A program made the translations under genes and the position numbers. The notes under the pieces are model-generated. The model did not search any database and was not told the DNA's origin. It saw only the letters and a program-made list of their open reading frames with translations. This document shows positions 1 through 64,000 of a stretch of DNA of 64,000 bases, one piece after another; the first letter of the stretch is position 1, and every line of letters begins with the position of its first letter. The DNA lies in assembly GCA_022843465.1 (NCBI GenBank), contig JALHNO010000020.1, positions 1 through 64,000 of the forward strand, written 5' to 3'. Origin of the DNA: Pseudomonadota bacterium (GTDB taxonomy: Bacteria > Pseudomonadota > Gammaproteobacteria > Xanthomonadales > Ahniellaceae).

Positions 1-46
1 CGATCGCCATCACCATCAGGCACAATGTATTCAGGATCGCCGTCAT
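1..46 (-). CDS. N-terminus of an exported protein, cut by the window edge
   Basis: Only the first 15 codons are visible, reading off the left end. They follow a plausible ribosome binding site (GGAGA, 6-7 bases before the ATG) and encode MTAILNTLCLMVMAI, which looks like the start of a signal peptide or membrane segment. The family cannot be named. It is divergent from the PH-domain gene at 233. Confidence 0.4.
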   Translation of the reverse strand, partial: MTAILNTLCLMVMAI

Positions 47-129
47 TGCCGTATCTCCGCTTTCGCCGGTTGGGGATCGCAGTGTCGGCGATCCGCTTTA
101 GGGCTCATAGGGTCTACGATTTCTGCGAT

Positions 130-176
130 TTCTGCGGTAGACGATGCGCATCGCTGCGCTCAGCGCATCCTACGGA
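130..176. repeat. Possible dispersed palindromic repeat
   Basis: Within the 186-bp gap between the two divergent genes there is a GATGCGC/GCGCATC inverted repeat ending in the complement of GTAGGATGCGC. It resembles short intergenic palindromes common in high-GC gammaproteobacteria. It may be a mobile or structural repeat rather than part of a promoter. A second copy was not found in this window. Confidence 0.3.
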
Positions 177-232
177 AGCTGTTTCTGTCAGCATTCCCGG
201 CATGCTCGGACTCTTGTCCCAGGAATTTCTCG

Positions 233-784
233 ATGATCGCCGCCACGCATAGCGCACGCTTCAACCCGCTGATTCGACCCTATCTGGTCTTGCAGATCGC
301 TTTTGTAATGGCGATCACGATCGTGGGTATTCCACTGGCCATCCTGTGGTTGCTGGGGATCGGTCAATGGTGGGCCAGGCACTATTTCGAACGCCTGATG
401 TGCGAGATCGATGAGCGCGAACTGCGCTTTCGCAAGGGCATATTGTTCACGGTGGAGAAGACCATACCGCTGGAAAACATCCAGGACGTCACCTTCATTG
501 AAGGCCCGATCCTGCGTCAGTTCCATCTGAGCATTCTGAAATTCGAGACCGCCGGACAGAGCGCTGGCCAGGCGCACGATATGCAGCTGGTCGGCATCAT
601 CGACGCGTTGAGTTTTCGCGATCTGATCCTGCAGCGGCGCGCCGAGGCCAGGGCGCGCTTGCAGCCGGCCGCTGCCGCGGCGCCCGCAGGCAAGTCCAAT
701 GAGGCAGAGCAGTTGGCGGTGTTGCGCAGTATCGATGCCCGGCTGGCCGAAATCGCCAGCAAGCTGGGCGGTCCGCCAGTCTGA
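233..784 (+). CDS. PH-domain membrane protein (YdbS/bPH_2-like)
   Basis: This 183-residue protein has a hydrophobic segment at about residues 17-41, followed by a compact beta-rich domain (about 45-130) containing KTIPLENIQDV. That motif is typical of the bacterial PH_2 (DUF304, YdbS) family, membrane-anchored proteins of unclear biochemical role. A low-complexity Ala/Pro linker leads to a C-terminal helix (about 160-183). The start follows an AGGA eight bases upstream. It stops 10 bases before the end of the converging kinase gene. The family call rests on the PLENIQ motif and the topology. Confidence 0.75.
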   Translation: MIAATHSARFNPLIRPYLVLQIAFVMAITIVGIPLAILWLLGIGQWWARHYFERLMCEIDERELRFRKGILFTVEKTIPLENIQDVTFIEGPILRQFHLSILKFETAGQSAGQAHDMQLVGIIDALSFRDLILQRRAEARARLQPAAAAAPAGKSNEAEQLAVLRSIDARLAEIASKLGGPPV

Positions 785-793
785 GCTCGGCAA

Positions 794-3472
794 TCAGCGA
801 GGCAGGCGTTCGGCAGCAGGGCCGCACTGCGCTGCGTGCGGCGGCGTAGCAGCGATATCTGCCAGACGCGTCCGGATGCGCCGGGCTTCTGGACTGCGCT
901 CGCCAAGGCTCGCTTCCAGCTGTTGCGCCGTGTCGCGCAGCAATTTCCCGGCGGCGTCCACGCGGCCATCGCCCGCCATCAGCACGGACTGCGCCTCGAT
1001 CAAGCTCAGGCGATCGATCAGACGGACATTCGGCAATCTGGAAAACATCGCATCGGCCGCATCTGCCGACTGCGCCGCGGAGCAGAATGACTTGCGATCG
1101 ATGGCGTTGCGTGCCCGCTCTGACAGCACTTCCGCCAGCCTGATGCTGTCCGCCGGGTTTGCCTCCTGGGCGAAGGTCTGCGCCTGCAGCAGCAGATCGG
1201 ACTCTTCATCGAATGCACCGCGACCCCGCGCCAGACAGGCCCGCGTGCGCGCCAGCACGATGAGCATGGTCGGGCGCGATTTGAGATTGGTCTCGTCGAT
1301 GCCATCGAGCCGGCTTTGTGCCTCCTCAAGATTGCCCTGCAGACAGAACATCCTGACCAGTTCCAGTTCGGTGCTCACCACGTAGGGATCCGTGTTGCCC
1401 ATTTTCGAGATGCCGATCGCCCGGGCACGCTCAAGATTCTGCAGTGCTTCCTGATCTCGTCCGCGCAGCAGCAGGATCTTCGCCAGACCGGTGAGCGGCG
1501 CCATCAGGCGCGGGTAGTCCACGCCCAGACTGCGCTCGAAGTGGGCAATCGCATCGCGGTAGGCGGTCTCGGCGTCGTCGTATTGCCCGAGTTCAAACAG
1601 CAGGATGGCGCGGTGGCCCGCCAGCTCGATGGTATTGCCGTGATCCGGACCCCAGACCGTCGCGAACAGCGCCTGCGCCTGTGTCAGGCGTTCCAGCGCG
1701 AGGGCCAGCTGGTCCTTGTCACGGGCAATTCTGGCCAGATGCGACAGCGACATCGCGGCATGCTTCTGTCCTTCCGGGTCGCCGCCGAAATTGGACAGAG
1801 CCTGCTCCAGCAATTGCTCGGCGTCGGGATTTCTTGCCTGCTGCATCCGGATCGCGGCCAGATTGAACTGGATCATCGCCAGATCCGTTCTGTGCAGCTC
1901 ACCGGCAATCGACAGCGCCTCCTGCGCGGCGTCCTCGGCCTGCTCCAGGTCGCCGGTGATGCTGATCAGCGTGCCGAGCTTGCTCAGCAACACCGCCCGG
2001 GCCTCGGCGTCGTCCTGCAATTCGCTGCGCACGCGTTGGATGCTGTCGGACAACAGCGCCTGCGGCGTCCGCGGCTGCGATTGCGCACGGCCGTGTGGAT
2101 TCAATTCGTGGATCAGCGACAGTGCGAAATTGGTGATCCTGCGGCCCGATTTCACTTCACGCTCCGCTCGCGCGGATTGTTCCTGCGCGATTCTCGCCTG
2201 CTCCCTGGCGACGCCAACCTGCCACAGGGCGATGCTCAGGCCGGTAAGCAGGGCCAGCAGCACGCCGCTGGCACTGCCCACCATCAGCCGATTGCGCCGG
2301 ATGAATTTGCGCAATCGATAGCTGCGGGTATCCACTTGCGCCGCGATCGGTCGCGATTCGAGCCAACGGCTGAGGTCATCGGCCATCGCGGCAGCGTCAC
2401 GATAGCGGCGCTCGGGTTCACGTCGTAGCGCCGTAAGTACGATGGTGTCGAGGTCGCCGGCGATCTCGCGCTGCAGGCGTGCCTTGCTCACTCTGCTGGT
2501 CGTGGTGGCATCGGCCTGTTTGAGTGCCTGACTGGGCGGGCGGGTGTGCTCCTGACGCACCTCGGCTGCAAGGGCTTCCAGCGAGCGCTCCTTGCGGGCA
2601 TGCGGCAAGCTGCCTGCGAGCAGTTCGAACAGGATCACGCCGAGCGCGTAGACGTCGGTGGCGGTACTGATGCTCTCACCCATCACCTGCTCCGGCGCCG
2701 CATAGGCGGGCGACATGGCCTGCATGCCGGTGTGGGTCAAGGTGTCATCGGAACTCTCCGCTTGCAGTACCTTGGCGATGCCGAAATCCAGAACCCGGGG
2801 TCGGCCCTCGCTGCTTACCAGAATATTGGAAGGCTTGAGATCGCGATGCACGACGAGATGCGACTGCGCATACGCGACCGCCTGACAGACGTCGATCATC
2901 AGGCGGACCCGCTCACGGACGGACAGACGCTGATGCTCGACATGGGCAACCAGATTCTCGCCGGCGACATACTCCATGACGAAGTAGAGGCGCCCACTGG
3001 CGCTGGTGCCACCATCGATGAAGCGGGCGATGTAGGGGTGATCCAGTTCGGCGAGAATGCGCCGCTCCTGCAGAAAGCGCGCCGTAATCGCTTCGCTGTC
3101 CATGCCGCGCTTGAGCAGCTTCAGTGCAACCGTCTGGATGAAATCGCCATGGCGGCGTTCTGCCAGCCAGACCTCGCCCATGCCACCGCGCCCGAGCAAT
3201 CGCAGCAGATGAAAGCCTTCGACGCGGGGAGTGCCCTGGTCGCCTGCAAGCTCTGATGCGACGGAAGCATCGGGGCTTACGACCTGCTCGACCATCGCTT
3301 GCACGCCGCGATCGAGAACCCCCGCGTCGGCCGCGTCGGCCTGAAGCAGCGCGGCAACGGCTGCCGCCAGCGTCGGATCCGCGACCTGCAGTTGCGCAAG
3401 TCTGGCCCGCTGCTCGGTGCGGGGCAATTCCATCCACTCGTCAAATAATTGCAGTGCGCGCTGCTGGCTCAA
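794..3472 (-). CDS. Transmembrane Ser/Thr protein kinase with TPR-like extracytoplasmic region
   Basis: This 892-residue protein has a complete Hanks-type kinase domain at about residues 87-370: Gly loop GRGGMGEV (94-101), Lys118, HRD (209-211), Asn216, DFG (229-231) and APE (259-261). One transmembrane helix lies at about 397-419, followed by roughly 470 residues of helical repeats with TPR character. The short N-terminal helix (about 5-45) is usual for the Xanthomonad/Acidobacterial-type kinases that work with ECF43-like sigma factors. Such a sigma factor lies at 13320, about 10 kb away, so a functional link is possible but not shown. The start appears to be TTG with no clear ribosome binding site; ATG at 3436 is an alternative. 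Confidence 0.92.
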   Translation of the reverse strand: MSQQRALQLFDEWMELPRTEQRARLAQLQVADPTLAAAVAALLQADAADAGVLDRGVQAMVEQVVSPDASVASELAGDQGTPRVEGFHLLRLLGRGGMGEVWLAERRHGDFIQTVALKLLKRGMDSEAITARFLQERRILAELDHPYIARFIDGGTSASGRLYFVMEYVAGENLVAHVEHQRLSVRERVRLMIDVCQAVAYAQSHLVVHRDLKPSNILVSSEGRPRVLDFGIAKVLQAESSDDTLTHTGMQAMSPAYAAPEQVMGESISTATDVYALGVILFELLAGSLPHARKERSLEALAAEVRQEHTRPPSQALKQADATTTSRVSKARLQREIAGDLDTIVLTALRREPERRYRDAAAMADDLSRWLESRPIAAQVDTRSYRLRKFIRRNRLMVGSASGVLLALLTGLSIALWQVGVAREQARIAQEQSARAEREVKSGRRITNFALSLIHELNPHGRAQSQPRTPQALLSDSIQRVRSELQDDAEARAVLLSKLGTLISITGDLEQAEDAAQEALSIAGELHRTDLAMIQFNLAAIRMQQARNPDAEQLLEQALSNFGGDPEGQKHAAMSLSHLARIARDKDQLALALERLTQAQALFATVWGPDHGNTIELAGHRAILLFELGQYDDAETAYRDAIAHFERSLGVDYPRLMAPLTGLAKILLLRGRDQEALQNLERARAIGISKMGNTDPYVVSTELELVRMFCLQGNLEEAQSRLDGIDETNLKSRPTMLIVLARTRACLARGRGAFDEESDLLLQAQTFAQEANPADSIRLAEVLSERARNAIDRKSFCSAAQSADAADAMFSRLPNVRLIDRLSLIEAQSVLMAGDGRVDAAGKLLRDTAQQLEASLGERSPEARRIRTRLADIAATPPHAAQCGPAAERLPR

Positions 3473-3676
3473 TGGAATTCATCCGGACTGGTTCGAGCGG
3501 TGCCGGGGGAGTTTGCCACACCACCGGCTGCGGCCTGTTGATGCGGTCGAAGGATGGCCTCGGCGGAACAGCGCACCGAGCCGCATTCGGCGGATTCCTC
3601 CAGGCCTACCGGAGTGCACGCGAAATCGGCCGGGCAAGGGCCAGGCCCGAGCGCAGCGCAAGAAGCGAATGCCCGG

Positions 3677-4750
3677 TCAGTCCGAACGCATACGCAACAG
3701 AGGTTCCGTCGCCACCACGCTGACCCGATGCGCCACGCCGCGTTCGGGCATGGCCTCGATCTCGACCCTGGCCAGGCCGAAGGCCTCGATCACGGCGGCA
3801 TTGCTGAGCAGGTGTCCGCTCGGTGTGGCGGTGACGAAGGAGCCGCCGCCGGCGACCAGCATCGGCAGCAGCAACTGATCGGCCAGGTGTTCACCGACCG
3901 GAGCATCGTGTTCCAGGTAGGCCTGCATCTCGTGGCAGGCGTTGGCGGCCACGGCTTCGGACGGCAGGCCGCGCTCGCCGAGACTGGTGACGACCTCCTC
4001 GACATTCTCGAAGGCGGCGAAGATGTGCAAGGCATTGCCCATGCCGCCGCGCTGTTCGCGGCGATCGACGTGCAACTGCTTGCGACGCAGTTTCAGGCGA
4101 TCGGCGACTTCGGTCAGTTCGCGCAGGGCGATCTTCTCCGGCAGGCCAAGCACCAGGGCGTGGGCTTCGATACCGAGTGCGGCGCCGCGTTCGGACAGAT
4201 GCAGCGGGTACAGCGGCCTTGGCGTCACTACAACGCGCACTGCGCCGCCGCCAGCAGGGTAAAAGCCCAGGCGTTCGACCTCGAGTACGACATCAGCGCC
4301 CATCCGATGGATCTGCGGCAGGAAGGCGCGCGCGATGAAATCCGTGCTCGGGGCCATGCCGTTGTGGGTGCCGCCTTCGATCACGAGGGTGCTCTTGGCA
4401 TCGGCGCGCAGCAATACCGGCAGCAAGGTCTGCAGGACCAGCATGGTGCTGCCCGCGGTACCGATGGCAAAACGGTAGACGCCGGCCTGCACCGGGCCCG
4501 GAGTGAACTCGAGCTCGGTGCTGCCGATCGCGGCGCCGGTCACATGCGCCGAACTGATGCGTTCGGCAGCCTGTACCGAGACCAGATGCTGGCGCATCAG
4601 GCCGGGCTTGGCGCGGCCAGCACGAATCCTGGTCATCCGCAGCGGCTTGCCGCTGAGCATCGAAAGCGTCAGCGCGCTGCGCAGCATCTGGCCGCCGCCT
4701 TCGCCGCTGCTGCCGTCGATGTGGATGGTGTTGGCGTCCTGGCCGTTCAT
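3677..4750 (-). CDS. rtcA: RNA 3'-terminal phosphate cyclase RtcA
   Basis: RtcA converts RNA 3'-phosphate ends to 2',3'-cyclic phosphates through a covalent AMP-histidine intermediate. The 357-residue protein carries the N-terminal signature DGSSGEGGGQMLR (about 10-22), the RAGRAKPGL segment, and the C-terminal NAAVIEAFG region expected of the family. Its length is normal. The ATG at 4750 follows GAGG eight bases upstream; longer in-frame starts would add a tail not seen in the family. It is the last gene of the rtcB-unknown-rtcA operon, 11 bases after the small gene at 4762, and should be induced through RtcR and sigma-54. Confidence 0.93.
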   Translation of the reverse strand: MNGQDANTIHIDGSSGEGGGQMLRSALTLSMLSGKPLRMTRIRAGRAKPGLMRQHLVSVQAAERISSAHVTGAAIGSTELEFTPGPVQAGVYRFAIGTAGSTMLVLQTLLPVLLRADAKSTLVIEGGTHNGMAPSTDFIARAFLPQIHRMGADVVLEVERLGFYPAGGGAVRVVVTPRPLYPLHLSERGAALGIEAHALVLGLPEKIALRELTEVADRLKLRRKQLHVDRREQRGGMGNALHIFAAFENVEEVVTSLGERGLPSEAVAANACHEMQAYLEHDAPVGEHLADQLLLPMLVAGGGSFVTATPSGHLLSNAAVIEAFGLARVEIEAMPERGVAHRVSVVATEPLLRMRSD

Positions 4751-4761
4751 TCCGGATACCT

Positions 4762-5145
4762 CTACGTGTCGACTACATGCACTGCGTTCGCCATAACGCG
4801 CGCGATCTTCGGACTGATACGGCGCGCGTACGGATTTACCAGCAAGTTGCCGTGGTCCGGCGTCTCGAATTTCAGAATTGACCAGGTTTCCATGGATTTG
4901 CGGAGCGTAAAGCGGAAATTCCATCCTTCCGGTGGGTCGCTTCGCTCACGCATGCGCAACACGAAGCGATTCTCGTCGACATGCGCTTCCAGATCGTATA
5001 GCGCGCCTGCCAATAGTTGCTCGATGTCCTCATCGACCGGCTCGTGGCCGGGATGCTCGATGATTTCCTCGAAGTATGCGCGCACGAACCGCTCGGCGAA
5101 TGCCGAGAAGCCAAGCTCCACCCGCGTTGTGGTCCGTGCGCGCAC
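4762..5145 (-). CDS. Unrecognised small protein encoded between rtcB and rtcA
   Basis: About 127 residues if it starts at GTG 5145, which lies five bases beyond the rtcB stop and behind an AAGGGATAGGAG ribosome binding site. A TTG at 5166 would make 134 residues overlapping rtcB. The N-terminal half is acidic and helical (VDEDIEQLLAGALYDLEAHV). The second half is basic and beta-rich (FRFTLRKSMETWSILKFETP) and ends in a PYARRISPKIARVMANA helix. There is no signal peptide, membrane helix or Cys/His cluster. Archease, the usual rtcB partner of this size, is not recognisable here. Tight spacing on both sides implies co-translation with RNA end-processing enzymes, so an RNA repair role is inferred from context only. 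Confidence 0.75.
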   Translation of the reverse strand: MRARTTTRVELGFSAFAERFVRAYFEEIIEHPGHEPVDEDIEQLLAGALYDLEAHVDENRFVLRMRERSDPPEGWNFRFTLRKSMETWSILKFETPDHGNLLVNPYARRISPKIARVMANAVHVVDT

Positions 5146-5150
5146 TGCTC

Positions 5151-6380
5151 CTATCCCTTCACACAAACCACTTGCCGAAGCGTGTGCACGATTTCGACCA
5201 GATCGCTCTGCGCCGCCATCACCTGGTCGATCGGCTTGTAGGCCGCCGGCGACTCGTCGATGACGCCTTCGTCACGCCGGCATTCCACGTGGGCGGTCGC
5301 CTTGAGGTGCTGCTCCATGCTGATCTCGCGGCGCGCGCGGGTGCGGCTCATCACGCGACCGGCACCATGCGAACACGAGCACAGCGCATCGACATTGCCG
5401 AGGCCGCGCACGATATAGCTCTTCACGCCCATGCTGCCGGGGATGATGCCGAGCTGACCCTTCTGCGCGCTGACCGCACCCTTGCGGGTGACAAAGTATT
5501 CGGCGCCGAAATGCTGCTCGCGCTGCACATAGTTGTGGTGGCAATTGACCGCATCGTTGACCACGCTGAACGCCTTGGGCACCACCTTCTTCAGCGCCTG
5601 CAGGGTGTGCTGCAGCATGATCGCGCGGTTCTCGCGCGCGAATCGCTGGGCCCAGCCGACCGCGAACACGTAGTCATCGAAATGCGGCGAGCCTTCCTGG
5701 AAGTAGGCCAGATCGCGGTGCGGCAGGTTGGCGATGTGCTCGCGCATATCGGCCTGTGCCAGTTCGATGAAGTGGGTACCGATCGCATTGCCGACGCCGC
5801 GCGAGCCCGAGTGCAGCATCACCCAGACCTGCTCGGACTCGTCGAGACAGACTTCCACAAAGTGGTTGCCGGTGCCGAGCGTGCCCAGATGATGCAGGTT
5901 GTTGGTGTTTTTCAGGCGCGGATGCAGATCGCAGAGGCGACGGAAATCGGTATCGAGTCCGCGCCAGGCATCCTCGGTGGCCTTGGGCGTGCTGCCCCAG
6001 GCGCCGGTATCGCGCTGGCCACGCTTGAAACCACTGCGGCCATGCGGCACCGCCTTCTCGATCGCGCTGCGCAGGCCCGACAGGTCATCGGGCAGATCGC
6101 GCGCGTTCAAGCTGGTCTGCGCCGCGATCATGCCGCAGCCGATATCGACACCGACGGCGGCCGGGATGATCGCATGCTGGGTCGGCACCACCGAACCCAC
6201 GGTCGCGCCGATACCCAGATGCACATCGGGCATTACCGCGATGAAGGGGCCGACCACCGGCAGGCGCGCCAGTTTGCGCAACTGCTCGCGGGCTTCCTCT
6301 TCGACCGGCACGCCTTCGGCCCACAGCCGGATCGGCACGCCGCCGCTCTGTTCCATCACTTCATAGCGCTGAGTGTTCAT
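5151..6380 (-). CDS. rtcB: RNA-splicing ligase RtcB
   Basis: RtcB joins RNA 2',3'-cyclic phosphate or 3'-phosphate ends to 5'-OH ends using GTP and Mn2+. The 409-residue protein contains GVDIGCGM with the metal ligand Cys82, GTGNHF (Asn172-His173), HSGSRG (His190), His281, and SCSHGAGR with His338, which matches the guanylylated histidine of Escherichia coli RtcB. The catalytic set is therefore intact. The ATG at 6380 follows AGGA nine bases upstream. It is the first gene of the rtc operon and has a structured leader of about 110 bases behind a candidate sigma-54 promoter. Divergent rtcR supplies the likely activator. Confidence 0.96.
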   Translation of the reverse strand: MNTQRYEVMEQSGGVPIRLWAEGVPVEEEAREQLRKLARLPVVGPFIAVMPDVHLGIGATVGSVVPTQHAIIPAAVGVDIGCGMIAAQTSLNARDLPDDLSGLRSAIEKAVPHGRSGFKRGQRDTGAWGSTPKATEDAWRGLDTDFRRLCDLHPRLKNTNNLHHLGTLGTGNHFVEVCLDESEQVWVMLHSGSRGVGNAIGTHFIELAQADMREHIANLPHRDLAYFQEGSPHFDDYVFAVGWAQRFARENRAIMLQHTLQALKKVVPKAFSVVNDAVNCHHNYVQREQHFGAEYFVTRKGAVSAQKGQLGIIPGSMGVKSYIVRGLGNVDALCSCSHGAGRVMSRTRARREISMEQHLKATAHVECRRDEGVIDESPAAYKPIDQVMAAQSDLVEIVHTLRQVVCVKG

Positions 6381-6420
6381 GCTGCTGCTTCCTTTCTGCG
6401 TTGCTGTTCGTGGGCGCCGG

Positions 6421-6443
6421 CCCGCACCGATATCCGGTGCGGG
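6421..6443 (-). other. Leader hairpin I upstream of rtcB
   Basis: CCCGCACCG and CGGTGCGGG form a perfect 9-bp stem closing a 5-base loop (ATATC). It lies about 40 bases before the rtcB start, within the predicted 5' leader. It is not followed by a U-run in the direction of transcription, so it is not an obvious terminator. Confidence 0.6.
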
Positions 6444-6456
6444 CCACCGCTGGCCG

Positions 6457-6479
6457 ACTCACCAGCCCTGCTGGCGAGT
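6457..6479 (-). other. Leader hairpin II upstream of rtcB
   Basis: ACTCACCAGC and GCTGGCGAGT form a 10-bp stem with one wobble or mismatch position and a 3-base loop. It lies just upstream of hairpin I on the rtcB transcript and about 10 bases after the expected sigma-54 start site. Confidence 0.55.
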
Positions 6480-6500
6480 GGTTGATCCGGGCTGGCTAGA

Positions 6501-6515
6501 ACAGGATTCGTGCCA
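6501..6515 (-). promoter_or_regulatory. Candidate sigma-54 promoter of the rtcB operon
   Basis: Read on the minus strand this is TGGCACG-AATC-CTGT. The -24 element is a perfect match to consensus TGGCACG. The -12 element keeps TG of TTGC but lacks its final C. Spacing is correct, and the start would fall near 6490. Sigma-54 control is expected because the neighbouring activator is RtcR. No better match was found in the 373-bp intergenic region. Confidence 0.55.
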
Positions 6516-6592
6516 AGTGGGCGACGAGTATGCGCCGTGCAGCCTGAGCGGTTGCCTCGCGGAGCCCTGATCAAGTGCGTTCGACCGCGGTA

Positions 6593-6607
6593 TCTCATTG
6601 ATTGAGA
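6593..6607. promoter_or_regulatory. Inverted repeat TCTCA-N5-TGAGA, candidate RtcR site
   Basis: TCTCA (6593-6597) and TGAGA (6603-6607) are separated by five bases. The site is about 80-90 bp upstream of the proposed sigma-54 promoter, a usual distance for an enhancer-type activator site. The half-site recurs in the palindrome at 6711. Confidence 0.4.
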
Positions 6608-6710
6608 ACGCCGAAGACGGGATGGGAGAACGGCTGCACTGCACCTCACAGTGAACCAGTGCCGCCGCTTTCGATGACCAGCTGTCGCCTGCAACTGCAG
6701 TGAAAATGCA

Positions 6711-6722
6711 ATCTCATGAGAT
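6711..6722. promoter_or_regulatory. Palindrome ATCTCATGAGAT next to the rtcR promoter
   Basis: This perfect 12-bp palindrome repeats the TCTCA/TGAGA half-sites of 6593-6607 without a spacer. A TATGAT -10-like element (6722-6727) abuts it, and the rtcR start lies 27 bases further on. It could serve rtcB activation from a distance, autoregulation of rtcR, or both. Confidence 0.4.
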
Positions 6723-6753
6723 ATGATTTATCCATAAGGATAGAGGCTCCCGC

Positions 6754-8373
6754 ATGAAGACACGCGTCGTTCTGGGCTTTCTCGGCATGCAGCTGGATGC
6801 CGGCCAGGGCCAGGGTCGTTGGGAGAAATGGCGGCCGACGGTCAGCCTGGCCATGTTCGAAGACTTCCAGGCTGATCGAATCGAGCTCCTGGTCGATCAG
6901 CGTCGCTTTCGCGAACTGTCGCGCACGGTGCAGCAGGATATCGCCCAGATGAGTCCGCAGACCGAGGTCCGCGTGCATGATTTCCATGTCGCCGACCCCT
7001 GGGATTTCGAGCAGATGTATGCGCGGATGTTCGACTTCGTGCATGCCTATCCGTTCGATACCGAGCATGAGGAATATCTGGTGCACATCACCACCGGCAC
7101 CCATGTCGCGCAGATCTGCTGGTTTCTGCTGACCGAGGCGCGCTTCGTGCCGGCGGTGCTGCTGCAGACCAGTCCACCGCGCAAGCAGAAGGCCGGCGAT
7201 CCCGGCAGCCATAGCCTGATCGATCTGGATCTGGCGCGTTACGATCCCATCGCGCAGCGCTTCCAGGCAGCACAGCAGGACACCGCCAGTTTTCTGAAGA
7301 GCGGCATCGCGACACGCAGCGCCACCTTCAACCGGATGATCGAGCAGATCGAACGCGTGGCCGTGCGTTCCAAGGCACCGATCCTGCTGATGGGTCCGAC
7401 CGGCGCCGGCAAGAGCATGCTGGCGCGCAATCTGTTCGAGTTGAAAAAGCATCGGCACGAATTGAAGGGACGTTTCGTCGAAGTCAACTGCGCGACCCTG
7501 CGCGGAGACGGTGCCGGCAGCGCGCTCTTCGGTCATGTCCGCGGCGCCTTCACCGGCGCCCAGGCGGAGCGTGCCGGCTTGCTGAAGAGCGCCGATCAGG
7601 GTCTGCTGTTTCTCGACGAGATCGCTGAATTGGGTCTCGACGAACAGGCGATGCTGCTGCGCGCAATCGAGGACAAGCGCTTCCCGCCGCTGGGCGGCGA
7701 CCGCGAAGTAGTCAGCGACTTCCAACTGCTCGCGGGCACCAATCGCGATCTTGCCCAGGCGGTTGCCGAAGGTCGCTTCCGCGAGGATCTGTTTGCGCGA
7801 TTGAATCTGTGGACCTTCTATCTGCCCGGCCTGAAGGATCGCCAGGAAGACATCGAGCCCAATCTCGACTTCGAGCTGGATCGCTACGCGCGTGTGCACG
7901 GCGAACGGGTTACCTTCAATCGTGAGGCACGCGAGCGCTTCCTGCGGTTTGCGACCAGCATCGAAGCGCTCTGGCCGGGCAATTTCCGCGATCTCGGCGC
8001 CTCGATCACGCGGATGGCGACGCTGTCCCAGCATGGCCGCATCAATGTCGAGGTGGTCGATGAGGAGATTGTTCGCCTCAAGCGGCTGTGGAGTGGATTG
8101 AGTGGTGGCAGCGGCGCTGGCGGCGGTCGCGATGACGAGGACGTGATCGCCCTGCTCGGCGTACGCTGGCAGCAGGTCGATCGCTTCGAGCGCAGCCAGT
8201 TGATCGATGTCGTGGCGGTCTGCCAGCAGGCGAGGAACCTAAGTGAAGCCGGTCGCACCCTGTTCCAGGCCAGTCGGGCGCGCAAGCGTTCCAGCAATGA
8301 CGCCGACCGGCTGCGCAAGTATCTGGCGCGTTTCGATCTGTGCTTTGACGACTTGCGCGGAGCGCGCGGGTAG
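6754..8373 (+). CDS. rtcR: RtcR, sigma-54-dependent activator of RNA repair genes
   Basis: The 539-residue protein has an N-terminal CARF-like sensor (about 1-180), including the EEYLVHITTGTHVAQ segment that lines the ligand pocket in RtcR. An AAA+ sigma-54 activation domain follows, with Walker A GPTGAGKS (214-221), the sigma-54 contact loop GAFTGA (264-269) and Walker B LLFLDEI (284-290). A helix-turn-helix-like C-terminus lies at about 465-535. Known RtcR proteins are kept inactive by the sensor until RNA-damage ligands such as cyclic-phosphate-ended RNA appear, then activate rtcBA. The ATG follows GAGG seven bases upstream. It is divergent from rtcB. Confidence 0.95.
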   Translation: MKTRVVLGFLGMQLDAGQGQGRWEKWRPTVSLAMFEDFQADRIELLVDQRRFRELSRTVQQDIAQMSPQTEVRVHDFHVADPWDFEQMYARMFDFVHAYPFDTEHEEYLVHITTGTHVAQICWFLLTEARFVPAVLLQTSPPRKQKAGDPGSHSLIDLDLARYDPIAQRFQAAQQDTASFLKSGIATRSATFNRMIEQIERVAVRSKAPILLMGPTGAGKSMLARNLFELKKHRHELKGRFVEVNCATLRGDGAGSALFGHVRGAFTGAQAERAGLLKSADQGLLFLDEIAELGLDEQAMLLRAIEDKRFPPLGGDREVVSDFQLLAGTNRDLAQAVAEGRFREDLFARLNLWTFYLPGLKDRQEDIEPNLDFELDRYARVHGERVTFNREARERFLRFATSIEALWPGNFRDLGASITRMATLSQHGRINVEVVDEEIVRLKRLWSGLSGGSGAGGGRDDEDVIALLGVRWQQVDRFERSQLIDVVAVCQQARNLSEAGRTLFQASRARKRSSNDADRLRKYLARFDLCFDDLRGARG

Positions 8374-8478
8374 CGTGCGGGCAGGCGGGCAAAGCCGATT
8401 CGCAGGTCGGATGACAATTGTCTGCTGACGCGTACCGTCGTCAATGCGAGACTCAGAACAAATCGATGGAGGGGATCC

Positions 8479-9855
8479 ATGCGCAAGTGGAAGTGGTTAC
8501 TCGGCTTGCTGGCCCTGCCGCTGATTTACGTGGTGATCGTGATCACTCTGCGCACGATCGGCCCGTCCGAAGAACAGAAGCGCGCCGTGGTCCTGATGAC
8601 GACGCCGCCCTTCGAAATCGAACGCGATGCCTTCGCGGCGCTCTGGCTGATGCCCTTTGATGTGCCCGAGGCGGAGCTTGAAGCGGTGGCGCGGCGGGAT
8701 ATCGAGGCCTTCAAACCGATGCATGGAGCACAACCCACCGAGCTGTTCCAATCGCTAGCGACGCAGACCTATGCGAAGTTGCCTGACTGGAATGAGGGTA
8801 TCCCGTCAGCATGTCAGTCATATGGGCGCGAATGCCGCGAGAAGTTGCAGGCTGACCCGCAACCGGTGTTAGCCTGGATCGAACGCAATCAGCAACGTCT
8901 CCGCAAGATCGAGGCACTGCAAAACTACGATGGCCTCGGCTTCGGCTTCGAGCCCGCCATCGATGCGCCAATTCCGGCTTTCAGTGGCATCCAGACTTCG
9001 CTGGCGATCAGTGCCATCGTCCAGTTTGATCGGGGCGAGCAGGTGCAGGCGCTTGACCGGGTATGTCGTCATGCGCAGACCTGGCGTCAACTCGGCGCCC
9101 AGAGCGGGACCCTGATCGGAAAAATGGTGGCTGTTGCCTTCGTCCGCCAGAGCGCGGAGTTGATTGCGGAGTTCCTGTCCGAGATTCCGCCGACGGCGGC
9201 GCTCCCTGATTCCTGCGTCAGTGCGTTCGAGTCTCCATTGCCGATCGACACCGATCAGTGTGCTGCCATGCAAGGTGAACTCCGCTATTTCGACTCGGCC
9301 ATAAGGACGTCCAGCGCGGGAGAGTCCGCTGAATCCCCGAATGCTGTTCTGGCCGCAATACAGAATGGGCTGTTTTTCGATACGGTCGCGACGACGCATT
9401 TTCAGGCGACGCTGCTGGCGCCCTTCTGTGATGCCGGCCGGCATGCAGGCTTGCTACTTGATCGCGAAGGCGGGATCAGGCCGCCGAAGCAGGAATGCAG
9501 CTGGCGTGAGCGCGCACACAATTGGGTAGGCTGCGTGCTGGTGGCAATTGGAGCCCCCGCCTACGACGACTATCAAAACCGCATCCTCGACCACGCCGCC
9601 CGCATCCGCCTGATGGGCGGCCTGCTGTGGTGGCGGGCGCAGAGTGATGACAGTGAGACGGCTGAGGCAAGACTGGCGCGGATGCCAGCAGAGTTCTTCA
9701 GTGCGGAGCGACCGATTGAACTGGTCGAGGAAGGCCGGGCACTGCGCATCCCCCTCTACTATCGGAAGCAGGACGCCTACTGGCAAATCCCGCTGTCAGC
9801 CACTGTCGCGGGTGCTTGGGCAGCGCCTGCGGCGGCGGGCGAGCTGCGCCAGTGA
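8479..9855 (+). CDS. Membrane-anchored hypothetical protein
   Basis: This 458-residue protein has an N-terminal anchor (about 5-26) and a large extracytoplasmic part with scattered cysteines, two of them at CQSYGRECREK (about 113-123). The C-terminal region (about 390-455) ends in a segment reading RALRIPLYYRKQDAYW. No family is recognised. The ATG follows GGAGGGG. It lies 105 bases after rtcR, but nothing suggests a role in RNA repair. Confidence 0.8.
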   Translation: MRKWKWLLGLLALPLIYVVIVITLRTIGPSEEQKRAVVLMTTPPFEIERDAFAALWLMPFDVPEAELEAVARRDIEAFKPMHGAQPTELFQSLATQTYAKLPDWNEGIPSACQSYGRECREKLQADPQPVLAWIERNQQRLRKIEALQNYDGLGFGFEPAIDAPIPAFSGIQTSLAISAIVQFDRGEQVQALDRVCRHAQTWRQLGAQSGTLIGKMVAVAFVRQSAELIAEFLSEIPPTAALPDSCVSAFESPLPIDTDQCAAMQGELRYFDSAIRTSSAGESAESPNAVLAAIQNGLFFDTVATTHFQATLLAPFCDAGRHAGLLLDREGGIRPPKQECSWRERAHNWVGCVLVAIGAPAYDDYQNRILDHAARIRLMGGLLWWRAQSDDSETAEARLARMPAEFFSAERPIELVEEGRALRIPLYYRKQDAYWQIPLSATVAGAWAAPAAAGELRQ

Positions 9856-9940
9856 AGGCACTGGAAGAACCAAGGCGCCCAGTGGACGCCCTGGTCATTC
9901 CGGAACACGGGAGCGCTGGCGCCGAGCCCGCTGCGCCGAA

Positions 9941-10582
9941 TTACATCGAACAGCGCGGCAGGTTGCGGCGGCTGACTGCCCATGCCACCACGGCAGGTGA
10001 GCTTGCGCCCGGGCAGGTGACTGAGGAGTATGCGCCTGAGTAGCAGCTGTTCGCTTCATAGGCCTGGGCCTGTGCCGCGGTGTATCCGGTGCCGGTGCTG
10101 CTGTTGAAAATCAGATCGGTATAGGCCTCGGCGTAGTTTGCCGTCGGCGTTACCGGTGAAAAATCCAGCCCGTTGACCGCACTGGCATTGGCCGAGGTGC
10201 CATTGCTGGACGAAGCGTTGGCAAATACGCGTGCGGCGCCGCAATTGCCTTCGCGGTTCATCGATCCCTTGGCCTGTGGCGCCTCGAGAATGCCCAGCAG
10301 TGCGTTGGTCCGAGCCGGATCCAGCCGCAGGCCGGTAGCAGCTTGCTTCATCTGCGCATCCACCGCACGCACGCGTGCTGCAAGCGCGCGGCGGCCATCG
10401 GCATTGGTCGCCACATAGGACTCGCCGGACTGGGTCTTCTCGAAGTACAGCCCATTGCTGATCATGCTCATGCCCTCTTCGAGCGTGAGGCGATCGTGCA
10501 ACGAGGTCTGGTCGTTCGCCGACGCGAATGCCGGCAGCAAGCTGGCGAGGCACAGGGCGAGGGTTTTGATTTTCATGTGCAT
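9941..10582 (-). CDS. Secreted hypothetical protein, Ser/Thr/Ala-rich
   Basis: The 213-residue protein begins with a clear signal peptide (cleavage probably after ASA, about residue 22). A region of about 100 residues contains TLEEGMSMISNGLYFEKTQ, and the Ala/Ser/Thr-rich second half contains Cys residues at about 114, 175, 186 and 211 that could form disulfides. The ATG follows AGGAG at a good distance. No family is recognised. Confidence 0.75.
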   Translation of the reverse strand: MHMKIKTLALCLASLLPAFASANDQTSLHDRLTLEEGMSMISNGLYFEKTQSGESYVATNADGRRALAARVRAVDAQMKQAATGLRLDPARTNALLGILEAPQAKGSMNREGNCGAARVFANASSSNGTSANASAVNGLDFSPVTPTANYAEAYTDLIFNSSTGTGYTAAQAQAYEANSCYSGAYSSVTCPGASSPAVVAWAVSRRNLPRCSM

Positions 10583-10756
10583 GGGTTTCTCCTGATGGTC
10601 GTTGAGGTGCGGGAAACTTCCCGCTCCCCAGTACGCGACAAAGGTCGAGAAACCGGATCACACATGGGTCATGCGCCGTAGACCGTCCGATGTTTCGACG
10701 TCGCCGACGCTCAGGGCAGGCTTCAAACGAGATCGCGGCGCCAACCGACCAATTCC

Positions 10757-11326
10757 TCAGCGCGGCCTTTGTTGTCGTTCCAGAAATAGTTGGACGCGTT
10801 CCGAGAAAGCCAGAACAACGGCGGCGATCCCGAATAAGCTCGCGAGCCCGACCGAGATGCCGGAAGCCACGACGTCGCCGATGGCGCCCGAAGTCCAGGC
10901 GAGGCGGGCGCAGACCACGGCTGCAAAGGTACAGGTAAGGGCGACATACAGACGCGCCCAGCTCTGACCGGAATAGAGCGCACTCGTCAACGCGATCATG
11001 ACGACGAGAGAAATGCCCACCCTGGCGTCCAGTTGATCACTTGCCCAAGCGAACGCAAGCGCGAGTGCCTGCAGGACAACCATACCGATGCAGATGACCG
11101 AAACGGCGTGCCGCCCCCAGTCCAAAGCGGCATCGTGGGCGGCTTGGCTGTCGGCCTCCAGTTTGCGCCCTTCATCCTGGATGTTTCGTTTGCAGGAAGG
11201 ACATTCGGGTTCCTTGCCCAGGCAATCACGATGGAACACCATACCGCATGCCACGCAGCCTTCTGCATCGGGTGCAAAGGCGATGCGCCCACTACAAATT
11301 GAACAACTCTTCCCGACTATCTGCAT
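10757..11326 (-). CDS. RING-like zinc finger membrane protein
   Basis: The 189-residue protein has eight candidate zinc ligands in the first 45 residues: Cys8/Cys11, Cys24/Cys27, His32/Cys35 and Cys42/Cys45. This C4HC3-like arrangement resembles a RING or PHD cross-brace, with CGMVFHRDC as its core. About 20 charged residues follow, then four hydrophobic helices (about 73-95, 101-118, 123-142 and 147-170). The combination resembles bacterial PHD/RING-like membrane proteins of unknown role. A ubiquitin-type activity should not be assumed. Confidence 0.75.
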   Translation of the reverse strand: MQIVGKSCSICSGRIAFAPDAEGCVACGMVFHRDCLGKEPECPSCKRNIQDEGRKLEADSQAAHDAALDWGRHAVSVICIGMVVLQALALAFAWASDQLDARVGISLVVMIALTSALYSGQSWARLYVALTCTFAAVVCARLAWTSGAIGDVVASGISVGLASLFGIAAVVLAFSERVQLFLERQQRPR

Positions 11327-11570
11327 GTTGCCACCAAATGATTGCGCTGCTGGCGCAACACTGAATCTAGGGTGTTACCGACGACCGGGTCAAATCAACG
11401 GATCGCCAGAGACATCGGTGGATCGGGCTTCGGTGCGTTCCAGCGCATTGCGGTGATGATGTGGTAACCACCAACACTGCGTCGTCGCCGTCCGTGCACG
11501 CAACGACGACGGAAAGGACCCCGGGGGCACGAGGCTCACAAATTCGTCACGCCCGGCAGCGGCGCAGCGA

Positions 11571-11846
11571 TCAGGGCTTCTGCGCCTCGTGGAAACTGCG
11601 CACCTGGCGATAGGCATCGCCGCGCGGAATGTCATAGCGGCCCTGCACCAGTACGGCGAGCTGGTGCTCATTGCCGGCGGTCTTCAGCAGATCGGCTTCG
11701 GTCAGTTTGCCCCAGCGCAGCCTGGCGGCGGCGATCAACTGCGGCCAGCGGGCGCGAGCGGCTTCGGCGGGTGTGCGCTCGGCCGTAGTCTCTGGCGGTG
11801 AAGCAGCGGGCGTTGCGCTGGCTAGGGGATCGAACGGCGATGACAT
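11571..11846 (-). CDS. CsbD-like small protein
   Basis: The 91-residue product ends in a segment typical of CsbD-like stress proteins: W, GKLTEADL, a Gly, LVQGRYDIPRGDAYRQV and a final F. The first 35 residues are Pro/Ala-rich and not part of the family fold. The ATG at 11846 follows GGAG seven bases upstream; a longer reading frame upstream is Arg-rich and unlikely. CsbD proteins are abundant stress-induced proteins of unknown biochemical role. Confidence 0.65.
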   Translation of the reverse strand: MSSPFDPLASATPAASPPETTAERTPAEAARARWPQLIAAARLRWGKLTEADLLKTAGNEHQLAVLVQGRYDIPRGDAYRQVRSFHEAQKP

Positions 11847-12181
11847 GAGGACGCTCCGGAGCATGCACACGCCGCGCGGCTGGTTGGCGAGCATGGGCCT
11901 CGCGCCTGCACGACGACGGCGACGGAGCTGCCGTCGCGGCAACAGCACAGCAGGGAGTGCTGTGCTGCCGCTGCAGTGTGACAGCTTGCCGGCGGCGTGC
12001 CCGTTTCCTGCGCCACGAGGATCGATCGCCGTCCGCGCCAGTCGATGGCTTGCGCGATGTCAGTCCGAGCACAGTGGCCGCCGGAAAGCATCGACATGGC
12101 GGTCGCTGTTCGATCACCGCGAGCCTTCAGGGTGCCTGCGCGCGCGATCCTTGGCCAGTTGGCGGCGGCCGCCTGCTCGCA
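11847..12181. other. Gene-free stretch with one strong hairpin
   Basis: In these 335 bases I see no convincing gene. The main structure is a perfect 10-bp hairpin, CAGCACAGCA-GGGAG-TGCTGTGCTG, at 11943-11967. It has no U-run, so it may be a Rho-assisted terminator for the lipoprotein gene ending at 12182 or part of the leader of the CsbD-like gene. Confidence 0.4.
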
Positions 12182-13111
12182 TCAGGCCGGCGGATAGCTG
12201 ATGGTTCCGCGACCGCTGACACCCATCTCCTCACCCTCGCCACTGATCAGGATCGGGCCGCGCACGATCCAGCCATTGTCGCTGGTGCCCTCGATGATCA
12301 GCAGGGTATCGGTGCCGTACTGGTAACCGCCGAGCACCTTGACGGTGGCGAGCGAGCGCAGCGTTTGCGCGCGCAGCTTGAGCAGACGCAGTTCGCGTGG
12401 CACCGGCGTGCCGTCGTACTCCTTGTCGCGATAGGTCATCGCGGCCATGGCGCCACCGGCCTTGATGACCGCGTCGAGGTCGCCGGCCCTGGCTGCGGCG
12501 TGCATCGCCTCGGTGCGCTGCTTGAACCAGGCGCCGACGTCGCCGCCGCCTGCGGGCAGGGCGGTGGCAATCTCTTTCCAGTCGCTGCGGTGGCTCTGGG
12601 TGGCGTCGTCATAGATGCCTGCCGCAAGCATCTTCTCGACCAGGGCCTCGGTCGGGGTGGCGCGCATCTCGGCGAGCTTGGCCGCGCTGTAACGCCCGAT
12701 GATGACCTTGTGCGTGTTGCCGACCTTGGCAAAAGGCAGCCGCATCTTGCTGCTGCTTTCACCGCTTGCGTCCTTGGACTGGCTGCTGACCACCAGCAGA
12801 CCCACTGGCGTCGCGGTCATCTCGAAACCCTGTTCTTCGGCGCTTCGGCGGTCTTCCTCGGCGCGTTCCGGCGTATACGGCTCCAGCGTTACGCTGCAGA
12901 TTGCGCCGCTCTGGCAATCGGGCACCATATCGGCGTAGAAGAACAGGGCCTCCGGCGGTGCGCCTTCCAGATCACCCAGGGCGAGCGCGGCGTCGATGTC
13001 GCCTTTTTGCAGGGCCTTCTGCATATCCGAAGCCAGGCGTTCGGGGGTGCCGCCGCTGCAGGCGGCGATCAGCAGGCAAAGACTCAAGGGGGCAAGGCGA
13101 TAGCGCTTCAT
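12182..13111 (-). CDS. Hypothetical lipoprotein
   Basis: The 309-residue protein has a lipoprotein signal peptide ending LLIAAC. The N-terminal part (about 20-60) is helical; a central part contains a paired-Cys stretch (DCQSGAIC) and beta-rich sequence. The C-terminal third (about 230-309) reads like a small beta domain with DTLLIIEGTSDNGWIVRGP. The start at 13111 was chosen because it begins the signal peptide. No family is recognised. It is divergent from the sigma factor at 13320. Confidence 0.75.
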   Translation of the reverse strand: MKRYRLAPLSLCLLIAACSGGTPERLASDMQKALQKGDIDAALALGDLEGAPPEALFFYADMVPDCQSGAICSVTLEPYTPERAEEDRRSAEEQGFEMTATPVGLLVVSSQSKDASGESSSKMRLPFAKVGNTHKVIIGRYSAAKLAEMRATPTEALVEKMLAAGIYDDATQSHRSDWKEIATALPAGGGDVGAWFKQRTEAMHAAARAGDLDAVIKAGGAMAAMTYRDKEYDGTPVPRELRLLKLRAQTLRSLATVKVLGGYQYGTDTLLIIEGTSDNGWIVRGPILISGEGEEMGVSGRGTISYPPA

Positions 13112-13319
13112 TGGGGATTCCTCGGTGGGGTGTGTCGATACATACGCCAGAAACGCCGAAGCGGGGACATGCGCACGCAGGCTCCAAAGCGATCTGCCTC
13201 GGCGTTCGTGACCAAATTCCTCAGCCCCAACTCCGGCTCGGCACCTGTCAGGCGCAGCGCGCTTGCCAGATTGCCCTGACGGTCCATAGGATGCAGGCAG
13301 CAACCGCCGGGGCAGGCAG

Positions 13320-13889
13320 ATGGCAGAAGAACTCACCGAACTGATCGGCCTGGCACAGGCCGGCGATCGCCCGGCGGCAGATCGGCTGTTCACCGTGGTC
13401 TATGCCGAACTGCGTGCCATCGCCGGGCGTCAGCGCCAGCGCTTCGAGGGCAGCGCTATCGGCGCGACTTCGCTGGTGCATGAGAGCTATATGCGGCTGA
13501 TCCGCGGCATGTCGCTCGGCAGTGAGGGGCGCGCGCATTTCTTTGCGACCGCGGCACGCGCGATGCGCCAGATCGCGGTGGATCGCCTGCGCGCCGACCT
13601 GGCCGCAAAACGTGGCGGGGAAGCCGACATCACCTCGCTCGATCACGGACTGGAGCAGGCCAGCGAAGGTGGCCCCGACCTGATCGCGCTGGATCAGGCG
13701 CTGAACCTGCTGGAGTCGTTCGACCCGCGGCTGTCGCGTCTGGTCGAGCTGCGCTTCTTCGCCGGAATGAGCCTGGAAGAGGCCGGCGAAAAGCTCGGGA
13801 TGTCCGAGCGTACGCTCAAGCGCGACTGGCGCAAGGCGCGCGCCTTTCTGCATACCCAGCTGGAAGGCGTGCCGGTGTCCGAGGACTGA
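13320..13889 (+). CDS. ECF sigma factor of the kinase-linked (ECF43-like) type
   Basis: The 189-residue protein opens with LTELIGLAQAGDRPAADRLF, followed by a sigma-2 region containing YAELRAIA and LVHESYMRL. A sigma-4 region (about 125-180) carries LSRLVELRFFAGMSLEEAGE and the helix-turn-helix SERTLKRDWRKARAFL. This is the TIGR02999-like type, whose members often lack a membrane anti-sigma factor and are controlled by Ser/Thr kinases. No anti-sigma gene adjoins it; the nearest kinase is at 794-3472. Target promoters cannot be predicted from this window. Confidence 0.9.
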   Translation: MAEELTELIGLAQAGDRPAADRLFTVVYAELRAIAGRQRQRFEGSAIGATSLVHESYMRLIRGMSLGSEGRAHFFATAARAMRQIAVDRLRADLAAKRGGEADITSLDHGLEQASEGGPDLIALDQALNLLESFDPRLSRLVELRFFAGMSLEEAGEKLGMSERTLKRDWRKARAFLHTQLEGVPVSED

Positions 13890-14053
13890 CGGCCAGCGGC
13901 AACTTCCGAGTCGCGCCGTTCCAGTTCACTGAGCGGTCATCGGGTCGCGCGCTACTGCGACTTCGTGGGGCTGCACCGCGCAGGCATTGCAGCGGCCGCT
14001 GCTGGTTCCGGATCGTGGGAACCAGGCGGCCGCTTGCTGCTCGATGCGATCGA

Positions 14054-17000
14054 TCATTCGAAGCCATCGCGGAACAACAGCGGGTCGACGGGCTGCATTT
14101 CCACAATGCCGAGGTCAATCGCTGCGCCGCCGCTCACGCTGATATTGCTGCGGATCGCATCGATGTAGCCCGGGCGCGAGAACAACAGGGTGTAGGTGGC
14201 CGGCAACAGATCGTCGAATGAGAAGTCGCCATTGGCTGCGCTCATATCCGGTGCCTGGGTGTTGCCATTCTGGATCTGCACCAGGACATTGCCGAGCGCA
14301 TTGCCAGCGCTGCGCACGCTGCCACTGATGCTGCCAGCGGCCATGCTGTCGATCAGGGCGATGTCATCGACATAGGCGTCGGATTCGTTGCCGGCGGCAT
14401 CACGCAGCCGCAGTCGAACCCGGGCGACCGAAGGTCGTGGCAGTGCCGATACCGGGATTGCGTAGCTGGACTGATAGGGAATCCAGCCGGTCTCGCTGGC
14501 GTCAGGCAGTTGCAGGTTCATCTCGACGCCGACGGCGCTCTCGTTGTCGACGGCGATGGCGGCGATCAGGGTACTGGCGCGTGTCTGGGCGGCACCCTCG
14601 TTGAGCACGATCGAGCCGGTCGGTGCCGTCATATCGGTGCGCGCCACACTGCAGAATATGTCGCTGGCGGCACCCACGCGCCCATTGGCCGTACTGGGCA
14701 CCAGCTGATAGCAATAGGTCTGACCGTCATTGAGCCCGGCGTGGACGATACGTCCGCGCGCGTGGTCGGCGTTGTAGCTCGCGACATCACTGAACACCGC
14801 CAGGGTGCCGGCGCCGACCTTGAGCAGGACGCTGGCATAGCGGCGATCCGCGTTGAAGCGAATCGTGTGGGCCAGCGGCGGCAGCGGTTCGAATTCCTCG
14901 TGGCCGCTGAGCCGTGTCAGCACCTCGGCATCGGTGATCGGGCCGAGGGCATCGTCGCTGGCATCCAGCGGATTGGCCGCGAAGGCGACTTCCGAGCCGT
15001 CGGTTTCGCCGCCGCCATCGCTGTCGGCATTGCAGGGATCGGTGCCATGCAGGCGTTCATCCGTCGTGCTCAAGCCATCGCCATCAGCATCGATGCTGGC
15101 GCCAAAGGTCGCCGTGACGGGGTCCAGGCAGAGATGGCTGGCCTCGTAGCGATCGGGCAGTCCATCGCTGTCGCTGTCTGTGCTTTCGTTGACGACAGCA
15201 AAGCTGGCAGTCGCTGTCTGCACCAGGCCGCCGGTGGCGTCACCATAGTGGACCGCGACGATGACCCGATAGCTGCCGCGCAGATCGGGTGCGCTGCCGC
15301 CATCGGCGATGCCGGTCGCCGAGCCCAGAGTGTTCAGATCCAGCCGCGTGCGGAACACTTCCAGGGCGCCCTCGGCAAATCCGTCCTGACCAAAATCACG
15401 CGGCAGTTCCACCCGCACCTGACTGCCATCGGGACGCTCGACCACGGCGGTTACTGAGGAAATCAGCACATCGGTCAGCTTGTAGCGCGCATAGCTCAGT
15501 TCGATCGGCTCGCCGAGCACGAAACTGTCGAGCGCGGTCTCGTCATCACCGGGTCGGCCGAGGCTGATCCGTCCACCGGGTCCGCGGCCTTCATCGGTCA
15601 GCACATGCAGATCCACCAGACCGGTGGCTGCGGCGCTGCCGCCGGTGATCTGCATCCGCCAGCTGCCCAGAGGGGCAGTGCTCAACTGGAACACGCGGCC
15701 GCGGGCATGGTCGATCAGCACCGCACCGGCGCCTGCCAGCACTTCCGAGCCATCGGGGCGAAACAGACGGATGCTGTTGGGCATCGCGGCGGTGTCGCTG
15801 ATGACGCGGGCGCTGAATACGGCACAGCCACTGGCGTCGAGCAGATCGGCGTCCAGCTCCAGGAAGGAATCCACTGTGGCACCCGCCGGTACATCGAGCT
15901 GGCGCGCCAACAGGACGTGCTCTCGGGTCTGCGCCGTCTGCACCGAATCAAAGGCGAGGTTGAAGGCAGCGGAATCGAGTCCGGCGGCGCCTGTTGGAAC
16001 ATAGTGGTAGTCGCCGGCGCCGGCGCGCGCGATCCGTTCCAGCATCGGCTGATCGCTGCGGCCGCCGAGGGCGATGACATGGACCGAAGCACGGGCTGCC
16101 TGGATCGCGGGCACCAGCAGGGTAGTGGATTCGCCCTCACCCTGAGCGCCATCACCGATCAGCAGAATTGATTGCGGCCCATTGCCGCCATTGCTGGTGA
16201 ACTGTTCCAGCGCGGTGCGCACGCCATCGCCGGGCGCAGCGAAGGCATGGCTGCTGGGCGACAGCGTGCTCAGCACACTCTCCAGATTGGCGCGCTGGCC
16301 CGCGCTGAGCGGTGCCAGTGGCAGCAGCACCACGCTGTCGCGATCGGGCTCGCTGCCGTTGCCGAAATGCCCGATCAGACCAAAGCGCGCCGATGATTTC
16401 ATGCGGGCGGCGGCTTCCCGGACCTTCTGCACGGCCGGCAGCAGCAGCGGCGAGCCCGCCGGCTGACCCATGCTGGCCGAGAGATCGAGCACCACGATTA
16501 CTTCCGGATCGGGCGCGTCATAGCGGATCGCGTCGGCGATTGTGGTGGTCTGCCCAGCGGCCTGCACGGTCATTGCGAACGGGCCGGCACCGGTTGGCGT
16601 CGGATGCGCAAAGTGCAGGCGATAGCCGTCGCCCTCGCGCACGGCGGCGCGAATCGCTGCGTTCTGGCCGCCGATCTGCAACACGAAATCGGCCGGCGTC
16701 AGTCCACCGATCGGAGCATTGCCGGACGCGCCCGAAGGCAGGCCGACGGCGATCGATCCAACCGGCTGCGCGCCAGGGCCGGGCGGCGTCTGATTGCCCT
16801 TGAGCTTGACGATCGGCGCCAGCGGTGCCGGCAGGCAGCGCATCGTCAGCACACCGGGATAGCTGCCGTGCCAGCCCGAGACGATGACAAAGCCGCGTGT
16901 GTAAGGCTGGAACTGAGGTTGCAGGAAGCTGGTCTTCACCGACTTTCCGCGCCACTTGTACAGTTTCGACGGCGACAGCCCGTCGGCGCCCTTGGTCAGT

Positions 17001-18220
17001 ACCAGGCTGATCAGCGCATCCGGCACCGGGGTCTGCGCATTCGGGTTGAGTGGCAGCAGGAACTGCGGCCTCACGCTGAATTCGACCTGACGTCCGGCTG
17101 GGCAGGCGCTGAGATCGAAGCGTGAATAGTCACCACCAAAACGCTGTGCATTCAGTTCGATCGAGGCGGCGCCGTTGGCCGGCACCGTTGCAAAGAAATC
17201 GACATCGACCTTGCCGAACCGGTGCAGATTGTTCTGTGCCAGCACCGGACCATCGTCGACATAGGTATAGCGCGCGCGTTGCTGTGCCGGAATCGCCAGC
17301 ACACTGAGGTCCTTCACCAGATTGGCAATCGTGAAGTCCTGGTAGCTGTTCACCACCGATTGATTGGGCTCGAACAGCTGGATCGCGCGGCGGGTGATGT
17401 CGTAGACGTCGGGATCAGCGACTTCACCGGTGGCGATCTCCCACCAGGCGGTGATGAAGTCCGCGCCGTAGCCGGGCTCAGCGTTGATCGTACCGTACTG
17501 TTCCATCAGATAGGTCCAGAACAGCGCCGCGCCATAGCTGGCCTTCCAGATCGTGATGTCGGGATTGTCGAGATAGCTGTCGGCCTCGCCATCGAAGGGC
17601 GCCACACAGTTGGCGGCCGGATCAAGATCGAGATCGAAGTAGACCTTGTCCTGCATGGCGCGTGCCTGGCCCTCGCAGACCGCTGTACCGAAGACACCGC
17701 CGCAGCCGGAGCCGCCGCCGGCATCGACGTAGCCGAATTCGACGTGATGAAACAGTTCGTGGCCAAGCACCATGCGCACGCAGGATTCCGATGCGGCGCG
17801 ATAGCGCGGTGCCGGCATCACGATCTGTTCGGTGCGGGCGAATCCGCCATTGCAGTCGAATGCGGTCGGATTGACCGGATCCTCGCAGTCCCAGAAGGTC
17901 ACGTCATTGATGCTGGGCGAACCGGCGAACCAGGCCGCCTCAAACCCGAGATCGAGATAGCCATCGTGATAGCCGCGAGGATTTCCTTGCGATTCGCTGC
18001 CATTGCGGTCGAGGGCATCGGCGGCGGCGAGGATCACAGAGTCGGGCGTGTAGTGGATCGAGGCCGGATCATTGTCGTAGCGCAGCTGATACAGGGCGTT
18101 GTCGCTGTCCAGTGTATCCGGCAGTGTCGGCTCGTTTTCCGGTGGATCGGCCAACAGCGTGGGGGTGCCAAACAGGCCCAGGCTCAGGCAGAGCAGGGCG
18201 AGCGAGCGAAAGCGATGCAT
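14054..18220 (-). CDS. Large secreted protein with HExxH, von Willebrand A and calcium repeats
   Basis: The 1388-residue protein has a signal peptide (1-24) and a first domain containing HELFHH (154-159) with Glu183 in CEGQA, an arrangement like zinc metallopeptidases. A von Willebrand A domain begins near 573 with the MIDAS motif DLSAS (579-583). Asp-rich thrombospondin-3-like calcium repeats follow at about 1060-1140 (DSDSDGLPD, DADGDGLST). A carboxypeptidase-regulatory-like beta domain precedes the extreme C-terminus FRDGFE. It probably acts outside the cell as a protease or adhesin; activity is inferred from the HExxH motif only. It is unrelated in sequence to the M36 enzyme at 49436. It lies divergent from no gene and ends 164 bases from the sigma factor. 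Confidence 0.88.
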   Translation of the reverse strand: MHRFRSLALLCLSLGLFGTPTLLADPPENEPTLPDTLDSDNALYQLRYDNDPASIHYTPDSVILAAADALDRNGSESQGNPRGYHDGYLDLGFEAAWFAGSPSINDVTFWDCEDPVNPTAFDCNGGFARTEQIVMPAPRYRAASESCVRMVLGHELFHHVEFGYVDAGGGSGCGGVFGTAVCEGQARAMQDKVYFDLDLDPAANCVAPFDGEADSYLDNPDITIWKASYGAALFWTYLMEQYGTINAEPGYGADFITAWWEIATGEVADPDVYDITRRAIQLFEPNQSVVNSYQDFTIANLVKDLSVLAIPAQQRARYTYVDDGPVLAQNNLHRFGKVDVDFFATVPANGAASIELNAQRFGGDYSRFDLSACPAGRQVEFSVRPQFLLPLNPNAQTPVPDALISLVLTKGADGLSPSKLYKWRGKSVKTSFLQPQFQPYTRGFVIVSGWHGSYPGVLTMRCLPAPLAPIVKLKGNQTPPGPGAQPVGSIAVGLPSGASGNAPIGGLTPADFVLQIGGQNAAIRAAVREGDGYRLHFAHPTPTGAGPFAMTVQAAGQTTTIADAIRYDAPDPEVIVVLDLSASMGQPAGSPLLLPAVQKVREAAARMKSSARFGLIGHFGNGSEPDRDSVVLLPLAPLSAGQRANLESVLSTLSPSSHAFAAPGDGVRTALEQFTSNGGNGPQSILLIGDGAQGEGESTTLLVPAIQAARASVHVIALGGRSDQPMLERIARAGAGDYHYVPTGAAGLDSAAFNLAFDSVQTAQTREHVLLARQLDVPAGATVDSFLELDADLLDASGCAVFSARVISDTAAMPNSIRLFRPDGSEVLAGAGAVLIDHARGRVFQLSTAPLGSWRMQITGGSAAATGLVDLHVLTDEGRGPGGRISLGRPGDDETALDSFVLGEPIELSYARYKLTDVLISSVTAVVERPDGSQVRVELPRDFGQDGFAEGALEVFRTRLDLNTLGSATGIADGGSAPDLRGSYRVIVAVHYGDATGGLVQTATASFAVVNESTDSDSDGLPDRYEASHLCLDPVTATFGASIDADGDGLSTTDERLHGTDPCNADSDGGGETDGSEVAFAANPLDASDDALGPITDAEVLTRLSGHEEFEPLPPLAHTIRFNADRRYASVLLKVGAGTLAVFSDVASYNADHARGRIVHAGLNDGQTYCYQLVPSTANGRVGAASDIFCSVARTDMTAPTGSIVLNEGAAQTRASTLIAAIAVDNESAVGVEMNLQLPDASETGWIPYQSSYAIPVSALPRPSVARVRLRLRDAAGNESDAYVDDIALIDSMAAGSISGSVRSAGNALGNVLVQIQNGNTQAPDMSAANGDFSFDDLLPATYTLLFSRPGYIDAIRSNISVSGGAAIDLGIVEMQPVDPLLFRDGFE

Positions 18221-18274
18221 GGGGTTCTCCGCAGTGGTTGCATCACCACATACGGGGCCAGGCGCCGCTGGAGA

Positions 18275-19327
18275 TCATCCATCGATCGGGCGATCGGCTG
18301 CGTGCGCCGACTGGCGATCGCCCCCGGCGGCGCGTCGATAGTGGCTGGGCGCTTGTCCGGTCCAGCGCCGGAACGCACGCGTGAAGCAACTGGCATCGGC
18401 ATAGCCGAGCGAGTAGGCGATATCGCTGATCGACCAGCGCGGATCATTCAAGTAGGAGCGCGCCAGCTGCAGGCGGGTCTGGTCGAGGATCTGGTCGAAG
18501 CTGGTGTTTTCCTCCGCCAGGTGGCGTTGCAGACTGCGCAGACTGAGATTCAAGGCACCTGCCATCTGCTCGGCGGCCGGTTCGCCATCGGCGAGGCGAG
18601 CGAGCAGGGCCTCGCGCACGCGCTCGCTCAGCGAGCCGCGCTCGAGTTGCGCCAGGTATTGCCGCGCCAATTCATCATTCTGCCGTGCCAGCTCCAGATT
18701 GCCCGAGTCGAGCGGGCGCAGGCAGTCGGCACGGGCGAAGCGCACCATGTCGCAGGCAGCATCGAACTGTACCGTCGCGCGCAGTACGCGCTCGTGGCAG
18801 TCGGTTCCAGCTGGCTGCGCCCGGCGCAGTGTCACCAGTTGCGGGCACAGCGTGCGCCCGGCCAGTGCGCGCGCGCTGCGCACCAGCATCGAGATGAAGG
18901 CGTCGACCGATTCCGGCGCCGGCTGCAGGCCGCACTCGGGCGTGTGCACGATCAGTTCGAATGCATCGGGCATTTCACGCAGTTCCAGCGATGACAGATT
19001 GGTCGCAATATGAAAATAGCGCACCAGGCGCTGCAGCATGTCCTGCAAGGTAGCGCTTGCCAGGATCGAATAGCCAAGTGCGTGGAAACTGGTCGGCGCC
19101 GCGTTGCTTGCGACGGCCAGACCGAGACAGGGATCGCCGGTCGCCTCGACGGCGAGCCGCCACAACCGAGTGGTATTGGCCACCGGGTAGCGCGCATTCG
19201 GGTCGTCCAGCGCAGCCGGATCGAGCCCGGCCAGGCTGAACAATGCGATGCTGTCGACGTTGCGCGCGTCCAGCGTTCGGCGGATGGCCTTGACCCAGCT
19301 GGTCAGCGCGGTCGCAACGTGCGGCAT
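18275..19327 (-). CDS. AraC-family transcriptional regulator
   Basis: The 350-residue protein has an N-terminal ligand-sensing domain of the arabinose-binding-like (OruR/ArgR-type) class and a C-terminal AraC DNA-binding domain (about 235-335), including LGYADASCFTRAFRRWTG. The ATG at 19327 follows AGGA six bases upstream and is preferred over the longer start at 19369. It is divergent from the desaturase operon across 148 bases, so it is the best candidate regulator of that operon. The ligand is unknown. Confidence 0.9.
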   Translation of the reverse strand: MPHVATALTSWVKAIRRTLDARNVDSIALFSLAGLDPAALDDPNARYPVANTTRLWRLAVEATGDPCLGLAVASNAAPTSFHALGYSILASATLQDMLQRLVRYFHIATNLSSLELREMPDAFELIVHTPECGLQPAPESVDAFISMLVRSARALAGRTLCPQLVTLRRAQPAGTDCHERVLRATVQFDAACDMVRFARADCLRPLDSGNLELARQNDELARQYLAQLERGSLSERVREALLARLADGEPAAEQMAGALNLSLRSLQRHLAEENTSFDQILDQTRLQLARSYLNDPRWSISDIAYSLGYADASCFTRAFRRWTGQAPSHYRRAAGGDRQSAHAADRPIDG

Positions 19328-19475
19328 GGAGGGTCCTGCAGGGGCGCTTGCCTGTTCGACGCTCAGCATCCCCCGCGTTGGCGCGCAGAGTCAAGTCTCT
19401 GGCGGCCACGGTCATGCAGGGCCGTGAGCGCGCCACTATTGTCGATGCAGCGACACTCCGTCCTGAGGAACAAAC

Positions 19476-20525
19476 ATGGCAAGCGCAGCTACTGCTGAAG
19501 ACAATGCTGCCGCACGCGCCGAACGCATTCGCGAGGTGGTCAATGCGGCTGGTGCCGAGTGGCGTCGCCGGCATCCGTGGCTGCAGCGGCAGGACAGCAT
19601 AGGCGCCGGGATTCTGATATTCGCGCTCGCCGGCATGCTCGGCTCGGGTTACGGCTTTGTCAGCGGTGTTCTGCCTGCCTGGGCGACCATCCTGCTGACG
19701 GCATTCTTTGCTTCGTTGACGCACGAGCTGGAACACGACCTGATCCACTGGATGTATTTCCGATCGCGCCCCTGGGCACATCACTTGATGCTTGCGCTGT
19801 GCTGGCTGGCGCGACCCAGCACGATCAATCCCTGGATCCGGCGTGGCCTGCATTTCAACCACCACAAGCATTCCGGCATGGAGAATGACCGCGAGGAACG
19901 CGGCATCACCAATGGCGAACCGTGGAATCTCGCGCGCCTGCTGATGCTCGGCGATGCCGGATTCTCGGCCTGGTGGCGGATCCAGCGCTTGCCGGAACGG
20001 GCTCAGCGACGCACGGCCTGGCTGCGCGTTGCGGCGATCTATTTTCCGCTGGGCTGGCTGCACTGGGGCCTCTGGTATCTGTTCCTGCTCTGCCACGGCG
20101 TCCTTGCAATCGCTGCGCTGGCTGGGCAGCCGATCGCGCTGTCGGCAAGCACTGCCGGCTGGCTTCAGGGGCTCGATACCCTGGTCGTAGTCTGGATCGC
20201 GCCCAATATCCTGCGCAGTTTCTGCCTGCACTTCGTCAGCAGCAATATGCACTACTACGGCGACATCCAGCCGGGCAATGTGGTGCAGCAGACCCAGGTG
20301 CTCACGGTCTGGTGGACCTGGCCGTTCCAGCTGTTCTGCTTCAATTTCGGTGGCACCCACGCGATCCATCACTTCGTGGTCAAGGATCCGTTCTATCTGC
20401 GCCAGATGACGGCAAGGAAGGCGCATGCCGTGATGCGCGAGATGGGCGTGCGCTTCAATGATGTGGCCAGTCTGGCGCGCGCCAACCGCTGGCATGCCGA
20501 CGGCCGCGATGAGGCGAAGGCATGA
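19476..20525 (+). CDS. Fatty-acid-desaturase-family membrane di-iron enzyme
   Basis: The 349-residue protein has three histidine clusters in the expected order: HELEHD (about 88-93), HFNHHKH (about 127-133) and HAIHHF (about 293-298). Hydrophobic segments lie at about 45-65, 68-85 and 185-205. This is the di-iron membrane desaturase/hydroxylase family; whether it desaturates or hydroxylates, and on what substrate, cannot be told. The ATG follows GAGG. Its stop overlaps the start of the thioesterase gene by four bases, which indicates an operon. Confidence 0.88.
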   Translation: MASAATAEDNAAARAERIREVVNAAGAEWRRRHPWLQRQDSIGAGILIFALAGMLGSGYGFVSGVLPAWATILLTAFFASLTHELEHDLIHWMYFRSRPWAHHLMLALCWLARPSTINPWIRRGLHFNHHKHSGMENDREERGITNGEPWNLARLLMLGDAGFSAWWRIQRLPERAQRRTAWLRVAAIYFPLGWLHWGLWYLFLLCHGVLAIAALAGQPIALSASTAGWLQGLDTLVVVWIAPNILRSFCLHFVSSNMHYYGDIQPGNVVQQTQVLTVWWTWPFQLFCFNFGGTHAIHHFVVKDPFYLRQMTARKAHAVMREMGVRFNDVASLARANRWHADGRDEAKA

Positions 20526-20956
20526 GCACACGCGCCGACTATGGTCACTGCCTGAGCATCGGCACGCGCTGGAAGGACAACGACATCTATGGCCACGTCA
20601 ATAACGTCGAGTACTACAGTTACTTCGATACGGTGATCAACAGCTATCTGATCCGCGAAGGCGGACTGGACATACACAATGGTCCGGTGATCGGAGTCTG
20701 TGCCGAATCGCATTGCAGGTTTCTTGGTTCGCTGGCGTTTCCCGATGCGGTTGACGCCGGACTGCGCGTTGCCCATCTGGGCCGCTCGAGCGTGCGCTAC
20801 GAGATCGGGCTGTTTGCAGCGGGCGACGAGCGCATCGCGGCGCAGGGATGGTTCGTCCACGTCTTCGTCGATCGTGTCACCCGGCGTCCGACCGAGCTGC
20901 CCGAGTCAATTCGCGATGCACTGCAGCGCATCCAGGTCACTGGTGGACCGGCATGA
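20522..20956 (+). CDS. Acyl-CoA thioesterase (4HBT hot-dog fold)
   Basis: The 144-residue product matches the 4-hydroxybenzoyl-CoA thioesterase family, with RWKDNDIYGHVNNVEYYSYF near the N-terminus supplying the usual Asp and the conserved HVNN. It would hydrolyse an acyl-CoA to acid and CoA; the acyl group is unknown. It overlaps the desaturase by four bases and the alcohol dehydrogenase by four bases (ATGA), so the three are translationally coupled. Confidence 0.9.
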   Translation: MSTRADYGHCLSIGTRWKDNDIYGHVNNVEYYSYFDTVINSYLIREGGLDIHNGPVIGVCAESHCRFLGSLAFPDAVDAGLRVAHLGRSSVRYEIGLFAAGDERIAAQGWFVHVFVDRVTRRPTELPESIRDALQRIQVTGGPA

Positions 20957-22095
20957 GGACGCGCGCCGCCGTGCTGCGCCAGATGGGGCTGCCGGCGCCG
21001 TATGCGCAATCACAGCCGCTGCGGATCGAAGAACTTGAGTTGCTGCCACCGGGACGCAATCAGCTGCTGGTCAAGGTGCTGGCGGCCGGGCTCTGTCATT
21101 CCGATCTTTCGGTGATCGATGGCGCGCGACCACGGGTAATGCCGATGGTGCTCGGCCATGAGGCGAGCGGAGAAATTGTCGAAGTCGGTCCTGACACCAC
21201 AGGCTATGCAGCGGGTGAGCGCGTGGTTTTCAGCTTCGTTCCCGGCTGTGGTGATTGCGCGTCGTGTGCCGGCGGACGACCAGCCCTGTGCGAGCCCGGC
21301 GCCCAGGCCAACACGGCCGGTTCGCTGCTTGAGGGAACCCGGCAATGGCGCGATGCCGAGGCGCTCTTGCATCACCATCTCGGCGTGTCGGCATTTGCCG
21401 AACACACCGTGGTGTCGATCCACTCGGTGGTGAAGATCGATGGCGGACTCGATCCCGCGATTGCCGCATTGTTTGGTTGCGCCGTGCTGACCGGCGTTGG
21501 CGCGGTAATCAATACGGCACGCGCCACGCCTGGCGAGAGCATCGCGGTGGTCGGTCTCGGCGGCATCGGTCAGGCCGCGGTGCTCGGCGCGCTGCTCAGT
21601 GGCGCCTGGCCGATCGTCGCGGTCGATACCCGGGACGACAAGATCGAAGCCGCGCTCGCCCTCGGCGCCAGCCACGGCGTGAATGCCGGCGATCCCGGCG
21701 CCGCCGAACGCATCCGCGCGCTCACGGCAGGCGGCGCTCATATCGCAGTCGAATGCGTGGGCAGTGCGCGCGCACTGGGATTGGCCTATGCCGCTACCCG
21801 CCGCGGCGGCTGCACGGTGACCACGGGCTTGCCTGATCCGAACCAGCAATTCGCGGTGCCCGCGGTCAGCCTGGTCGCCGAAGAACGCACGATCAAGGGT
21901 TCGTACATGGGCTCGTCGGTGCCGGCGCGTGATATTCCCCGCTACATCGCGCTGCACCGGGCCGGCCGACTGGCGGTCGACAGGCTGCTCACGCATCGTC
22001 TGGCGCTCGACGACATCAACAGCGGATTTGATCGGCTGGCGCGCGGCGAGGCGGTGCGTCAGGTGGTGCTGTTCGATGCTGCAGGGGCACGCTGA
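20953..22095 (+). CDS. Zinc-dependent alcohol dehydrogenase
   Basis: The 380-residue medium-chain dehydrogenase has the catalytic zinc site GLCHSD and GHEASGEIVE, and the structural zinc cluster CGDCASCAGGRPALC. The nucleotide-binding motif VGLGGIGQAA is followed by an acidic residue (AVDTRDD) that favours NAD+. The ATG at 20953 overlaps the preceding stop as ATGA; an upstream start would run deep into the thioesterase gene. It should interconvert an alcohol and an aldehyde or ketone within the same pathway as its operon partners. Confidence 0.93.
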   Translation: MRTRAAVLRQMGLPAPYAQSQPLRIEELELLPPGRNQLLVKVLAAGLCHSDLSVIDGARPRVMPMVLGHEASGEIVEVGPDTTGYAAGERVVFSFVPGCGDCASCAGGRPALCEPGAQANTAGSLLEGTRQWRDAEALLHHHLGVSAFAEHTVVSIHSVVKIDGGLDPAIAALFGCAVLTGVGAVINTARATPGESIAVVGLGGIGQAAVLGALLSGAWPIVAVDTRDDKIEAALALGASHGVNAGDPGAAERIRALTAGGAHIAVECVGSARALGLAYAATRRGGCTVTTGLPDPNQQFAVPAVSLVAEERTIKGSYMGSSVPARDIPRYIALHRAGRLAVDRLLTHRLALDDINSGFDRLARGEAVRQVVLFDAAGAR

Positions 22096-23378
22096 TGAAT
22101 GCGTCCGCTGTCGGCCTCAGCGCGTCGCCGGCCCGCAATGCCTGGCATCTGCTGCTTGCATTGACTGCGCTCAATATCATCAATTTTGCCGATCGCTATC
22201 TGATCATCGCCTTCTCGACGCGGATTGTGCCTGAGCTTGGCCTGAGCAAGTTGCAGTTCGGGCTGCTGACCGGCATCGCCTTCACCCTGGTCTATACGAT
22301 CTTCGGCCTGCTGCTGGGTTCGCTGGCCGATCGCGTGCATCGCCCGCGTCTGATCGCGGCTGGTCTGGCGATCTGGAGCGCGCTCACAGCGGCGACCGGA
22401 CTGGCAAGAAACTTCCTGCAGATGGCGCTGGCGCGGATGTTCGTTGGCGTCGGTGAGGCGGCATTGACGCCGGCCGCACTCTCGATGCTCGCCGACGGCT
22501 TCAAGCCCGGGCGCCGCGCCGTCGCCAATGGCATTTACTACCTTGGGATTCCGATCGGTATCGGCGGCAGTTTCATACTGGCAAGCTTCCTTGGGCCGAT
22601 GCTGGGTTGGCGTGGGAGTTTTGTCGCACTCGGTGCCATAGGTGTAGCGGCAGCCCTGCTGGTTGCCTTCTTCATCCGCGATCCGGCGCGCGGCGGTAGC
22701 GAGGCCAGCAGTGAACGAGGTTCGTTTGCTGCCAGCTTTGCCGCGATGAAATTCCAGTTGCGCAACAATCGTGCTCTGGTGCTGATCCTGCTCGGTTCGA
22801 TCGCCGCAACCTGCGTCCAGGGTGCGGCCGTGCTCGATCTGCTCTGGTGGACCAGCGAGCGCGGCTTCAGCGAGCGCAGCGCACAGCAATGGAATGGTTC
22901 CCTGTTCCTGTTCGGTGGTGTCTGTGGTTCTCTGCTCGGCGGTGTGCTGGCCGACGCCATGCACGCGCGGATGCCGGCCGGACGCCTGGTCTTCCTCGCC
23001 ATCGCCTACGCGATCGGGGTGCCGGTGATGCTGCTGTTTCGTCTGCTCGATGCCGACAGCGGCCTGTTCTTGCCGATGGCCTTCGTCGGCAATATGGTCT
23101 TCATGCTGCTCTACGGACCAGCGCTGGCGAGTCTGCAGGAAATCGTCCCGGCTGCGCATCGCGGTGCGACGGTGGCCCTGTTCATCCTGGTCACCTCCTT
23201 GATCGGTTCTTCGGGAGGTTCCGCCCTGGTCGGCGCGCTCGCCGATGCCTTCGCCGCCGCAGGGCAGTTGCAGCCCATCGGCTGGGCCATCATCGCCACC
23301 CAGAGCATCGGCCTGCTGGCCGTACCGGCCTTCTTGGCTGCCGCGCACTACCGAAAACAGGCACCCCCTGATTCTTGA
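22095..23378 (+). CDS. Major facilitator superfamily transporter
   Basis: The 427-residue inner-membrane protein has about 12 hydrophobic segments and the MFS motif GSLADRVHRPRL after the second helix. Another conserved segment is LARMFVGVGEAALTPAALSM, as in the spinster-like/organic-acid branch. Its ATG shares a base with the dehydrogenase stop (TGATG), so it is coupled to it. It probably moves the substrate or a product of the operon across the inner membrane. Confidence 0.92.
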   Translation: MNASAVGLSASPARNAWHLLLALTALNIINFADRYLIIAFSTRIVPELGLSKLQFGLLTGIAFTLVYTIFGLLLGSLADRVHRPRLIAAGLAIWSALTAATGLARNFLQMALARMFVGVGEAALTPAALSMLADGFKPGRRAVANGIYYLGIPIGIGGSFILASFLGPMLGWRGSFVALGAIGVAAALLVAFFIRDPARGGSEASSERGSFAASFAAMKFQLRNNRALVLILLGSIAATCVQGAAVLDLLWWTSERGFSERSAQQWNGSLFLFGGVCGSLLGGVLADAMHARMPAGRLVFLAIAYAIGVPVMLLFRLLDADSGLFLPMAFVGNMVFMLLYGPALASLQEIVPAAHRGATVALFILVTSLIGSSGGSALVGALADAFAAAGQLQPIGWAIIATQSIGLLAVPAFLAAAHYRKQAPPDS

Positions 23379-23432
23379 GTGTCTCGCTCGCAGCAAGCTC
23401 GGAAACGCACTTCAACCTGGCAGGAGCAGCTC

Positions 23433-24251
23433 ATGGGAAATCCCAAACGCAGACTCGAACCCCACAACCTGCTGTCGGAAGAAGACCATCCGCAGTTCGT
23501 CTCGGCGGCCGCGCGCGGCCTGTCGATCCTGCGTTGCTTCGAGTATGGCGAGCAGTTTCTCGGCAACCGCGAGCTGGCCCTGCGTACCGGACTGCCCAAG
23601 CCGACGGTATCGCGGCTGACCTTCACGCTTGCCTCGCTGGGCTATCTGGCGTATTCGCCAAGACGCGAGCAGTACTCGCTCGGCGTCACCCTGCTGTCGA
23701 TGGGCAATACCTTTGTGCGCTGCCACCAGGTCATCGCGGCCGCCCGGCCGTTGATGCAGGAATGCGCCAACGCGCTCGGCTCATCGGTGATGCTGGGGGC
23801 AGCTGACGGTCTGCGCATGGTGCTGTTGGCGATTGCCCGCGCCGGCGATTGCCCGCTGCTCGAACTCGAACCCGGCGCCCGCGTTCCGCACGGGCTGACA
23901 GCGCTCGGTCGCGCCGATCTGGCGGCACGTCCGCCAGCGTTGTTCGAGCGTCAGATGGGAGAGCTGCGCAATGATTGCCGGCCGTTCGAGTGGCCTCCGG
24001 TGCGCGATGGCATCCTGCAGGCGCGCGCCGATGTGGCGCGCCAGGGCTTCTGCTACTCGATCGGCGAATGGCATCCGGATGTCTACGCGGTTGGCGTACC
24101 CATGGTGGCCGCCGATGGTGAGCGCATACTCAGCTTCAGTTGCGGTGGCTGCGCATCCGATGTCAGCCGCGAACGCCTGACCCGCGAATTTGGTCCGCGT
24201 CTGCTGGACCTGCGCGACGCGGTCCATGCGGCAGTTGCTGGGGCCATCTGA
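23433..24251 (+). CDS. IclR-family transcriptional regulator
   Basis: The 272-residue protein has an N-terminal winged helix (about 22-85) with LALRTGLPKPTVSRLTFTLA, and a C-terminal IclR effector domain (about 95-270) containing GLTALGRA and YAVGVPMV. The ATG at 23433 follows AGGAG six bases upstream; a GTG at 23379 immediately after the transporter stop is possible. IclR proteins usually bind small carboxylated metabolites. As the last gene of the operon it probably senses a pathway metabolite, giving the cluster two regulators together with the AraC protein. Confidence 0.92.
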   Translation: MGNPKRRLEPHNLLSEEDHPQFVSAAARGLSILRCFEYGEQFLGNRELALRTGLPKPTVSRLTFTLASLGYLAYSPRREQYSLGVTLLSMGNTFVRCHQVIAAARPLMQECANALGSSVMLGAADGLRMVLLAIARAGDCPLLELEPGARVPHGLTALGRADLAARPPALFERQMGELRNDCRPFEWPPVRDGILQARADVARQGFCYSIGEWHPDVYAVGVPMVAADGERILSFSCGGCASDVSRERLTREFGPRLLDLRDAVHAAVAGAI

Positions 24252-24269
24252 TCATCCCGACTCATGGAC

Positions 24270-24293
24270 CCGGCGCGGATTGCTCCGCGCCGG
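24270..24293. terminator. Stem-loop between convergent genes
   Basis: CCGGCGCGGA and TCCGCGCCGG form a perfect 10-bp GC-rich stem with loop TTGC. It sits between the IclR gene and the TonB receptor gene, which converge, and probably terminates both. There is no long U-run. Confidence 0.6.
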
Positions 24294-24331
24294 TTGGTTC
24301 AACGGCAATGCGCACCAGGCGCCCGATCCGA

Positions 24332-26860
24332 TCAGAACTTCAATCGCAGAGTCGCGCCATAGGTGCGCGGTGCGGCCAGGAAGGCATTCCACGATCCGGT
24401 CTGCAGCGGCGCATCGAAGCCGACCTGGATGTATTCCTCATCGGTCAGATTCTGCGCCCAGAACTCCAGCAGCCATTGCTCATCCAGCGCACCGATGCCG
24501 AAGCGCGCATTGACCACCGTGTAGTCGCCCTGCCGCTTCTCGGGATCAAGATCGGAGCCGGTGTTGTAGGCCGAGGAATACTTGGCGCCGATATTGAAGC
24601 GTCCGATCAGCGCGCGTCCCAGCGGGCGTTCGTAGCTGAGCGCGGCGGATGAGGACCATAGCGGCGCGAAGCTGACACGGCTGCCGGGCAGCAGGAACAG
24701 ATCGGCATCGGGCAACAGATCATTGCCGTAGCGCGTCTCGGCATAGGTCACACCCGCCTGCAGCAGCAGGCCCGGGACCGAGGTCTGCCAGAGCATGTCG
24801 GCCTCGGCGCCCTGCGAAGTCACTTCGGGCACCGAGCGCACGACAAAGGTGGTACCGAGGAAACTGTTGAGCTGGAAATCCTCGTAGGCCTGATGGAACA
24901 AGGCGCCGTTGAGCAACAGGTTGCCTTCCAGCCAGCTGGTCTTGGCGCCAAGTTCATAGCTGTCGACGAACTCGGCCGGGAACGAGGTATCGGTCACCGG
25001 GATCACGCCGCTGCCGCCCGTGGTCAGTCCATTGGAAGACTGCACACGATCGAGATTGAAACCGCCGGCCTTGTAGCCGCGTGCCGCGGATACATAGCCC
25101 ATCACCGAATCGCTCCAGCGGTAGGCGGCCTTGAGCGTGCCGGACCACTCGTCTTCCTCGCGCTCCTGATGGGTCATGCGACCGGCATGCAGGGGGTTGG
25201 ACCAGGGCAGGCACATGAAGCCGATTACGGTCGGCACCGTGGCGCCCAGGGCGGCAGTCGGAACCCCGCGTGCCGCCAGCGCCGCGCCGACCTGACTGGG
25301 ATTGGCCAGCGCAGCGGCACAGCCGAGCGAGCCATTCGGGCTGCTGAAGCGCGAGTCGACTTCCTTTTCCTCGCGGGTGTAGCGCAGGCCAGCGGTCAGG
25401 TCGAAGGCATCGCTGAGGTGAATCGTGTTGTTGGTGAACAAGGCGAGGCTGCGTGCATTCTGGTCGAATCGATCATCGGCGCCGCCACCGACAAAGGTGG
25501 TGCCGAACGGGCGCCCGGCCGCCTGCGAGAGAAAGAGTGCGGGATTCGACAGATTCACTACACCGGCCGGAAATGCACCGGCGACACGGTTGAGCAGGGC
25601 AATCGACAGATAGGCCTCGTAGGCACTGCCAAGGTTGGTCTGGCCATGGCGCTCCAGATCTTCGTCCGAGTAGAACGCGCCGAACATCCAGTCCACCTTG
25701 TCAGTGGCACCGGTCAGGCGCAGCTCCTGGGTAAAGGTGTCGAATCCATCGGAGGCTTCCTCAGGACCGAAGTCCCGATACCAGATGTCGGCGGTGCTGT
25801 AGTCGAGATCGGCGCCATTGATCGTCTGCCAGTCGCGCGACGAGGTGATCGAAGTCAGGGTGCTGCCACCGAACCAGGGCAGGGACCAGTTGGCCTCGGC
25901 CGAGATGCCCTGATCCTCGATCTCCTGCTGGGTATCGCGGTTGCTGTAGGCCAGTCGGCGGAATGGATCGGCGACCGCAATCACGCCCTCATCGGGTGCC
26001 ACCGCATCGACGATGCCGGCCACCGAGCCACGCACGATCGTCACGCCGGCGCAGCAGCGTTCATCGCGCCGGGTGTAGTCGGCGGCCACATTGATATCGA
26101 AATCTCCGCCGGGTGCAATCAGAAGCTGGCCGCGCACCGAATGGAAATCCTGGTTGCTGTCCTCGTTGGCGGTGCGCGGACCGGCACCGGTACGAACGTC
26201 GAGAAAGCCATCGCGTTCGCGCTGGGTGGCATAGACGCGCATCGCGGCGGATTCTCCCAGCGCGGTGTTGAATGCGCCGGAATACCCCAGGGCCCCGTAG
26301 TTGCCAACGGTCAATTCGCCTTCGAACAGGGTTTCGAATACCGGTTTGCGGGTGACCACATTGATGATGCCGGCCGAGGTGTTCTTGCCGAACACCGTGC
26401 CCTGCGGGCCCTTCAGTACTTCGATGCGTTCAAGCTCACCGAGATCGCCGAAGCCGACGCCGTTGCGCGCGCGGTAGACGCCATCGATCACCACGCCCAC
26501 CGAGGACTCCAGGCCGGTGTTGTCACCGACCGTGCCGACACCGCGGATGCGCGCGGTGGTCAGCGCTTCATTCGCGGTGGAGGTCACCGTCAATCCGGGC
26601 ACTACGATCTGCAGATCCTTGATGTCGCGCGCGCCCATGTCGCGCAGCAGCTGGTCGGATACCACCGTGATCGAGATTGGTACCTCCTGCAGCTGTTCCT
26701 CACGCTTCTGGGCGGTGACCGTGATCTCGCGCAGGGTCTTGGCCGCTTCGGCCGGGTCCTCGCCACTGTCCGCCGCATTCTGGGCGCCTGCCCCCGAAGC
26801 GCCGAGCACGGCGAAAATTGCGAGCACAGCGGCCCGTTGAACACGTGATACCTGCAGCAT
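24332..26860 (-). CDS. TonB-dependent outer-membrane receptor
   Basis: The 842-residue protein has a signal peptide ending GAGA, then REITVTAQKREEQLQEVPIS, the typical TonB-box and plug entry of the sphingomonad/Xanthomonad receptor family. A plug domain (about 45-170) carries LERIEVLKGPQGTVFGKN, followed by a 22-strand barrel that ends in a Phe residue (RLKF). This subfamily commonly imports hydrophobic or aromatic carbon compounds rather than siderophores. It faces the desaturase operon across a terminator, so it may import that pathway's substrate. The ATG at 26860 follows GGAGG. Confidence 0.93.
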   Translation of the reverse strand: MLQVSRVQRAAVLAIFAVLGASGAGAQNAADSGEDPAEAAKTLREITVTAQKREEQLQEVPISITVVSDQLLRDMGARDIKDLQIVVPGLTVTSTANEALTTARIRGVGTVGDNTGLESSVGVVIDGVYRARNGVGFGDLGELERIEVLKGPQGTVFGKNTSAGIINVVTRKPVFETLFEGELTVGNYGALGYSGAFNTALGESAAMRVYATQRERDGFLDVRTGAGPRTANEDSNQDFHSVRGQLLIAPGGDFDINVAADYTRRDERCCAGVTIVRGSVAGIVDAVAPDEGVIAVADPFRRLAYSNRDTQQEIEDQGISAEANWSLPWFGGSTLTSITSSRDWQTINGADLDYSTADIWYRDFGPEEASDGFDTFTQELRLTGATDKVDWMFGAFYSDEDLERHGQTNLGSAYEAYLSIALLNRVAGAFPAGVVNLSNPALFLSQAAGRPFGTTFVGGGADDRFDQNARSLALFTNNTIHLSDAFDLTAGLRYTREEKEVDSRFSSPNGSLGCAAALANPSQVGAALAARGVPTAALGATVPTVIGFMCLPWSNPLHAGRMTHQEREEDEWSGTLKAAYRWSDSVMGYVSAARGYKAGGFNLDRVQSSNGLTTGGSGVIPVTDTSFPAEFVDSYELGAKTSWLEGNLLLNGALFHQAYEDFQLNSFLGTTFVVRSVPEVTSQGAEADMLWQTSVPGLLLQAGVTYAETRYGNDLLPDADLFLLPGSRVSFAPLWSSSAALSYERPLGRALIGRFNIGAKYSSAYNTGSDLDPEKRQGDYTVVNARFGIGALDEQWLLEFWAQNLTDEEYIQVGFDAPLQTGSWNAFLAAPRTYGATLRLKF

Positions 26861-27033
26861 GTGAACCCCTCCCAAGGTTGCGGATGACCAATGTGTGCGC
26901 AACGATCAGATCGCGGCAGCCTCCTCGCGAAGTGGCGCAAATCACGCTCTCGAATGCGGACCGGGGGAAGCTAACAAGGCAGTTTGCGAAAAAACGAAAC
27001 TCTGGCGATGCGGTGGCTGGTCCGCACGCGCAT

Positions 27034-27052
27034 TGCCGGCGTGGCGCCGGCA
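27034..27052 (-). terminator. Stem-loop after the gene at 27080-27634
   Basis: TGCCGGCG and CGCCGGCA pair perfectly around the loop TGG. It lies just downstream of the gene ending at 27080 and upstream of the TonB receptor, in the same orientation. No U-run follows, so termination is tentative. Confidence 0.4.
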
Positions 27053-27079
27053 GGGATCATCCGTGACGATCAGCCAAGG

Positions 27080-27634
27080 CTAATCGGCGATCTGATCGTG
27101 GGCTTCGGCGGCTGAGGTGCTGCGGATGAAAACCTGATGGTTGCCGGGCTTCCAGGTCTTGCCGGCGTCTTCGGTGTATTCCATCTTCGACTCGAAGCGG
27201 TCCTCGCCCACGTTGAAGCGGGTAAAGCGCAATTGACTGAGTCCGTTGGCGGTCTTGAATTCAGGCGTGGTGCGCTGCTCGCCACTGAGTGCCCCGCTCA
27301 TGATCCAGAGGCGGCCATCGCCGCCGACCGAGACCATCTCGATCTGGCTGCGTGCTTGATCAATATAGAACAGGATGCCGGCGCTCTGCTTCAGCTCCGG
27401 GATATCGCTGCGGCCGCTGACCACGCGATCAGGCACAACCCAGGAGAATTGGTAACTGCCCTGGACCGACTTCGCGATCGAGCCGTCCTCATTGAGAAAC
27501 TCGGTGGTGACCGACCAGTTGCCGATGGACGAGCGCAGTTGCGCGGTCGAGTGCACCAGGTCGCTCTCCGGACGATCTTCCGCATGCAGGGCGCCGGCGC
27601 AGAGCAGCAGAGCAAGGCCGAGTGGTCGCAACAT
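27080..27634 (-). CDS. Secreted protein, DUF1579-like
   Basis: The 184-residue protein has a signal peptide ending ALHA. A beta-rich domain follows with the features of the DUF1579/heme-binding-like lipocalin group: SIGNWSVTTEF, GSYQFSWVVPDRVVSG and RFTRFNVGEDRFESKMEY. The function is unknown. The ATG at 27634 follows GGAGG six bases upstream. It probably forms a unit with the HAD-like lipoprotein gene upstream, 60 bases away. Confidence 0.6.
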   Translation of the reverse strand: MLRPLGLALLLCAGALHAEDRPESDLVHSTAQLRSSIGNWSVTTEFLNEDGSIAKSVQGSYQFSWVVPDRVVSGRSDIPELKQSAGILFYIDQARSQIEMVSVGGDGRLWIMSGALSGEQRTTPEFKTANGLSQLRFTRFNVGEDRFESKMEYTEDAGKTWKPGNHQVFIRSTSAAEAHDQIAD

Positions 27635-27694
27635 CAGGCACCTCCAGGGGTTCCATCGACAGATCACGGAGCGTCGTCTGCTCCGTGATTTGCG

Positions 27695-28666
27695 TCAGCC
27701 GCACTGCGCTGGCTGCATATTCCAGCGATCCGAGCGTCGACGATAGACCTTGTGGATCAGCTGCTGCCATTTCTGGAGTGCACTGCGGGTCGCCTTCAAT
27801 TTTTTCGGATCGCGTTGCTTGCTGACGCCCTTGTACAGATAGCCATGGAAGTTGTAGCGCGCACCTGCGATCTCGGCATGCAGGGCATTGTGCATGGCAT
27901 TGATGTTCTTGTAGCCATCATCGACCAGGACGATATCGCTGAATTTCTGGGGGTGACCGAGTTCGCCAAGCCGGGTGAACAACTTCAGCAGCATCTTGCC
28001 CTTGTCACGCCCGGTCGTCATCAGGATGCCGTTCGAGTAGACCACGGGCACCGGGCCCTTGGAGCTGGCTTCCATCCAGCTGGTGCCGTAGGTTTCTGCA
28101 AGGAAATTGCCGGGCAGCTGATAGCCGGCGCGCAGCAGTTCACGCTCGGTGCCACCGCGGTAGTAGGGATTGCGCGAGGTCAGCAGCAGCTTGGCAACCG
28201 TCAGGCCGTTGACCAGATCGACACCGGGTTTGCCTTCCACGGCGCTCTGCGTGCTGGCCTCATAGTGCAGGGCGATCATGTCGTACTCGCATTGCGGCTT
28301 GCCGGGTGTGCCATCGGCGAGTGCGGTTTCCCATTCGTACCAGCTGTCGCTGCCGAACAGGGTGTCCGAGGTCAGCAGGGTGTCGTCGATGTCCAGAACC
28401 AGCAGGGTGGTGGCGGGATCGAGCCGATCGAGATCGGCGGCAACGCTGCGGATCGTCGATGTGCAACGCAGCGTCGAACTGCCCTTGCCGACATCGGCGG
28501 CGAACTCCATCAGCACATTGCCATCGCAGTTGCCGAGTGCGCTGTCCTCACTCAGGGGCGTCGGCGCCGGGCCTGCGAGTGCCGCGGGTGCAGTCGATCG
28601 TGGTGCCATCGGCGCACAGGCAGCGAGCAGCAAGAGTGGCAGGGACAACAGCAGGAAACGATTCAT
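27695..28666 (-). CDS. DUF2608/HAD-like lipoprotein
   Basis: The 323-residue protein has a lipoprotein signal (LLLAAC) and a haloacid-dehalogenase motif I, VLDIDDTLL (about 96-104), with a later DIVLVDDGYKN segment as the motif IV acidic pair. LLTSRNPYYRGG fits motif II. This is the DUF2608 family, exported HAD-like proteins thought to be phosphohydrolases. The substrate is unknown. The ATG at 28666 begins the signal peptide. Confidence 0.8.
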   Translation of the reverse strand: MNRFLLLSLPLLLLAACAPMAPRSTAPAALAGPAPTPLSEDSALGNCDGNVLMEFAADVGKGSSTLRCTSTIRSVAADLDRLDPATTLLVLDIDDTLLTSDTLFGSDSWYEWETALADGTPGKPQCEYDMIALHYEASTQSAVEGKPGVDLVNGLTVAKLLLTSRNPYYRGGTERELLRAGYQLPGNFLAETYGTSWMEASSKGPVPVVYSNGILMTTGRDKGKMLLKLFTRLGELGHPQKFSDIVLVDDGYKNINAMHNALHAEIAGARYNFHGYLYKGVSKQRDPKKLKATRSALQKWQQLIHKVYRRRSDRWNMQPAQCG

Positions 28667-28872
28667 CGGGCGGCTCCGGAAGCAGGGCGAAGGGCGACTC
28701 ACATCGGGATGCCCAGTCACCGACCAAGCCGAATCAGACTACGCGCCGGTCCGGCGAGGGTCAACGCTGCTGGTGTGACAGAGGGTCGGGTCGCCAGCTT
28801 TGTGGGAGGCCCGAAGCGGGCCGACCCTGGTCTTTGAGGATTGTCGCAACGGTGGCACAGGATGGGCAGCAC
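28667..28872. other. Gene-free stretch with a single REP-like palindrome
   Basis: No gene is seen here. At 28802-28826 a GTGGGAG tag is followed by the hairpin GGCCCG-AAG-CGGGCC and a CGACC tail. The same layout, in the opposite orientation, makes up the array that follows. Confidence 0.5.
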
Positions 28873-29283
28873 GGTCGCGCCAATCTGGCGCTCCCACATT
28901 TGGGGCGGGGCGTTGCCTGGGTGGGCGGCCCGGGGCGGGGCGACTGTGGTCGCGCAGGATCACACAGCGGTCGCGCCAATCTGGCGCTCCCACGATTCGG
29001 GGCAGGGCCTTGCCTGGGTGGGCGGCCCGGGGCGGGGCGACTGTGGTCGCGCAGGATTACACAGCGGTCGCGCCAATCTGGCGCTCCCACGATTCGGGGC
29101 AGGGCGTTGCCTGGGTGGGCGGCCCGGGGCAGGGCGACTGTGGTCGCGCAGGATTACACAGCGGTCGCGCCAATCTGGCGCTCCCACATTTGGGGCGGGG
29201 CGTTGCCTGGGTGGGCGGCCCGGGGCGGGGCGACTGTGGTCGCGCAGGATCACACAGCGGTCGCGCCAATCTGGCGCTCCCAT
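28873..29283. repeat. Tandem array of 96/97-bp units
   Basis: Four full units start at 28873, 28969, 29066 and 29163, and a partial fifth starts at 29259. Lengths run 96, 97, 97 and 96 bases because units 1 and 4 carry ATTT where units 2 and 3 carry GATTC. Each unit begins with a small hairpin, GCGCCA-ATC-TGGCGC, in a GTGGGAG-type context, followed by a GC-rich spacer. The units are almost identical, so the expansion is probably recent. The array lies just past the 3' end of the rhomboid-like gene. Confidence 0.92.
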
Positions 29284-29285
29284 AG

Positions 29286-30188
29286 TCAGTGCAGGGTGGG
29301 CTTGTGGTCGCGATCTTCGTCGTCGGTGTCGGTGTCGTCGGCGGTCCCGCGCCGGCGATGGCCCGGGAACGACAGGATGCGGCCGCGCTCTTCCTCAGGG
29401 CGATGCCAGAGCACGGGTACGCCCTCTGGCCGCGGTACCTCCAGTTCGGCATCAACGGCCTCCTGGCGGCGCATGGCTTCGATTTCCTCTTCGATTTCCC
29501 AGCTGTACTTGCGGCGCGCTGGTGCCGGGTCACGGCGGCGAAACAGGAAGGCGCAGAGCAGGCCGGCGATGGCGCCAGTCAGGTGATACTCCCAGGAAAT
29601 GCCTTCCTCACGCGGCGCGATGCTCAGCAGCATGCCGCCAAAGAACATGAAGGTCAGCATCGCCGCCGCGATCGAGGTGCGGTCGCGGCGGATCAGGCCG
29701 GAGAAGAAGACGAAGTACATCAGGCCATGGCTGAGTCCGCTGGCGCCGATGTGAAACGACGGCCGGCCGATCCACCAGGTGCCCAGCCCCGACAGCAGCC
29801 AGATCAGGGCGATCGTCAGCGGTGCCGAAGCTGGATAGCGATAGAGCAGCAGCACGCCCATGATGAGCAGGCCGAACGAATTGGCGAGCAGATGGTCGGC
29901 GCCACTGTGCAGCAGCGGCGCTGTCAATACGCCGATCAGGGATTCGGGGCTGCCGGGATAGAGCGCATAAGGCCGGGTGTCGATATGGAAATTCGACACC
30001 GCGCCCAGGATCAGCCACAGCGAGAGCACGAAAATAAGCACCAGCCAGACCGAACGCCAGAAGCGCGCCTGCAGCAGACGGGCCTCGGCGGCACTGGGGG
30101 GCGGTGGTGGGGTAAGGTCCAACATGAACGGGACATGTGGCCGAATCGGTGGCATGCAAGTGTGCAGGTCGCATTGATCCATTACCAT
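29286..30188 (-). CDS. Rhomboid-family intramembrane protease
   Basis: About 300 residues if translation starts at 30188 behind AAGG; starts at 30248, 30155 and 30125 are possible. It has six hydrophobic segments with the rhomboid signature GASGLSHG holding the catalytic Ser, LLANSFGLL in the second helix, and a late YHLTGAIAGLL with the catalytic His. A charged cytoplasmic tail of about 90 residues, rich in Arg/Glu and Asp, follows and is longer than usual. It would cleave single-pass membrane proteins. The gene stops three bases from the tandem repeat array. Confidence 0.82.
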   Translation of the reverse strand: MVMDQCDLHTCMPPIRPHVPFMLDLTPPPPPSAAEARLLQARFWRSVWLVLIFVLSLWLILGAVSNFHIDTRPYALYPGSPESLIGVLTAPLLHSGADHLLANSFGLLIMGVLLLYRYPASAPLTIALIWLLSGLGTWWIGRPSFHIGASGLSHGLMYFVFFSGLIRRDRTSIAAAMLTFMFFGGMLLSIAPREEGISWEYHLTGAIAGLLCAFLFRRRDPAPARRKYSWEIEEEIEAMRRQEAVDAELEVPRPEGVPVLWHRPEEERGRILSFPGHRRRGTADDTDTDDEDRDHKPTLH

Positions 30189-30262
30189 GGCAGCCTTTGG
30201 CGTCTGGAAAATCGGGGTCCTTCCCGGTTCAGGCGCGATGTCTGGCAATTCAGGAGTGGTCT

Positions 30263-32038
30263 ATGCCCTTGGTTCTGCGTTCCCTGGTGGTTGCGCTCAG
30301 TGTCGCCATCGCTGCCTGTAGCGGCAGCAGCAACAGCAATAGCGAGCCGCCGCTCACCCAGAATCCGCCGACAGCGGTCACCCTGAATCTGCTCGGTCGC
30401 TACAGCACGGGCCAGTTCGGCGTCGGTGCGGCCGGTCCGCTGGCCTATTACGGCGGCAACAAGACCGCCTATGTGGTCAATGCGCACGATGGCATGGTCG
30501 ATGTGCTGAGCCTGACCACACCGGCTACGCCGACGCGGATGGCGCGTATCGATGCGGTGGCGATGGCGGCAACGGCCTTGATGCGTCCGATGGGTACGGT
30601 GTCAGCGGTGGCCGCCTACGATGATCCGGATGCCACCATGGACCGTGACCGCATCGCGGTTGCCGTCACCGGGGCGGGGCTGGCCGATGCCGGTGCAGTG
30701 GTTATCCTGAAGGCGGCCGATCGCGCCCTGGTGACGGTACTGGCGACCGGTGTGGGGCCAAAATCGCTGGCTTTCAGCCAGGACGGCCGCTTTGTCGTCA
30801 GCGCCAACGAAGGCGCGCCCTCGGCAGACTATACGGTCGATCCGGAGGGCTCGATCGGCGTGATCGACCTGACGCCTGCCTTGGTACCGCCAGCCACTAC
30901 GGCGCCGCCGGTGATCGCCCTGCTCGATTTCCGGGCATTCAATCTGAGCGGGGTCACCCCGATCCCGACGACCTCACGCGAGGCGGAAATCCTCGCCGAT
31001 GTGCGCTTCACCAATCGTCCCGGGGCGACCCGCGCCATGGATTTTGAGCCTGAAGTGGTCACCACGGCGGTCAATTCCCGCGCCTATGTGAGCCTGCAGG
31101 AAAACAACGCGATGGCGACCGTGGCGCTCAGCCCGCCGCGCATCGAGACCATCATCGCGATCGGTGCCAAGGACTTCAACACTGCGACCAGCCGCATGGA
31201 TGCCAGCGACGCCGATGGCGGTGGCATGCTGGCAGCGCGCAGGGTGTTCGGCTTGCGGCAGGCTGGTGGCATGGTGGCCTATCGCAACGCCGACGAGGTG
31301 CTGCTGATCACCGCCAATACCGGGGCACCGCGGATGTCACCCGGGTTCAATGAGACCACTCGAGCAGCCAACCTGGTCCTCGATCCAACCAATTACCCAC
31401 CGGCCGATGGCCTGCAGCAGGACAGCAAGCTCGGCCGCCTGCTGGTTTCGGCGACCGAGGGCAATGCCCCCGCGCTGACCGGCCCTCCGGCGGTGCCGCA
31501 GGATCCGGATATCGAGAATATTGCCGCCTTCGGCGCGCGCTCGTTCTCGATCATCCGCGCCACCGGCCTTGCGGTCTTCGATAGCGGCGATGATTTCGAG
31601 CGGGTCACCCTGGAGCGCCTGGGCAGCAACTTCAATTCCAGCGCCACGGCCAATGGCACCGGCGACAGCCGCTCAGCGGATATCGGCCCGGCACCGCGGG
31701 CACTCGCCCTCGGTCAGATCGACGGCGCGACGTTTGCCTTTATCGGCTTGTCCGAAGTCGGCGGCATCATGTCCTACGCGTTCGACAGCCGATTGCGCAG
31801 CGGCCGCTTCCTCGACTACCGCACCGAGCGCAATTTCAGCGTGCCGACGACTACCGGCGTCGATGCCAATAACGATGGTGCGCTCGACAGCAATCCGGCG
31901 GCCGGCGATCTGGGTCCCGGCGCGATGCTGTTCGTTCCCTTGAGTGCGTCGCCGACTACCGATTCGTTGCTGATTGTCAGCAACAGCGTCAGCGGCACCA
32001 CCACGATCTACGCGGTACGCCCGGTCACCACGCCCTGA
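30263..32038 (+). CDS. Choice-of-anchor-I lipoprotein (beta-propeller)
   Basis: The 591-residue protein has a lipoprotein signal ending AIAAC, then a low-complexity Ser/Asn/Gln linker. A long beta-propeller-like domain carries GVGPKSLAFSQDGRFVVSAN, EGSIGVIDL and FEPEVVTTAVNSRAYVSLQE, as in the choice-of-anchor-I domain family found in surface proteins and phosphatase-related proteins. The C-terminus contains AFIGLSEVGGIMSYAF and an Asp/Asn-rich loop (DANNDGALDSN) that could bind calcium. The function is unknown. The ATG follows AGGAG six bases upstream. Confidence 0.78.
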   Translation: MPLVLRSLVVALSVAIAACSGSSNSNSEPPLTQNPPTAVTLNLLGRYSTGQFGVGAAGPLAYYGGNKTAYVVNAHDGMVDVLSLTTPATPTRMARIDAVAMAATALMRPMGTVSAVAAYDDPDATMDRDRIAVAVTGAGLADAGAVVILKAADRALVTVLATGVGPKSLAFSQDGRFVVSANEGAPSADYTVDPEGSIGVIDLTPALVPPATTAPPVIALLDFRAFNLSGVTPIPTTSREAEILADVRFTNRPGATRAMDFEPEVVTTAVNSRAYVSLQENNAMATVALSPPRIETIIAIGAKDFNTATSRMDASDADGGGMLAARRVFGLRQAGGMVAYRNADEVLLITANTGAPRMSPGFNETTRAANLVLDPTNYPPADGLQQDSKLGRLLVSATEGNAPALTGPPAVPQDPDIENIAAFGARSFSIIRATGLAVFDSGDDFERVTLERLGSNFNSSATANGTGDSRSADIGPAPRALALGQIDGATFAFIGLSEVGGIMSYAFDSRLRSGRFLDYRTERNFSVPTTTGVDANNDGALDSNPAAGDLGPGAMLFVPLSASPTTDSLLIVSNSVSGTTTIYAVRPVTTP

Positions 32039-32054
32039 TCGCGGGCGTCGGGTC

Positions 32055-32071
32055 TGGCCGCATGGCGGCCA
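32055..32071. terminator. Stem-loop between convergent genes
   Basis: TGGCCGC and GCGGCCA pair around ATG between the choice-of-anchor-I gene and the converging mlaA. It probably helps end both transcripts. There is no U-run. Confidence 0.4.
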
Positions 32072-32140
32072 CTCCAGGCGCCCACGCCATGTCAGCCACC
32101 ACGCTGGATTCCTGCAACCGCTGCCCGCCGGGCAGACGGT

Positions 32141-32986
32141 TTACGGTCCGTCGTCCGGGGTGATGTCGGAGGCGGGAACGCCGAGTTCATCCGGCAGTTC
32201 GTAGTCCGGCACTTCCTGACTGCAGTCACGGATCTGGCATCCGCGACGTTGGAAATAGACGTCGCGCAGCAGCAGGTACTCGTCGGCGGCGTTCTCGGCA
32301 AAGGCTTCATTGGGCAGCGCTGCGGCGCGCGAAGTGATGCCGTACAGCACACCGGCGCCGGGCCCGAGCTTGCGCGTGCCGACGGTATTGATCGGACTGA
32401 CCTGGGAATTGACCACGCGCGCAAAACCATCGCGTACGCTGGAAGGGCCAAACACAGGAAGCACCAGGTAGCGCGATCGCTGCCAGCCCCAGAGCGCAAA
32501 GGTCTGGCCAAAATCGGCGCGATATTCGGGCACCTTGCCGGCGCTGGCGACATCGAAGATGCCAGCCAGTCCCACCGTTGAGTTCAGCAGGAAGCGGAAG
32601 CCCGATTCCGTGGCCTTCTGGCCATGGCCCTGGACCAGCAGATTCAGCGCGACGATCGGCTCCTGCAGATTGTCGAAGAGATTGGTGACGCCCTGGCGCA
32701 CCGGGCGGGGCACCACCTTGACGTAGCCACGAGCCACCGGCTTCATCACCCGGCGATCGAGCCTGCGATTGAACTCGTGCATCCTGCGATTGCTGGGCTC
32801 CCAGGGGTCGAGGGCTGCACGCTCCTCGGCGGTGGTTGGGCCGTTGGCCAATTCTGCGCCCTCTCCGCGCAGCGCACGACCGCTGCAGGCCGAGAGCAGC
32901 ACCACGAGCGCACAGATAGCGACCGGCAGCACGCGTTCGCGATGCCAGGACACCCTGACCTCAGCCGCCGACATTGACGGATCCAT
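32141..32986 (-). CDS. mlaA: Outer-membrane lipoprotein MlaA (VacJ)
   Basis: MlaA removes phospholipid from the outer leaflet of the outer membrane and passes it to MlaC. The 281-residue protein has a lipoprotein signal (VVLLSAC) and the family motifs DPWEPSNRRMHEFNRRLD, VRQGVTNLFDNLQEP and LNSTVGLAGIFDVA. The ATG at 32986 follows AGGA seven bases upstream and overlaps the end of mlaC by 26 bases. It is the last gene of mlaFEDCA. Its place in the operon next to mlaC is common outside enterobacteria. Confidence 0.95.
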   Translation of the reverse strand: MDPSMSAAEVRVSWHRERVLPVAICALVVLLSACSGRALRGEGAELANGPTTAEERAALDPWEPSNRRMHEFNRRLDRRVMKPVARGYVKVVPRPVRQGVTNLFDNLQEPIVALNLLVQGHGQKATESGFRFLLNSTVGLAGIFDVASAGKVPEYRADFGQTFALWGWQRSRYLVLPVFGPSSVRDGFARVVNSQVSPINTVGTRKLGPGAGVLYGITSRAAALPNEAFAENAADEYLLLRDVYFQRRGCQIRDCSQEVPDYELPDELGVPASDITPDDGP

Positions 32987-33566
32987 TGCGCAGTCCTGCA
33001 ATCACCTGGTCCAGCGTCTGGTTGCGCAACTGCTCCTCGAACTGGTTGCGATAGGTCTGCACATAGGAGACTCCTTCAACGAGCACGTCGAAGATCTTCC
33101 AGCTGCCGTCGACCTGGCGCACCATATAGTCGACGGGTACCGGGGCACCGTCGGCACGTGCCAGTTCGGTGGCAACGCGCATCAGTTTGCCATCGCGCAG
33201 CGGTGTCTCGGAGAGTACCTTGACGTCGACATTGGGATCGAAATCGAGCATGGCCTTGCCGTAACGGCGCATCAGATTGGCGAGCAGGGCATGTGCGAAG
33301 GCATCGATGGTTTCGGCATTGACGCCGCGACTGTGTCGACCCAGCACCAGGCGTGCCGAGTACTGATGGTCAAAGGTCTGCTCGAGTTGCTCCAGCATGA
33401 AGGCTTCCAGCTTGCCAGCGTCGGCGCGGAACTCGGCGCGTCGCTTGACCAGGGTGGTCAGCACGACTTCCGCACTCTGCTCCACCATGTCGCGCGGGCG
33501 CTCGGGTGCGGCCTGGACGGTGCCCAGTCCGATCAAGGCACACAGGAAGAGGGCAGGCAGGCGCAT
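32961..33566 (-). CDS. mlaC: Periplasmic phospholipid shuttle MlaC
   Basis: The 201-residue protein has a signal peptide ending VQA and the MlaC/Ttg2D fold signature: RYGKAMLDF (about 100-108), PVPVDYMVRQVDGSWKIFDV and GVSYVQTYRNQF. It carries phospholipid between MlaA and the inner-membrane MlaFED complex. Its start overlaps the mlaD stop (TGATG on the minus strand). Length is typical for the family. Confidence 0.95.
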   Translation of the reverse strand: MRLPALFLCALIGLGTVQAAPERPRDMVEQSAEVVLTTLVKRRAEFRADAGKLEAFMLEQLEQTFDHQYSARLVLGRHSRGVNAETIDAFAHALLANLMRRYGKAMLDFDPNVDVKVLSETPLRDGKLMRVATELARADGAPVPVDYMVRQVDGSWKIFDVLVEGVSYVQTYRNQFEEQLRNQTLDQVIAGLRNGSVNVGG

Positions 33567-34069
33567 CAGGGTGTCTCCGTGGAAGGGCTGTCGGCGCCGG
33601 GCGCCGTCGCATCGGGCGTGCCGGGCTTGCCATTGCCAAACATGTATTTGCCAATCAGGTTTTCCAGCACGATGGCCGATTGGGTCAGCACGATCTCATC
33701 GCCGTCGCCGAGTACTTCGAGCTCGCCACCGGGGCTGATCGCAATATAACGCTCGCCGAGCAGGCCGGCGGTATTGATGGCAGCCGAACTGTCGGCTGGC
33801 AGCGCACCCGCGTCGGCGCTGAGGCGCAGGCTGACGATGGCATCGTAGCGTTCCGGGTCAAGCCGGATGTCGGCGACCTCACCAATCTTGACCCCGGCGA
33901 TCTTGACCGGCGCGCGCAGACGTAGCTCGCCGAGATTGGAGAAGCGTGCAGTCACCGAGTAGGAGGCGCCGCCGAGCCGGCTGCGTACATCGGTCGACGA
34001 GAAGGCAAGGGCGAGCGCACAGCCGAATCCCAGCAGGATGAAGGCACCGACACCGATTTCAGGTTTCAT
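33566..34069 (-). CDS. mlaD: MCE-domain protein MlaD
   Basis: The 167-residue protein has one N-terminal transmembrane helix (about 8-25) and a single MCE domain (about 37-115) with FSNLGELRLRAPVKIAGVKIG and INTAGLLGERYIAI. It forms a hexameric ring that channels lipid between the MlaFE ABC transporter and MlaC. A Pro/Thr-rich tail follows. The gap to mlaE is only 12 bases. Confidence 0.95.
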   Translation of the reverse strand: MKPEIGVGAFILLGFGCALALAFSSTDVRSRLGGASYSVTARFSNLGELRLRAPVKIAGVKIGEVADIRLDPERYDAIVSLRLSADAGALPADSSAAINTAGLLGERYIAISPGGELEVLGDGDEIVLTQSAIVLENLIGKYMFGNGKPGTPDATAPGADSPSTETP

Positions 34070-34081
34070 GACAGGCTCATC

Positions 34082-34822
34082 TCAGTAGAAAAGTGCACTC
34101 AGCAGAAAATCCAGGAACAGGACCATCAACGAACCCTGCACAACGGCGCCCGTGGTCGCCCGCGAGGTGCCTTCGATGGTCGGTTGTGCATGGTAACCGG
34201 CATGGGTGGCAATCAGGCTCAGCACCGCACCAAACACCGCGGCTTTGACGAAGGCCTGCCCATAATCATCCACCAGGCTGACGCTGCCCTGAAGCGCAGC
34301 CCAGTAATGGCCGGGATCAAGACCCAGCACCCAGACCGCCTGTACCGAGCCGCCAAAAATGGCAAAGGCGCAGAAAACGGCGGTGAGTATCGGCATGGCG
34401 ATCACGCCGGCGAGAAAGCGCGGTACCACCGCCTTGCGGACCGGATCGATCGCCATCATCTCGAGCGCGGTGATCTGATCCGTGGTGCGCATCAGTCCCA
34501 ACTCGGCTGCCATCGACGAACAGGCGCGACCGCAGAACAGCAGGGCGGCCAGTACCGGGCCGAGCTCACGGAACAGGCTGAGCCCGAGCAGGGTGCCGAG
34601 CGCATTGCTGGCGCCGAACGTGGTCAAGGTGCGGTAGCCCTGCAGGGACATCACCAGTCCGACAAAGGCGCCACCGACAGCGACGATCGGGATCGAGCGC
34701 GCACCGACCGAATACAGCTGGCGCACCAGATCATGGCCCGATCCGCGTTGCGGCGCCAGACTCGAGATGATGCGCAGACCAAACAGTCCAAGGGCGCCAA
34801 GCTGGCGGAGGATCTCACGCAT
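34082..34822 (-). CDS. mlaE: MCE lipid transport permease MlaE
   Basis: The 246-residue permease has about five hydrophobic segments and the family motifs FRELGPVLAALLFCGRACSS, AELGLMRTTDQITALEMM, and AVVPRFLAGVIAMPILT. It pairs with MlaF and MlaD. The start at 34822 overlaps the mlaF stop by eight bases; a longer frame would run through mlaF. Confidence 0.95.
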   Translation of the reverse strand: MREILRQLGALGLFGLRIISSLAPQRGSGHDLVRQLYSVGARSIPIVAVGGAFVGLVMSLQGYRTLTTFGASNALGTLLGLSLFRELGPVLAALLFCGRACSSMAAELGLMRTTDQITALEMMAIDPVRKAVVPRFLAGVIAMPILTAVFCAFAIFGGSVQAVWVLGLDPGHYWAALQGSVSLVDDYGQAFVKAAVFGAVLSLIATHAGYHAQPTIEGTSRATTGAVVQGSLMVLFLDFLLSALFY

Positions 34823-35615
34823 GCGCGCGCGCCCCCTGGCGGCGGTACTCGAACGAGATCGGGCCGTCGTGGCTGCCTTCCAGAAACTGGCGCAGCAGGG
34901 GATCGCTCGTGGCGCGCAAGGTTGCGGGCGTGCCACTGAACACCAGCCCGCCATTGGCGACGACCAGCACGCGATCGGCAATCATCAGGCACTCGGCGAC
35001 GTCATGCGACACCACGATGCTGGTCAGACCAAGCTGGCGGCAGAGGTCGCTGATCAACTTGACGATCACGCCCTTGGTGATCGGATCGAGCCCGGTGAAC
35101 GGCTCGTCGTAGAGCAGCAGGGGCGGGTCGAGCGCCAGCGCGCGGGCCAGAGCGACCCGACGCATCATGCCGCCCGAGAGTTGCTGGGGGCTGAGCTCGG
35201 CGGCTTCGGCCAGGCCCACGGCCGCCAGTTTCTGCGCGACCAGGGCACGAATCGCTTCGGCATCGAGTTCGGTATGCATCTGCAGCGGCAGGGCCACGTT
35301 CTCGGCGACATTCAAATCCGTCAACAGGCCATTGCCCTGCAACAGGAAGCCGATTTTCCGGCGCAAAGCGAACAGCGGCGCGCGCGCCAGCGGCAGCGTC
35401 TGACCGAGTACGCGGATCGTGCCCGAGGTGGTCTCCAATACACCCGTCGCGGCCGCGAGCAGGCTGGACTTGCCAGCGCCGCTGGGGCCGAGCACGGCGA
35501 CCAGTTCGCCCTCCTGCACGGCAAAGCTGAGATCGGCCAGCACCATGCGCTCGCCGCGCTTCAGGCTGACGGCATCAAAACACAGGGCCTCGTTGCGGGA
35601 ATCGTGGGCAGTCAT
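34815..35615 (-). CDS. mlaF: MCE lipid transport ATPase MlaF
   Basis: The 266-residue ABC ATPase has Walker A GPSGAGKS, Q-loop LLQGNGL, signature LSGGM, and Walker B LLYDEPFTGLDP, with the switch His in SHDVAE. It powers MlaE transport and starts the operon mlaFEDCA. No mlaB (STAS) gene follows. In Escherichia coli MlaB stabilises this complex, so its absence here is noteworthy. Confidence 0.95.
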   Translation of the reverse strand: MTAHDSRNEALCFDAVSLKRGERMVLADLSFAVQEGELVAVLGPSGAGKSSLLAAATGVLETTSGTIRVLGQTLPLARAPLFALRRKIGFLLQGNGLLTDLNVAENVALPLQMHTELDAEAIRALVAQKLAAVGLAEAAELSPQQLSGGMMRRVALARALALDPPLLLYDEPFTGLDPITKGVIVKLISDLCRQLGLTSIVVSHDVAECLMIADRVLVVANGGLVFSGTPATLRATSDPLLRQFLEGSHDGPISFEYRRQGARAHA

Positions 35616-35715
35616 GAGAACGCGACAATGGCGAAGGACGCATTATGCCCGCACCGGAGGTTTGCGCACCGTGACGGCGGGTGCCAGCAAGCCTGGGTAC
35701 AGCTCAGCTCAGGAC

Positions 35716-35744
35716 AAAAAAAGCCCGCATCCGGGGATGCGGGC
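35716..35744 (-). terminator. Rho-independent terminator after the phytase-like gene
   Basis: On the minus strand GCCCGCATC pairs with GATGCGGGC and is followed by a run of seven U. It lies about 110 bases after the gene ending at 35856 and 100 bases before the mlaF start. A perfect GCGCCGATC-A-GATCGGCGC palindrome at 35773-35791 sits just ahead of it. Confidence 0.85.
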
Positions 35745-35855
35745 CAGTCGCTCTGAGGAAGGACTGAAAGCAGCGCCGATCAGATCGGCGCGTGCAGTTG
35801 AGCCAGTTCCTGTCGCAGCGGCTGAGAATTCAGCGCTGCCGACTTCACGAGCTCC

Positions 35856-36974
35856 TCATTGCGTACAACTGGCGCGCAGTGAGGTCGCGCGGGCGATGTC
35901 GTTCCAGTCGAAGGCGGCAACCGCCATGTCATCGTGCACGGCATAGAACGCGCCGTTGGAAAATCGAGCGCTTGGAGTCGCATGCAGCCAGACGCCGTCG
36001 GTATTGCCGACGACCTCGCCGCTGAACGCGGCCAGGTGCTCCAGGCTCTGGCGATCGAAGACATGGAACAGGCTGCGGTCCTTGAACTGATCCGTGGTGA
36101 TCCAGTAGCCGCTGCCATCCGGACAGGCCCACAGACTGATGCCCTCGGCCTGGGCCTTGAAGCGATCGCTGCCGATGGTGCGGCCGCGGAATTTGCCGGC
36201 GAGATCGTATTCGCGCACCGCGGTACCGCTGCGGGTGTCTTCCTCGGAAATCAGCAGGCGATCGTGTGCCGGGTCGCCCCACAGAGACTCCGGAATGCGG
36301 ATCGCGCCGGCCGGGCTGGTATCGCCGAACGTTCCGAGCAAGGCGGCGCTCAGCTTGCCGTCCTGGATCGCCACCGAATAGCGCTTGAAGCGGTTTCCGA
36401 GCTCGGCCAGCGGCGGCGCGATGTCATCGCCGTTCGGATATTCGCCGGCCATGTAGGCATCGCTGACCAGTACCTCGATCTGGCCTGGCGCGGGTTCGTA
36501 CACCCAGAGCCCGTAGGGCTGCAGCAACTCGTCCTGGCCGAAGCTGCCGAGTGGCCCCAGCGCGGGCAGCGAGAGCAACTGGACGCGATGGTTGTCGCGT
36601 TCGACAACAAACAGCAGGTCCTTGAACACGGAAATGCCATTGGGGCGAAGGAATTGCCCCGGGCCCTCGCCAGCCGTGCCGATCCGACCCAGCTCGGTGC
36701 CGGTTTCGCCGTCGTACATCATCACCCGGCCATTGGCCTTGGAAGTGGCGAACAGCCACAGCTTGCCATCGGGTGCCGCCCACACTGCAGGCGAGTCGAT
36801 GTTGTCATCTGGCGTGCGTGCGGTGACGAAGACCTCCCTGACGACAGCATGGGCAACGGCGGAATCCGCCAGCAAGGGATCCGGGCGGTGCTCATCGGGC
36901 TCGCGGTCCGGCTGTGTCGATGCACAGCCGGCGAGCAGCAGCGAACTCAGGGCAACGGAAACGATCAGACGCAT
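35856..36974 (-). CDS. Phytase-like beta-propeller lipoprotein
   Basis: The 372-residue protein has a lipoprotein signal (LLAGCAS). It opens with DDNIDSPAVWAAPDGKLWLF and SKANGRVMMYDGETG, which match the N-terminal strands of beta-propeller phytases (BPP). Later segments FGDTSPAGAIRIPES, LLISEEDTRSG, and GYWITTDQFKDRSLFHVFDR also fit. BPPs release phosphate from calcium phytate; catalysis is inferred. It is divergent from a TonB receptor, an arrangement described for several BPP genes. A U-run terminator ends it. Confidence 0.82.
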   Translation of the reverse strand: MRLIVSVALSSLLLAGCASTQPDREPDEHRPDPLLADSAVAHAVVREVFVTARTPDDNIDSPAVWAAPDGKLWLFATSKANGRVMMYDGETGTELGRIGTAGEGPGQFLRPNGISVFKDLLFVVERDNHRVQLLSLPALGPLGSFGQDELLQPYGLWVYEPAPGQIEVLVSDAYMAGEYPNGDDIAPPLAELGNRFKRYSVAIQDGKLSAALLGTFGDTSPAGAIRIPESLWGDPAHDRLLISEEDTRSGTAVREYDLAGKFRGRTIGSDRFKAQAEGISLWACPDGSGYWITTDQFKDRSLFHVFDRQSLEHLAAFSGEVVGNTDGVWLHATPSARFSNGAFYAVHDDMAVAAFDWNDIARATSLRASCTQ

Positions 36975-37205
36975 GCAGGTTCTCCAGGGCGTCGCTGCGA
37001 AAGGAAGGTCGGCGGTTTATACACGAACTGGCGCAAGTGGTGATGACCTCACGCGACCCTGCGTGCGCTGGCGCCACGGCTGCCGTCAGCGAGCGACTAC
37101 GCGCCGCTCGGCAGAGCGTACGCTGAGAGGCTGGATCGACACCGTGTAATACGCCCGCCATCTCGCTTCTGTACAACGCCGGACTTCCCTCCTGGAGCCA
37201 GCGCC

Positions 37206-39557
37206 ATGAAGTCAAACCGATTGTCGACCAGCCTGTCGCGTGCGCTTGCCGGTGGCATGACACTCAGCCTCGGGCTGGCCGCCCAGGCCCAGTCAGGCCA
37301 GTCCGATGCCGCCGATGGCACGCCATCCGAGCAACGCAAGTCGCTGGAAGCGATTGTGGTCCAGGGCGATATTGTTTATCGCGATCGCACGCCGGATGTC
37401 GCGCCGACGCTGTCCTACGATCTGGAGTACTTCCAGCGCTTCGAGCCGCTGACGGTCGGCGACATGCTCAAACGCGTGCCCAGTGTGGCATTTGTGTCGG
37501 ACGTGCTCGAATACGATGGCGCCCGCCTGCGCGGCCTCGATCCCGGCTATACCCAGATTCTGATCAATGGCAAGAAGCTACCGGGTGCCGGCAATGACCG
37601 CTCGTTCTTCGTCGACCGCATCCCGGCTGAACTGGTCGAGCGCATCGAAATCGTGCGCAGCCCCAGCGCGAACCGATCCGGTGACGCGATGGCAGGTGCA
37701 CTCAACATCGTGCTGCGCGATGCCTATGCCTTCGATGGCCAGTACCTGCGCGCCGGCGCCCTGCACTTTGATGATGGCGACACCAAGGGCAGCTACGGCG
37801 GAGTCGCCAGTGGCGATGTCGGCGGTGGCCGCGTGCTGGCAGGGTTCAATGTGCAGGGGCGGCACAATCCGAAGATCAAGCGCAGCGACCGCTTCGAGGA
37901 ACCGGGTGGGGATTTCGTCGATGCCGAGAATCAGACCGATACCCGCGACGGCACAGATTATTCGCTCAATCTTTCCTATCGCAATGAGGTCGGTCCGGGC
38001 GAACTGTCGCTGAGCGGACTGTATGTACGCACCGATCGCACCGAGACAGAGAACTCGCTGGAGTACAACGATCCGGTCGATACCAGCACCAATCACCTGC
38101 TGTCGATCAACGATCAAGTAGTCGAAATCGACCAGGACAATTACAGCCTGAGTGCCGCCTACGACTTCGAAATGCTCGGTGGCAGCAGTGAGATCGACCT
38201 CGGCTTCTCCCGCTTCGACGACGCGCGCTTCGACACCGAAGAAGAAACCGGATTCGATGACGACGACAGCCCGCCCTCGTTCGACGAGCGCGAAGGTGCA
38301 CGCATCCTCACCGATCAGGACGATCGCGAGACCAGCATCAGCATCGACCACAAGCATCCGTTCGCCGATGGCGGCGAACTCGAATTTGGTATCGACAGCG
38401 CGCGCAAGGACCGCGACACGGTGTTGCGCGTCAGCGAGGTCGACACCGATGAGGAAGGAGCGCCGCTGCCGCCCTACTCGGACTTCGACCGCGCCAGCAG
38501 TCGCATCGAGGAGCGCCGGCTGGATCCCTACCTGATGTACTCGGCGCGCCAGGACCGACTGTCCTGGGAACTTGGCCTGCGTTACGAGCGCACCGATGTC
38601 GATGTCGACGCCGACGGTGAGGAAGGCTCGAACGAATACGATGCCTTGCTGCCATCGGCGCATCTGAAGTGGGACCTCACGGATGTCGATCGCCTGCACC
38701 TGTCGCTGGGACGCACGGTGCGGCGGCCGAATTTCGATCAACTGCTGCCCTTGCTGCTCGAAGGCGAATTCGGCGACAACGACTTCGTCGGCAATCCCTT
38801 GCTCGATCCCGAACTGGCCTGGGGCATCGATCTTGGCTTCGAGCGTCGGCTAGGCAAGCAGGGTATCGTGGGATTCAATGTCTTCTATCGTGATGTCAGC
38901 GATCTGATCGAGATCGTCAACACCGGGATGCCGAGTGCCGAGGCGGTCGACGACCATGAGGACGATGTCGACGACTTCATCGACGAGAATCCCGGTGCCA
39001 CACCGTCGACACCGGGCTATCCGCAATTCGATCCGGACAGCTTCGTGTACACCGCGGCCAATGTCGGCAACGGCTACGTCTATGGCTTCGAGTTCGATGC
39101 CTCGACACCGCTGAGCGCGCTCGGCCTTCCGGATACCGGCGTGTTCGTGAACTACTCCTGGCTCGACAGCGAGGTCGATGACGCGCTCGGCGCGCGCCGT
39201 TTCAATGACCAGGCACGTTACGTCGCCAATATCGGCTTCATCCACGATTTCACCGAAGTCGAGGCCGCGTTCGGCATCAGCTATCGCCGCCAGGGTGATG
39301 CCTTTGCCCGCCTGCTCGCCGAGGAAGTAAGCACCCGCTACGGCGCCGATCTGGAAGTGTTCGTCGAAAAGCGCTTCGGGAAGCGGATGGCATTGCGGCT
39401 GACCGGGTCGAATCTGCTGAACGCGTCCAAGGACGAAGTCTTCAACAAGTTCGATACTCTGGGCGACCAGATCGATCGTGATTTCGACGAATACGAGTTG
39501 GAGACCGAGGAAGCCGGACCGGTGTTTCAGCTGATTGCCCGCTACGCTTTCGACTGA
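37206..39557 (+). CDS. TonB-dependent receptor with acidic extracellular loops
   Basis: The 783-residue protein has a signal peptide, a TonB-box segment (SLEAIVVQGDIVYRD), a plug domain with LRGLDPGYTQILINGKKLPG and IPAELVERIEIVRSPSANRS, and a barrel ending FQLIARYAFD. Several predicted loops are strikingly acidic (for example DDDDSPPSFDE and DDHEDDVDDFIDEN), which suggests binding of a cation or a metal-ligand complex. It is divergent from the phytase-like lipoprotein, so uptake of a metal-phytate-derived product is a plausible but unproven role. The ATG follows GGAG eight bases upstream. Confidence 0.93.
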   Translation: MKSNRLSTSLSRALAGGMTLSLGLAAQAQSGQSDAADGTPSEQRKSLEAIVVQGDIVYRDRTPDVAPTLSYDLEYFQRFEPLTVGDMLKRVPSVAFVSDVLEYDGARLRGLDPGYTQILINGKKLPGAGNDRSFFVDRIPAELVERIEIVRSPSANRSGDAMAGALNIVLRDAYAFDGQYLRAGALHFDDGDTKGSYGGVASGDVGGGRVLAGFNVQGRHNPKIKRSDRFEEPGGDFVDAENQTDTRDGTDYSLNLSYRNEVGPGELSLSGLYVRTDRTETENSLEYNDPVDTSTNHLLSINDQVVEIDQDNYSLSAAYDFEMLGGSSEIDLGFSRFDDARFDTEEETGFDDDDSPPSFDEREGARILTDQDDRETSISIDHKHPFADGGELEFGIDSARKDRDTVLRVSEVDTDEEGAPLPPYSDFDRASSRIEERRLDPYLMYSARQDRLSWELGLRYERTDVDVDADGEEGSNEYDALLPSAHLKWDLTDVDRLHLSLGRTVRRPNFDQLLPLLLEGEFGDNDFVGNPLLDPELAWGIDLGFERRLGKQGIVGFNVFYRDVSDLIEIVNTGMPSAEAVDDHEDDVDDFIDENPGATPSTPGYPQFDPDSFVYTAANVGNGYVYGFEFDASTPLSALGLPDTGVFVNYSWLDSEVDDALGARRFNDQARYVANIGFIHDFTEVEAAFGISYRRQGDAFARLLAEEVSTRYGADLEVFVEKRFGKRMALRLTGSNLLNASKDEVFNKFDTLGDQIDRDFDEYELETEEAGPVFQLIARYAFD

Positions 39558-39701
39558 GGTCGCTGTCCCGACGGCCGGGTTGTGCGGCAGCGGCGATCAG
39601 GCCCTGCCGCAGGTCCGCACGGATGCAGGTGATGACTGTCATGGGACTGGCGCGCAGGCCGATGCTAATCTGACGTCGGATCAGACTGGCAGGGTCGCGA
39701 G

Positions 39702-40181
39702 ATGTATTCCGTACCGGTGAAATGCGATACCCATGGTGGCTTCGGCGAATTGCAGGGCATGCTGTTGTTCGATGGCTATCGGCTGACGCTGCAGTACCAG
39801 ACCGCCGACAGCATGTTCGGCGTGTTGCGCTCCGATCCCAAGCAGATCGAAATCCCGCTCGAGACCCTGGTCAATGTCCGCTATTCGGGCGGATTCTGCT
39901 GGCTGGCGCCGAACGTGCAACTGCGGCTTTCCGATTTCAGCGTGGTTGCCCAGGTGCCGGCTGTCGAGGGTGGTCGGCTCAAGCTGAGTGTGCGCTGGTC
40001 GGATCGCCGCGATGCCCGTCGACTGGTGGAGAGTCTCGCGGCGGTGTGCAGCGAGCGCCGCTTCGCCACCCTCAACGCCGAGCTGGACAGGATGACAGCC
40101 AGCCATCCGCTGGGCGAAGCCCGAGTCAGTGGACGGATCAAGGTACCGCCGCCGCCGCCCGGGATGGAGCGTGAGTCCTGA
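39702..40181 (+). CDS. Hypothetical cytoplasmic protein, PH/GRAM-like beta domain
   Basis: The 159-residue protein has no signal peptide. Residues about 5-110 alternate beta-strands with LQGMLLFDGYRLTLQYQTAD, LETLVNVRYSGGFCW and LRLSDFSVVAQVP, a layout like PH/GRAM domains, followed by a C-terminal helix and a Pro tail. No family can be named with confidence. Confidence 0.65.
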   Translation: MYSVPVKCDTHGGFGELQGMLLFDGYRLTLQYQTADSMFGVLRSDPKQIEIPLETLVNVRYSGGFCWLAPNVQLRLSDFSVVAQVPAVEGGRLKLSVRWSDRRDARRLVESLAAVCSERRFATLNAELDRMTASHPLGEARVSGRIKVPPPPPGMERES

Positions 40182-40308
40182 GCGGAGCCGCATTTCGGCC
40201 CGATGATCGGATCGGCGGAGGCTGTGCGGGCGGGGCCTGAGCACGCTACGCTCGCCCCCCAATCCGGGGCCCCGGTCGCAGGATGCGTGGTCACGATCCA
40301 GCCGGCCA

Positions 40309-41340
40309 ATGGAGCCACTGCCTTTGAGCAAGATCTCGCTATCGGTTCTGGTCGCCCTCTGCGCCTGTGCAGCCTGTGTCTGCAGCGCTGAACTGACTGC
40401 GGCGCCGACGCCGCGGTCGCGTCAGGCTGCGGTCGAGGACGTGCAAGCCGGGACAGCAGAATCTTCAACCGAACTCGATTTTGGGTCCGCGCTCCAGAAT
40501 GCTGCGCGTATCCACGAGAAGGCTGCGGCCGAACTCGCCCTCGGTCGCCTGGCGGAGGCAGAGGTCAGTTTTCGCGCGCTGGTCGCGCTCGAAGCCGAAA
40601 TATGGGGTCCCGACGCCGCGATCCGCATCCCCAATATGGAGGTGCTGGCCGGGCTGCAGCTCGATCTGCACCAATTCGAGCAGGCCGAGCAGACTTATCA
40701 GGAAACCCTGCGCATCTGCGAGGTCAGCGATGAAGGCGACTACCGCGCGCTCGAAGCGCTGCGTTGGCTGGCTGCGCTCAGATTGTCCGTGCGCGATCTG
40801 GTGACTGCCGAGCGCCACTGGCATCGAACGGCCAAGCTGCGCGCCGAGGCGCTCGGGCCCCGGCATCCGTTGACGATCGCTGCGCATGCCGAGGTCGATG
40901 CGATCCGCGCCAGACGGGCAGGCAAGGTCGCCGATCTTTCCGAAGGAGATTCATCGCCGATGACAGATTCGGAAGCGGAGGCCGCGCTCGATCGCCTCGC
41001 CGGTGCCGCACGCCGCGCCGCGCGCAGCAGCCTGCTCGATACCGTGAGCGAAGTGATGGCGCGCCGTCTGGGCCAGTTCAAGCAAGGCAGCACGGACATC
41101 AGTGCCGCCCATCAGGCGGTCTGGGAGGACCAGGGCTTTGCCCAGCTTGCCCTCGGCCGGCCGGCGCGCGCGCTCGGCAGTTACCACTCGGCGCTGCGCA
41201 TGGCGAACCAGCGCCTTGGTCAACGCGACCCCGCCCTGCGCCCCTTGCTGGAGATCACGGCGCTCTGTGCTGTACTGACCGGCTCGGATTCGGTGGCGCA
41301 GGAGATGCGGCAACGCATCGCCCAACTCGAGTCGCGTTGA
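40309..41340 (+). CDS. Exported TPR-like protein
   Basis: The 343-residue protein begins with a signal peptide that has Cys residues near its cleavage site (LCACAACVCSAE). Two helical repeat blocks follow (about 60-200 and 260-340), with motifs such as AELALGRLAEAEVSFRALVA and GFAQLALGRPARALGSYHSA that match TPR units. The role is unknown; TPR domains usually mediate protein contacts. It could be a lipoprotein, but no clean lipobox is seen. Confidence 0.72.
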   Translation: MEPLPLSKISLSVLVALCACAACVCSAELTAAPTPRSRQAAVEDVQAGTAESSTELDFGSALQNAARIHEKAAAELALGRLAEAEVSFRALVALEAEIWGPDAAIRIPNMEVLAGLQLDLHQFEQAEQTYQETLRICEVSDEGDYRALEALRWLAALRLSVRDLVTAERHWHRTAKLRAEALGPRHPLTIAAHAEVDAIRARRAGKVADLSEGDSSPMTDSEAEAALDRLAGAARRAARSSLLDTVSEVMARRLGQFKQGSTDISAAHQAVWEDQGFAQLALGRPARALGSYHSALRMANQRLGQRDPALRPLLEITALCAVLTGSDSVAQEMRQRIAQLESR

Positions 41341-41385
41341 ATGCCCAGCGTCTGATCCATGGCCTGCCGATTGCCGTGCGCTGAA

Positions 41386-42030
41386 TCAATCGGTGGCGAC
41401 GGAACGCCAAGCCATCGCACAGGTGTAAATCGCCGTCGCCAGCAATAGCAGACCGACACTGCGCGCGAGCAGACGCTCAGCCGCCGGACGCGCGCTGAGC
41501 CACTGGCGGGTGCGGTCACCCGCCAACGCCACAGCGCCGTAGATGAGCAATTGGGTCAGCGCGATGATCAGCCACAGCGTGCCGGCCTGGGTCCACAGCT
41601 GTCCCTGCTCGGGTCGGATGAACTGCGGGAAGATTGCCAGCATGAACAGGTAGGCCTTGGGATTGAGCAGGCTGGTCAGCATGCCCTGTCCAAAGCGCCC
41701 AGCGAGACCGCGCTGTCTGTCGGCTGCGGTGCTGGACAGAACGGCGCTGCTGCGCAGCAATCCCGCACCGATCCAGGCGATATAGCCGGCACCCAGGATC
41801 AGCATCAGGTTGAACAGCGCGGGCCAGACCTGCAGCACCGCCATGATGCCGAGGGCGCCCATGAAGACATGGCAGATGCCGCCCGCGATGATGCCGAAGG
41901 TGGCGGCAAAGCCGGATCGACGACCGCCGGTCAAGGCGCTGGCCAGGACGAAGGCCATGTCCAGTCCCGGCAACAGCACGACGCCGAACACCATGATGAA
42001 GAACAGCCAGAGTTGCAGACTGGCATCCAT
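41386..42030 (-). CDS. LysE/RhtB-family amino acid exporter
   Basis: The 214-residue inner-membrane protein has about six hydrophobic segments and the family marks PGLDMAFVLASALTGG near the N-terminus, AYIAWIGAGLLRSSAV, and LLNPKAYLFMLAIFPQF. It should export an amino acid or a related compound. It is divergent from the WYL regulator at 42182, which may control it. Confidence 0.93.
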   Translation of the reverse strand: MDASLQLWLFFIMVFGVVLLPGLDMAFVLASALTGGRRSGFAATFGIIAGGICHVFMGALGIMAVLQVWPALFNLMLILGAGYIAWIGAGLLRSSAVLSSTAADRQRGLAGRFGQGMLTSLLNPKAYLFMLAIFPQFIRPEQGQLWTQAGTLWLIIALTQLLIYGAVALAGDRTRQWLSARPAAERLLARSVGLLLLATAIYTCAMAWRSVATD

Positions 42031-42181
42031 TCAGTGCGCTCCTCTGCAGCAGAGCGCAGCAGGTGGCAGGGTGGGGACGGTTTGCATGATCTGCTCCAGG
42101 AAGGATGCTCGCCATCGAGCGGGAACAGGCTAGGATTGAATCAGGGCAATATCCGCCCTGATTAAAGACGAAGATTCGCTC

Positions 42182-43165
42182 ATGTCGCGACCCACTACCC
42201 GGGTACTGGCGGTACTCGAACTGCTGCAGGCAAGGCGCCGCATCAGCGGGCGCGCACTGGCCGAGCAGATCGGCGTTGACGAGCGCACCCTGCGCCGCTA
42301 CATCGTCCTGCTCGAAGAACTCGGCATCCCGATCACCAGCGAGCGCGGCCGCCATGGCGGCTATGGCCTGATTGCCGGCTACAAGCTGCCGCCGATGATG
42401 TTCAACGACGAGGAGGCGGTGGCGCTGTCACTGGGTCTGCTGGCGGCGGCCGGTCTGGGTCTGAACGAGACGGTGCCCGCAGCTGCCAGTGCGCGCGCCA
42501 AGCTCGAACGCGTCATGCCACCGGCTTTGCAGCGGCGCCTGCACGCCACCAGCGAGGCGACCGCGCTGGAGCTGCCGCGTGGTGAGTCCACTGGCGATCT
42601 GGCGGCGCTGGCCGTTCTCAGCGGCGCGGCGCAATCGCGCCAGCGCGTGCAGCTCGGCTACGCCACCGCCCGTGGCGAGGCCAGCACACGCACATTCGAC
42701 CCCTATGCGCTGGCCTGGCGCAGTGGCCGCTGGTACGCAGTCGGGCATTGTCACCTGCGCAAGGATTTGCGTTCGTTCCGACTTGATCGGATTCGCTGTG
42801 TGCAGCCGCTGCCGGAAAGCTTTGCGCGGCCCGAGCGCTTCGATGCCCTGGCGCATATGACGCGTGCCGTTGCGAGCTTGCCGCGTACGCACACGATCAG
42901 CGTGCAGTTGCGTTGTGCGCTGAACGAAGCGCGGCGTGAACTGCATCCGGGGCTCGGCCTGCTGGAAGCCGATGGTGAGCGCACGCTGCTGCATGCCCAG
43001 GCCGATGATCTCGACTGGTTCGCCCGCGAGCTGGCGCGCCTGCCGTTTGCCTTCGCGGTACTCAAGCCGATCGAACTGCGCCAGGCCCTGCGCGCCTGTG
43101 CCAAGCGGTTGCAGCAGATGGCCGATGCCGAGGGTTGGGATGTCGCCGAATCCAGGCCGCCGTGA
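42182..43165 (+). CDS. WYL-domain transcriptional regulator (YafY-like)
   Basis: The 327-residue protein has an N-terminal helix-turn-helix (about 5-60), including GRALAEQIGVDERTLRRYIV, and a GYGLIAGYKLPP linker. A WYL domain (about 140-220) carries FDPYALAWRSGRWYAVGHC, and a WCX extension follows. WYL domains sense small molecules or nucleic acids. It is divergent from the LysE exporter across 151 bases and probably regulates it. Confidence 0.92.
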   Translation: MSRPTTRVLAVLELLQARRRISGRALAEQIGVDERTLRRYIVLLEELGIPITSERGRHGGYGLIAGYKLPPMMFNDEEAVALSLGLLAAAGLGLNETVPAAASARAKLERVMPPALQRRLHATSEATALELPRGESTGDLAALAVLSGAAQSRQRVQLGYATARGEASTRTFDPYALAWRSGRWYAVGHCHLRKDLRSFRLDRIRCVQPLPESFARPERFDALAHMTRAVASLPRTHTISVQLRCALNEARRELHPGLGLLEADGERTLLHAQADDLDWFARELARLPFAFAVLKPIELRQALRACAKRLQQMADAEGWDVAESRPP

Positions 43166-43168
43166 AGT

Positions 43169-44029
43169 CTATTCGCGCGCAGGCCTCGGGGTGGCGTGGC
43201 CGCGTACGAAGGCGGCCGCCATCCGCAGCGTCGATTCACCGTCGCGCTCGGCACGCAGGGCACGGCGCAGACGCGCCGGCGTCAATCCGACGGCGCGTCG
43301 CAGTTCGCGCGTCGCATGCGCCTGGTCGGCGTAGCCACTGACCTGGGCCACCTCGGAAATCGCCGCGGTGCCGGCGTCCAGTTGCCGTACCGTGGCGTTG
43401 AGCCGGCGTATCCGTGCGTATTCCTTCGGCGTGATTCCGACATCGCGCAGAAAGCAGATCTGCAGATTGCGCAGGCTCATGTGCAGCCCGCGCGCCAGGT
43501 CATCGATCGCGACCGCACCGTCGGCAGCATCGAGTTCAGCGCAGGCAGCCTGCATTCGGGCATCGAGCGGCGCCGTTGCGATCCGCGATTGCAGCGACGG
43601 CCATAACGCGCCAGCGTCTGCCGAGGACGCGAAGCGCGACACGGCATCGCGCAGCGCGACAGCGAATGCCGGCTCCAGCGTCGCCAGGGCCACGATCTCG
43701 TCCGCCAGTTCCGCCAGACGCAAGCCGGCAATCAGGCGACCGGCTGCCGGTTGCAGGCGCAGACCGACGCAATCGACCGGGCCGGCAGCCGCCAGGCGGA
43801 TGGCGCCGCGGATCTGGCCCGCAAAAAGACAATCACTCTGGGTCTGCCAGCCCTCGGCCAGGGTATAGCGGCGCATCGGCGTGCCGATATGCACGATGAG
43901 CTCGCAGCGGCCGTCCGGGTAGATGGTCTGCGGCGCCGCATCCGGATTCGGGTCGCGCAGCCGCCATGCACATTGAAAATACGCCGCCAGCGCTGGCGGC
44001 ACTTCAAACTCGTGGTAGTCCATCGCCAT
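43169..44029 (-). CDS. AraC-family regulator with DUF6597-like N-terminus
   Basis: The 286-residue protein has an N-terminal cupin-like segment (about 1-130) with TIYPDGRCELIVHIG, as in DUF6597. A C-terminal AraC domain (about 160-265) contains LRNLQICFLRDVGITPKEYAR and QVSGYADQAHATRELRR. It ends three bases from the converging WYL gene. It is divergent from the small secreted protein at 44113. An in-frame ATG two codons later is possible. Confidence 0.88.
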   Translation of the reverse strand: MAMDYHEFEVPPALAAYFQCAWRLRDPNPDAAPQTIYPDGRCELIVHIGTPMRRYTLAEGWQTQSDCLFAGQIRGAIRLAAAGPVDCVGLRLQPAAGRLIAGLRLAELADEIVALATLEPAFAVALRDAVSRFASSADAGALWPSLQSRIATAPLDARMQAACAELDAADGAVAIDDLARGLHMSLRNLQICFLRDVGITPKEYARIRRLNATVRQLDAGTAAISEVAQVSGYADQAHATRELRRAVGLTPARLRRALRAERDGESTLRMAAAFVRGHATPRPARE

Positions 44030-44112
44030 GGTCCTTGCGCATTTGTTCTATCCGGCCTGCGCGCGGCGCGCGACACTGGCATCCCGATCGTGGCCACGTA
44101 CTGGAGATTCGC

Positions 44113-44580
44113 ATGCGCACTGTCTCAGCCTTGTTCCTGCTTTGTCTGGTCCTGATCAGCACCGACGGCCGCGCTGAAACCACCGCCGCGGTCGCGCTTC
44201 CCGAGTGGCTGGCAGGGCATTGGTGCGGCCAGGAAGAGGGCGGCGCCGAAGAGTACTGGCTGGCGCCAGCCGGCGGCCTGATGCTTGCAGTGAATCGGAC
44301 CGTGCAGCCGGGTCGACGGACCGCGTTCGAATTTCTTCGCATCGAGATGATTGACCAGGTGCCGACCTATATTGCCATGCCGCAGGGCAAGCCGGGGACA
44401 GCATTCGCGCGGACCGCAGGCGGCGCTGACTGGATGCGTTTCGAGAACCCGTCCCACGACTTCCCGCAGCTCATTGAATACCGGCGCAACGGCAATCGGC
44501 TGCGCGCCGAGATCGCCGGGCCGGGCGAGGGCGGCAAGGAGATGCGCATGGCATTCGAGTTCGCCCGCTGTGCCGAATGA
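44113..44580 (+). CDS. Secreted DUF6265-like protein
   Basis: The 155-residue protein has a signal peptide ending GRA and a beta-rich domain with WLAGHWCGQEEGGAEEYWL, GLMLAVNRTV, and the FENPSHDFPQLIEYRR segment typical of the DUF6265 family. Function is unknown. The ATG at 44113 follows GGAG. It shares an 83-base intergenic region with the divergent AraC gene. Confidence 0.78.
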   Translation: MRTVSALFLLCLVLISTDGRAETTAAVALPEWLAGHWCGQEEGGAEEYWLAPAGGLMLAVNRTVQPGRRTAFEFLRIEMIDQVPTYIAMPQGKPGTAFARTAGGADWMRFENPSHDFPQLIEYRRNGNRLRAEIAGPGEGGKEMRMAFEFARCAE

Positions 44581-44673
44581 TCGGCGCCCGCGCCGGTCGA
44601 ACGACACGGGTGTATAAGGAGGCGCAGGCTCCGCACTTCGCGGCGCCCATCGTGATGTCGAGGGCGTCTGCCG

Positions 44674-45222
44674 ATGTTCGAGAATCCATGGTCGCTGGCC
44701 CAGATCGCCGGCTATTTCGCGTTTGTACTCGGTGTCGTCTGCTTCCTGCAGAGCAATGATCGCCGCTTCAAGCAGACCATGCTGGCGCAGGCGCTTTCCT
44801 ATGCGATTCATTTCGCCCTGCTTGGCGCCATCACTTCGATGGCCAGTGCGCTGATCGCCTTGCTGCGCACCTGGCTGTCGATGTACTTCAACTCGTTGCG
44901 GCTGGCCCTGGTCATCGTCGCGATCAATCTCGCGCTCGGTCCCTGGCTGGTCCAGGTCTGGACCGACTGGCTGCCACTGGTCGCCACCTGCGTCGGTACC
45001 CTGGCCCTGTTCCTGTTCCAGGGCATTGCCATGCGTCTGGTATTGCTCATCGCTGCCACGCTCTGGTTGATCAATACCATTCTGATCGGATCGATTGGCG
45101 GCACCGCGCTGGAAATCCTGATCATCAGCGCCAATCTGACCACGATCTGGCGTCTGTGGCGGGCACGTGTTGCCGAACGCGCCACGCTGGCGCCGGCCGA
45201 GCCGCCGCCTGCCGGAAGCTGA
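44674..45222 (+). CDS. YgjV-like inner-membrane protein
   Basis: The 182-residue protein has about five hydrophobic segments, with FVLGVVCFLQSNDRRFKQTM near the start and an internal LLRTWLSMYF. These are typical of the YgjV (Imp-YgjV) family of inner-membrane proteins, whose function is unknown. The ATG follows GAGGG. Confidence 0.8.
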   Translation: MFENPWSLAQIAGYFAFVLGVVCFLQSNDRRFKQTMLAQALSYAIHFALLGAITSMASALIALLRTWLSMYFNSLRLALVIVAINLALGPWLVQVWTDWLPLVATCVGTLALFLFQGIAMRLVLLIAATLWLINTILIGSIGGTALEILIISANLTTIWRLWRARVAERATLAPAEPPPAGS

Positions 45223-45324
45223 GCACGCCAGCGCGACTTCCTGTAAGAAAGCGCTCCGCTGGTGCGCGCGCTCGAAGCTGCGCCGCTATGCTGGCCGGCG
45301 CAGTCATTGAATGCGAGTGATCCC

Positions 45325-46590
45325 ATGGAAGCGAAGCAAGGCCCGCATGTGCTGATCCTCGGTGGTGGTTTTGCTGGCCTCTGGGCGACGCGCGGACTGG
45401 CCAGCGCACCGGTCCGGATTACCCTGGTCGATCGCACCAACCACCATTTGTTCCAGCCACTGCTCTATCAGGTGGCCACGGCCGGACTATCGGCACCGGA
45501 TATCGCGGCGCCGCTGCGGCACATTCTGCGCCATCAACGCAATGTCAGCGTGCGCATGGACGAGGTGAGATCGATCGATCCGCAGCAGCGCCGCGTGCAC
45601 TGTGCGGAGGGGGTGCTCGAGTACGACTTTCTGCTGGTCGCGCTCGGCGCAACGCACTCCTATTTCGGCAACGACGGCTGGGCACCGCATGCGCCCGGAC
45701 TGAAAACCCTTGACGACGCCTTGCGTGTGCGGCGCCGCATCCTGTCGGCATTCGAGGCGGCCGAGCGCGAATCCGATCCGCTGCGGCGTGCGGCCCTGCT
45801 CAACTTTGTGGTGATTGGCGCTGGCCCCACCGGGGTGGAACTTGCCGGCACGCTTGCCGAGATTGCCCGCCACACCTTGCCGCGCGAATTCCGCCACGCC
45901 GATCCGGGCACGGCCGGGATTCATCTGGTCGAGGCTGGCGCCAAGGTGCTGGCTGCGATGCCTGATTCGCTGTCGGCCAGCGCCCGCCGCCAGCTTGAGG
46001 CGCTTGGGGTCAGCGTGCATCTGGGCAATGCCGTCACCGCCATCGATGCCAGCGGTGTGCATCTGGGCGATCGCCATATTCCCAGTCACACCGTGCTCTG
46101 GGCGGCCGGCGTTGCCGCCACGCCGGTAGCGCGCAGCCTCGGCGTGCCGCTCGATCGCGCGGGTCGCGTGGTTGTGGAAAGCGATCTCTCGGTGCCGGGG
46201 CATGCCGGGATCTTTGTTGCCGGCGATCTCGTCAGCATCAAGGATGCAGCGGGTCGACCGGTGCCGGGTGTGGCGCCGGCAGCCAAGCAGATGGGCGCAC
46301 ATGTGGCGCGTGCCATCCGTGCGCGCCTGGCGTCGCGGACGCCGCAGCCGTTCCGCTATCGCGATTTCGGCAACCTCGCGACCATCGGTCGGATGGCGGC
46401 GGTGGTCGATCTCGGTCGTCTGCGTTTCTCCGGCATACTGGCCTGGTGGTTCTGGCTGATCGCCCACATCTTCTTCCTGATCGGTTTTCGCAACCGACTC
46501 AGCGTGCTGCTCAACTGGGCCTGGTCGTATTGGACCTACCAGCGCGGCGCCCGCATCATCACCGGCAGCGAGCCGCCCGCGGAGCCCTGA
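45325..46590 (+). CDS. ndh: Type II NADH dehydrogenase (NDH-2)
   Basis: The 421-residue flavoprotein has the FAD motif LILGGGFAGLWA at the N-terminus, a second dinucleotide motif VVIGAGPTGVELAG (about 170-183) for NADH, and GIFVAGDLVSI in the C-terminal FAD-binding part. A hydrophobic C-terminal stretch (about 375-405) anchors it to the inner membrane. It passes electrons from NADH to quinone without pumping protons. The ATG at 45325 was chosen because the FAD motif starts soon after it. Confidence 0.92.
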   Translation: MEAKQGPHVLILGGGFAGLWATRGLASAPVRITLVDRTNHHLFQPLLYQVATAGLSAPDIAAPLRHILRHQRNVSVRMDEVRSIDPQQRRVHCAEGVLEYDFLLVALGATHSYFGNDGWAPHAPGLKTLDDALRVRRRILSAFEAAERESDPLRRAALLNFVVIGAGPTGVELAGTLAEIARHTLPREFRHADPGTAGIHLVEAGAKVLAAMPDSLSASARRQLEALGVSVHLGNAVTAIDASGVHLGDRHIPSHTVLWAAGVAATPVARSLGVPLDRAGRVVVESDLSVPGHAGIFVAGDLVSIKDAAGRPVPGVAPAAKQMGAHVARAIRARLASRTPQPFRYRDFGNLATIGRMAAVVDLGRLRFSGILAWWFWLIAHIFFLIGFRNRLSVLLNWAWSYWTYQRGARIITGSEPPAEP

Positions 46591-46703
46591 TTCGCGCGAG
46601 CAGCTTCGCCGCTGCTGACCACGACACTGCGCGCACCCAGCCGGCCTTAACACGGCGCTAACCGGATTCCGACCCGGCTCCGACAGTCACAGCTGTACAA
46701 CGA

Positions 46704-47516
46704 GTGCTCCGATGGTCGCCGCTGATCGGCCGCGCAATTCGCGCAGCTCGGCCCTTCGGTTTGATGGGCGCACCCGCGTTGAACTCTCTGTTGGCAGGCC
46801 ACTGGCCTGAGGCCAGACCCACCCCGCGCGCAGACGCCGCGTACTACTGCGCACACCTGCTGGTGCCCGTGCTGAGCGCGCTCTGCGCCAGCCTGTGGCT
46901 GATGCTGCTTGGCGGCGACCAGTGGCTCGCGCACCAGATCTACAGCTGGGGCGGCGGTGAATGGTGGCTGCGCAAACATCTAGTGACTGCTCAGCTCATT
47001 CATCCCGGCGGCAAGTATCTGAGCGCGTCACTGTGGCTGGGCTGTGCCTGGGCCTATGGTCGCACTCGCAGCGATCCTGCCCTGCAGCGCTGGCGCAGAC
47101 CGCTCGCCTACCTGCTGCTGACGACTTTGCTCGCGACCAGCCTGATCGCCGTGCTCAAGGCACAACTGGCGATGGATTGCGCCTGGGATGTGATCGGCTA
47201 CGGTGGCCAGCGTCCCTACCTCGTCCTGTTCGAGGCGCGGCCGTCCTGGCTACCGCGGGCCGGATGCTTCCCGGCGGGGCACGCCGGCTCCGGCTATTGC
47301 TGGGTCGCCTGGTACTTCTTCCTTGCAAGAACCATCCCGAAATGGCGCTGGTACGGCCTCGCGGGCGGTCTGCTGCTGGGTCTGACCTTCGGTGTCTCGC
47401 AGCAGTTGCGCGGTGCCCACTTCGCTTCGCACGATGTCGCGACGCTGCTGATCTGCTGGCTGGTGGCGCTGGGCTTGAGCGCTCTGATGCTGCGCTCAGC
47501 GGCAGGCCGGTCATGA
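46704..47516 (+). CDS. PAP2-family membrane phosphatase
   Basis: About 270 residues if it starts at GTG 46704; an ATG at 46764 gives 250. It has several hydrophobic segments and PAP2 motifs: KAQLAMDCAWD, FPAGHAGSGYC with the conserved His, and RGAHFASHDVAT. It probably removes phosphate from a lipid, such as undecaprenyl-diphosphate or lipid A. Its stop overlaps the eptA start (ATGA), so they are coupled. The reliable start is uncertain, as no ribosome binding site is obvious. Confidence 0.85.
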   Translation: MLRWSPLIGRAIRAARPFGLMGAPALNSLLAGHWPEARPTPRADAAYYCAHLLVPVLSALCASLWLMLLGGDQWLAHQIYSWGGGEWWLRKHLVTAQLIHPGGKYLSASLWLGCAWAYGRTRSDPALQRWRRPLAYLLLTTLLATSLIAVLKAQLAMDCAWDVIGYGGQRPYLVLFEARPSWLPRAGCFPAGHAGSGYCWVAWYFFLARTIPKWRWYGLAGGLLLGLTFGVSQQLRGAHFASHDVATLLICWLVALGLSALMLRSAAGRS

Positions 47517-49213
47517 ATCCGCCCTCCGGTCGGCGAACCTGGTGGCAGGCGATCGGCGTGCGTCCCGAGCTGAGCGTGGAGTCGATTGCCCTGTTCAGCT
47601 GCCTGTTTGTCGCCCTGTTCTGCAATGCCTCGTTCTGGCGCGCCGCGCTCGTCGGCTATGCCATCGACAGCCTGGACACCTGGCGCTTCATTTTCGGCAC
47701 CTTCGTCGCGCTGGTCGGTCTGCATCTGACCGTGTTCCTGTTCGTGCTTAACCGCTGGACGCTCAAGCCGCTGCTGGCAATCCTGTTTGTGACCACCGCA
47801 ATGGCGGCCTTCCATCAGGACCGCTATGGGGTGTTTCTCGATGTCGGCATGCTGCGCAACATCCTGCATACCGAGTACAAGGAGGCCCGTGAGCTGTTCA
47901 CGCCAGGCCTCGCCGTGCAGTTGCTGGTGCAGGCCGGAATTCCGATCCTGGTGCTGCTGCGACTGCGCGTGGTCAGGCGCAGCTGGAACCGGGCACTGTG
48001 GATCCGCCTGGCGATGATCTGCGCGACCCTGGCGGTCACTGCATTCGGCATGCTGCTGTCGTTTCGCGATTTGTCGATCCTGATGCGCAACCACAAGGAA
48101 GTGCGTTATCTGGTGACGCCGGGCAACTATCTCTATGCGAGTCTGCGCGCCGGCGTTGCCGACGTGAAAGCCGGACGCGCAACACTGGCGACTGTCGGAG
48201 CGGATGCCAGCAAGCTGGCGCGCCCGCTCGGAGCACGTCCCCGGCTCGTGGTGGTGGTGGTCGGTGAGACCGTGCGCGCAGACCATTGGGGGCTGAACGA
48301 CTATGCGCGGGATACGACGCCGCAGCTGCGTGCGCTCGGCGTCACCAATTTCCCCGAGGTCTCCAGCTGTGGCACCGCCACTGAAGTCTCGTTGCCCTGC
48401 ATGTTCTCTGCAGTCGGTCGTCGCGATTACGACGAGGAGCGCATCCGCGGTTCGGAATCCCTGCTGCATGTGGTCGAGCGCGCCGGCGTGGCGACCCTTT
48501 GGCGCGACAATCAGACCGGCTGCAAAGGCGTCTGCCGCGATCTCGATTTCCAGCAGCTAAATGCACTTGAGGTTCCCGGCCTGTGTGCGGGTGGCCTGTG
48601 CCAGGACGAGATCCTGCTTGAAGGACTGCAGCTCGAACTCGACCGTCGACCCGGTGACCTGCTCGTGGTCCTGCATCCGCTTGGCAATCATGGCCCCAGC
48701 TACTACGCCCGTTATCCGGATCGATTCCGCCGCTACACGCCGACCTGCGATACCGCGGAATTGCGCCTGTGCAGCAGCGAGCAGGTCATCAACAGCTACG
48801 ACAATGCCGTGCTCTATGCCGATCATGTGGTCGCCCAGACCATCCGGCTGTTGCAGAAGCAGCCTCGCGACAGCGCCCTGATCTATGTTTCCGATCACGG
48901 GGAATCCCTCGGCGAACACAATCTCTACCTGCACGGCATCCCGTATTCGATTGCACCGAGCACACAGACGGCGGTGCCGATGATCGCCTGGCTCAGCCCG
49001 GAGATCGAACACGCGCTCGGCATCGATGTGAGCTGCCTGAACAGGGTAGCCGCGCAACCGGCCGCACACGACCATCTGTTCCACAGCGTCATCGGGTTGC
49101 TCGGCGTAAGTACCCAGGCCTACCAGCCGGAGTACGACCTGTTCCAACGTTGTCGCGACGCGGGCGCACTGATCGCGCACGCCGCGCAGGCCGCGCCGCC
49201 CGCGCCGCGCTGA
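47513..49213 (+). CDS. eptA: Lipid A phosphoethanolamine transferase (EptA/MCR family)
   Basis: The 566-residue protein has about five N-terminal transmembrane helices and a periplasmic alkaline-phosphatase-like domain. It keeps VVGETVRADHWGLNDYARDT, the nucleophile segment SCGTATEVSLPCMFS, HPLGNHGPSYY, and the metal-binding YVSDHGESLGE. It would transfer phosphoethanolamine to lipid A phosphate, which lowers charge and can raise polymyxin resistance. Several Cys pairs in the periplasmic part fit the disulfides of this family. It overlaps the PAP2 gene by four bases. Confidence 0.93.
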   Translation: MNPPSGRRTWWQAIGVRPELSVESIALFSCLFVALFCNASFWRAALVGYAIDSLDTWRFIFGTFVALVGLHLTVFLFVLNRWTLKPLLAILFVTTAMAAFHQDRYGVFLDVGMLRNILHTEYKEARELFTPGLAVQLLVQAGIPILVLLRLRVVRRSWNRALWIRLAMICATLAVTAFGMLLSFRDLSILMRNHKEVRYLVTPGNYLYASLRAGVADVKAGRATLATVGADASKLARPLGARPRLVVVVVGETVRADHWGLNDYARDTTPQLRALGVTNFPEVSSCGTATEVSLPCMFSAVGRRDYDEERIRGSESLLHVVERAGVATLWRDNQTGCKGVCRDLDFQQLNALEVPGLCAGGLCQDEILLEGLQLELDRRPGDLLVVLHPLGNHGPSYYARYPDRFRRYTPTCDTAELRLCSSEQVINSYDNAVLYADHVVAQTIRLLQKQPRDSALIYVSDHGESLGEHNLYLHGIPYSIAPSTQTAVPMIAWLSPEIEHALGIDVSCLNRVAAQPAAHDHLFHSVIGLLGVSTQAYQPEYDLFQRCRDAGALIAHAAQAAPPAPR

Positions 49214-49224
49214 GCCGCGCTCGC

Positions 49225-49256
49225 GGGCAATGCCCGATTGCGGCACAATTGCCGCA
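49225..49256 (+). terminator. Paired stem-loops after eptA
   Basis: GGGCA-A-TGCCC (49225-49235) and TGCGGCA-CAAT-TGCCGCA (49239-49256) lie 12 bases past the eptA stop. They probably end the pap2-eptA transcript; no long U-run is present. Confidence 0.4.
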
Positions 49257-49435
49257 CCTCTGTCGTGGAACCATGGCTTCGCGGGTCCGGTCACTGAGTA
49301 CGCGGCGTCGCCGCTTGCTCGTTGATCCCGCACTGCTGGACACGCGCAGCATTGCCGCTGCGAGCGCCAAGCCGGGATTGAGCCGGTTTTCCCGCCTTTT
49401 GCGCATAGAGTTCTATCCAACTTCTGGAATGCCTG

Positions 49436-52400
49436 ATGAAAAGTCCTGCCCGATCCGCCCTGACTCCACTCGCGCTGACGCTTGCTGCGGTGTTCAGTTC
49501 CACGCTCGCTGCGCGCGAGCTTGGCAATTTCGACATCAATACCGCCGCTGGCAACAAGCGCGCTGTTGCCGGGATCTCGCAGACGGACGCGCATCCGCCG
49601 CGGATCGGGCGCGACGCCCTCGGCCGCGCGACCTTCAGCTGGGTGCAGCAGGATCTGTCAGCCGCCGCCAAGGCCGTTGTGCACGATCCCGAGTCGGCGG
49701 CACGCGCCCACCTCGGGCTGCTGCTCGACGATGCCAAGCACCGCATCGACGCGGCGACCGCTCTGAAACTGCACAAGATCGATACGCAGCGTGGTGGCGC
49801 CAGACTGGTGCAGTTCAAGGCCCAGTTGCAGGGCATCCAGATATTCCGTGAGGACCTGGCCCTGTTGCTTGATCGCGATCAGCGTCTGGTCGCCATGCGC
49901 GGACCATTGCCGGATACCTCGGCTGCCCAGGCCAAGTCGCTGCCTGCGTTCCGGCTGAGTGCTGCCGAAGCCATCGCGGCCGCCCTGAAGTCCTATGACT
50001 TTCCCGCCGAGGTCGCTGGCAAGCTGCGGCCGGGTGTGCTCAACGGCGCCTATCAGCACTTCGAACTGCCGGCCAAACTGAGCAGTGCCAGTGGTGCCGT
50101 TGCCGCCGGCGAGCAACGTGCAAGGCGCGTCTACTACCGCACTTCTGCCGGGCTGCAGCCGGCCTGGTACGTGGAGACCCAGATTGCCGATTCGGCCAGC
50201 GCCTCCGGCGACCTGTACGGTCATGTCATCTCGGCCGTCGATGGCAGCACGCTGTTCCGCAAGAATCACACCGCGCATGCGGATAGTTTCAGCTACCGTG
50301 TCTGGGCCGAAAACAGCAGTGAGGGCCTGCCCTATCCGAGTACGTTCGGGCGCAATGCCACGCCGGACCCGGACGGCCTGCCGACCAACAACGTCGTCGC
50401 GACGATTCCGCAGGTGTTGCGCAGCCTGGCCAATGCGCCGTTCAGCCGCTCGGCAACCGATGGCTGGCTGGCGCCGGGTGCCAGCACCACCAATGGCAAC
50501 AATGTGCGTGCCTACGCTGATCTGGTCGCCCCCAGCGGCCTCGGTGACGGTGATCTGTTGCCGGCTGCGACCAGTCCGGGAAGCTTCGACTACCTCTATG
50601 ACGTGAACCTGAGTCCGGGTGCCAGCGCAACTCAGAGCCAGGCCGCGACGGTGAATCTGTTCTACGTGGTGAACTGGTTGCATGACTGGTTCTACGATCA
50701 CGGATTCAGCGAGACCGATGGCAACGCCCAGCTCGATAATTATGGGCGCGGTGGCCTGGGTGGCGATCTGATTCGTGCCGAGGCGCAGGATTACGACGTG
50801 ATGGACAATGCCAACATGGCGACGCCGAGTGATGGATTCTCGCCGCGCATGCAGATGGGTCTGTGGGGCACAAGCACGGTGCGTGACAGCAGTCTCGACG
50901 CAACGATCATCGCCCACGAGTGGGGGCACTACCTCAGCAATCGCCTTGTACTGGACGCCAACGGTCTGGATACCCAGCATGCCTCTGGAATGGGCGAAGG
51001 CTGGAGCGATGTCCTTGCGTTGCTGATCATGACCAAGGAGGAGGACCGCCTCAAGCCCGGGAATGCCAATTTCGCGGGGGCCTACGCCAGCGCCGGATAT
51101 GCCGCGAACGATTCCTACTATGGCGTCCGTCGCTATCCCTACTCGACCGACATGTCCAAGAGTCCGCTGACCCTGGGTCACCTCACCGACGGCAGCTTCC
51201 TGCCGAGCAGTCCGCCGCCGCGGTTCTTCGGGTCGAACACGGCGATTCACGGTCAGGGCGAGGTCTGGGCGCTCGCCCTGTGGGAGGCCTATGTCGCGAT
51301 GTTGAACGACACATCGCGACTGAGCTTCAACGAGGCACAGAGCCGGATGAAGGATTATCTGGTCGCCGGCATGAAGATGACCCCGGGCTCGCCGACCATG
51401 GTGGAGGCACGCGACGCCATCCTGGCCAGCATCCTTGCCAGCGGCCAGACAGCGGACTTCGCCCTGTTCACAGCGGCGTTTGCCAAGCGAGGCCTGGGCG
51501 CTGGTGCGCTGATTCCTGATCGCTACAGCTCCACCAATGCTGGCCTGATCGAGAGCACCCAGCAGGGCGCCGATATTGCGGTCGCAGCGGCAGCAGTCGG
51601 GATCCCCACCGGCTGTGATGCCGATACCGTACTGGATGTTGGCGATACCGCAATGGTTTCGGTGACCGTCAGGAACACCGGTTTCACCACCCTGAGTTCG
51701 GCAACGGCCACCTTGAGCTCGAGCAATCCGGCACTGGTGTTTCCCAATGGACCGACCATCGACATCGGCAGCGTGCCGCTGTTCGGCAGCAAGACCGCGA
51801 GCATTCCGGTGCGACTGGCCAGCACGGTGCCGGCAAATTCCGCCATCACGATCACCGCCACACCGAACGCTGCCGGCATAAACGCGCCGCCAGGGGCGAT
51901 CGGCTCGACCCGGATTTTTGTCAACTACGACCAGATTCCGCAGGCGAGTTCGAGCGAGACCTTCGACGGCAATCGGACCACCTGGCGTGCCCGTCGCGAT
52001 CCTGCCGGTACCGGCACCGAATCGTGGATCCAGCGCGAGGAGAACGGGCAGTTCTTCCTGCACGGTTCCGATCTGAATTCCAATTCCGTCAACTGGATCG
52101 AGTCGCCCCAGCTCGCAGTTGGCAGTGGGCCGCTGACCATCACGCTGAACCATCGCCATGCCTTCGAGACCGACGCCAACGAGTTCTACGATGGCGGCGT
52201 GATCCAGGCCAGCATCGACGGTGGTGTTACCTGGACCGATGTCGATGCCGCCGCTGCCGGCTATTCGACCGGGGCGCTGTCGGCCTGCTGTGGCAACCCG
52301 CTTGCCGGCAAGCGCGGCTATCTGCACAACAGCGCGCTGTTTCCGAACTTCCGGGATCAGGTCATCAATTTCGGCACGACCTATGCGAACCAGGCCAACT

Positions 52401-53323
52401 TCAGGCTGCGTTTCGGTGTCGCCACCGACGCCGCTTCGAACGGGCTCGGCTGGGACATCAACACGGTGACCTTCAGCGGCCTGACCAATACCCCGTTTGA
52501 TGCGGTCAGCGCACAGGCCGCGAACTGCAGCCTGAGCAATGGCAAGTCCCTGCAGGGCGCGCTTGGTGGTACCTACTATTCCGCCCAGCGTTCGGGCGAG
52601 GGTGTGCTGGTTGACTTCGGCCAGGTCGGCACCACGCCGGTGGTGTTCTTCACCTGGTACACCTATGCCGATGGCGAGCAGCAGTGGCTGGTCGGCAGCA
52701 AGGACTTTGCGACCACCGACAAGAGCATTGCCATCGATCTGATCAGCACCCGCGGCGCCAGTTTCGGCAGCGGATTCCAGCCCAGTGATGTTGTGCGTTC
52801 GTCCTGGGGCAGTGCGGCGCTGTCGTTCACCGACTGCAATACCATGACGCTGAATTATCAGAAGGCCACCGGTGAACGCGGTACACAGACGCTGAGCAGG
52901 TTGTTCGGGGCGATGCCGGCCGGGCAATGCGGCCTGCTCCATGGCGGCTTGAGTGGCACGTATTACTCGCCCAGCCGATCCGGCGAGGGTGTGCTGGTCG
53001 ACTTCGGTCAGGTCAATGGTACGCCGATCCAGTTCTTCACCTGGTACACCTATGGCAGCGGCAGTCAGCAATGGCTGGTCGGCAGCCACGCCTTCAGCGC
53101 GGGCGACAGCATGCTCGCGCTGGATCTGGTCAGCACGCAGGGCGCCAGCTTTGGCGACGCCTTCAATCCCGGCGATGTCATCCGCACGCCCTGGGGCACG
53201 GTCACCCAGCGCTTCCCCGACTGCAATACCCTGGAGCTGAGCTACCAGAAGGCCGGCGGTGAATCGGGCACGCAGACACTGACACGCGTGCTTGGGCGAC
53301 TCGAAACCGGGCAGTGCCAGTAA
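49436..53323 (+). CDS. Secreted M36 (fungalysin) metalloprotease with two C-terminal repeat domains
   Basis: The 1295-residue protein has a signal peptide, an FTP-like propeptide (about 65-280) and a catalytic domain with HEWGH (494-498) and downstream EGWSD (521-525), the zinc ligands of M36 peptidases. After it come a bacterial Ig-like segment (about 700-800), a lectin-like region with CCGN, and two homologous domains (about 1045-1165 and 1170-1295). Both of these carry SGEGVLVDFGQV and FFTWYTY. The ATG is 222 bases past eptA. It is exported, probably by the general secretion pathway with later maturation. The FxDGFE motif seen on its neighbours is absent. Confidence 0.93.
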   Translation: MKSPARSALTPLALTLAAVFSSTLAARELGNFDINTAAGNKRAVAGISQTDAHPPRIGRDALGRATFSWVQQDLSAAAKAVVHDPESAARAHLGLLLDDAKHRIDAATALKLHKIDTQRGGARLVQFKAQLQGIQIFREDLALLLDRDQRLVAMRGPLPDTSAAQAKSLPAFRLSAAEAIAAALKSYDFPAEVAGKLRPGVLNGAYQHFELPAKLSSASGAVAAGEQRARRVYYRTSAGLQPAWYVETQIADSASASGDLYGHVISAVDGSTLFRKNHTAHADSFSYRVWAENSSEGLPYPSTFGRNATPDPDGLPTNNVVATIPQVLRSLANAPFSRSATDGWLAPGASTTNGNNVRAYADLVAPSGLGDGDLLPAATSPGSFDYLYDVNLSPGASATQSQAATVNLFYVVNWLHDWFYDHGFSETDGNAQLDNYGRGGLGGDLIRAEAQDYDVMDNANMATPSDGFSPRMQMGLWGTSTVRDSSLDATIIAHEWGHYLSNRLVLDANGLDTQHASGMGEGWSDVLALLIMTKEEDRLKPGNANFAGAYASAGYAANDSYYGVRRYPYSTDMSKSPLTLGHLTDGSFLPSSPPPRFFGSNTAIHGQGEVWALALWEAYVAMLNDTSRLSFNEAQSRMKDYLVAGMKMTPGSPTMVEARDAILASILASGQTADFALFTAAFAKRGLGAGALIPDRYSSTNAGLIESTQQGADIAVAAAAVGIPTGCDADTVLDVGDTAMVSVTVRNTGFTTLSSATATLSSSNPALVFPNGPTIDIGSVPLFGSKTASIPVRLASTVPANSAITITATPNAAGINAPPGAIGSTRIFVNYDQIPQASSSETFDGNRTTWRARRDPAGTGTESWIQREENGQFFLHGSDLNSNSVNWIESPQLAVGSGPLTITLNHRHAFETDANEFYDGGVIQASIDGGVTWTDVDAAAAGYSTGALSACCGNPLAGKRGYLHNSALFPNFRDQVINFGTTYANQANFRLRFGVATDAASNGLGWDINTVTFSGLTNTPFDAVSAQAANCSLSNGKSLQGALGGTYYSAQRSGEGVLVDFGQVGTTPVVFFTWYTYADGEQQWLVGSKDFATTDKSIAIDLISTRGASFGSGFQPSDVVRSSWGSAALSFTDCNTMTLNYQKATGERGTQTLSRLFGAMPAGQCGLLHGGLSGTYYSPSRSGEGVLVDFGQVNGTPIQFFTWYTYGSGSQQWLVGSHAFSAGDSMLALDLVSTQGASFGDAFNPGDVIRTPWGTVTQRFPDCNTLELSYQKAGGESGTQTLTRVLGRLETGQCQ
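52545..53323 (+). repeat. Internal duplication encoding tandem C-terminal domains
   Basis: Two stretches of about 370 bases encode similar domains with RSGEGVLVDFGQV, FFTWYTY, QQWLVGS and DCNT in the same order. Divergence at many codons suggests an old duplication that was kept, not a recent one. Confidence 0.85.
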
Positions 53324-53344
53324 TCAGCGACTGTCCCGCGATGT

Positions 53345-53419
53345 TGTAGGGCATCTCTGCGAGATGCCTTCTCAACACCGCGACGAGTTCAGGATGGCAT
53401 CTCACAGAGATGCCCTACA
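53345..53419. repeat. REPIN-like inverted pair of REP hairpins
   Basis: Two 24-bp arms (53345-53368 and 53396-53419) are complementary except for one base. Each arm contains its own hairpin (GGCATCTC-TGC-GAGATGCC) preceded by a TGTAG tag. This matches the layout of a REPIN, a mobile pair of REP sequences. No RAYT transposase gene is in the window. Confidence 0.75.
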
Positions 53420-53446
53420 GGGAAGAGCGTGCCCGACACCGCAATC

Positions 53447-54220
53447 TCACGTTTCATCCAGCAACCGGAGCATTCGCTTCAACGCAAAATGGCGATAGCT
53501 CTGCTCGATCAATCCGCGCATCTCGTCGGCGCTGCTGCGTTTGCTGACATCGAGCGCAGTCCAGCCTTGGTGGCCGAGATAGGGCGGCACCCGGAACCGC
53601 GGGTCTTCGATCAGCATGCTCTGCAGTTCGGCGCCGGTCCAGACCGCGAGACTCAATCGGCCATCCAGAAAGTACAGCTGGGCAAAGCAGCGCTTGCCAG
53701 CGCGCCAGACCGGGAATCCGAACTGCCGCTGCTCGCTGGTCTCGGGCAGCGCCAGACAGATTTCGCGCACCTTGGCCAACATCTTCTGCGCCGCCGCTGT
53801 CTGCATCGGATCGAGTTCATCGGCAGCCAGTGATCGCGTTGGTGCCGTGACCGTCGCTGTCGTCTTGATCAGCGCGCGCATTCTTGCTGGCGCCGTGTGT
53901 TCGTAAGCCTCGCGCACCAATCCGGCAATTCGGGTCCACGACAGTCCTTGATCGAGACAGACGCCGAGCCAGCCCCGCGGACCGACATACGGAGGTACAA
54001 AGAACTGCCCCGGCTCATTCGCACAGTGCAGGGCCTGCGCTCCGGGCGGTGCATTGAGCCAGAGCGCCACGCGGCCATCGCCGTGCGTGTTCACCGCATA
54101 GACCGCAAACACCTTGCCCTTGCGTACTCTGAAATTCGGCGCACCATGGGAGACGAATTCCTCGGCCTCGGGAAGGCCCAGGCAGACTTCGCGTACCGTT
54201 GTTGCAATATCGTCCGCCAC
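53447..54220 (-). CDS. Duplicated MmcQ/YjbR-family protein
   Basis: About 257 residues if it starts at GTG 54220 behind AGGGA; a TTG at 54292 is possible. It contains two copies of the MmcQ/YjbR fold. The first is at about 1-110, with VCLGLPEAEEFVSHGAPNFR and GWLGVCLD. The second is at about 140-255, with ICLALPETSEQRQFGFPVWR and GWTALDVS. MmcQ/YjbR proteins are often single-domain and may bind DNA; function here is unknown. It is convergent with the M36 gene across the REPIN-like element. Confidence 0.82.
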   Translation of the reverse strand: MADDIATTVREVCLGLPEAEEFVSHGAPNFRVRKGKVFAVYAVNTHGDGRVALWLNAPPGAQALHCANEPGQFFVPPYVGPRGWLGVCLDQGLSWTRIAGLVREAYEHTAPARMRALIKTTATVTAPTRSLAADELDPMQTAAAQKMLAKVREICLALPETSEQRQFGFPVWRAGKRCFAQLYFLDGRLSLAVWTGAELQSMLIEDPRFRVPPYLGHQGWTALDVSKRSSADEMRGLIEQSYRHFALKRMLRLLDET

Positions 54221-54405
54221 GGCGATCCCTGGTTGCGCATGCTGGCGCGAAGGTACTGCCGATTGCGACTGATTGCAGCGTGCAACCGCCAAAGGCGACC
54301 GACGCCGCCTGGCGCACTGTTACCCGCCTGCGTCGTTGTACCTTCCGCGCACGAGTGCTACAACAGGCGTTACCGAGCGCGCCAATCGCGCACCATGGAG
54401 GCAGC

Positions 54406-56007
54406 ATGAGCTCTCGCCTGTTGCAACGTCTGCTGCTCTGCATGGCGATCACCGCAACAGCCTCCGCGCACGCGGCCGGTGGACCCGATGCCTACGGATA
54501 CACCTGGCTGACGACGGCCGATCCAGGCGGACCGGTATTCAACTGGATCGACATCTCGGCCACAGGCACCCTGGTCACGGGTCTGGCGGACGACAACGCC
54601 GCGGCTGCCCTGCCATTGCCGCAGCCGTTCCGTTACTACTGGACCGATGTTGCGCAGTTTGTGGTCGGCTCCAACGGCTGGATCGGCATGCAGCCGGCCG
54701 CGAATATCGCCTCATGTTTTCCTGCCATCCCGACCGCCGGTGGTGCTGCCGATGGCTACATCGCCGCCTTCATGAGCGATCTGATTTTTGGCGGGGCCGG
54801 CAATCCGGCCTCGGTGCGCACGTTCTACGATACGGTCGGCGACCGCTTCATCATCAGCTATCTCGATGTGCCCTACTGGCAGGCCGCAGCACCAGGGTTC
54901 TTCGGCAGCAATACCTTCCAGATCATCCTCGACTACACCGATGATTCGATCACGGTGCAGTTCCTGTCGATGACTCCGTTCATCAACAACGGGAGTTGTG
55001 CGCACGATGCCGGAATGGGTATCGAAAGTCCGCAGGGAACGATCGGACTCGGTGTGCTCGATGAAGTCACTCCGCTGAACGGCACGGTGTGGCGCTTTGT
55101 CTATCCGGATGTGCCGCTGATCTCGGTCATCGATCCCTCGCCCAGTGCATTGCTCAATGCCGACAGCGCAGCGATGTTCGTGCATGCGGGCGCTCCGCAG
55201 ACGCTGAACGCGATCATCGGCAACTCCGGCAATGCCATGACCACGTCAGGCGTCACCGCGCGCGCTGAAGTCCTGCAGACCAATACCGCTGGCGCGAGTC
55301 TTTACGATCAGAGCACAAACATCGGGACGCTGGGCATGAACCAGCAGGTGCCGGTGAACTTCAGCCCCGACTATGTTCCGCTCAGCGGACCGCAGGTGCT
55401 GCGGGTCAGCGTCAGCGGTGGCGGCGACATCAATCCCGGCAACAACTCGGTGGTGAGCGAGATCCGCGGCCTGATCCCGGGCGGCGCGAATCAGATCCTG
55501 GGCTATGTCGATACCAGCGTGCCGACCGGCGCCCTGAGCTGGAATGGTGCCAGCGGCCAGTTCGATTTCGGCGCTGCCATCCTGATCGTGCCGCCGACTG
55601 CCCAATATGTGGTGAACAGTCTGCACGCCTTCATCAGCACGATTGATTCCGCAGACGGCATGGCGCTGGAGTTGCGCGACAATGACGGGCCGAATGGTGC
55701 ACCCGGTACCTCGCTGGCGTTGTTCGAGTATGCGGGAGCGTCGGTAGGCTCAGGCACCTGGCTGAACCAGTTTCTGCCGACGCCGATCGCTGTGGATGCA
55801 GACGGCTTCTATCTGGTCTGGTACCAGCGTGGCCTGCCCACCCTGGGCATCGTGTCCAATGAGCCGGTCTCGCGTCGCAACTACGAATTGCTCGGTGGTG
55901 CCTTCAGTCCCTGGCGCAGCAATGCGACCTCGGACCTGATGTTGCGCGTCGGTGCCAGTTCGATGGATGTGCAGCTTGTCGAACTGTTCCGCAACGGCTT
56001 CGAATAG
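54406..56007 (+). CDS. Secreted protein ending in FRNGFE
   Basis: The 533-residue protein has a signal peptide (about 1-23) and a nidogen/beta-sandwich-like first domain, with FRYYWTDVAQFVVGSNGWIG and QIILDYTDDSITVQFLS. CARDB-like and jelly-roll-like segments follow (about 245-345 and 365-520). The last residues are ELFRNGFE. The architecture is that of an exported adhesin-like protein. The ATG at 54406 follows GGAGG, and the gene is 185 bases downstream of the divergent MmcQ gene. Confidence 0.8.
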   Translation: MSSRLLQRLLLCMAITATASAHAAGGPDAYGYTWLTTADPGGPVFNWIDISATGTLVTGLADDNAAAALPLPQPFRYYWTDVAQFVVGSNGWIGMQPAANIASCFPAIPTAGGAADGYIAAFMSDLIFGGAGNPASVRTFYDTVGDRFIISYLDVPYWQAAAPGFFGSNTFQIILDYTDDSITVQFLSMTPFINNGSCAHDAGMGIESPQGTIGLGVLDEVTPLNGTVWRFVYPDVPLISVIDPSPSALLNADSAAMFVHAGAPQTLNAIIGNSGNAMTTSGVTARAEVLQTNTAGASLYDQSTNIGTLGMNQQVPVNFSPDYVPLSGPQVLRVSVSGGGDINPGNNSVVSEIRGLIPGGANQILGYVDTSVPTGALSWNGASGQFDFGAAILIVPPTAQYVVNSLHAFISTIDSADGMALELRDNDGPNGAPGTSLALFEYAGASVGSGTWLNQFLPTPIAVDADGFYLVWYQRGLPTLGIVSNEPVSRRNYELLGGAFSPWRSNATSDLMLRVGASSMDVQLVELFRNGFE

Positions 56008-56362
56008 GTGCGCCGGCCGCTGTAGGCTGGGCGTTCCAGCAATGCGTGGGCAATGAACTGACGACGGCATCGCCTCCGCGGCGTTTGGGCAATCCGGGTA
56101 CGGCGGCAAGCGTCCGCCGCCGCTGACTCCTTCCGACGCTGTGCAAGCCGCCGAGCCCGGGCCGGCTGTCTCTTGCCTGCGCAGGCCCCCGGCGATCCCC
56201 GGTTTGGCGCCGGCAGTCGGCCAGGAGTGGAATCCTGTCAACGCCTGCGCGCGCGGTGCGTCGCTCTTTCAGGATCGTCGAACCATTCGCCTTGCAGCGC
56301 GACCCGAACGGTTGCGGCACAAGGTGGCAGCGGCGCGGCGCACACTCGAAAGGGGGTTGATC
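56008..56362. other. Gene-free stretch before the SGNH-like gene
   Basis: I see no gene here. Reading frames upstream of 56363 are GC-rich and lack a signal peptide or ribosome binding site. A GGCGGC-AAGCGTCC-GCCGCC hairpin near 56102-56121 and further GC-rich inverted repeats occur, but no promoter could be recognised. Confidence 0.4.
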
Positions 56363-57805
56363 ATGTTGTGTCTGCGATCGGAAAGGCCCGAGTCTTCCCT
56401 GGCTGCTGCTTTGCTCCTCCTGACCCTGTTCAATGTGGCGCAAGCCCAGAACTTGCCCCTGTCGGAACGTGATGTCGGCAATCCGGCTCACTGGTATCTC
56501 GGCAGTGGTGAGCCCGGGCTGTATCCGGGCGGGGGCAACATGCCTTCGGCGGCGCATCTGGCCTACGGCATGGCGCGGCTTGCCCTGATTCATCCGCGTG
56601 CATCGATCACCCAGCCCAATTCCGCCCCTGCCATTGGCCTGGTCGCAGTCGGGATGTCCAATGCCAATCAGGAGTGGGGGAGATTCGCCTGGCAGGCGGC
56701 GAGTCAGGCGCGCTACGACCCGCATGTGGTGGTGGTCGATGCAGCGCAGGGCGGCATTGATGCAACCGGGATGGACGATGGCAGCGAACCCTACTGGAGT
56801 TTCTTTGATCAGCGCGTCGCAGCGGCGGGACTGGGCCTGGACCAGGTGCAGATCGTCTGGCTCAAGCAATCGATACAGGGTGGCGGTGGCCCGTTCCCGG
56901 CCGGTGCCGCGATCCTGCAGCAGAGCCTCGCCGGGATCGTCAATGTCCTGCAGGCGCGCTGCCCCAATCTGCAGATGATTCTGCTGTCCTCACGTATCTG
57001 GGGCGTCAGCGAGCCGTGGAACTTCGAGACGGCGTTCGCCGTCAAGGGCCTGATCGGCGATCAGGTCAATAATCTGGTGGCAGGCACCGAGACCCGACCC
57101 TGGTTGCTCTGGGGTCCCTACCTCTGGGCGGACGGGCTCACCCCACGAGCCGATGGATTGTTCTGGGATCCGGCCCTGCATCTGGAGGCCGACGGCACCC
57201 ATCCCTCGGCGGGTGGCGAGCAACAGGTAGCAGATGCGCTCGATACCTATTTTTCGAGTCAGACGCACACGCGATCGTGGTTCCTGCCGGCCCCAGGCAC
57301 ACAGGCATGGTCGTTGTCGGCAACCGACGATGCCCATGTTGACGCCGCCCAGCCCAACATGAATTTCGGCCACGATCCGGCGCTGAGGTGGGCCATGGGC
57401 ACGCGGATCCATCTGCGTTTCAGTCTCGCCGCAACCACCACCCAGAACGTCGAGCGTGCAACCCTGGTCTACCGGGTCGAGGCCGGCCCCAATGGCGCCG
57501 GTGCCGGCTCGCTGTTTGTCGCCAGTTCTGCGGACTGGAGCGAGGACACACTGACCCAGTCCAATGCGCCGGCTGCAGGGGCGCTGCTGCGCATGATCCC
57601 CTCCACCAGCCGCGGTGGCGTGCATCATCTGGACGTTACCGCCGCGGTCAATGCGGCTATCGCTGGCGCCGACAGCGCGATCGCCTTCGTTCTGGTGCCG
57701 CCTGCCATGGTGGCCTTTCCGGGCGCGATTCTGTCTCGCGATTCTGCCGAAGCGCCCTTGCTGCTCCTCGCCGGGCCGACCATTTTCGGTGACGGATTCG
57801 AATAG
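56363..57805 (+). CDS. Secreted SGNH/GDSL-like esterase ending in FGDGFE
   Basis: The 480-residue protein has a signal peptide ending AQAQ and an SGNH-hydrolase-like domain (about 60-300). The block I nucleophile lies in VAVGMSNANQEW and block V in DGTHPSAGG. A second beta domain (about 315-475), with DAHVDAAQPNMNFG and LVYRVEAGPNGA, resembles DNRLRE/CBM96-type carbohydrate-binding domains, which suggests a glycan esterase. The C-terminus reads TIFGDGFE. The ATG at 56363 begins the signal peptide. Confidence 0.78.
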   Translation: MLCLRSERPESSLAAALLLLTLFNVAQAQNLPLSERDVGNPAHWYLGSGEPGLYPGGGNMPSAAHLAYGMARLALIHPRASITQPNSAPAIGLVAVGMSNANQEWGRFAWQAASQARYDPHVVVVDAAQGGIDATGMDDGSEPYWSFFDQRVAAAGLGLDQVQIVWLKQSIQGGGGPFPAGAAILQQSLAGIVNVLQARCPNLQMILLSSRIWGVSEPWNFETAFAVKGLIGDQVNNLVAGTETRPWLLWGPYLWADGLTPRADGLFWDPALHLEADGTHPSAGGEQQVADALDTYFSSQTHTRSWFLPAPGTQAWSLSATDDAHVDAAQPNMNFGHDPALRWAMGTRIHLRFSLAATTTQNVERATLVYRVEAGPNGAGAGSLFVASSADWSEDTLTQSNAPAAGALLRMIPSTSRGGVHHLDVTAAVNAAIAGADSAIAFVLVPPAMVAFPGAILSRDSAEAPLLLLAGPTIFGDGFE

Positions 57806-57894
57806 GGGCGCGGCGAACTACAGAAGCATCAGGATGGGCAATGCCCGATCCGGCTAGTGCCTCTGCCTGGAACCGCTGGTCGTAGCCAACGCAC

Positions 57895-57936
57895 TTGCAT
57901 ATCGTTTAACGATACGGTTAATATCGTTGCACGATA
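57895..57936 (+). promoter_or_regulatory. Promoter with twin operators for the DUF2975 operon
   Basis: TATCGT-TTA-ACGATA (57900-57914) and TATCGT-TGC-ACGATA (57922-57936) are identical apart from the 3-base spacer, and their centres lie 22 bp (two helical turns) apart. A weak -35 (TTGCAT, 57895-57900) and a -10 (TAATAT, 57919-57924) are 18 bp apart. The first operator sits in the spacer and the second at the -10. The small HTH protein encoded downstream is the likely repressor. Confidence 0.75.
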
Positions 57937-57953
57937 TATCAGGAGCTTCCGCC

Positions 57954-58466
57954 ATGACCCCTGCCAGCACTCAGGCCCTCGGCCTTGCCCGCCCCGTTAT
58001 CCAGGGCCTGATCATCCTCAATGGCCTGTATACGCTGGTGATTTCCGGGCTTCTGGTCTGGAGCTTCTTCATCGACGGCTGGCCAGAGCGGCCCTTGGGT
58101 TTTGACATGGTGAACGCGCATCCGCTGCTGGGGCAGGGCCTGCGCGCGATCGTGATGATCGGCATCGCCGGCGCGCTGATCGTGCACTTCGTGCTGCGCC
58201 ATCTGCGGGCGATCGTCGACACCGTCCGCGTCGGCGACCCGTTCAATCTCGAGAATGCGCGTCGCCTCGACCGGATCGCCTGGGGTGTCGTGGCGCTCGA
58301 GTTGCTGCGCGTCGCGGTCGCCGCAATTGCGGCCGTGGTCTGGGAGGCAGGCCGCATCGAAGCCTTCTCGTTCGCACCCTGGCTGGCGGTGCTGCTGCTG
58401 TTCGTGCTGTCCGGTGTGTTTGCACAGGGCGCGCGGATGCGCGAAGACCTCGAAGGGACGGTATGA
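57954..58466 (+). CDS. DUF2975-family membrane protein
   Basis: The 170-residue protein has four hydrophobic helices (about 15-38, 62-82, 103-126, 138-157) and the family mark VRVGDPFNLENARRLDRIAWG. DUF2975 membrane proteins are typically encoded with a small YozG-like repressor, as seen here. The ATG follows AGGAG eight bases upstream. It is the first gene of a three-gene operon. Confidence 0.88.
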   Translation: MTPASTQALGLARPVIQGLIILNGLYTLVISGLLVWSFFIDGWPERPLGFDMVNAHPLLGQGLRAIVMIGIAGALIVHFVLRHLRAIVDTVRVGDPFNLENARRLDRIAWGVVALELLRVAVAAIAAVVWEAGRIEAFSFAPWLAVLLLFVLSGVFAQGARMREDLEGTV

Positions 58467-58467
58467 C

Positions 58468-58692
58468 ATGGCCATCCTCGTTCGCCTCGACGACAAGCTC
58501 CATGAGCGCCGGATGACCTTGACCGAGCTCGCTGCGCGCGTCGACATCACCGTCGCCAATCTGTCGATTCTCAAGACCGGCAAGGCGAAGGCAATCCGCT
58601 TCTCCACGCTCGAAGCCATCTGCGTTGCGCTCGATTGCCAGCCCGGTGACCTGCTGCTGTATCAGCACGACGACACGCACCCCAACCCATAA
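58468..58692 (+). CDS. Small Cro/C1-type HTH regulator (YozG-like)
   Basis: The 74-residue protein is almost entirely a helix-turn-helix: MTLTELAARVDITVANLSIL followed by GKAKAIRFSTLEAICVALDC and QPGDLL. It is encoded one base after the DUF2975 stop, so it is co-translated with it. It is the best candidate to bind the twin TATCGT-N3-ACGATA sites upstream. Confidence 0.92.
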   Translation: MAILVRLDDKLHERRMTLTELAARVDITVANLSILKTGKAKAIRFSTLEAICVALDCQPGDLLLYQHDDTHPNP

Positions 58693-58701
58693 GGAATGAC
58701 C

Positions 58702-59157
58702 ATGGACTTCGCACGTGCTTTCCGTTCCGACCCATTGCGCCACGAGGGCGTGCGTCCGATCCAGATCTGGGGTCTGCGCCTGTTCTATCTATTGATGCTG
58801 GTGTTCGTGACGCCAAGTGCATGGCGCGTTCTGCTCACGCACGAGGGCGCCTGGCAGCCGCTGTCGGCAGTGGCCTGGTCGGTGTGGGCGAGCTATCCCG
58901 CGCTCGCCGTGTTCGGCCTGCTCCAGCCATTGCGCTGGCTGCCCATCCTGTTCTTCGCGATCGCCTACAAGTCGATCTGGCTCGCCTTCGTCGCCTATCC
59001 ACTATGGCGCGCTGGCACGCTCGAGGGTTCGTCCGCACAGGCCATCGCAGAATCCTTTCTCGCCTTGCCTCTGCTCGCCCTGGTGATTCCATGGGGCTAT
59101 GCCTGGCGGAGCTATGTCGTCGGTACGCACGCAAACGCTTTGCGGACCCCGGCCTGA
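58702..59157 (+). CDS. Hypothetical membrane protein
   Basis: The 151-residue protein has four hydrophobic segments (about 26-46, 58-75, 80-97, 117-137). AAGGA lies six bases before the ATG at 58702; an ATG two codons earlier is within that site. It is nine bases past the HTH gene and probably shares its operon. No family is recognised. Confidence 0.75.
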   Translation: MDFARAFRSDPLRHEGVRPIQIWGLRLFYLLMLVFVTPSAWRVLLTHEGAWQPLSAVAWSVWASYPALAVFGLLQPLRWLPILFFAIAYKSIWLAFVAYPLWRAGTLEGSSAQAIAESFLALPLLALVIPWGYAWRSYVVGTHANALRTPA

Positions 59158-59165
59158 GGCGCGAA

Positions 59166-59189
59166 GCTTCTCCCGCCAGCGGGAGAAGC
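59166..59189. terminator. Stem-loop between convergent genes
   Basis: GCTTCTCCCGC and GCGGGAGAAGC form an 11-bp perfect inverted repeat with a 2-base centre. It lies nine bases past the stop of the membrane-protein gene and in front of the converging DUF6768-like gene. It probably ends the operon. Confidence 0.6.
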
Positions 59190-59263
59190 CTGCCAACCCC
59201 TTGGCCGCTACGAATCCATCAGTCGTACCGCTGGCCGAAGCATTGCTTCGTCGGCCGCTGCCA

Positions 59264-59635
59264 TCAAGGCCGCGCCGCCCGCAGCAGCGAAACCTGCAAC
59301 TCCACGCGCTTGATTTCACGCAGCATGCGGTTGGCCTCCATATGCGAACCCATGAAGTTCTTGCCCATGAAGACGATGTGGCTGAGCGCCAGGCCGGCCG
59401 TTGCCCACTTCACCGCAGCGAGCGCGTCGCTGCTGACATAAAGTTGCCAGAACGCGTAGAGGCTCAGCGCGGCGGTGATCAGTACCACGACGTAGACCAG
59501 CCACATCACCCAACTCAGGGAACCACGGAACAGGCCGAATGCCTGAGCGAAATATCCGGGCTCGGCATGCCGCGCCAGCAACTCCTGATCTTCTTTCGAA
59601 AGGGCCTGTGTCGTCAGATCATCCAGCTTGCTCAT
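59264..59635 (-). CDS. DUF6768-like membrane protein, sigma factor partner
   Basis: The 123-residue protein has two transmembrane helices (about 41-62 and 72-90), a cytoplasmic N-terminus with TTQALSKEDQELLARHAE, and a basic C-terminal helix (MLREIKRVELQVSLL). Proteins of this type are encoded after ECF sigma genes. It overlaps the sigma gene by 17 bases, so they are coupled and it may act as an anti-sigma factor. GGAG lies six bases before the ATG. Confidence 0.8.
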   Translation of the reverse strand: MSKLDDLTTQALSKEDQELLARHAEPGYFAQAFGLFRGSLSWVMWLVYVVVLITAALSLYAFWQLYVSSDALAAVKWATAGLALSHIVFMGKNFMGSHMEANRMLREIKRVELQVSLLRAARP

Positions 59636-60188
59636 TTCCCACTCCTTCCAGTTGCGCGCGGATTCTGTTCCGCGCATGCATGAGCCGGGTCTTTACCGTT
59701 CCCGGTGGAACGTCCAGGGCGACGGCGATCTCGGCCACGCTCAGGCTTTCCAGATAAAACAGCGACAGCACCGCGCGCTGTGCGGCCGGCAGCGATTGCA
59801 GCGCAGCCATCACCTGATCGATGTCGGCATCGAGTTCGCCATCCGGGACATCCGTGCTGAACTCCTCCTCGTCGATGCACAAGGCATCGGCGACGCGACG
59901 CTGCAGATCAGAACCACGAAACAGCCGCTGACAACGCCGCGTCACGATCTGGAATGCCCAGGCCGGAAACGCCGCCAGATCTTCCAGCCTGCCGAGTCCG
60001 CGCAGTATCTCGATCCAGCTGTCCTGCACCGCATCGCGTGCCCGCTCGGTATCACCGAGCAGACGCCAGGCATGCCGCAGCAATTTGGGTTGCCAACGAA
60101 CCACCAGCCGTTGCCAGGCCGGCCGGTCGCCGGTCAGCGCCGAGGCGACCAGGTATTCATCGAGAATTCTTTCGCTGCTTCTTTGCAC
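59619..60188 (-). CDS. ECF-family RNA polymerase sigma factor
   Basis: The 189-residue protein has a sigma-2 region (about 20-90) with WRLLGDTERARDAVQDSWIE and a sigma-4 region (about 125-180) with SLPAAQRAVLSLFYLESLSV and IAVALDVPPGTVKTRLMHAR. The overlapping DUF6768-like gene is its probable regulator. Its promoters cannot be predicted from this window. Confidence 0.93.
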   Translation of the reverse strand: MQRSSERILDEYLVASALTGDRPAWQRLVVRWQPKLLRHAWRLLGDTERARDAVQDSWIEILRGLGRLEDLAAFPAWAFQIVTRRCQRLFRGSDLQRRVADALCIDEEEFSTDVPDGELDADIDQVMAALQSLPAAQRAVLSLFYLESLSVAEIAVALDVPPGTVKTRLMHARNRIRAQLEGVGNEQAG

Positions 60189-60313
60189 GATCCGGCTGCC
60201 CTTGCCTTGCTGTCACATCTTAGGTGCCAGCAGGGTGCGAATCGGTTCAATCGCGGATCGCGGCGCCGCCGGCCGCTGCCTGGACCGCGCCGGCGCGCTC
60301 ACAACGGATCGGG

Positions 60314-60667
60314 TCAGGAGCGCGCGGCCTGGTCGATGGTCCAGGTGATCGCCGTGTAGATCAGCGCCAGCACAAACAGCGCACCAAAGATGCGCTTGTT
60401 GTGGCGGGCAAGCCAGACCGGCAGGAAAATGTCGAAGTTGTCGGCCCGGTCTTCTGTGTAGCGGGCCGCAATCGGCGTCAGCGGGCAACTGCCGCGGTTG
60501 CACGCGATGATCAGGACCTCGACCAGCACCACGGCAATCAGCAGCAGGGCGATCCCGAATGCACCGGCATGGCTGGCCCAAGGAATGGTCAAAATGCACG
60601 CGGCGAAGAAGGCCCAGGCCAGCGTATGCAGCAACTTGACCAGCATCAGCTTGCGCGAGGGATTCAT
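60314..60667 (-). CDS. Small four-helix membrane protein
   Basis: The 117-residue protein has hydrophobic helices at about 13-30, 36-54 and 93-111, and a weak one at 76-88. A CNRGSCPLTPIAARYT segment links the halves and contains two cysteines. No family is recognised. It is divergent from the second MCE operon. Confidence 0.7.
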   Translation of the reverse strand: MNPSRKLMLVKLLHTLAWAFFAACILTIPWASHAGAFGIALLLIAVVLVEVLIIACNRGSCPLTPIAARYTEDRADNFDIFLPVWLARHNKRIFGALFVLALIYTAITWTIDQAARS

Positions 60668-60862
60668 GGGTCAGCGGCTCCGGGGCCGAGTCGGCGCCGA
60701 TGCACCTATTCTCTCCGGATCGACCGTCGCCACATTGACGCGGATCAACGCGCGGCTGACTCAGGCATGCAACGCTTCCTGCCTCGTGCCCATCGCGCCG
60801 GACATCGAAGTACCTCGGTTCGCGATGGTCGATCGATGCAATTGTCTCCTACACTGAGGACC

Positions 60863-61987
60863 ATGAACGCAGCGCGACTCCAATGGTGCGGCGAAGGCAG
60901 CGATGCCACGGTCCTGGCGGTCAGCGGGCCCTGCACCATGCGTTGTCTTCCGGGAGTTCTCGCCCAGGTCGATACGCTGAAGCGTGCACCCACGCAACTC
61001 GATCTGAGCGAACTCGAAAGCCTCGATTCCGCGGGCGCCCTGGTTCTGCTCAGGCTGCTGAACCCGCAACAACAGTATCGCGCGACCGTTGCACATATCC
61101 GCGGCGCGCGGCCCGAGCACCTTGCCCTGCTCAATCTGATTGCTGAGGCTGCCAGTACCCCGGTTTCCCCGCACAAGCCGGTGAGCGGTTGGCGCCTGTG
61201 GATCGAGCGTCTTGGCGCAACCATCGTCGGGCTATGGACCCAGATGCTGCAACTCGCCGAATTTTTTGGCGCGATCAACGCCTGCGCCTGGTCGATCCTG
61301 CGCGGACGTCGCAAGCTGCGGATGACGGCGGTGGTGCACCATATGGAGCGCACTGGTCTCGACGCAGTCCCGATCGTCAGCCTGCTGTGCTTCCTGGTCG
61401 GTGCCGTGGTGGCCTTTCTGTCAGCGACAGCGTTGCGGGATTTTGGCGCTTCGATCCTGACCGTTGAAATCGTCAGCGTCAGCTTCCTTCGCGAATTCGG
61501 CGTACTGCTTTCCGCGATCCTGGTGGCCGGTCGTTCCGGCAGCGCGTTCACCGCCGAGATCGGTTCCATGCGCAGCCGAGAGGAGATCGACGCGATCAAG
61601 GCGCTGGCGCTCGACCCGGTGGAACTCCTGGTCATCCCGCGCCTGCTTGCCTTGCTGGTCATGCTGCCGGTACTGAGTTTTCTGGCGATGCTGTCCGGCA
61701 TCATCGGCGGCGCCCTGGTCGGCGCCACCGCGCTGGATATCTCACCGGTGATGTTTCTGGTGCGCATGCAGGAGGAAACCGAGCTCTACTACCTGTGGTT
61801 GGGCCTGCTCAAGGCTCCGGTGTTCGCATTTCTGATTGCGTCGATTGGCTGCCTGGAGGGCTTCAAGGTGACCGGCAGTGCCGAATCGGTCGGCAGCCAC
61901 ACCACGTCGTCGGTCGTGCAATCGATCTTTCTGGTGATCGTCGTCGATGCCCTGTTCGCTGTCCTCTATATGCAACTGGACCTTTGA
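60863..61987 (+). CDS. STAS-MlaE fusion permease of a second MCE system
   Basis: The 374-residue protein has an N-terminal STAS domain (about 5-95), with LDLSELESLDSAGALVLLRL, joined to an MlaE-type permease (about 110-374). The permease has FLREFGVLLSAILVAGRSGS, AEIGSMRSREEIDAIKALAL and VIPRLLALLVMLPVL. STAS-permease fusions occur in several non-Mla MCE systems (TtgGH2/PqiABC-like and mycobacterial-like loci). It would be the MlaB plus MlaE equivalent. The ATG follows GAGGA. It starts the operon at the right end. Confidence 0.93.
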   Translation: MNAARLQWCGEGSDATVLAVSGPCTMRCLPGVLAQVDTLKRAPTQLDLSELESLDSAGALVLLRLLNPQQQYRATVAHIRGARPEHLALLNLIAEAASTPVSPHKPVSGWRLWIERLGATIVGLWTQMLQLAEFFGAINACAWSILRGRRKLRMTAVVHHMERTGLDAVPIVSLLCFLVGAVVAFLSATALRDFGASILTVEIVSVSFLREFGVLLSAILVAGRSGSAFTAEIGSMRSREEIDAIKALALDPVELLVIPRLLALLVMLPVLSFLAMLSGIIGGALVGATALDISPVMFLVRMQEETELYYLWLGLLKAPVFAFLIASIGCLEGFKVTGSAESVGSHTTSSVVQSIFLVIVVDALFAVLYMQLDL

Positions 61988-61988
61988 A

Positions 61989-62786
61989 GTGACAGGCCCG
62001 GATGCTCAGAACGTCATCGAGGTGCGCGGCCTGGTCAACCGCTTTGGCGCCCAGGTCGTACATGAAAACCTGGATCTCGACGTGCGTCGCGGCGAAGTGC
62101 TGGCGGTGATTGGCGGTTCTGGTGCCGGCAAGTCCGTGCTGCTGCGCTCGATCATCGGCCTGCAGGAGCCCGCCCAGGGCCAGGTACAGGTGCTCGGCGA
62201 AGATCTGCGGGCTGCGTCGGCGGCACGACGTGCCGAGATCGAGCGTCGCTGGGGCGTGATGTTCCAGGACGGCGCCCTGTTTTCGTCGCTGAACGTACTG
62301 GAGAACATCAAGGTGCCGATGATCGAGCATCAGCCGCTGCCGCTGGATCTGATGGATGAAATTGCACGCCTCAAGATCGCGCTGGTGGGTCTGCCTGCGG
62401 ATTCGGCACACAAATACCCCAGTCAGCTCTCCGGCGGCATGCGCAAGCGCGCCGGCATCGCGCGGGCGCTCTCGCTGGATCCGGAAATCCTGTTTCTGGA
62501 TGAACCGACATCGGGTCTTGATCCGCTGGGCGCGGCGGGGTTCGACGAGCTGATCGTGACGCTCAAGAAGAGCCTGGACCTGACCGTATTTCTGGTGACG
62601 CACGATCTCGATTCCATTTTCACCTGCTGCGACCGGGTTGCCGTGCTGGTCGATCGCCACGTCGTTGCCGTCGATACGCCTGCACGCATTGCCGAACACG
62701 ATCACCCCTGGATCAAGCAGTGTTTCCGTGGTCCCCGCGGTCGCAGCGCACAAGGCGCACTCGCATTGCGCCTGCAAGGAGCCTGA
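61989..62786 (+). CDS. ATP-binding protein of a second MCE system
   Basis: The 265-residue ABC ATPase has Walker A GGSGAGKS, Q-loop MFQDGALF, signature LSGGM, and Walker B LFLDEPTSGLDP, with the switch His in THDLDS. The start appears to be GTG at 61989, one base after the permease stop; the ribosome binding site is weak, consistent with coupling. Confidence 0.93.
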   Translation: MTGPDAQNVIEVRGLVNRFGAQVVHENLDLDVRRGEVLAVIGGSGAGKSVLLRSIIGLQEPAQGQVQVLGEDLRAASAARRAEIERRWGVMFQDGALFSSLNVLENIKVPMIEHQPLPLDLMDEIARLKIALVGLPADSAHKYPSQLSGGMRKRAGIARALSLDPEILFLDEPTSGLDPLGAAGFDELIVTLKKSLDLTVFLVTHDLDSIFTCCDRVAVLVDRHVVAVDTPARIAEHDHPWIKQCFRGPRGRSAQGALALRLQGA

Positions 62787-62787
62787 A

Positions 62788-63759
62788 GTGGAAACCCATG
62801 CCCGCTTTTTTCTGATCGGCGTGTTCTCCCTGGTGGTCACCGTGGCCCTGATCCTGTTCGTGCTGTGGTTGGGCAGGATGCAACTGGATCGCGAGTATCA
62901 GAACTACGATGTGCGCTTCCACGAATCGGTCGCCGGCCTGGCAGTGGGCGGTATCGTCCAGTTCCACGGCATCCAGATTGGTGAGGTGCGCAAGCTCAGT
63001 CTCGATCCCGATGATCCGCGCGAAGTCAGTGTCCGCGTGCGGGTGTCAGCGTCTGCGCCGATCAAGACCGATACCAGGGCGCAGCTGAGCTATACCGGCT
63101 TGACTGGCGTCGCAGTGGTCGAACTCTTCGGCGGCACGCCAGAGGCGAAACTGCTGCGCGAGGTCGACCTGCGTCCGGCGCCACACATCGACACGGTGCC
63201 ATCGACGCTGAGCCAATTGATGAGCGGTGGCAGCGGTGCCATGCACAGCGCGCAGGAAGTGATGGCGCGGGTCGCCGAGGTGCTCAGCGATGACAATATC
63301 CACAGGGTTTCCGCCTTGCTCGATAATCTGCAGGTGGTCAGCGAGGGCATCAAGAGCGACTACCCGAGCCTGCGCGCGGCGCTTGCCGATGCGCGCACAC
63401 TGGAACGCCGGCTCAGCTCGGCCGCCGAGCGCGCCGATCGCATCCTCGCCCAAGTCGAAGCCGGGTTGCGGGCACCATCGTCTGAGGGAGACCGCAACCT
63501 GTTCGAAGAAGCGCGTGTCGCCGTCACCGACATCAAGCAGGCCGCGCTGGCCATCGAGGCCTTTGCCGAGAAGGGCAGTACGGCCGTCGATGGCCTCGAT
63601 GCCCAGGCGCGCACTGAACTGGCCGCCACACTGCAGGCGCTGCAGCAGACCAGCGAGAATCTGGCGCGCATCACGCGCCGTTTCGATCAGGCGCCTGCCG
63701 ACTACCTCCTGGGCGCAGAAGCCCTGCCTGTCTACACGCCCAAAGCGGGAAAGCACTGA
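62788..63759 (+). CDS. MCE-domain protein of a second MCE system
   Basis: The 323-residue protein has one N-terminal helix (about 6-26) and an MCE domain (about 38-115) with FHESVAGLAVGGIVQFHGIQ and LSYTGLTGVAVVELFGG. A long helical C-terminal region (about 150-310), rich in coiled-coil heptads, is absent from MlaD. The GTG start follows AAGGAG six bases upstream and is one base after the ATPase stop. The long tail could bridge the periplasm. Confidence 0.92.
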   Translation: METHARFFLIGVFSLVVTVALILFVLWLGRMQLDREYQNYDVRFHESVAGLAVGGIVQFHGIQIGEVRKLSLDPDDPREVSVRVRVSASAPIKTDTRAQLSYTGLTGVAVVELFGGTPEAKLLREVDLRPAPHIDTVPSTLSQLMSGGSGAMHSAQEVMARVAEVLSDDNIHRVSALLDNLQVVSEGIKSDYPSLRAALADARTLERRLSSAAERADRILAQVEAGLRAPSSEGDRNLFEEARVAVTDIKQAALAIEAFAEKGSTAVDGLDAQARTELAATLQALQQTSENLARITRRFDQAPADYLLGAEALPVYTPKAGKH

Positions 63760-63761
63760 GC

Positions 63762-64000
63762 ATGCGCATCCACCAACAAATCCTATTGTGCACCACCGTG
63801 CTGATCCTGTCGGGATGCACGCTGATCGCCAGACCGGACGCGCTGACCACGCTGCAACTGACCTTGCCCACAGCGACAGCCAATGCCGGCTGGCCAGATG
63901 GATTGACCCTGGGCAACGTACGCGCGGTCTCTGCGCTGGAGAGCAACCGCGTGCTCGTCGTAGAGGGTGCCACCCTGATGCAGCACCAGGGATTGCGCTG
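63762..64000 (+). CDS. Auxiliary lipoprotein of the second MCE system, cut by the window edge
   Basis: The first 79 residues show a lipoprotein signal (LILSGC) and then TLIARPDALTTLQLTLP, as in the ABC-type auxiliary lipoprotein (PqiC/DUF330) family. It starts two bases after the MCE gene. PqiC-type lipoproteins sit on the outer membrane and receive lipid from the MCE protein. Its C-terminus lies outside the window. Confidence 0.82.
   Translation, partial: MRIHQQILLCTTVLILSGCTLIARPDALTTLQLTLPTATANAGWPDGLTLGNVRAVSALESNRVLVVEGATLMQHQGLR

Follow-up and report, generated by a model that had tools for sequence, protein, structure and literature searches.

Organization of the pap2–eptA locus

The stretch of DNA analysed, hereafter the window, comprised 64,000 nt (contig JALHNO010000020.1 of assembly GCA_022843465.1, positions 1 to 64,000, forward strand). 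It contained two overlapping genes for a predicted PAP2-type phosphatase and a predicted phosphoethanolamine transferase, with the following features:

45262..46590, + strand: type II NADH dehydrogenase-like gene, upstream neighbour of the pair (family search)
46646..46663, + strand: candidate binding box CTTAACACGGCGCTAACC for a response regulator, made up of two TTAAC-like half-sites 11 bp apart
46704..47516, + strand: pap2, predicted PAP2-fold membrane phosphatase of the cysteine/histidine ('CCH') subfamily (families, fold and signature)
47513..47516, + strand: ATGA shared by the pap2 stop and the eptA start, a four-base overlap (read from the sequence)
47513..49213, + strand: eptA, predicted phosphoethanolamine-lipid A transferase, 566 aa

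The ATG of eptA occupied positions 47513–47515 and the TGA of pap2 positions 47514–47516, which bore out the four-base overlap described in the first-pass annotation. Translation of pap2 may start at the in-frame ATG at 46764 instead of the GTG at 46704, since residues 1–40 of the structural model had low confidence and the conserved part of the homologues starts later. The base composition was even, and a family scan of ten proteins encoded between 41386 and 54292 gave no match to mobile-element families.

No two-component genes were found beside the pair in the window. The candidate box, approximately 40 bp upstream of the GTG start, matched nine of the ten half-site positions. Scores of at least 8 were obtained for 40 of 80 pap2 upstream regions versus 4.8% of mononucleotide shuffles, a comparison that ignores the kinship of the loci, uses a motif picked after viewing the window and relies on shuffles preserving base counts only. 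The genome contained 52 response-regulator-like matches, the best of which (52% identity) was located on another contig, with one TAA reported for the match.

Conservation of the pair in related genomes

The 80 best-matching loci out of at least 542 relatives, a set leaning to close kin, were compared. In 73 of these 80 loci, pap2 was followed by eptA, and 69 of the 73 had a four-base overlap (ATGA or GTGA), indicating that the overlap is kept above chance; locus L048, where a stop splits eptA into two successive pieces in the same frame, was left unscored in this count. The pap2-first order was the usual one in Lysobacterales, in Halomonadaceae and in some of the Burkholderiales loci seen. 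The locus is ordinary for its taxonomic order, of the Lysobacterales type, and the pair is already in print for Xanthomonas. An OmpR-type regulator was encoded in the fetched flanks of 59 of the 73 pap2-first loci, unlike in this window. DgkA was encoded near 14 of the 73, and its gene overlapped pap2 in loci L026 and L030.

EptA and its relation to MCR

EptA scored above the curated Pfam cut-offs for EptA_B_N (140.6 bits) and Sulfatase (205.9 bits) and above that of the NCBIfam domain model P_eth_NH2_trans (557.6 bits; cut-off 500). It remained under the cut-off of the narrow NCBIfam EptA equivalog PRK11598 (488.7 of 660 bits), a model of the enterobacterial protein. Over its full length it matched N. 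meningitidis EptA (5fgn, E 1.5e-119). In the alignment to 5fgn the catalytic residues were complete (E252, T290, H393, D461, H462, H474), and the Cys pairs 286/296, 337/341, 358/363, 412/420 and 508/547 corresponded to the five disulphides of the N. meningitidis enzyme. Residue roles in that enzyme, other than those of H383 and H465, were taken from PMC8306577. A broken EptA, named in the first-pass annotation as a refuting finding, was ruled out, as all six catalytic residues were present. The assignment is clear at family level, and the protein is predicted to transfer phosphoethanolamine to lipid A.

The nearest MCR family was MCR-5 (47.3% identity, 534.8 of 1250 bits), which the EptA tree placed beside the pap2-first group of Halomonadaceae (support 83/84). 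All MCR models matched scored far under their cut-offs, and a comparison of phylogenies, proposed in the first-pass annotation, did not bring EptA close to MCR-1, -3, -8, -9 or -10. The resemblance to the mcr cassette in reversed order, on which that annotation was built, survived in one respect: the PAP2 is akin to the mcr-1-linked PAP2, with the same three-position signature and in the same clade, but the pair is not a reversed cassette. Its order differs from that of MCR cassettes (transferase, then pap2). Since pap2-first is usual in the order and one change of gene order suffices on the PAP2 tree, inversion of an mcr cassette was ruled out. It is scarcely credible that the pair is an inverted, recently mobile, mcr-like colistin-resistance cassette; the affinity to MCR-5 and its position in the tree speak for this, while the low MCR model scores, the standard occurrence of the pair in related genomes and the even base composition speak against it.

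Fold and active-site signature of PAP2

By sequence, the assignment of PAP2 was weak. It missed the gathering score of Pfam PF01569 by 0.4 bits (26.8 versus 27.2 bits, E 4.9e-06), reached 74.5 bits with NCBIfam PAP2_lipid_A (cut-off 275), and a sequence search against solved structures returned nothing useful (best E 0.94). By fold, as predicted with AlphaFold2 (mean pLDDT 87.3), the assignment was clear. Nothing at E ≤0.001 came from Foldseek by itself; in a second look with VIA-align 2, the model matched B. subtilis PAP2 (5jki, Z 13.5) and Aquifex LpxE (6ebu, Z 11.4). Each of the 17 best VIA rows (Z 8.0 to 13.5) was a PAP2-type phosphatase, an inositol phosphorylceramide synthase, a glucose-6-phosphatase, an acid phosphatase or a haloperoxidase homologue. 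The fold is also common to PgpB. Three motifs were located:

47157..47183, + strand: C1 motif K152-x6-C159-A160 (positions 159 and 160 are Arg and Pro in the canonical KX6RP)
47265..47282, + strand: C2 motif C188-F-P-A-G-H193 (Cys188 covaries with Cys159)
47400..47432, + strand: C3 motif Q233-Q-L-R236-G-A-H239-F-A-S-H243 (His239, the nucleophile, is retained; Asp is replaced by His)

The CCH signature consists of Cys159 at the position of the KX6RP Arg, the loop residue Cys188, and His243 at that of the C3 Asp. These three positions switched jointly in 130 of 131 distinct PAP2 sequences, the one exception having lost both cysteines and kept the histidine, and the canonical Arg and Asp were absent from all 111 non-canonical ones. 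On the basis of covariation, Cys159 and Cys188 form a putative disulphide. Pro160 was likewise present in 130 of the 131 sequences, Ala being found solely in this PAP2. His239 was invariant (131/131), and every sequence had exactly one basic residue at either −6 or −3 of C3, here R236 at −3; this pattern suggests selection on phosphate binding. The C2 His was missing in loci L058 and L060. Compared with the LpxE motif KX6RP--PSGH--SRX5HX3D, the protein reads KX6CA--PAGH--SQX5HX3H. Its gene overlaps eptA, in line with the operons or overlaps of lpxE and eptA in H. pylori, C. canimorsus and Xanthomonas. With Cys, Cys and His at positions 159, 188 and 243, and in a common clade with the PAP2 of mcr-1, it belongs to the hpap2 subfamily, whose branch was separated from eight canonical rows with a support of 98/91.

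Partners of the PAP2 subfamily

Each of the 23 genomes with a CCH PAP2 in a sample taken across the class encoded either EptA (15) or an LtaS-like protein, a putative headgroup transferase (8); the 700-bit cut-off for the latter was chosen after a gap was seen between 704 and 420 bits. EptA was over-represented, occurring in 15 of these 23 genomes versus 21 of 251 others, with kinship of the genomes left uncorrected. Among canonical PAP2 matches from the same search, 1 of 20 occurred with EptA and 1 of 20 with an LtaS-like gene. The per-genome searches scored limited first-look candidates, so that a gene without a match may still be present, and for genome G107 one of two partial matches was taken. 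No EptA match at E 1e-10 was obtained in 8 of the 23 genomes; in seven of these the PAP2 adjoined an LtaS-like gene, with gene order taken from simple open-frame calls. A second, weaker LtaS-like group (<450 bits) occurred in four class-sample genomes, all with EptA. Scores of the LtaS-like proteins against the NCBIfam models for LtaS and phosphoglycerol transferase I were weak and far under cut-off.

A second sample comprised 33 genomes from 19 genera (11 genomes from one genus, g327; five genera with LtaS linkage), of which G519 is, judging by its coordinates, identical with the genome that holds locus L040. EptA or an LtaS-like gene was encoded in 33 of 33 at a loose cut-off and in 31 at the strict one; in the two genomes between, the LtaS-like proteins scored 486 and 461 bits and both genes directly adjoined pap2. 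The PAP2 was located within 1.6 kb of an LtaS-like gene in 15 of the 33 genomes, and pap2 and eptA were adjacent in 7 of the 17 with EptA.

A PAP2 serving solely EptA was ruled out by the eight class-sample genomes without an EptA match, and the pairing with LtaS-like transferases in both samples shows that the subfamily is not EptA-specific. Among open-licence papers we found none joining PAP2 with LtaS-like genes, which is weak evidence of absence. We tentatively propose, as a reading somewhat more doubtful than probable, that the PAP2 proteins beside eptA and mcr-1 form one subfamily with a remodelled active site, dedicated to periplasmic headgroup transferases but exchangeable between them, both EptA/MCR for phosphoethanolamine and LtaS-like enzymes, maybe for phosphoglycerol. 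Its job would then not be specific to polymyxin resistance and would be one needed by both types, such as replacing a phosphate on an acceptor lipid used by both or clearing a by-product of both. The single basic residue of this active site alternates between two positions separated by one helical turn.

Proposed function of the pair

The best explanation appeared to be a chromosomal lipid-remodelling pair of overlapping genes, in which PAP2 would dephosphorylate an acceptor lipid and EptA would then add phosphoethanolamine. We give this two-step model a nearly even chance, with doubt slightly prevailing. On the periplasmic side of the inner membrane, PAP2 would remove phosphate from the acceptor, most likely lipid A, onto which EptA would move phosphoethanolamine from phosphatidylethanolamine. 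The negative charge at the surface would be lowered, with a possible effect on polymyxin. Creation of the acceptor by PAP2, as suggested in the first-pass annotation, agrees with published LpxE–EptA systems (PMC4730577, PMC8306577). The overlap kept in 69 of 73 pap2-first loci, the invariant His239, the fold shared with Aquifex LpxE, the complete EptA residues, the over-representation of EptA with the subfamily and the somewhat higher colistin resistance given by mcr-1 together with its pap2 (PMC7559476) are points in favour. Against the model stand the missing KX6RP Arg and C3 Asp of the Aquifex LpxE active site, the LtaS-like pairing, for which removal of the lipid A 1-phosphate is no obvious explanation, the adjacency of only 7/17 in the second sample, and the findings that mcr-1's PAP2 alone gave no colistin resistance and that MCR does not require it (PMC7559476).

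Lipid A might instead be left untouched, PAP2 acting on a lipid by-product that EptA and LtaS-like transferases have in common; it could, for instance, be a phosphatase or phosphotransferase for a lipid derived from diacylglycerol. Both transferases would release diacylglycerol in the periplasmic leaflet. DgkA uses diacylglycerol, and its gene near 14 of 73 pap2-first loci, overlapping pap2 in two, fits such a role, as do the frequent adjacency of the subfamily to either transferase gene and its confinement to genomes with one of them (23/23, and 33/33 at the looser cut-off). The recycling of a by-product, also raised in the first-pass annotation, gained from the LtaS-like neighbours but lost ground as far as a phosphatidate phosphatase is concerned, which would presumably reverse the DgkA reaction. 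In addition, the phosphatase of the published C. canimorsus LpxE–EptA system acts on lipid A (PMC4730577), and we consider the by-product role unlikely. Rather less probable is a role in supporting the envelope during remodelling, as a phosphatase for undecaprenyl pyrophosphate or for lipid phosphates in general. The fold is shared with PgpB and undecaprenyl pyrophosphate can be a further substrate of LpxE enzymes (PMC6581854), but hpap2 of the same subfamily did not raise bacitracin resistance (PMC7559476), and the subfamily, unlike canonical PAP2 matches, follows the occurrence of EptA and LtaS-like genes.

The loss of the canonical Arg and Asp from all 111 non-canonical sequences, the two loci without the C2 His and the existence of PAP2–MCR fusions with an N-terminal PAP2 (PMC8296556) would suit a catalytically dead PAP2 acting as membrane partner or scaffold of the transferase. 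This is very improbable in view of the invariant His239 and the single basic residue at −6 or −3 throughout. Moreover, Asp takes the place of the C2 His in Aquifex LpxE and the C3 Asp is missing from the H. pylori enzyme (PMC6581854), so neither the C2 His nor the C3 Asp is strictly needed.

Comparison with known systems

Among the closest known systems is that of Xanthomonas, where lpxE–eptA beside raxRH has the same gene order and ATGA overlap in print (PMC8306577). The Xanthomonas loci we fetched had the layout and PAP2 subfamily found here and an EptA of a neighbouring group; the pair in the window differs in lacking adjacent two-component genes and in having Ala instead of Pro160 in its PAP2. 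Lipid A of Xac carries P-EtN beside PP-EtN, and X. campestris pv. pruni has dephosphorylated lipid A (PMC8306577). In C. canimorsus, the two-step LpxE–EptA pathway was established by deletion and mass spectrometry; the phosphatase gene is in one operon with eptA, precedes it and overlaps it, and in H. pylori the operon is likewise shared (PMC4730577). Compared by motif with published LpxE (PMC6581854), in which H. pylori lacks the Asp, the protein described here also has the Arg replaced and contains a cysteine pair. PAP2–MCR fusions of Sutterella and relatives have the PAP2 part first and the transferase second and link the two activities, but in a single polypeptide instead of two genes (PMC8296556).

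The mcr-1–hpap2 cassette (PMC7559476) contains a PAP2 of the same subfamily, with Cys, Cys and His at the diagnostic positions. It differs in being eptA-first and plasmid-borne and in the basic residue of its PAP2 (Lys at −6, here Arg at −3), and MCR-1 is only 35.6% identical to this EptA. According to PMC7559476, mcr-1 with pap2 gave somewhat higher colistin resistance than mcr-1 alone, the PAP2 alone gave none, and MCR functions without PAP2; that paper had already noted the mismatch at the central Asp of the mcr-1-linked PAP2. The subfamily bears on a question in the mcr literature, the role of the PAP2 beside mcr-1: our comparison places that protein in a defined subfamily, names the residues that distinguish it and adds an LtaS-like setting in genomes without an EptA match.

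Organization of the gene pair

The two genes of interest lie on the forward strand:

46704–47516, + strand: pap2, a PAP2-type gene (GTG start, TGA stop, 270 aa; the in-frame ATG at 46764 is a possible start)
47513–49213, + strand: eptA (566 aa)

The overlap reported in the first-pass annotation was borne out, the four bases ATGA being common to both genes. Both domains expected of EptA scored well over the cut-off in a domain search. The protein exceeded the threshold of the NCBIfam phosphoethanolamine–lipid A transferase domain model (557.6 vs 500 bits) and did not reach that of the narrower EptA equivalog (488.7 vs 660 bits). When aligned to the meningococcal EptA structure, it retained the catalytic residues E252, T290, H393, D461, H462 and H474, whose loss would have spoken against a coupled pair, as well as the full set of ten cysteines paired in that structure's five disulphides. 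Its role, phosphoethanolamine transfer to lipid A, is predicted from family membership. The PAP2 assignment was borderline by sequence (26.8 vs 27.2 bits). The predicted PAP2 structure (mean pLDDT 87.3) matched B. subtilis PAP2 (5jki; Z 13.5), Aquifex LpxE (6ebu; Z 11.4) and E. coli PgpB (8bm3; Z 11.3).

Elsewhere in the window, an M36 fungalysin-type peptidase (49436–53323) carries two alike C-terminal repeats (SGEGVLVDFGQV...FFTWYTY...QQWLVGS), and a minus-strand gene (53447–54292) encodes a protein with two YjbR stretches.

Occurrence in relatives

We searched 61 genomes, the window's own and 60 others drawn from the same genus, family and order; PAP2 was matched in 12 and EptA in 20. Within these 12, pap2 directly preceded eptA in eight, one of them the window's genome; the order was reversed in two, the genes were on separate contigs in one, and the twelfth match was a 30-residue fragment. 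In the sole other genome of the window's genus, neither gene had a match. Of the best 80 of at least 542 PAP2 relatives in GTDB contigs, 73 had pap2 followed by eptA on one strand, with the exact four-base overlap in 69 of these 73 and a diacylglycerol kinase gene near 14. Seven loci had no adjoining eptA; the genomes of six were searched, and all six contained an EptA match.

Some loci deviated individually. In Stenotrophomonas sp. PS02298 (L048), an in-frame stop breaks eptA while the adjoining pap2 and dgkA are open. A record titled Bacillus subtilis SK7B5 (L090) contains a pap2-eptA-regulator cluster laid out as in the Stenotrophomonas loci L066 and L074, and is probably an assembly contamination. 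In the Klebsiella variicola EMBL-1 plasmid (L026) and Comamonas testosteroni ATCC 11996 (L030), pap2 overlaps dgkA with no adjoining eptA. Their PAP2 motif stretches are identical and the surroundings of the plasmid pair include a metal ATPase and a cadmium/lead regulator, which together suggest recent transfer.

Active site of the PAP2 subfamily

The PAP2 alignment comprised 136 rows, 131 of them distinct over the core. Three positions covaried among the distinct sequences: 159 in motif C1, 188 preceding FPxGH, and 243 in motif C3. They were Cys/Cys/His in 110 sequences, the canonical Arg/Ser-or-Ala/Asp in 20 and Val/Gly/His in one, in which both cysteines were gone together. A single basic residue occupied C3 −6 or −3 in all 131. 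It was Arg at −6 in 20/20 canonical sequences; the 111 non-canonical ones had Gln at −6 with Arg at −3 (102), Lys at −6 (seven, including the PAP2 linked to mcr-1) or Arg at −6 (two). The nucleophile His239 was invariant. Two subfamily loci (L058 and L060) lacked the C2 His; L136 and L137 had Gln in place of the C1 Lys. In these last two an Arg lies within FPxGH, as though the positive charge had been relocated. Pro160 was present in 130 of the 131, with Ala in the window's protein alone. In a 59-row tree, the subfamily, which takes in the window's PAP2 and the one linked to mcr-1, formed one clade against eight canonical rows (98/91).

In Aquifex LpxE, sulphate is bound by the Arg that is replaced in the subfamily, and the Asp keeps the nucleophile in place (PMC6581854). 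Given these roles of the replaced residues, we infer that the site was rebuilt rather than randomly decayed. The Asp mismatch in the mcr-1-linked PAP2 has been reported previously (PMC7559476).

Transferase partners

A PAP2 match was found in 43 of 274 genomes of the class; judged by motif, the PAP2 was of the subfamily in 23 of these and canonical in 20. EptA was matched in 15 of the 23, adjoining pap2 in five and lying in the fetched stretch in three more. The other eight encoded an approximately 650-aa LtaS-like protein (a putative headgroup transferase); the six scanned were Sulfatase-domain proteins. Its gene lay directly upstream of pap2 and co-oriented with it in six genomes, adjacent but convergent in another, and at a separate place in the genome in the eighth. 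All 23 were among the 51 genomes with EptA or this LtaS-like gene (Fisher 1e-19, ignoring the kinship of genomes). The 20 canonical genomes had EptA in one and the LtaS-like gene in one.

The searches were repeated in 329 genomes of the phylum. The 42 with PAP2 above 100 bits had EptA (25) or the LtaS-like gene (17, two by the looser cut-off only), never both or neither. Of these, 33 were new relative to the earlier whole-genome samples and spanned 19 genera, the LtaS-linked ones just five. All 33 had a partner (31 by the strict rule), with the two genes adjacent (matched stretches less than 1.6 kb apart) in 7/17 EptA-bearing and 15/16 LtaS-bearing genomes. Their motif was Cys/Cys/His in 32; one sequence ends at a contig edge past both cysteines. 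In the PAP2 tree, whose forks are weak, the partner switches between EptA and LtaS-like at least six times.

Possible function and regulation

The best-supported reading, which we hold tentatively, is that PAP2 prepares the acceptor: it would remove a lipid A phosphate, after which phosphoethanolamine would be added. DgkA makes phosphatidate, and its presence in the same operon at some loci makes a plain phosphatidate phosphatase unlikely there. Because the subfamily also pairs with LtaS-like genes, whatever PAP2 does must suit genomes without an EptA match as well; there it may replace the phosphate on a different acceptor or handle diacylglycerol. Diacylglycerol is released by EptA and true LtaS enzymes; its handling by PAP2 we consider rather improbable, and less likely than acceptor preparation.

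An OmpR-type two-component regulator lay within the fetched flanks of 59 of the 73 pap2-then-eptA loci (among the best 80 of at least 542); none was found near pap2 in the window. Upstream of pap2 is one further feature:

46646–46663: TTAAC-N6-CTAAC repeat, candidate regulator box

Similar repeats preceded pap2 in 40/80 loci, compared with 4.8% of shuffles, and the repeat is a lead as a candidate regulatory site.

Relation to MCR and published systems

The pair had been likened to a reversed mcr cassette. In a 42-row tree, the window's EptA instead grouped with pap2-first Lysobacterales EptAs (86/86), a group that includes an X. euvesicatoria plasmid copy. MCR-5 was placed beside a Halomonadaceae pap2-first group (83/84), and MCR-1, -3, -8, -9 and -10 and E. 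coli EptA were elsewhere. The window's EptA was 47.3% identical to MCR-5 and 35.6% to MCR-1.

The overlapping pair is already known from arrangements in print. The Xanthomonas RaxH–RaxR paper describes lpxE-eptA with an ATGA overlap, the phosphatase being predicted as LpxE (PMC8306577). According to a survey, pap2 occurs next to mcr genes and shares an operon with mcr-like genes of Xanthomonas (PMC10285318), and PAP2-MCR fusions with the PAP2 part first are on record (PMC8296556). Deletion and mass spectrometry showed the two-step action of an overlapping lpxE-eptA operon in C. canimorsus; that study also places H. pylori lpxE and eptA in one operon (PMC4730577).
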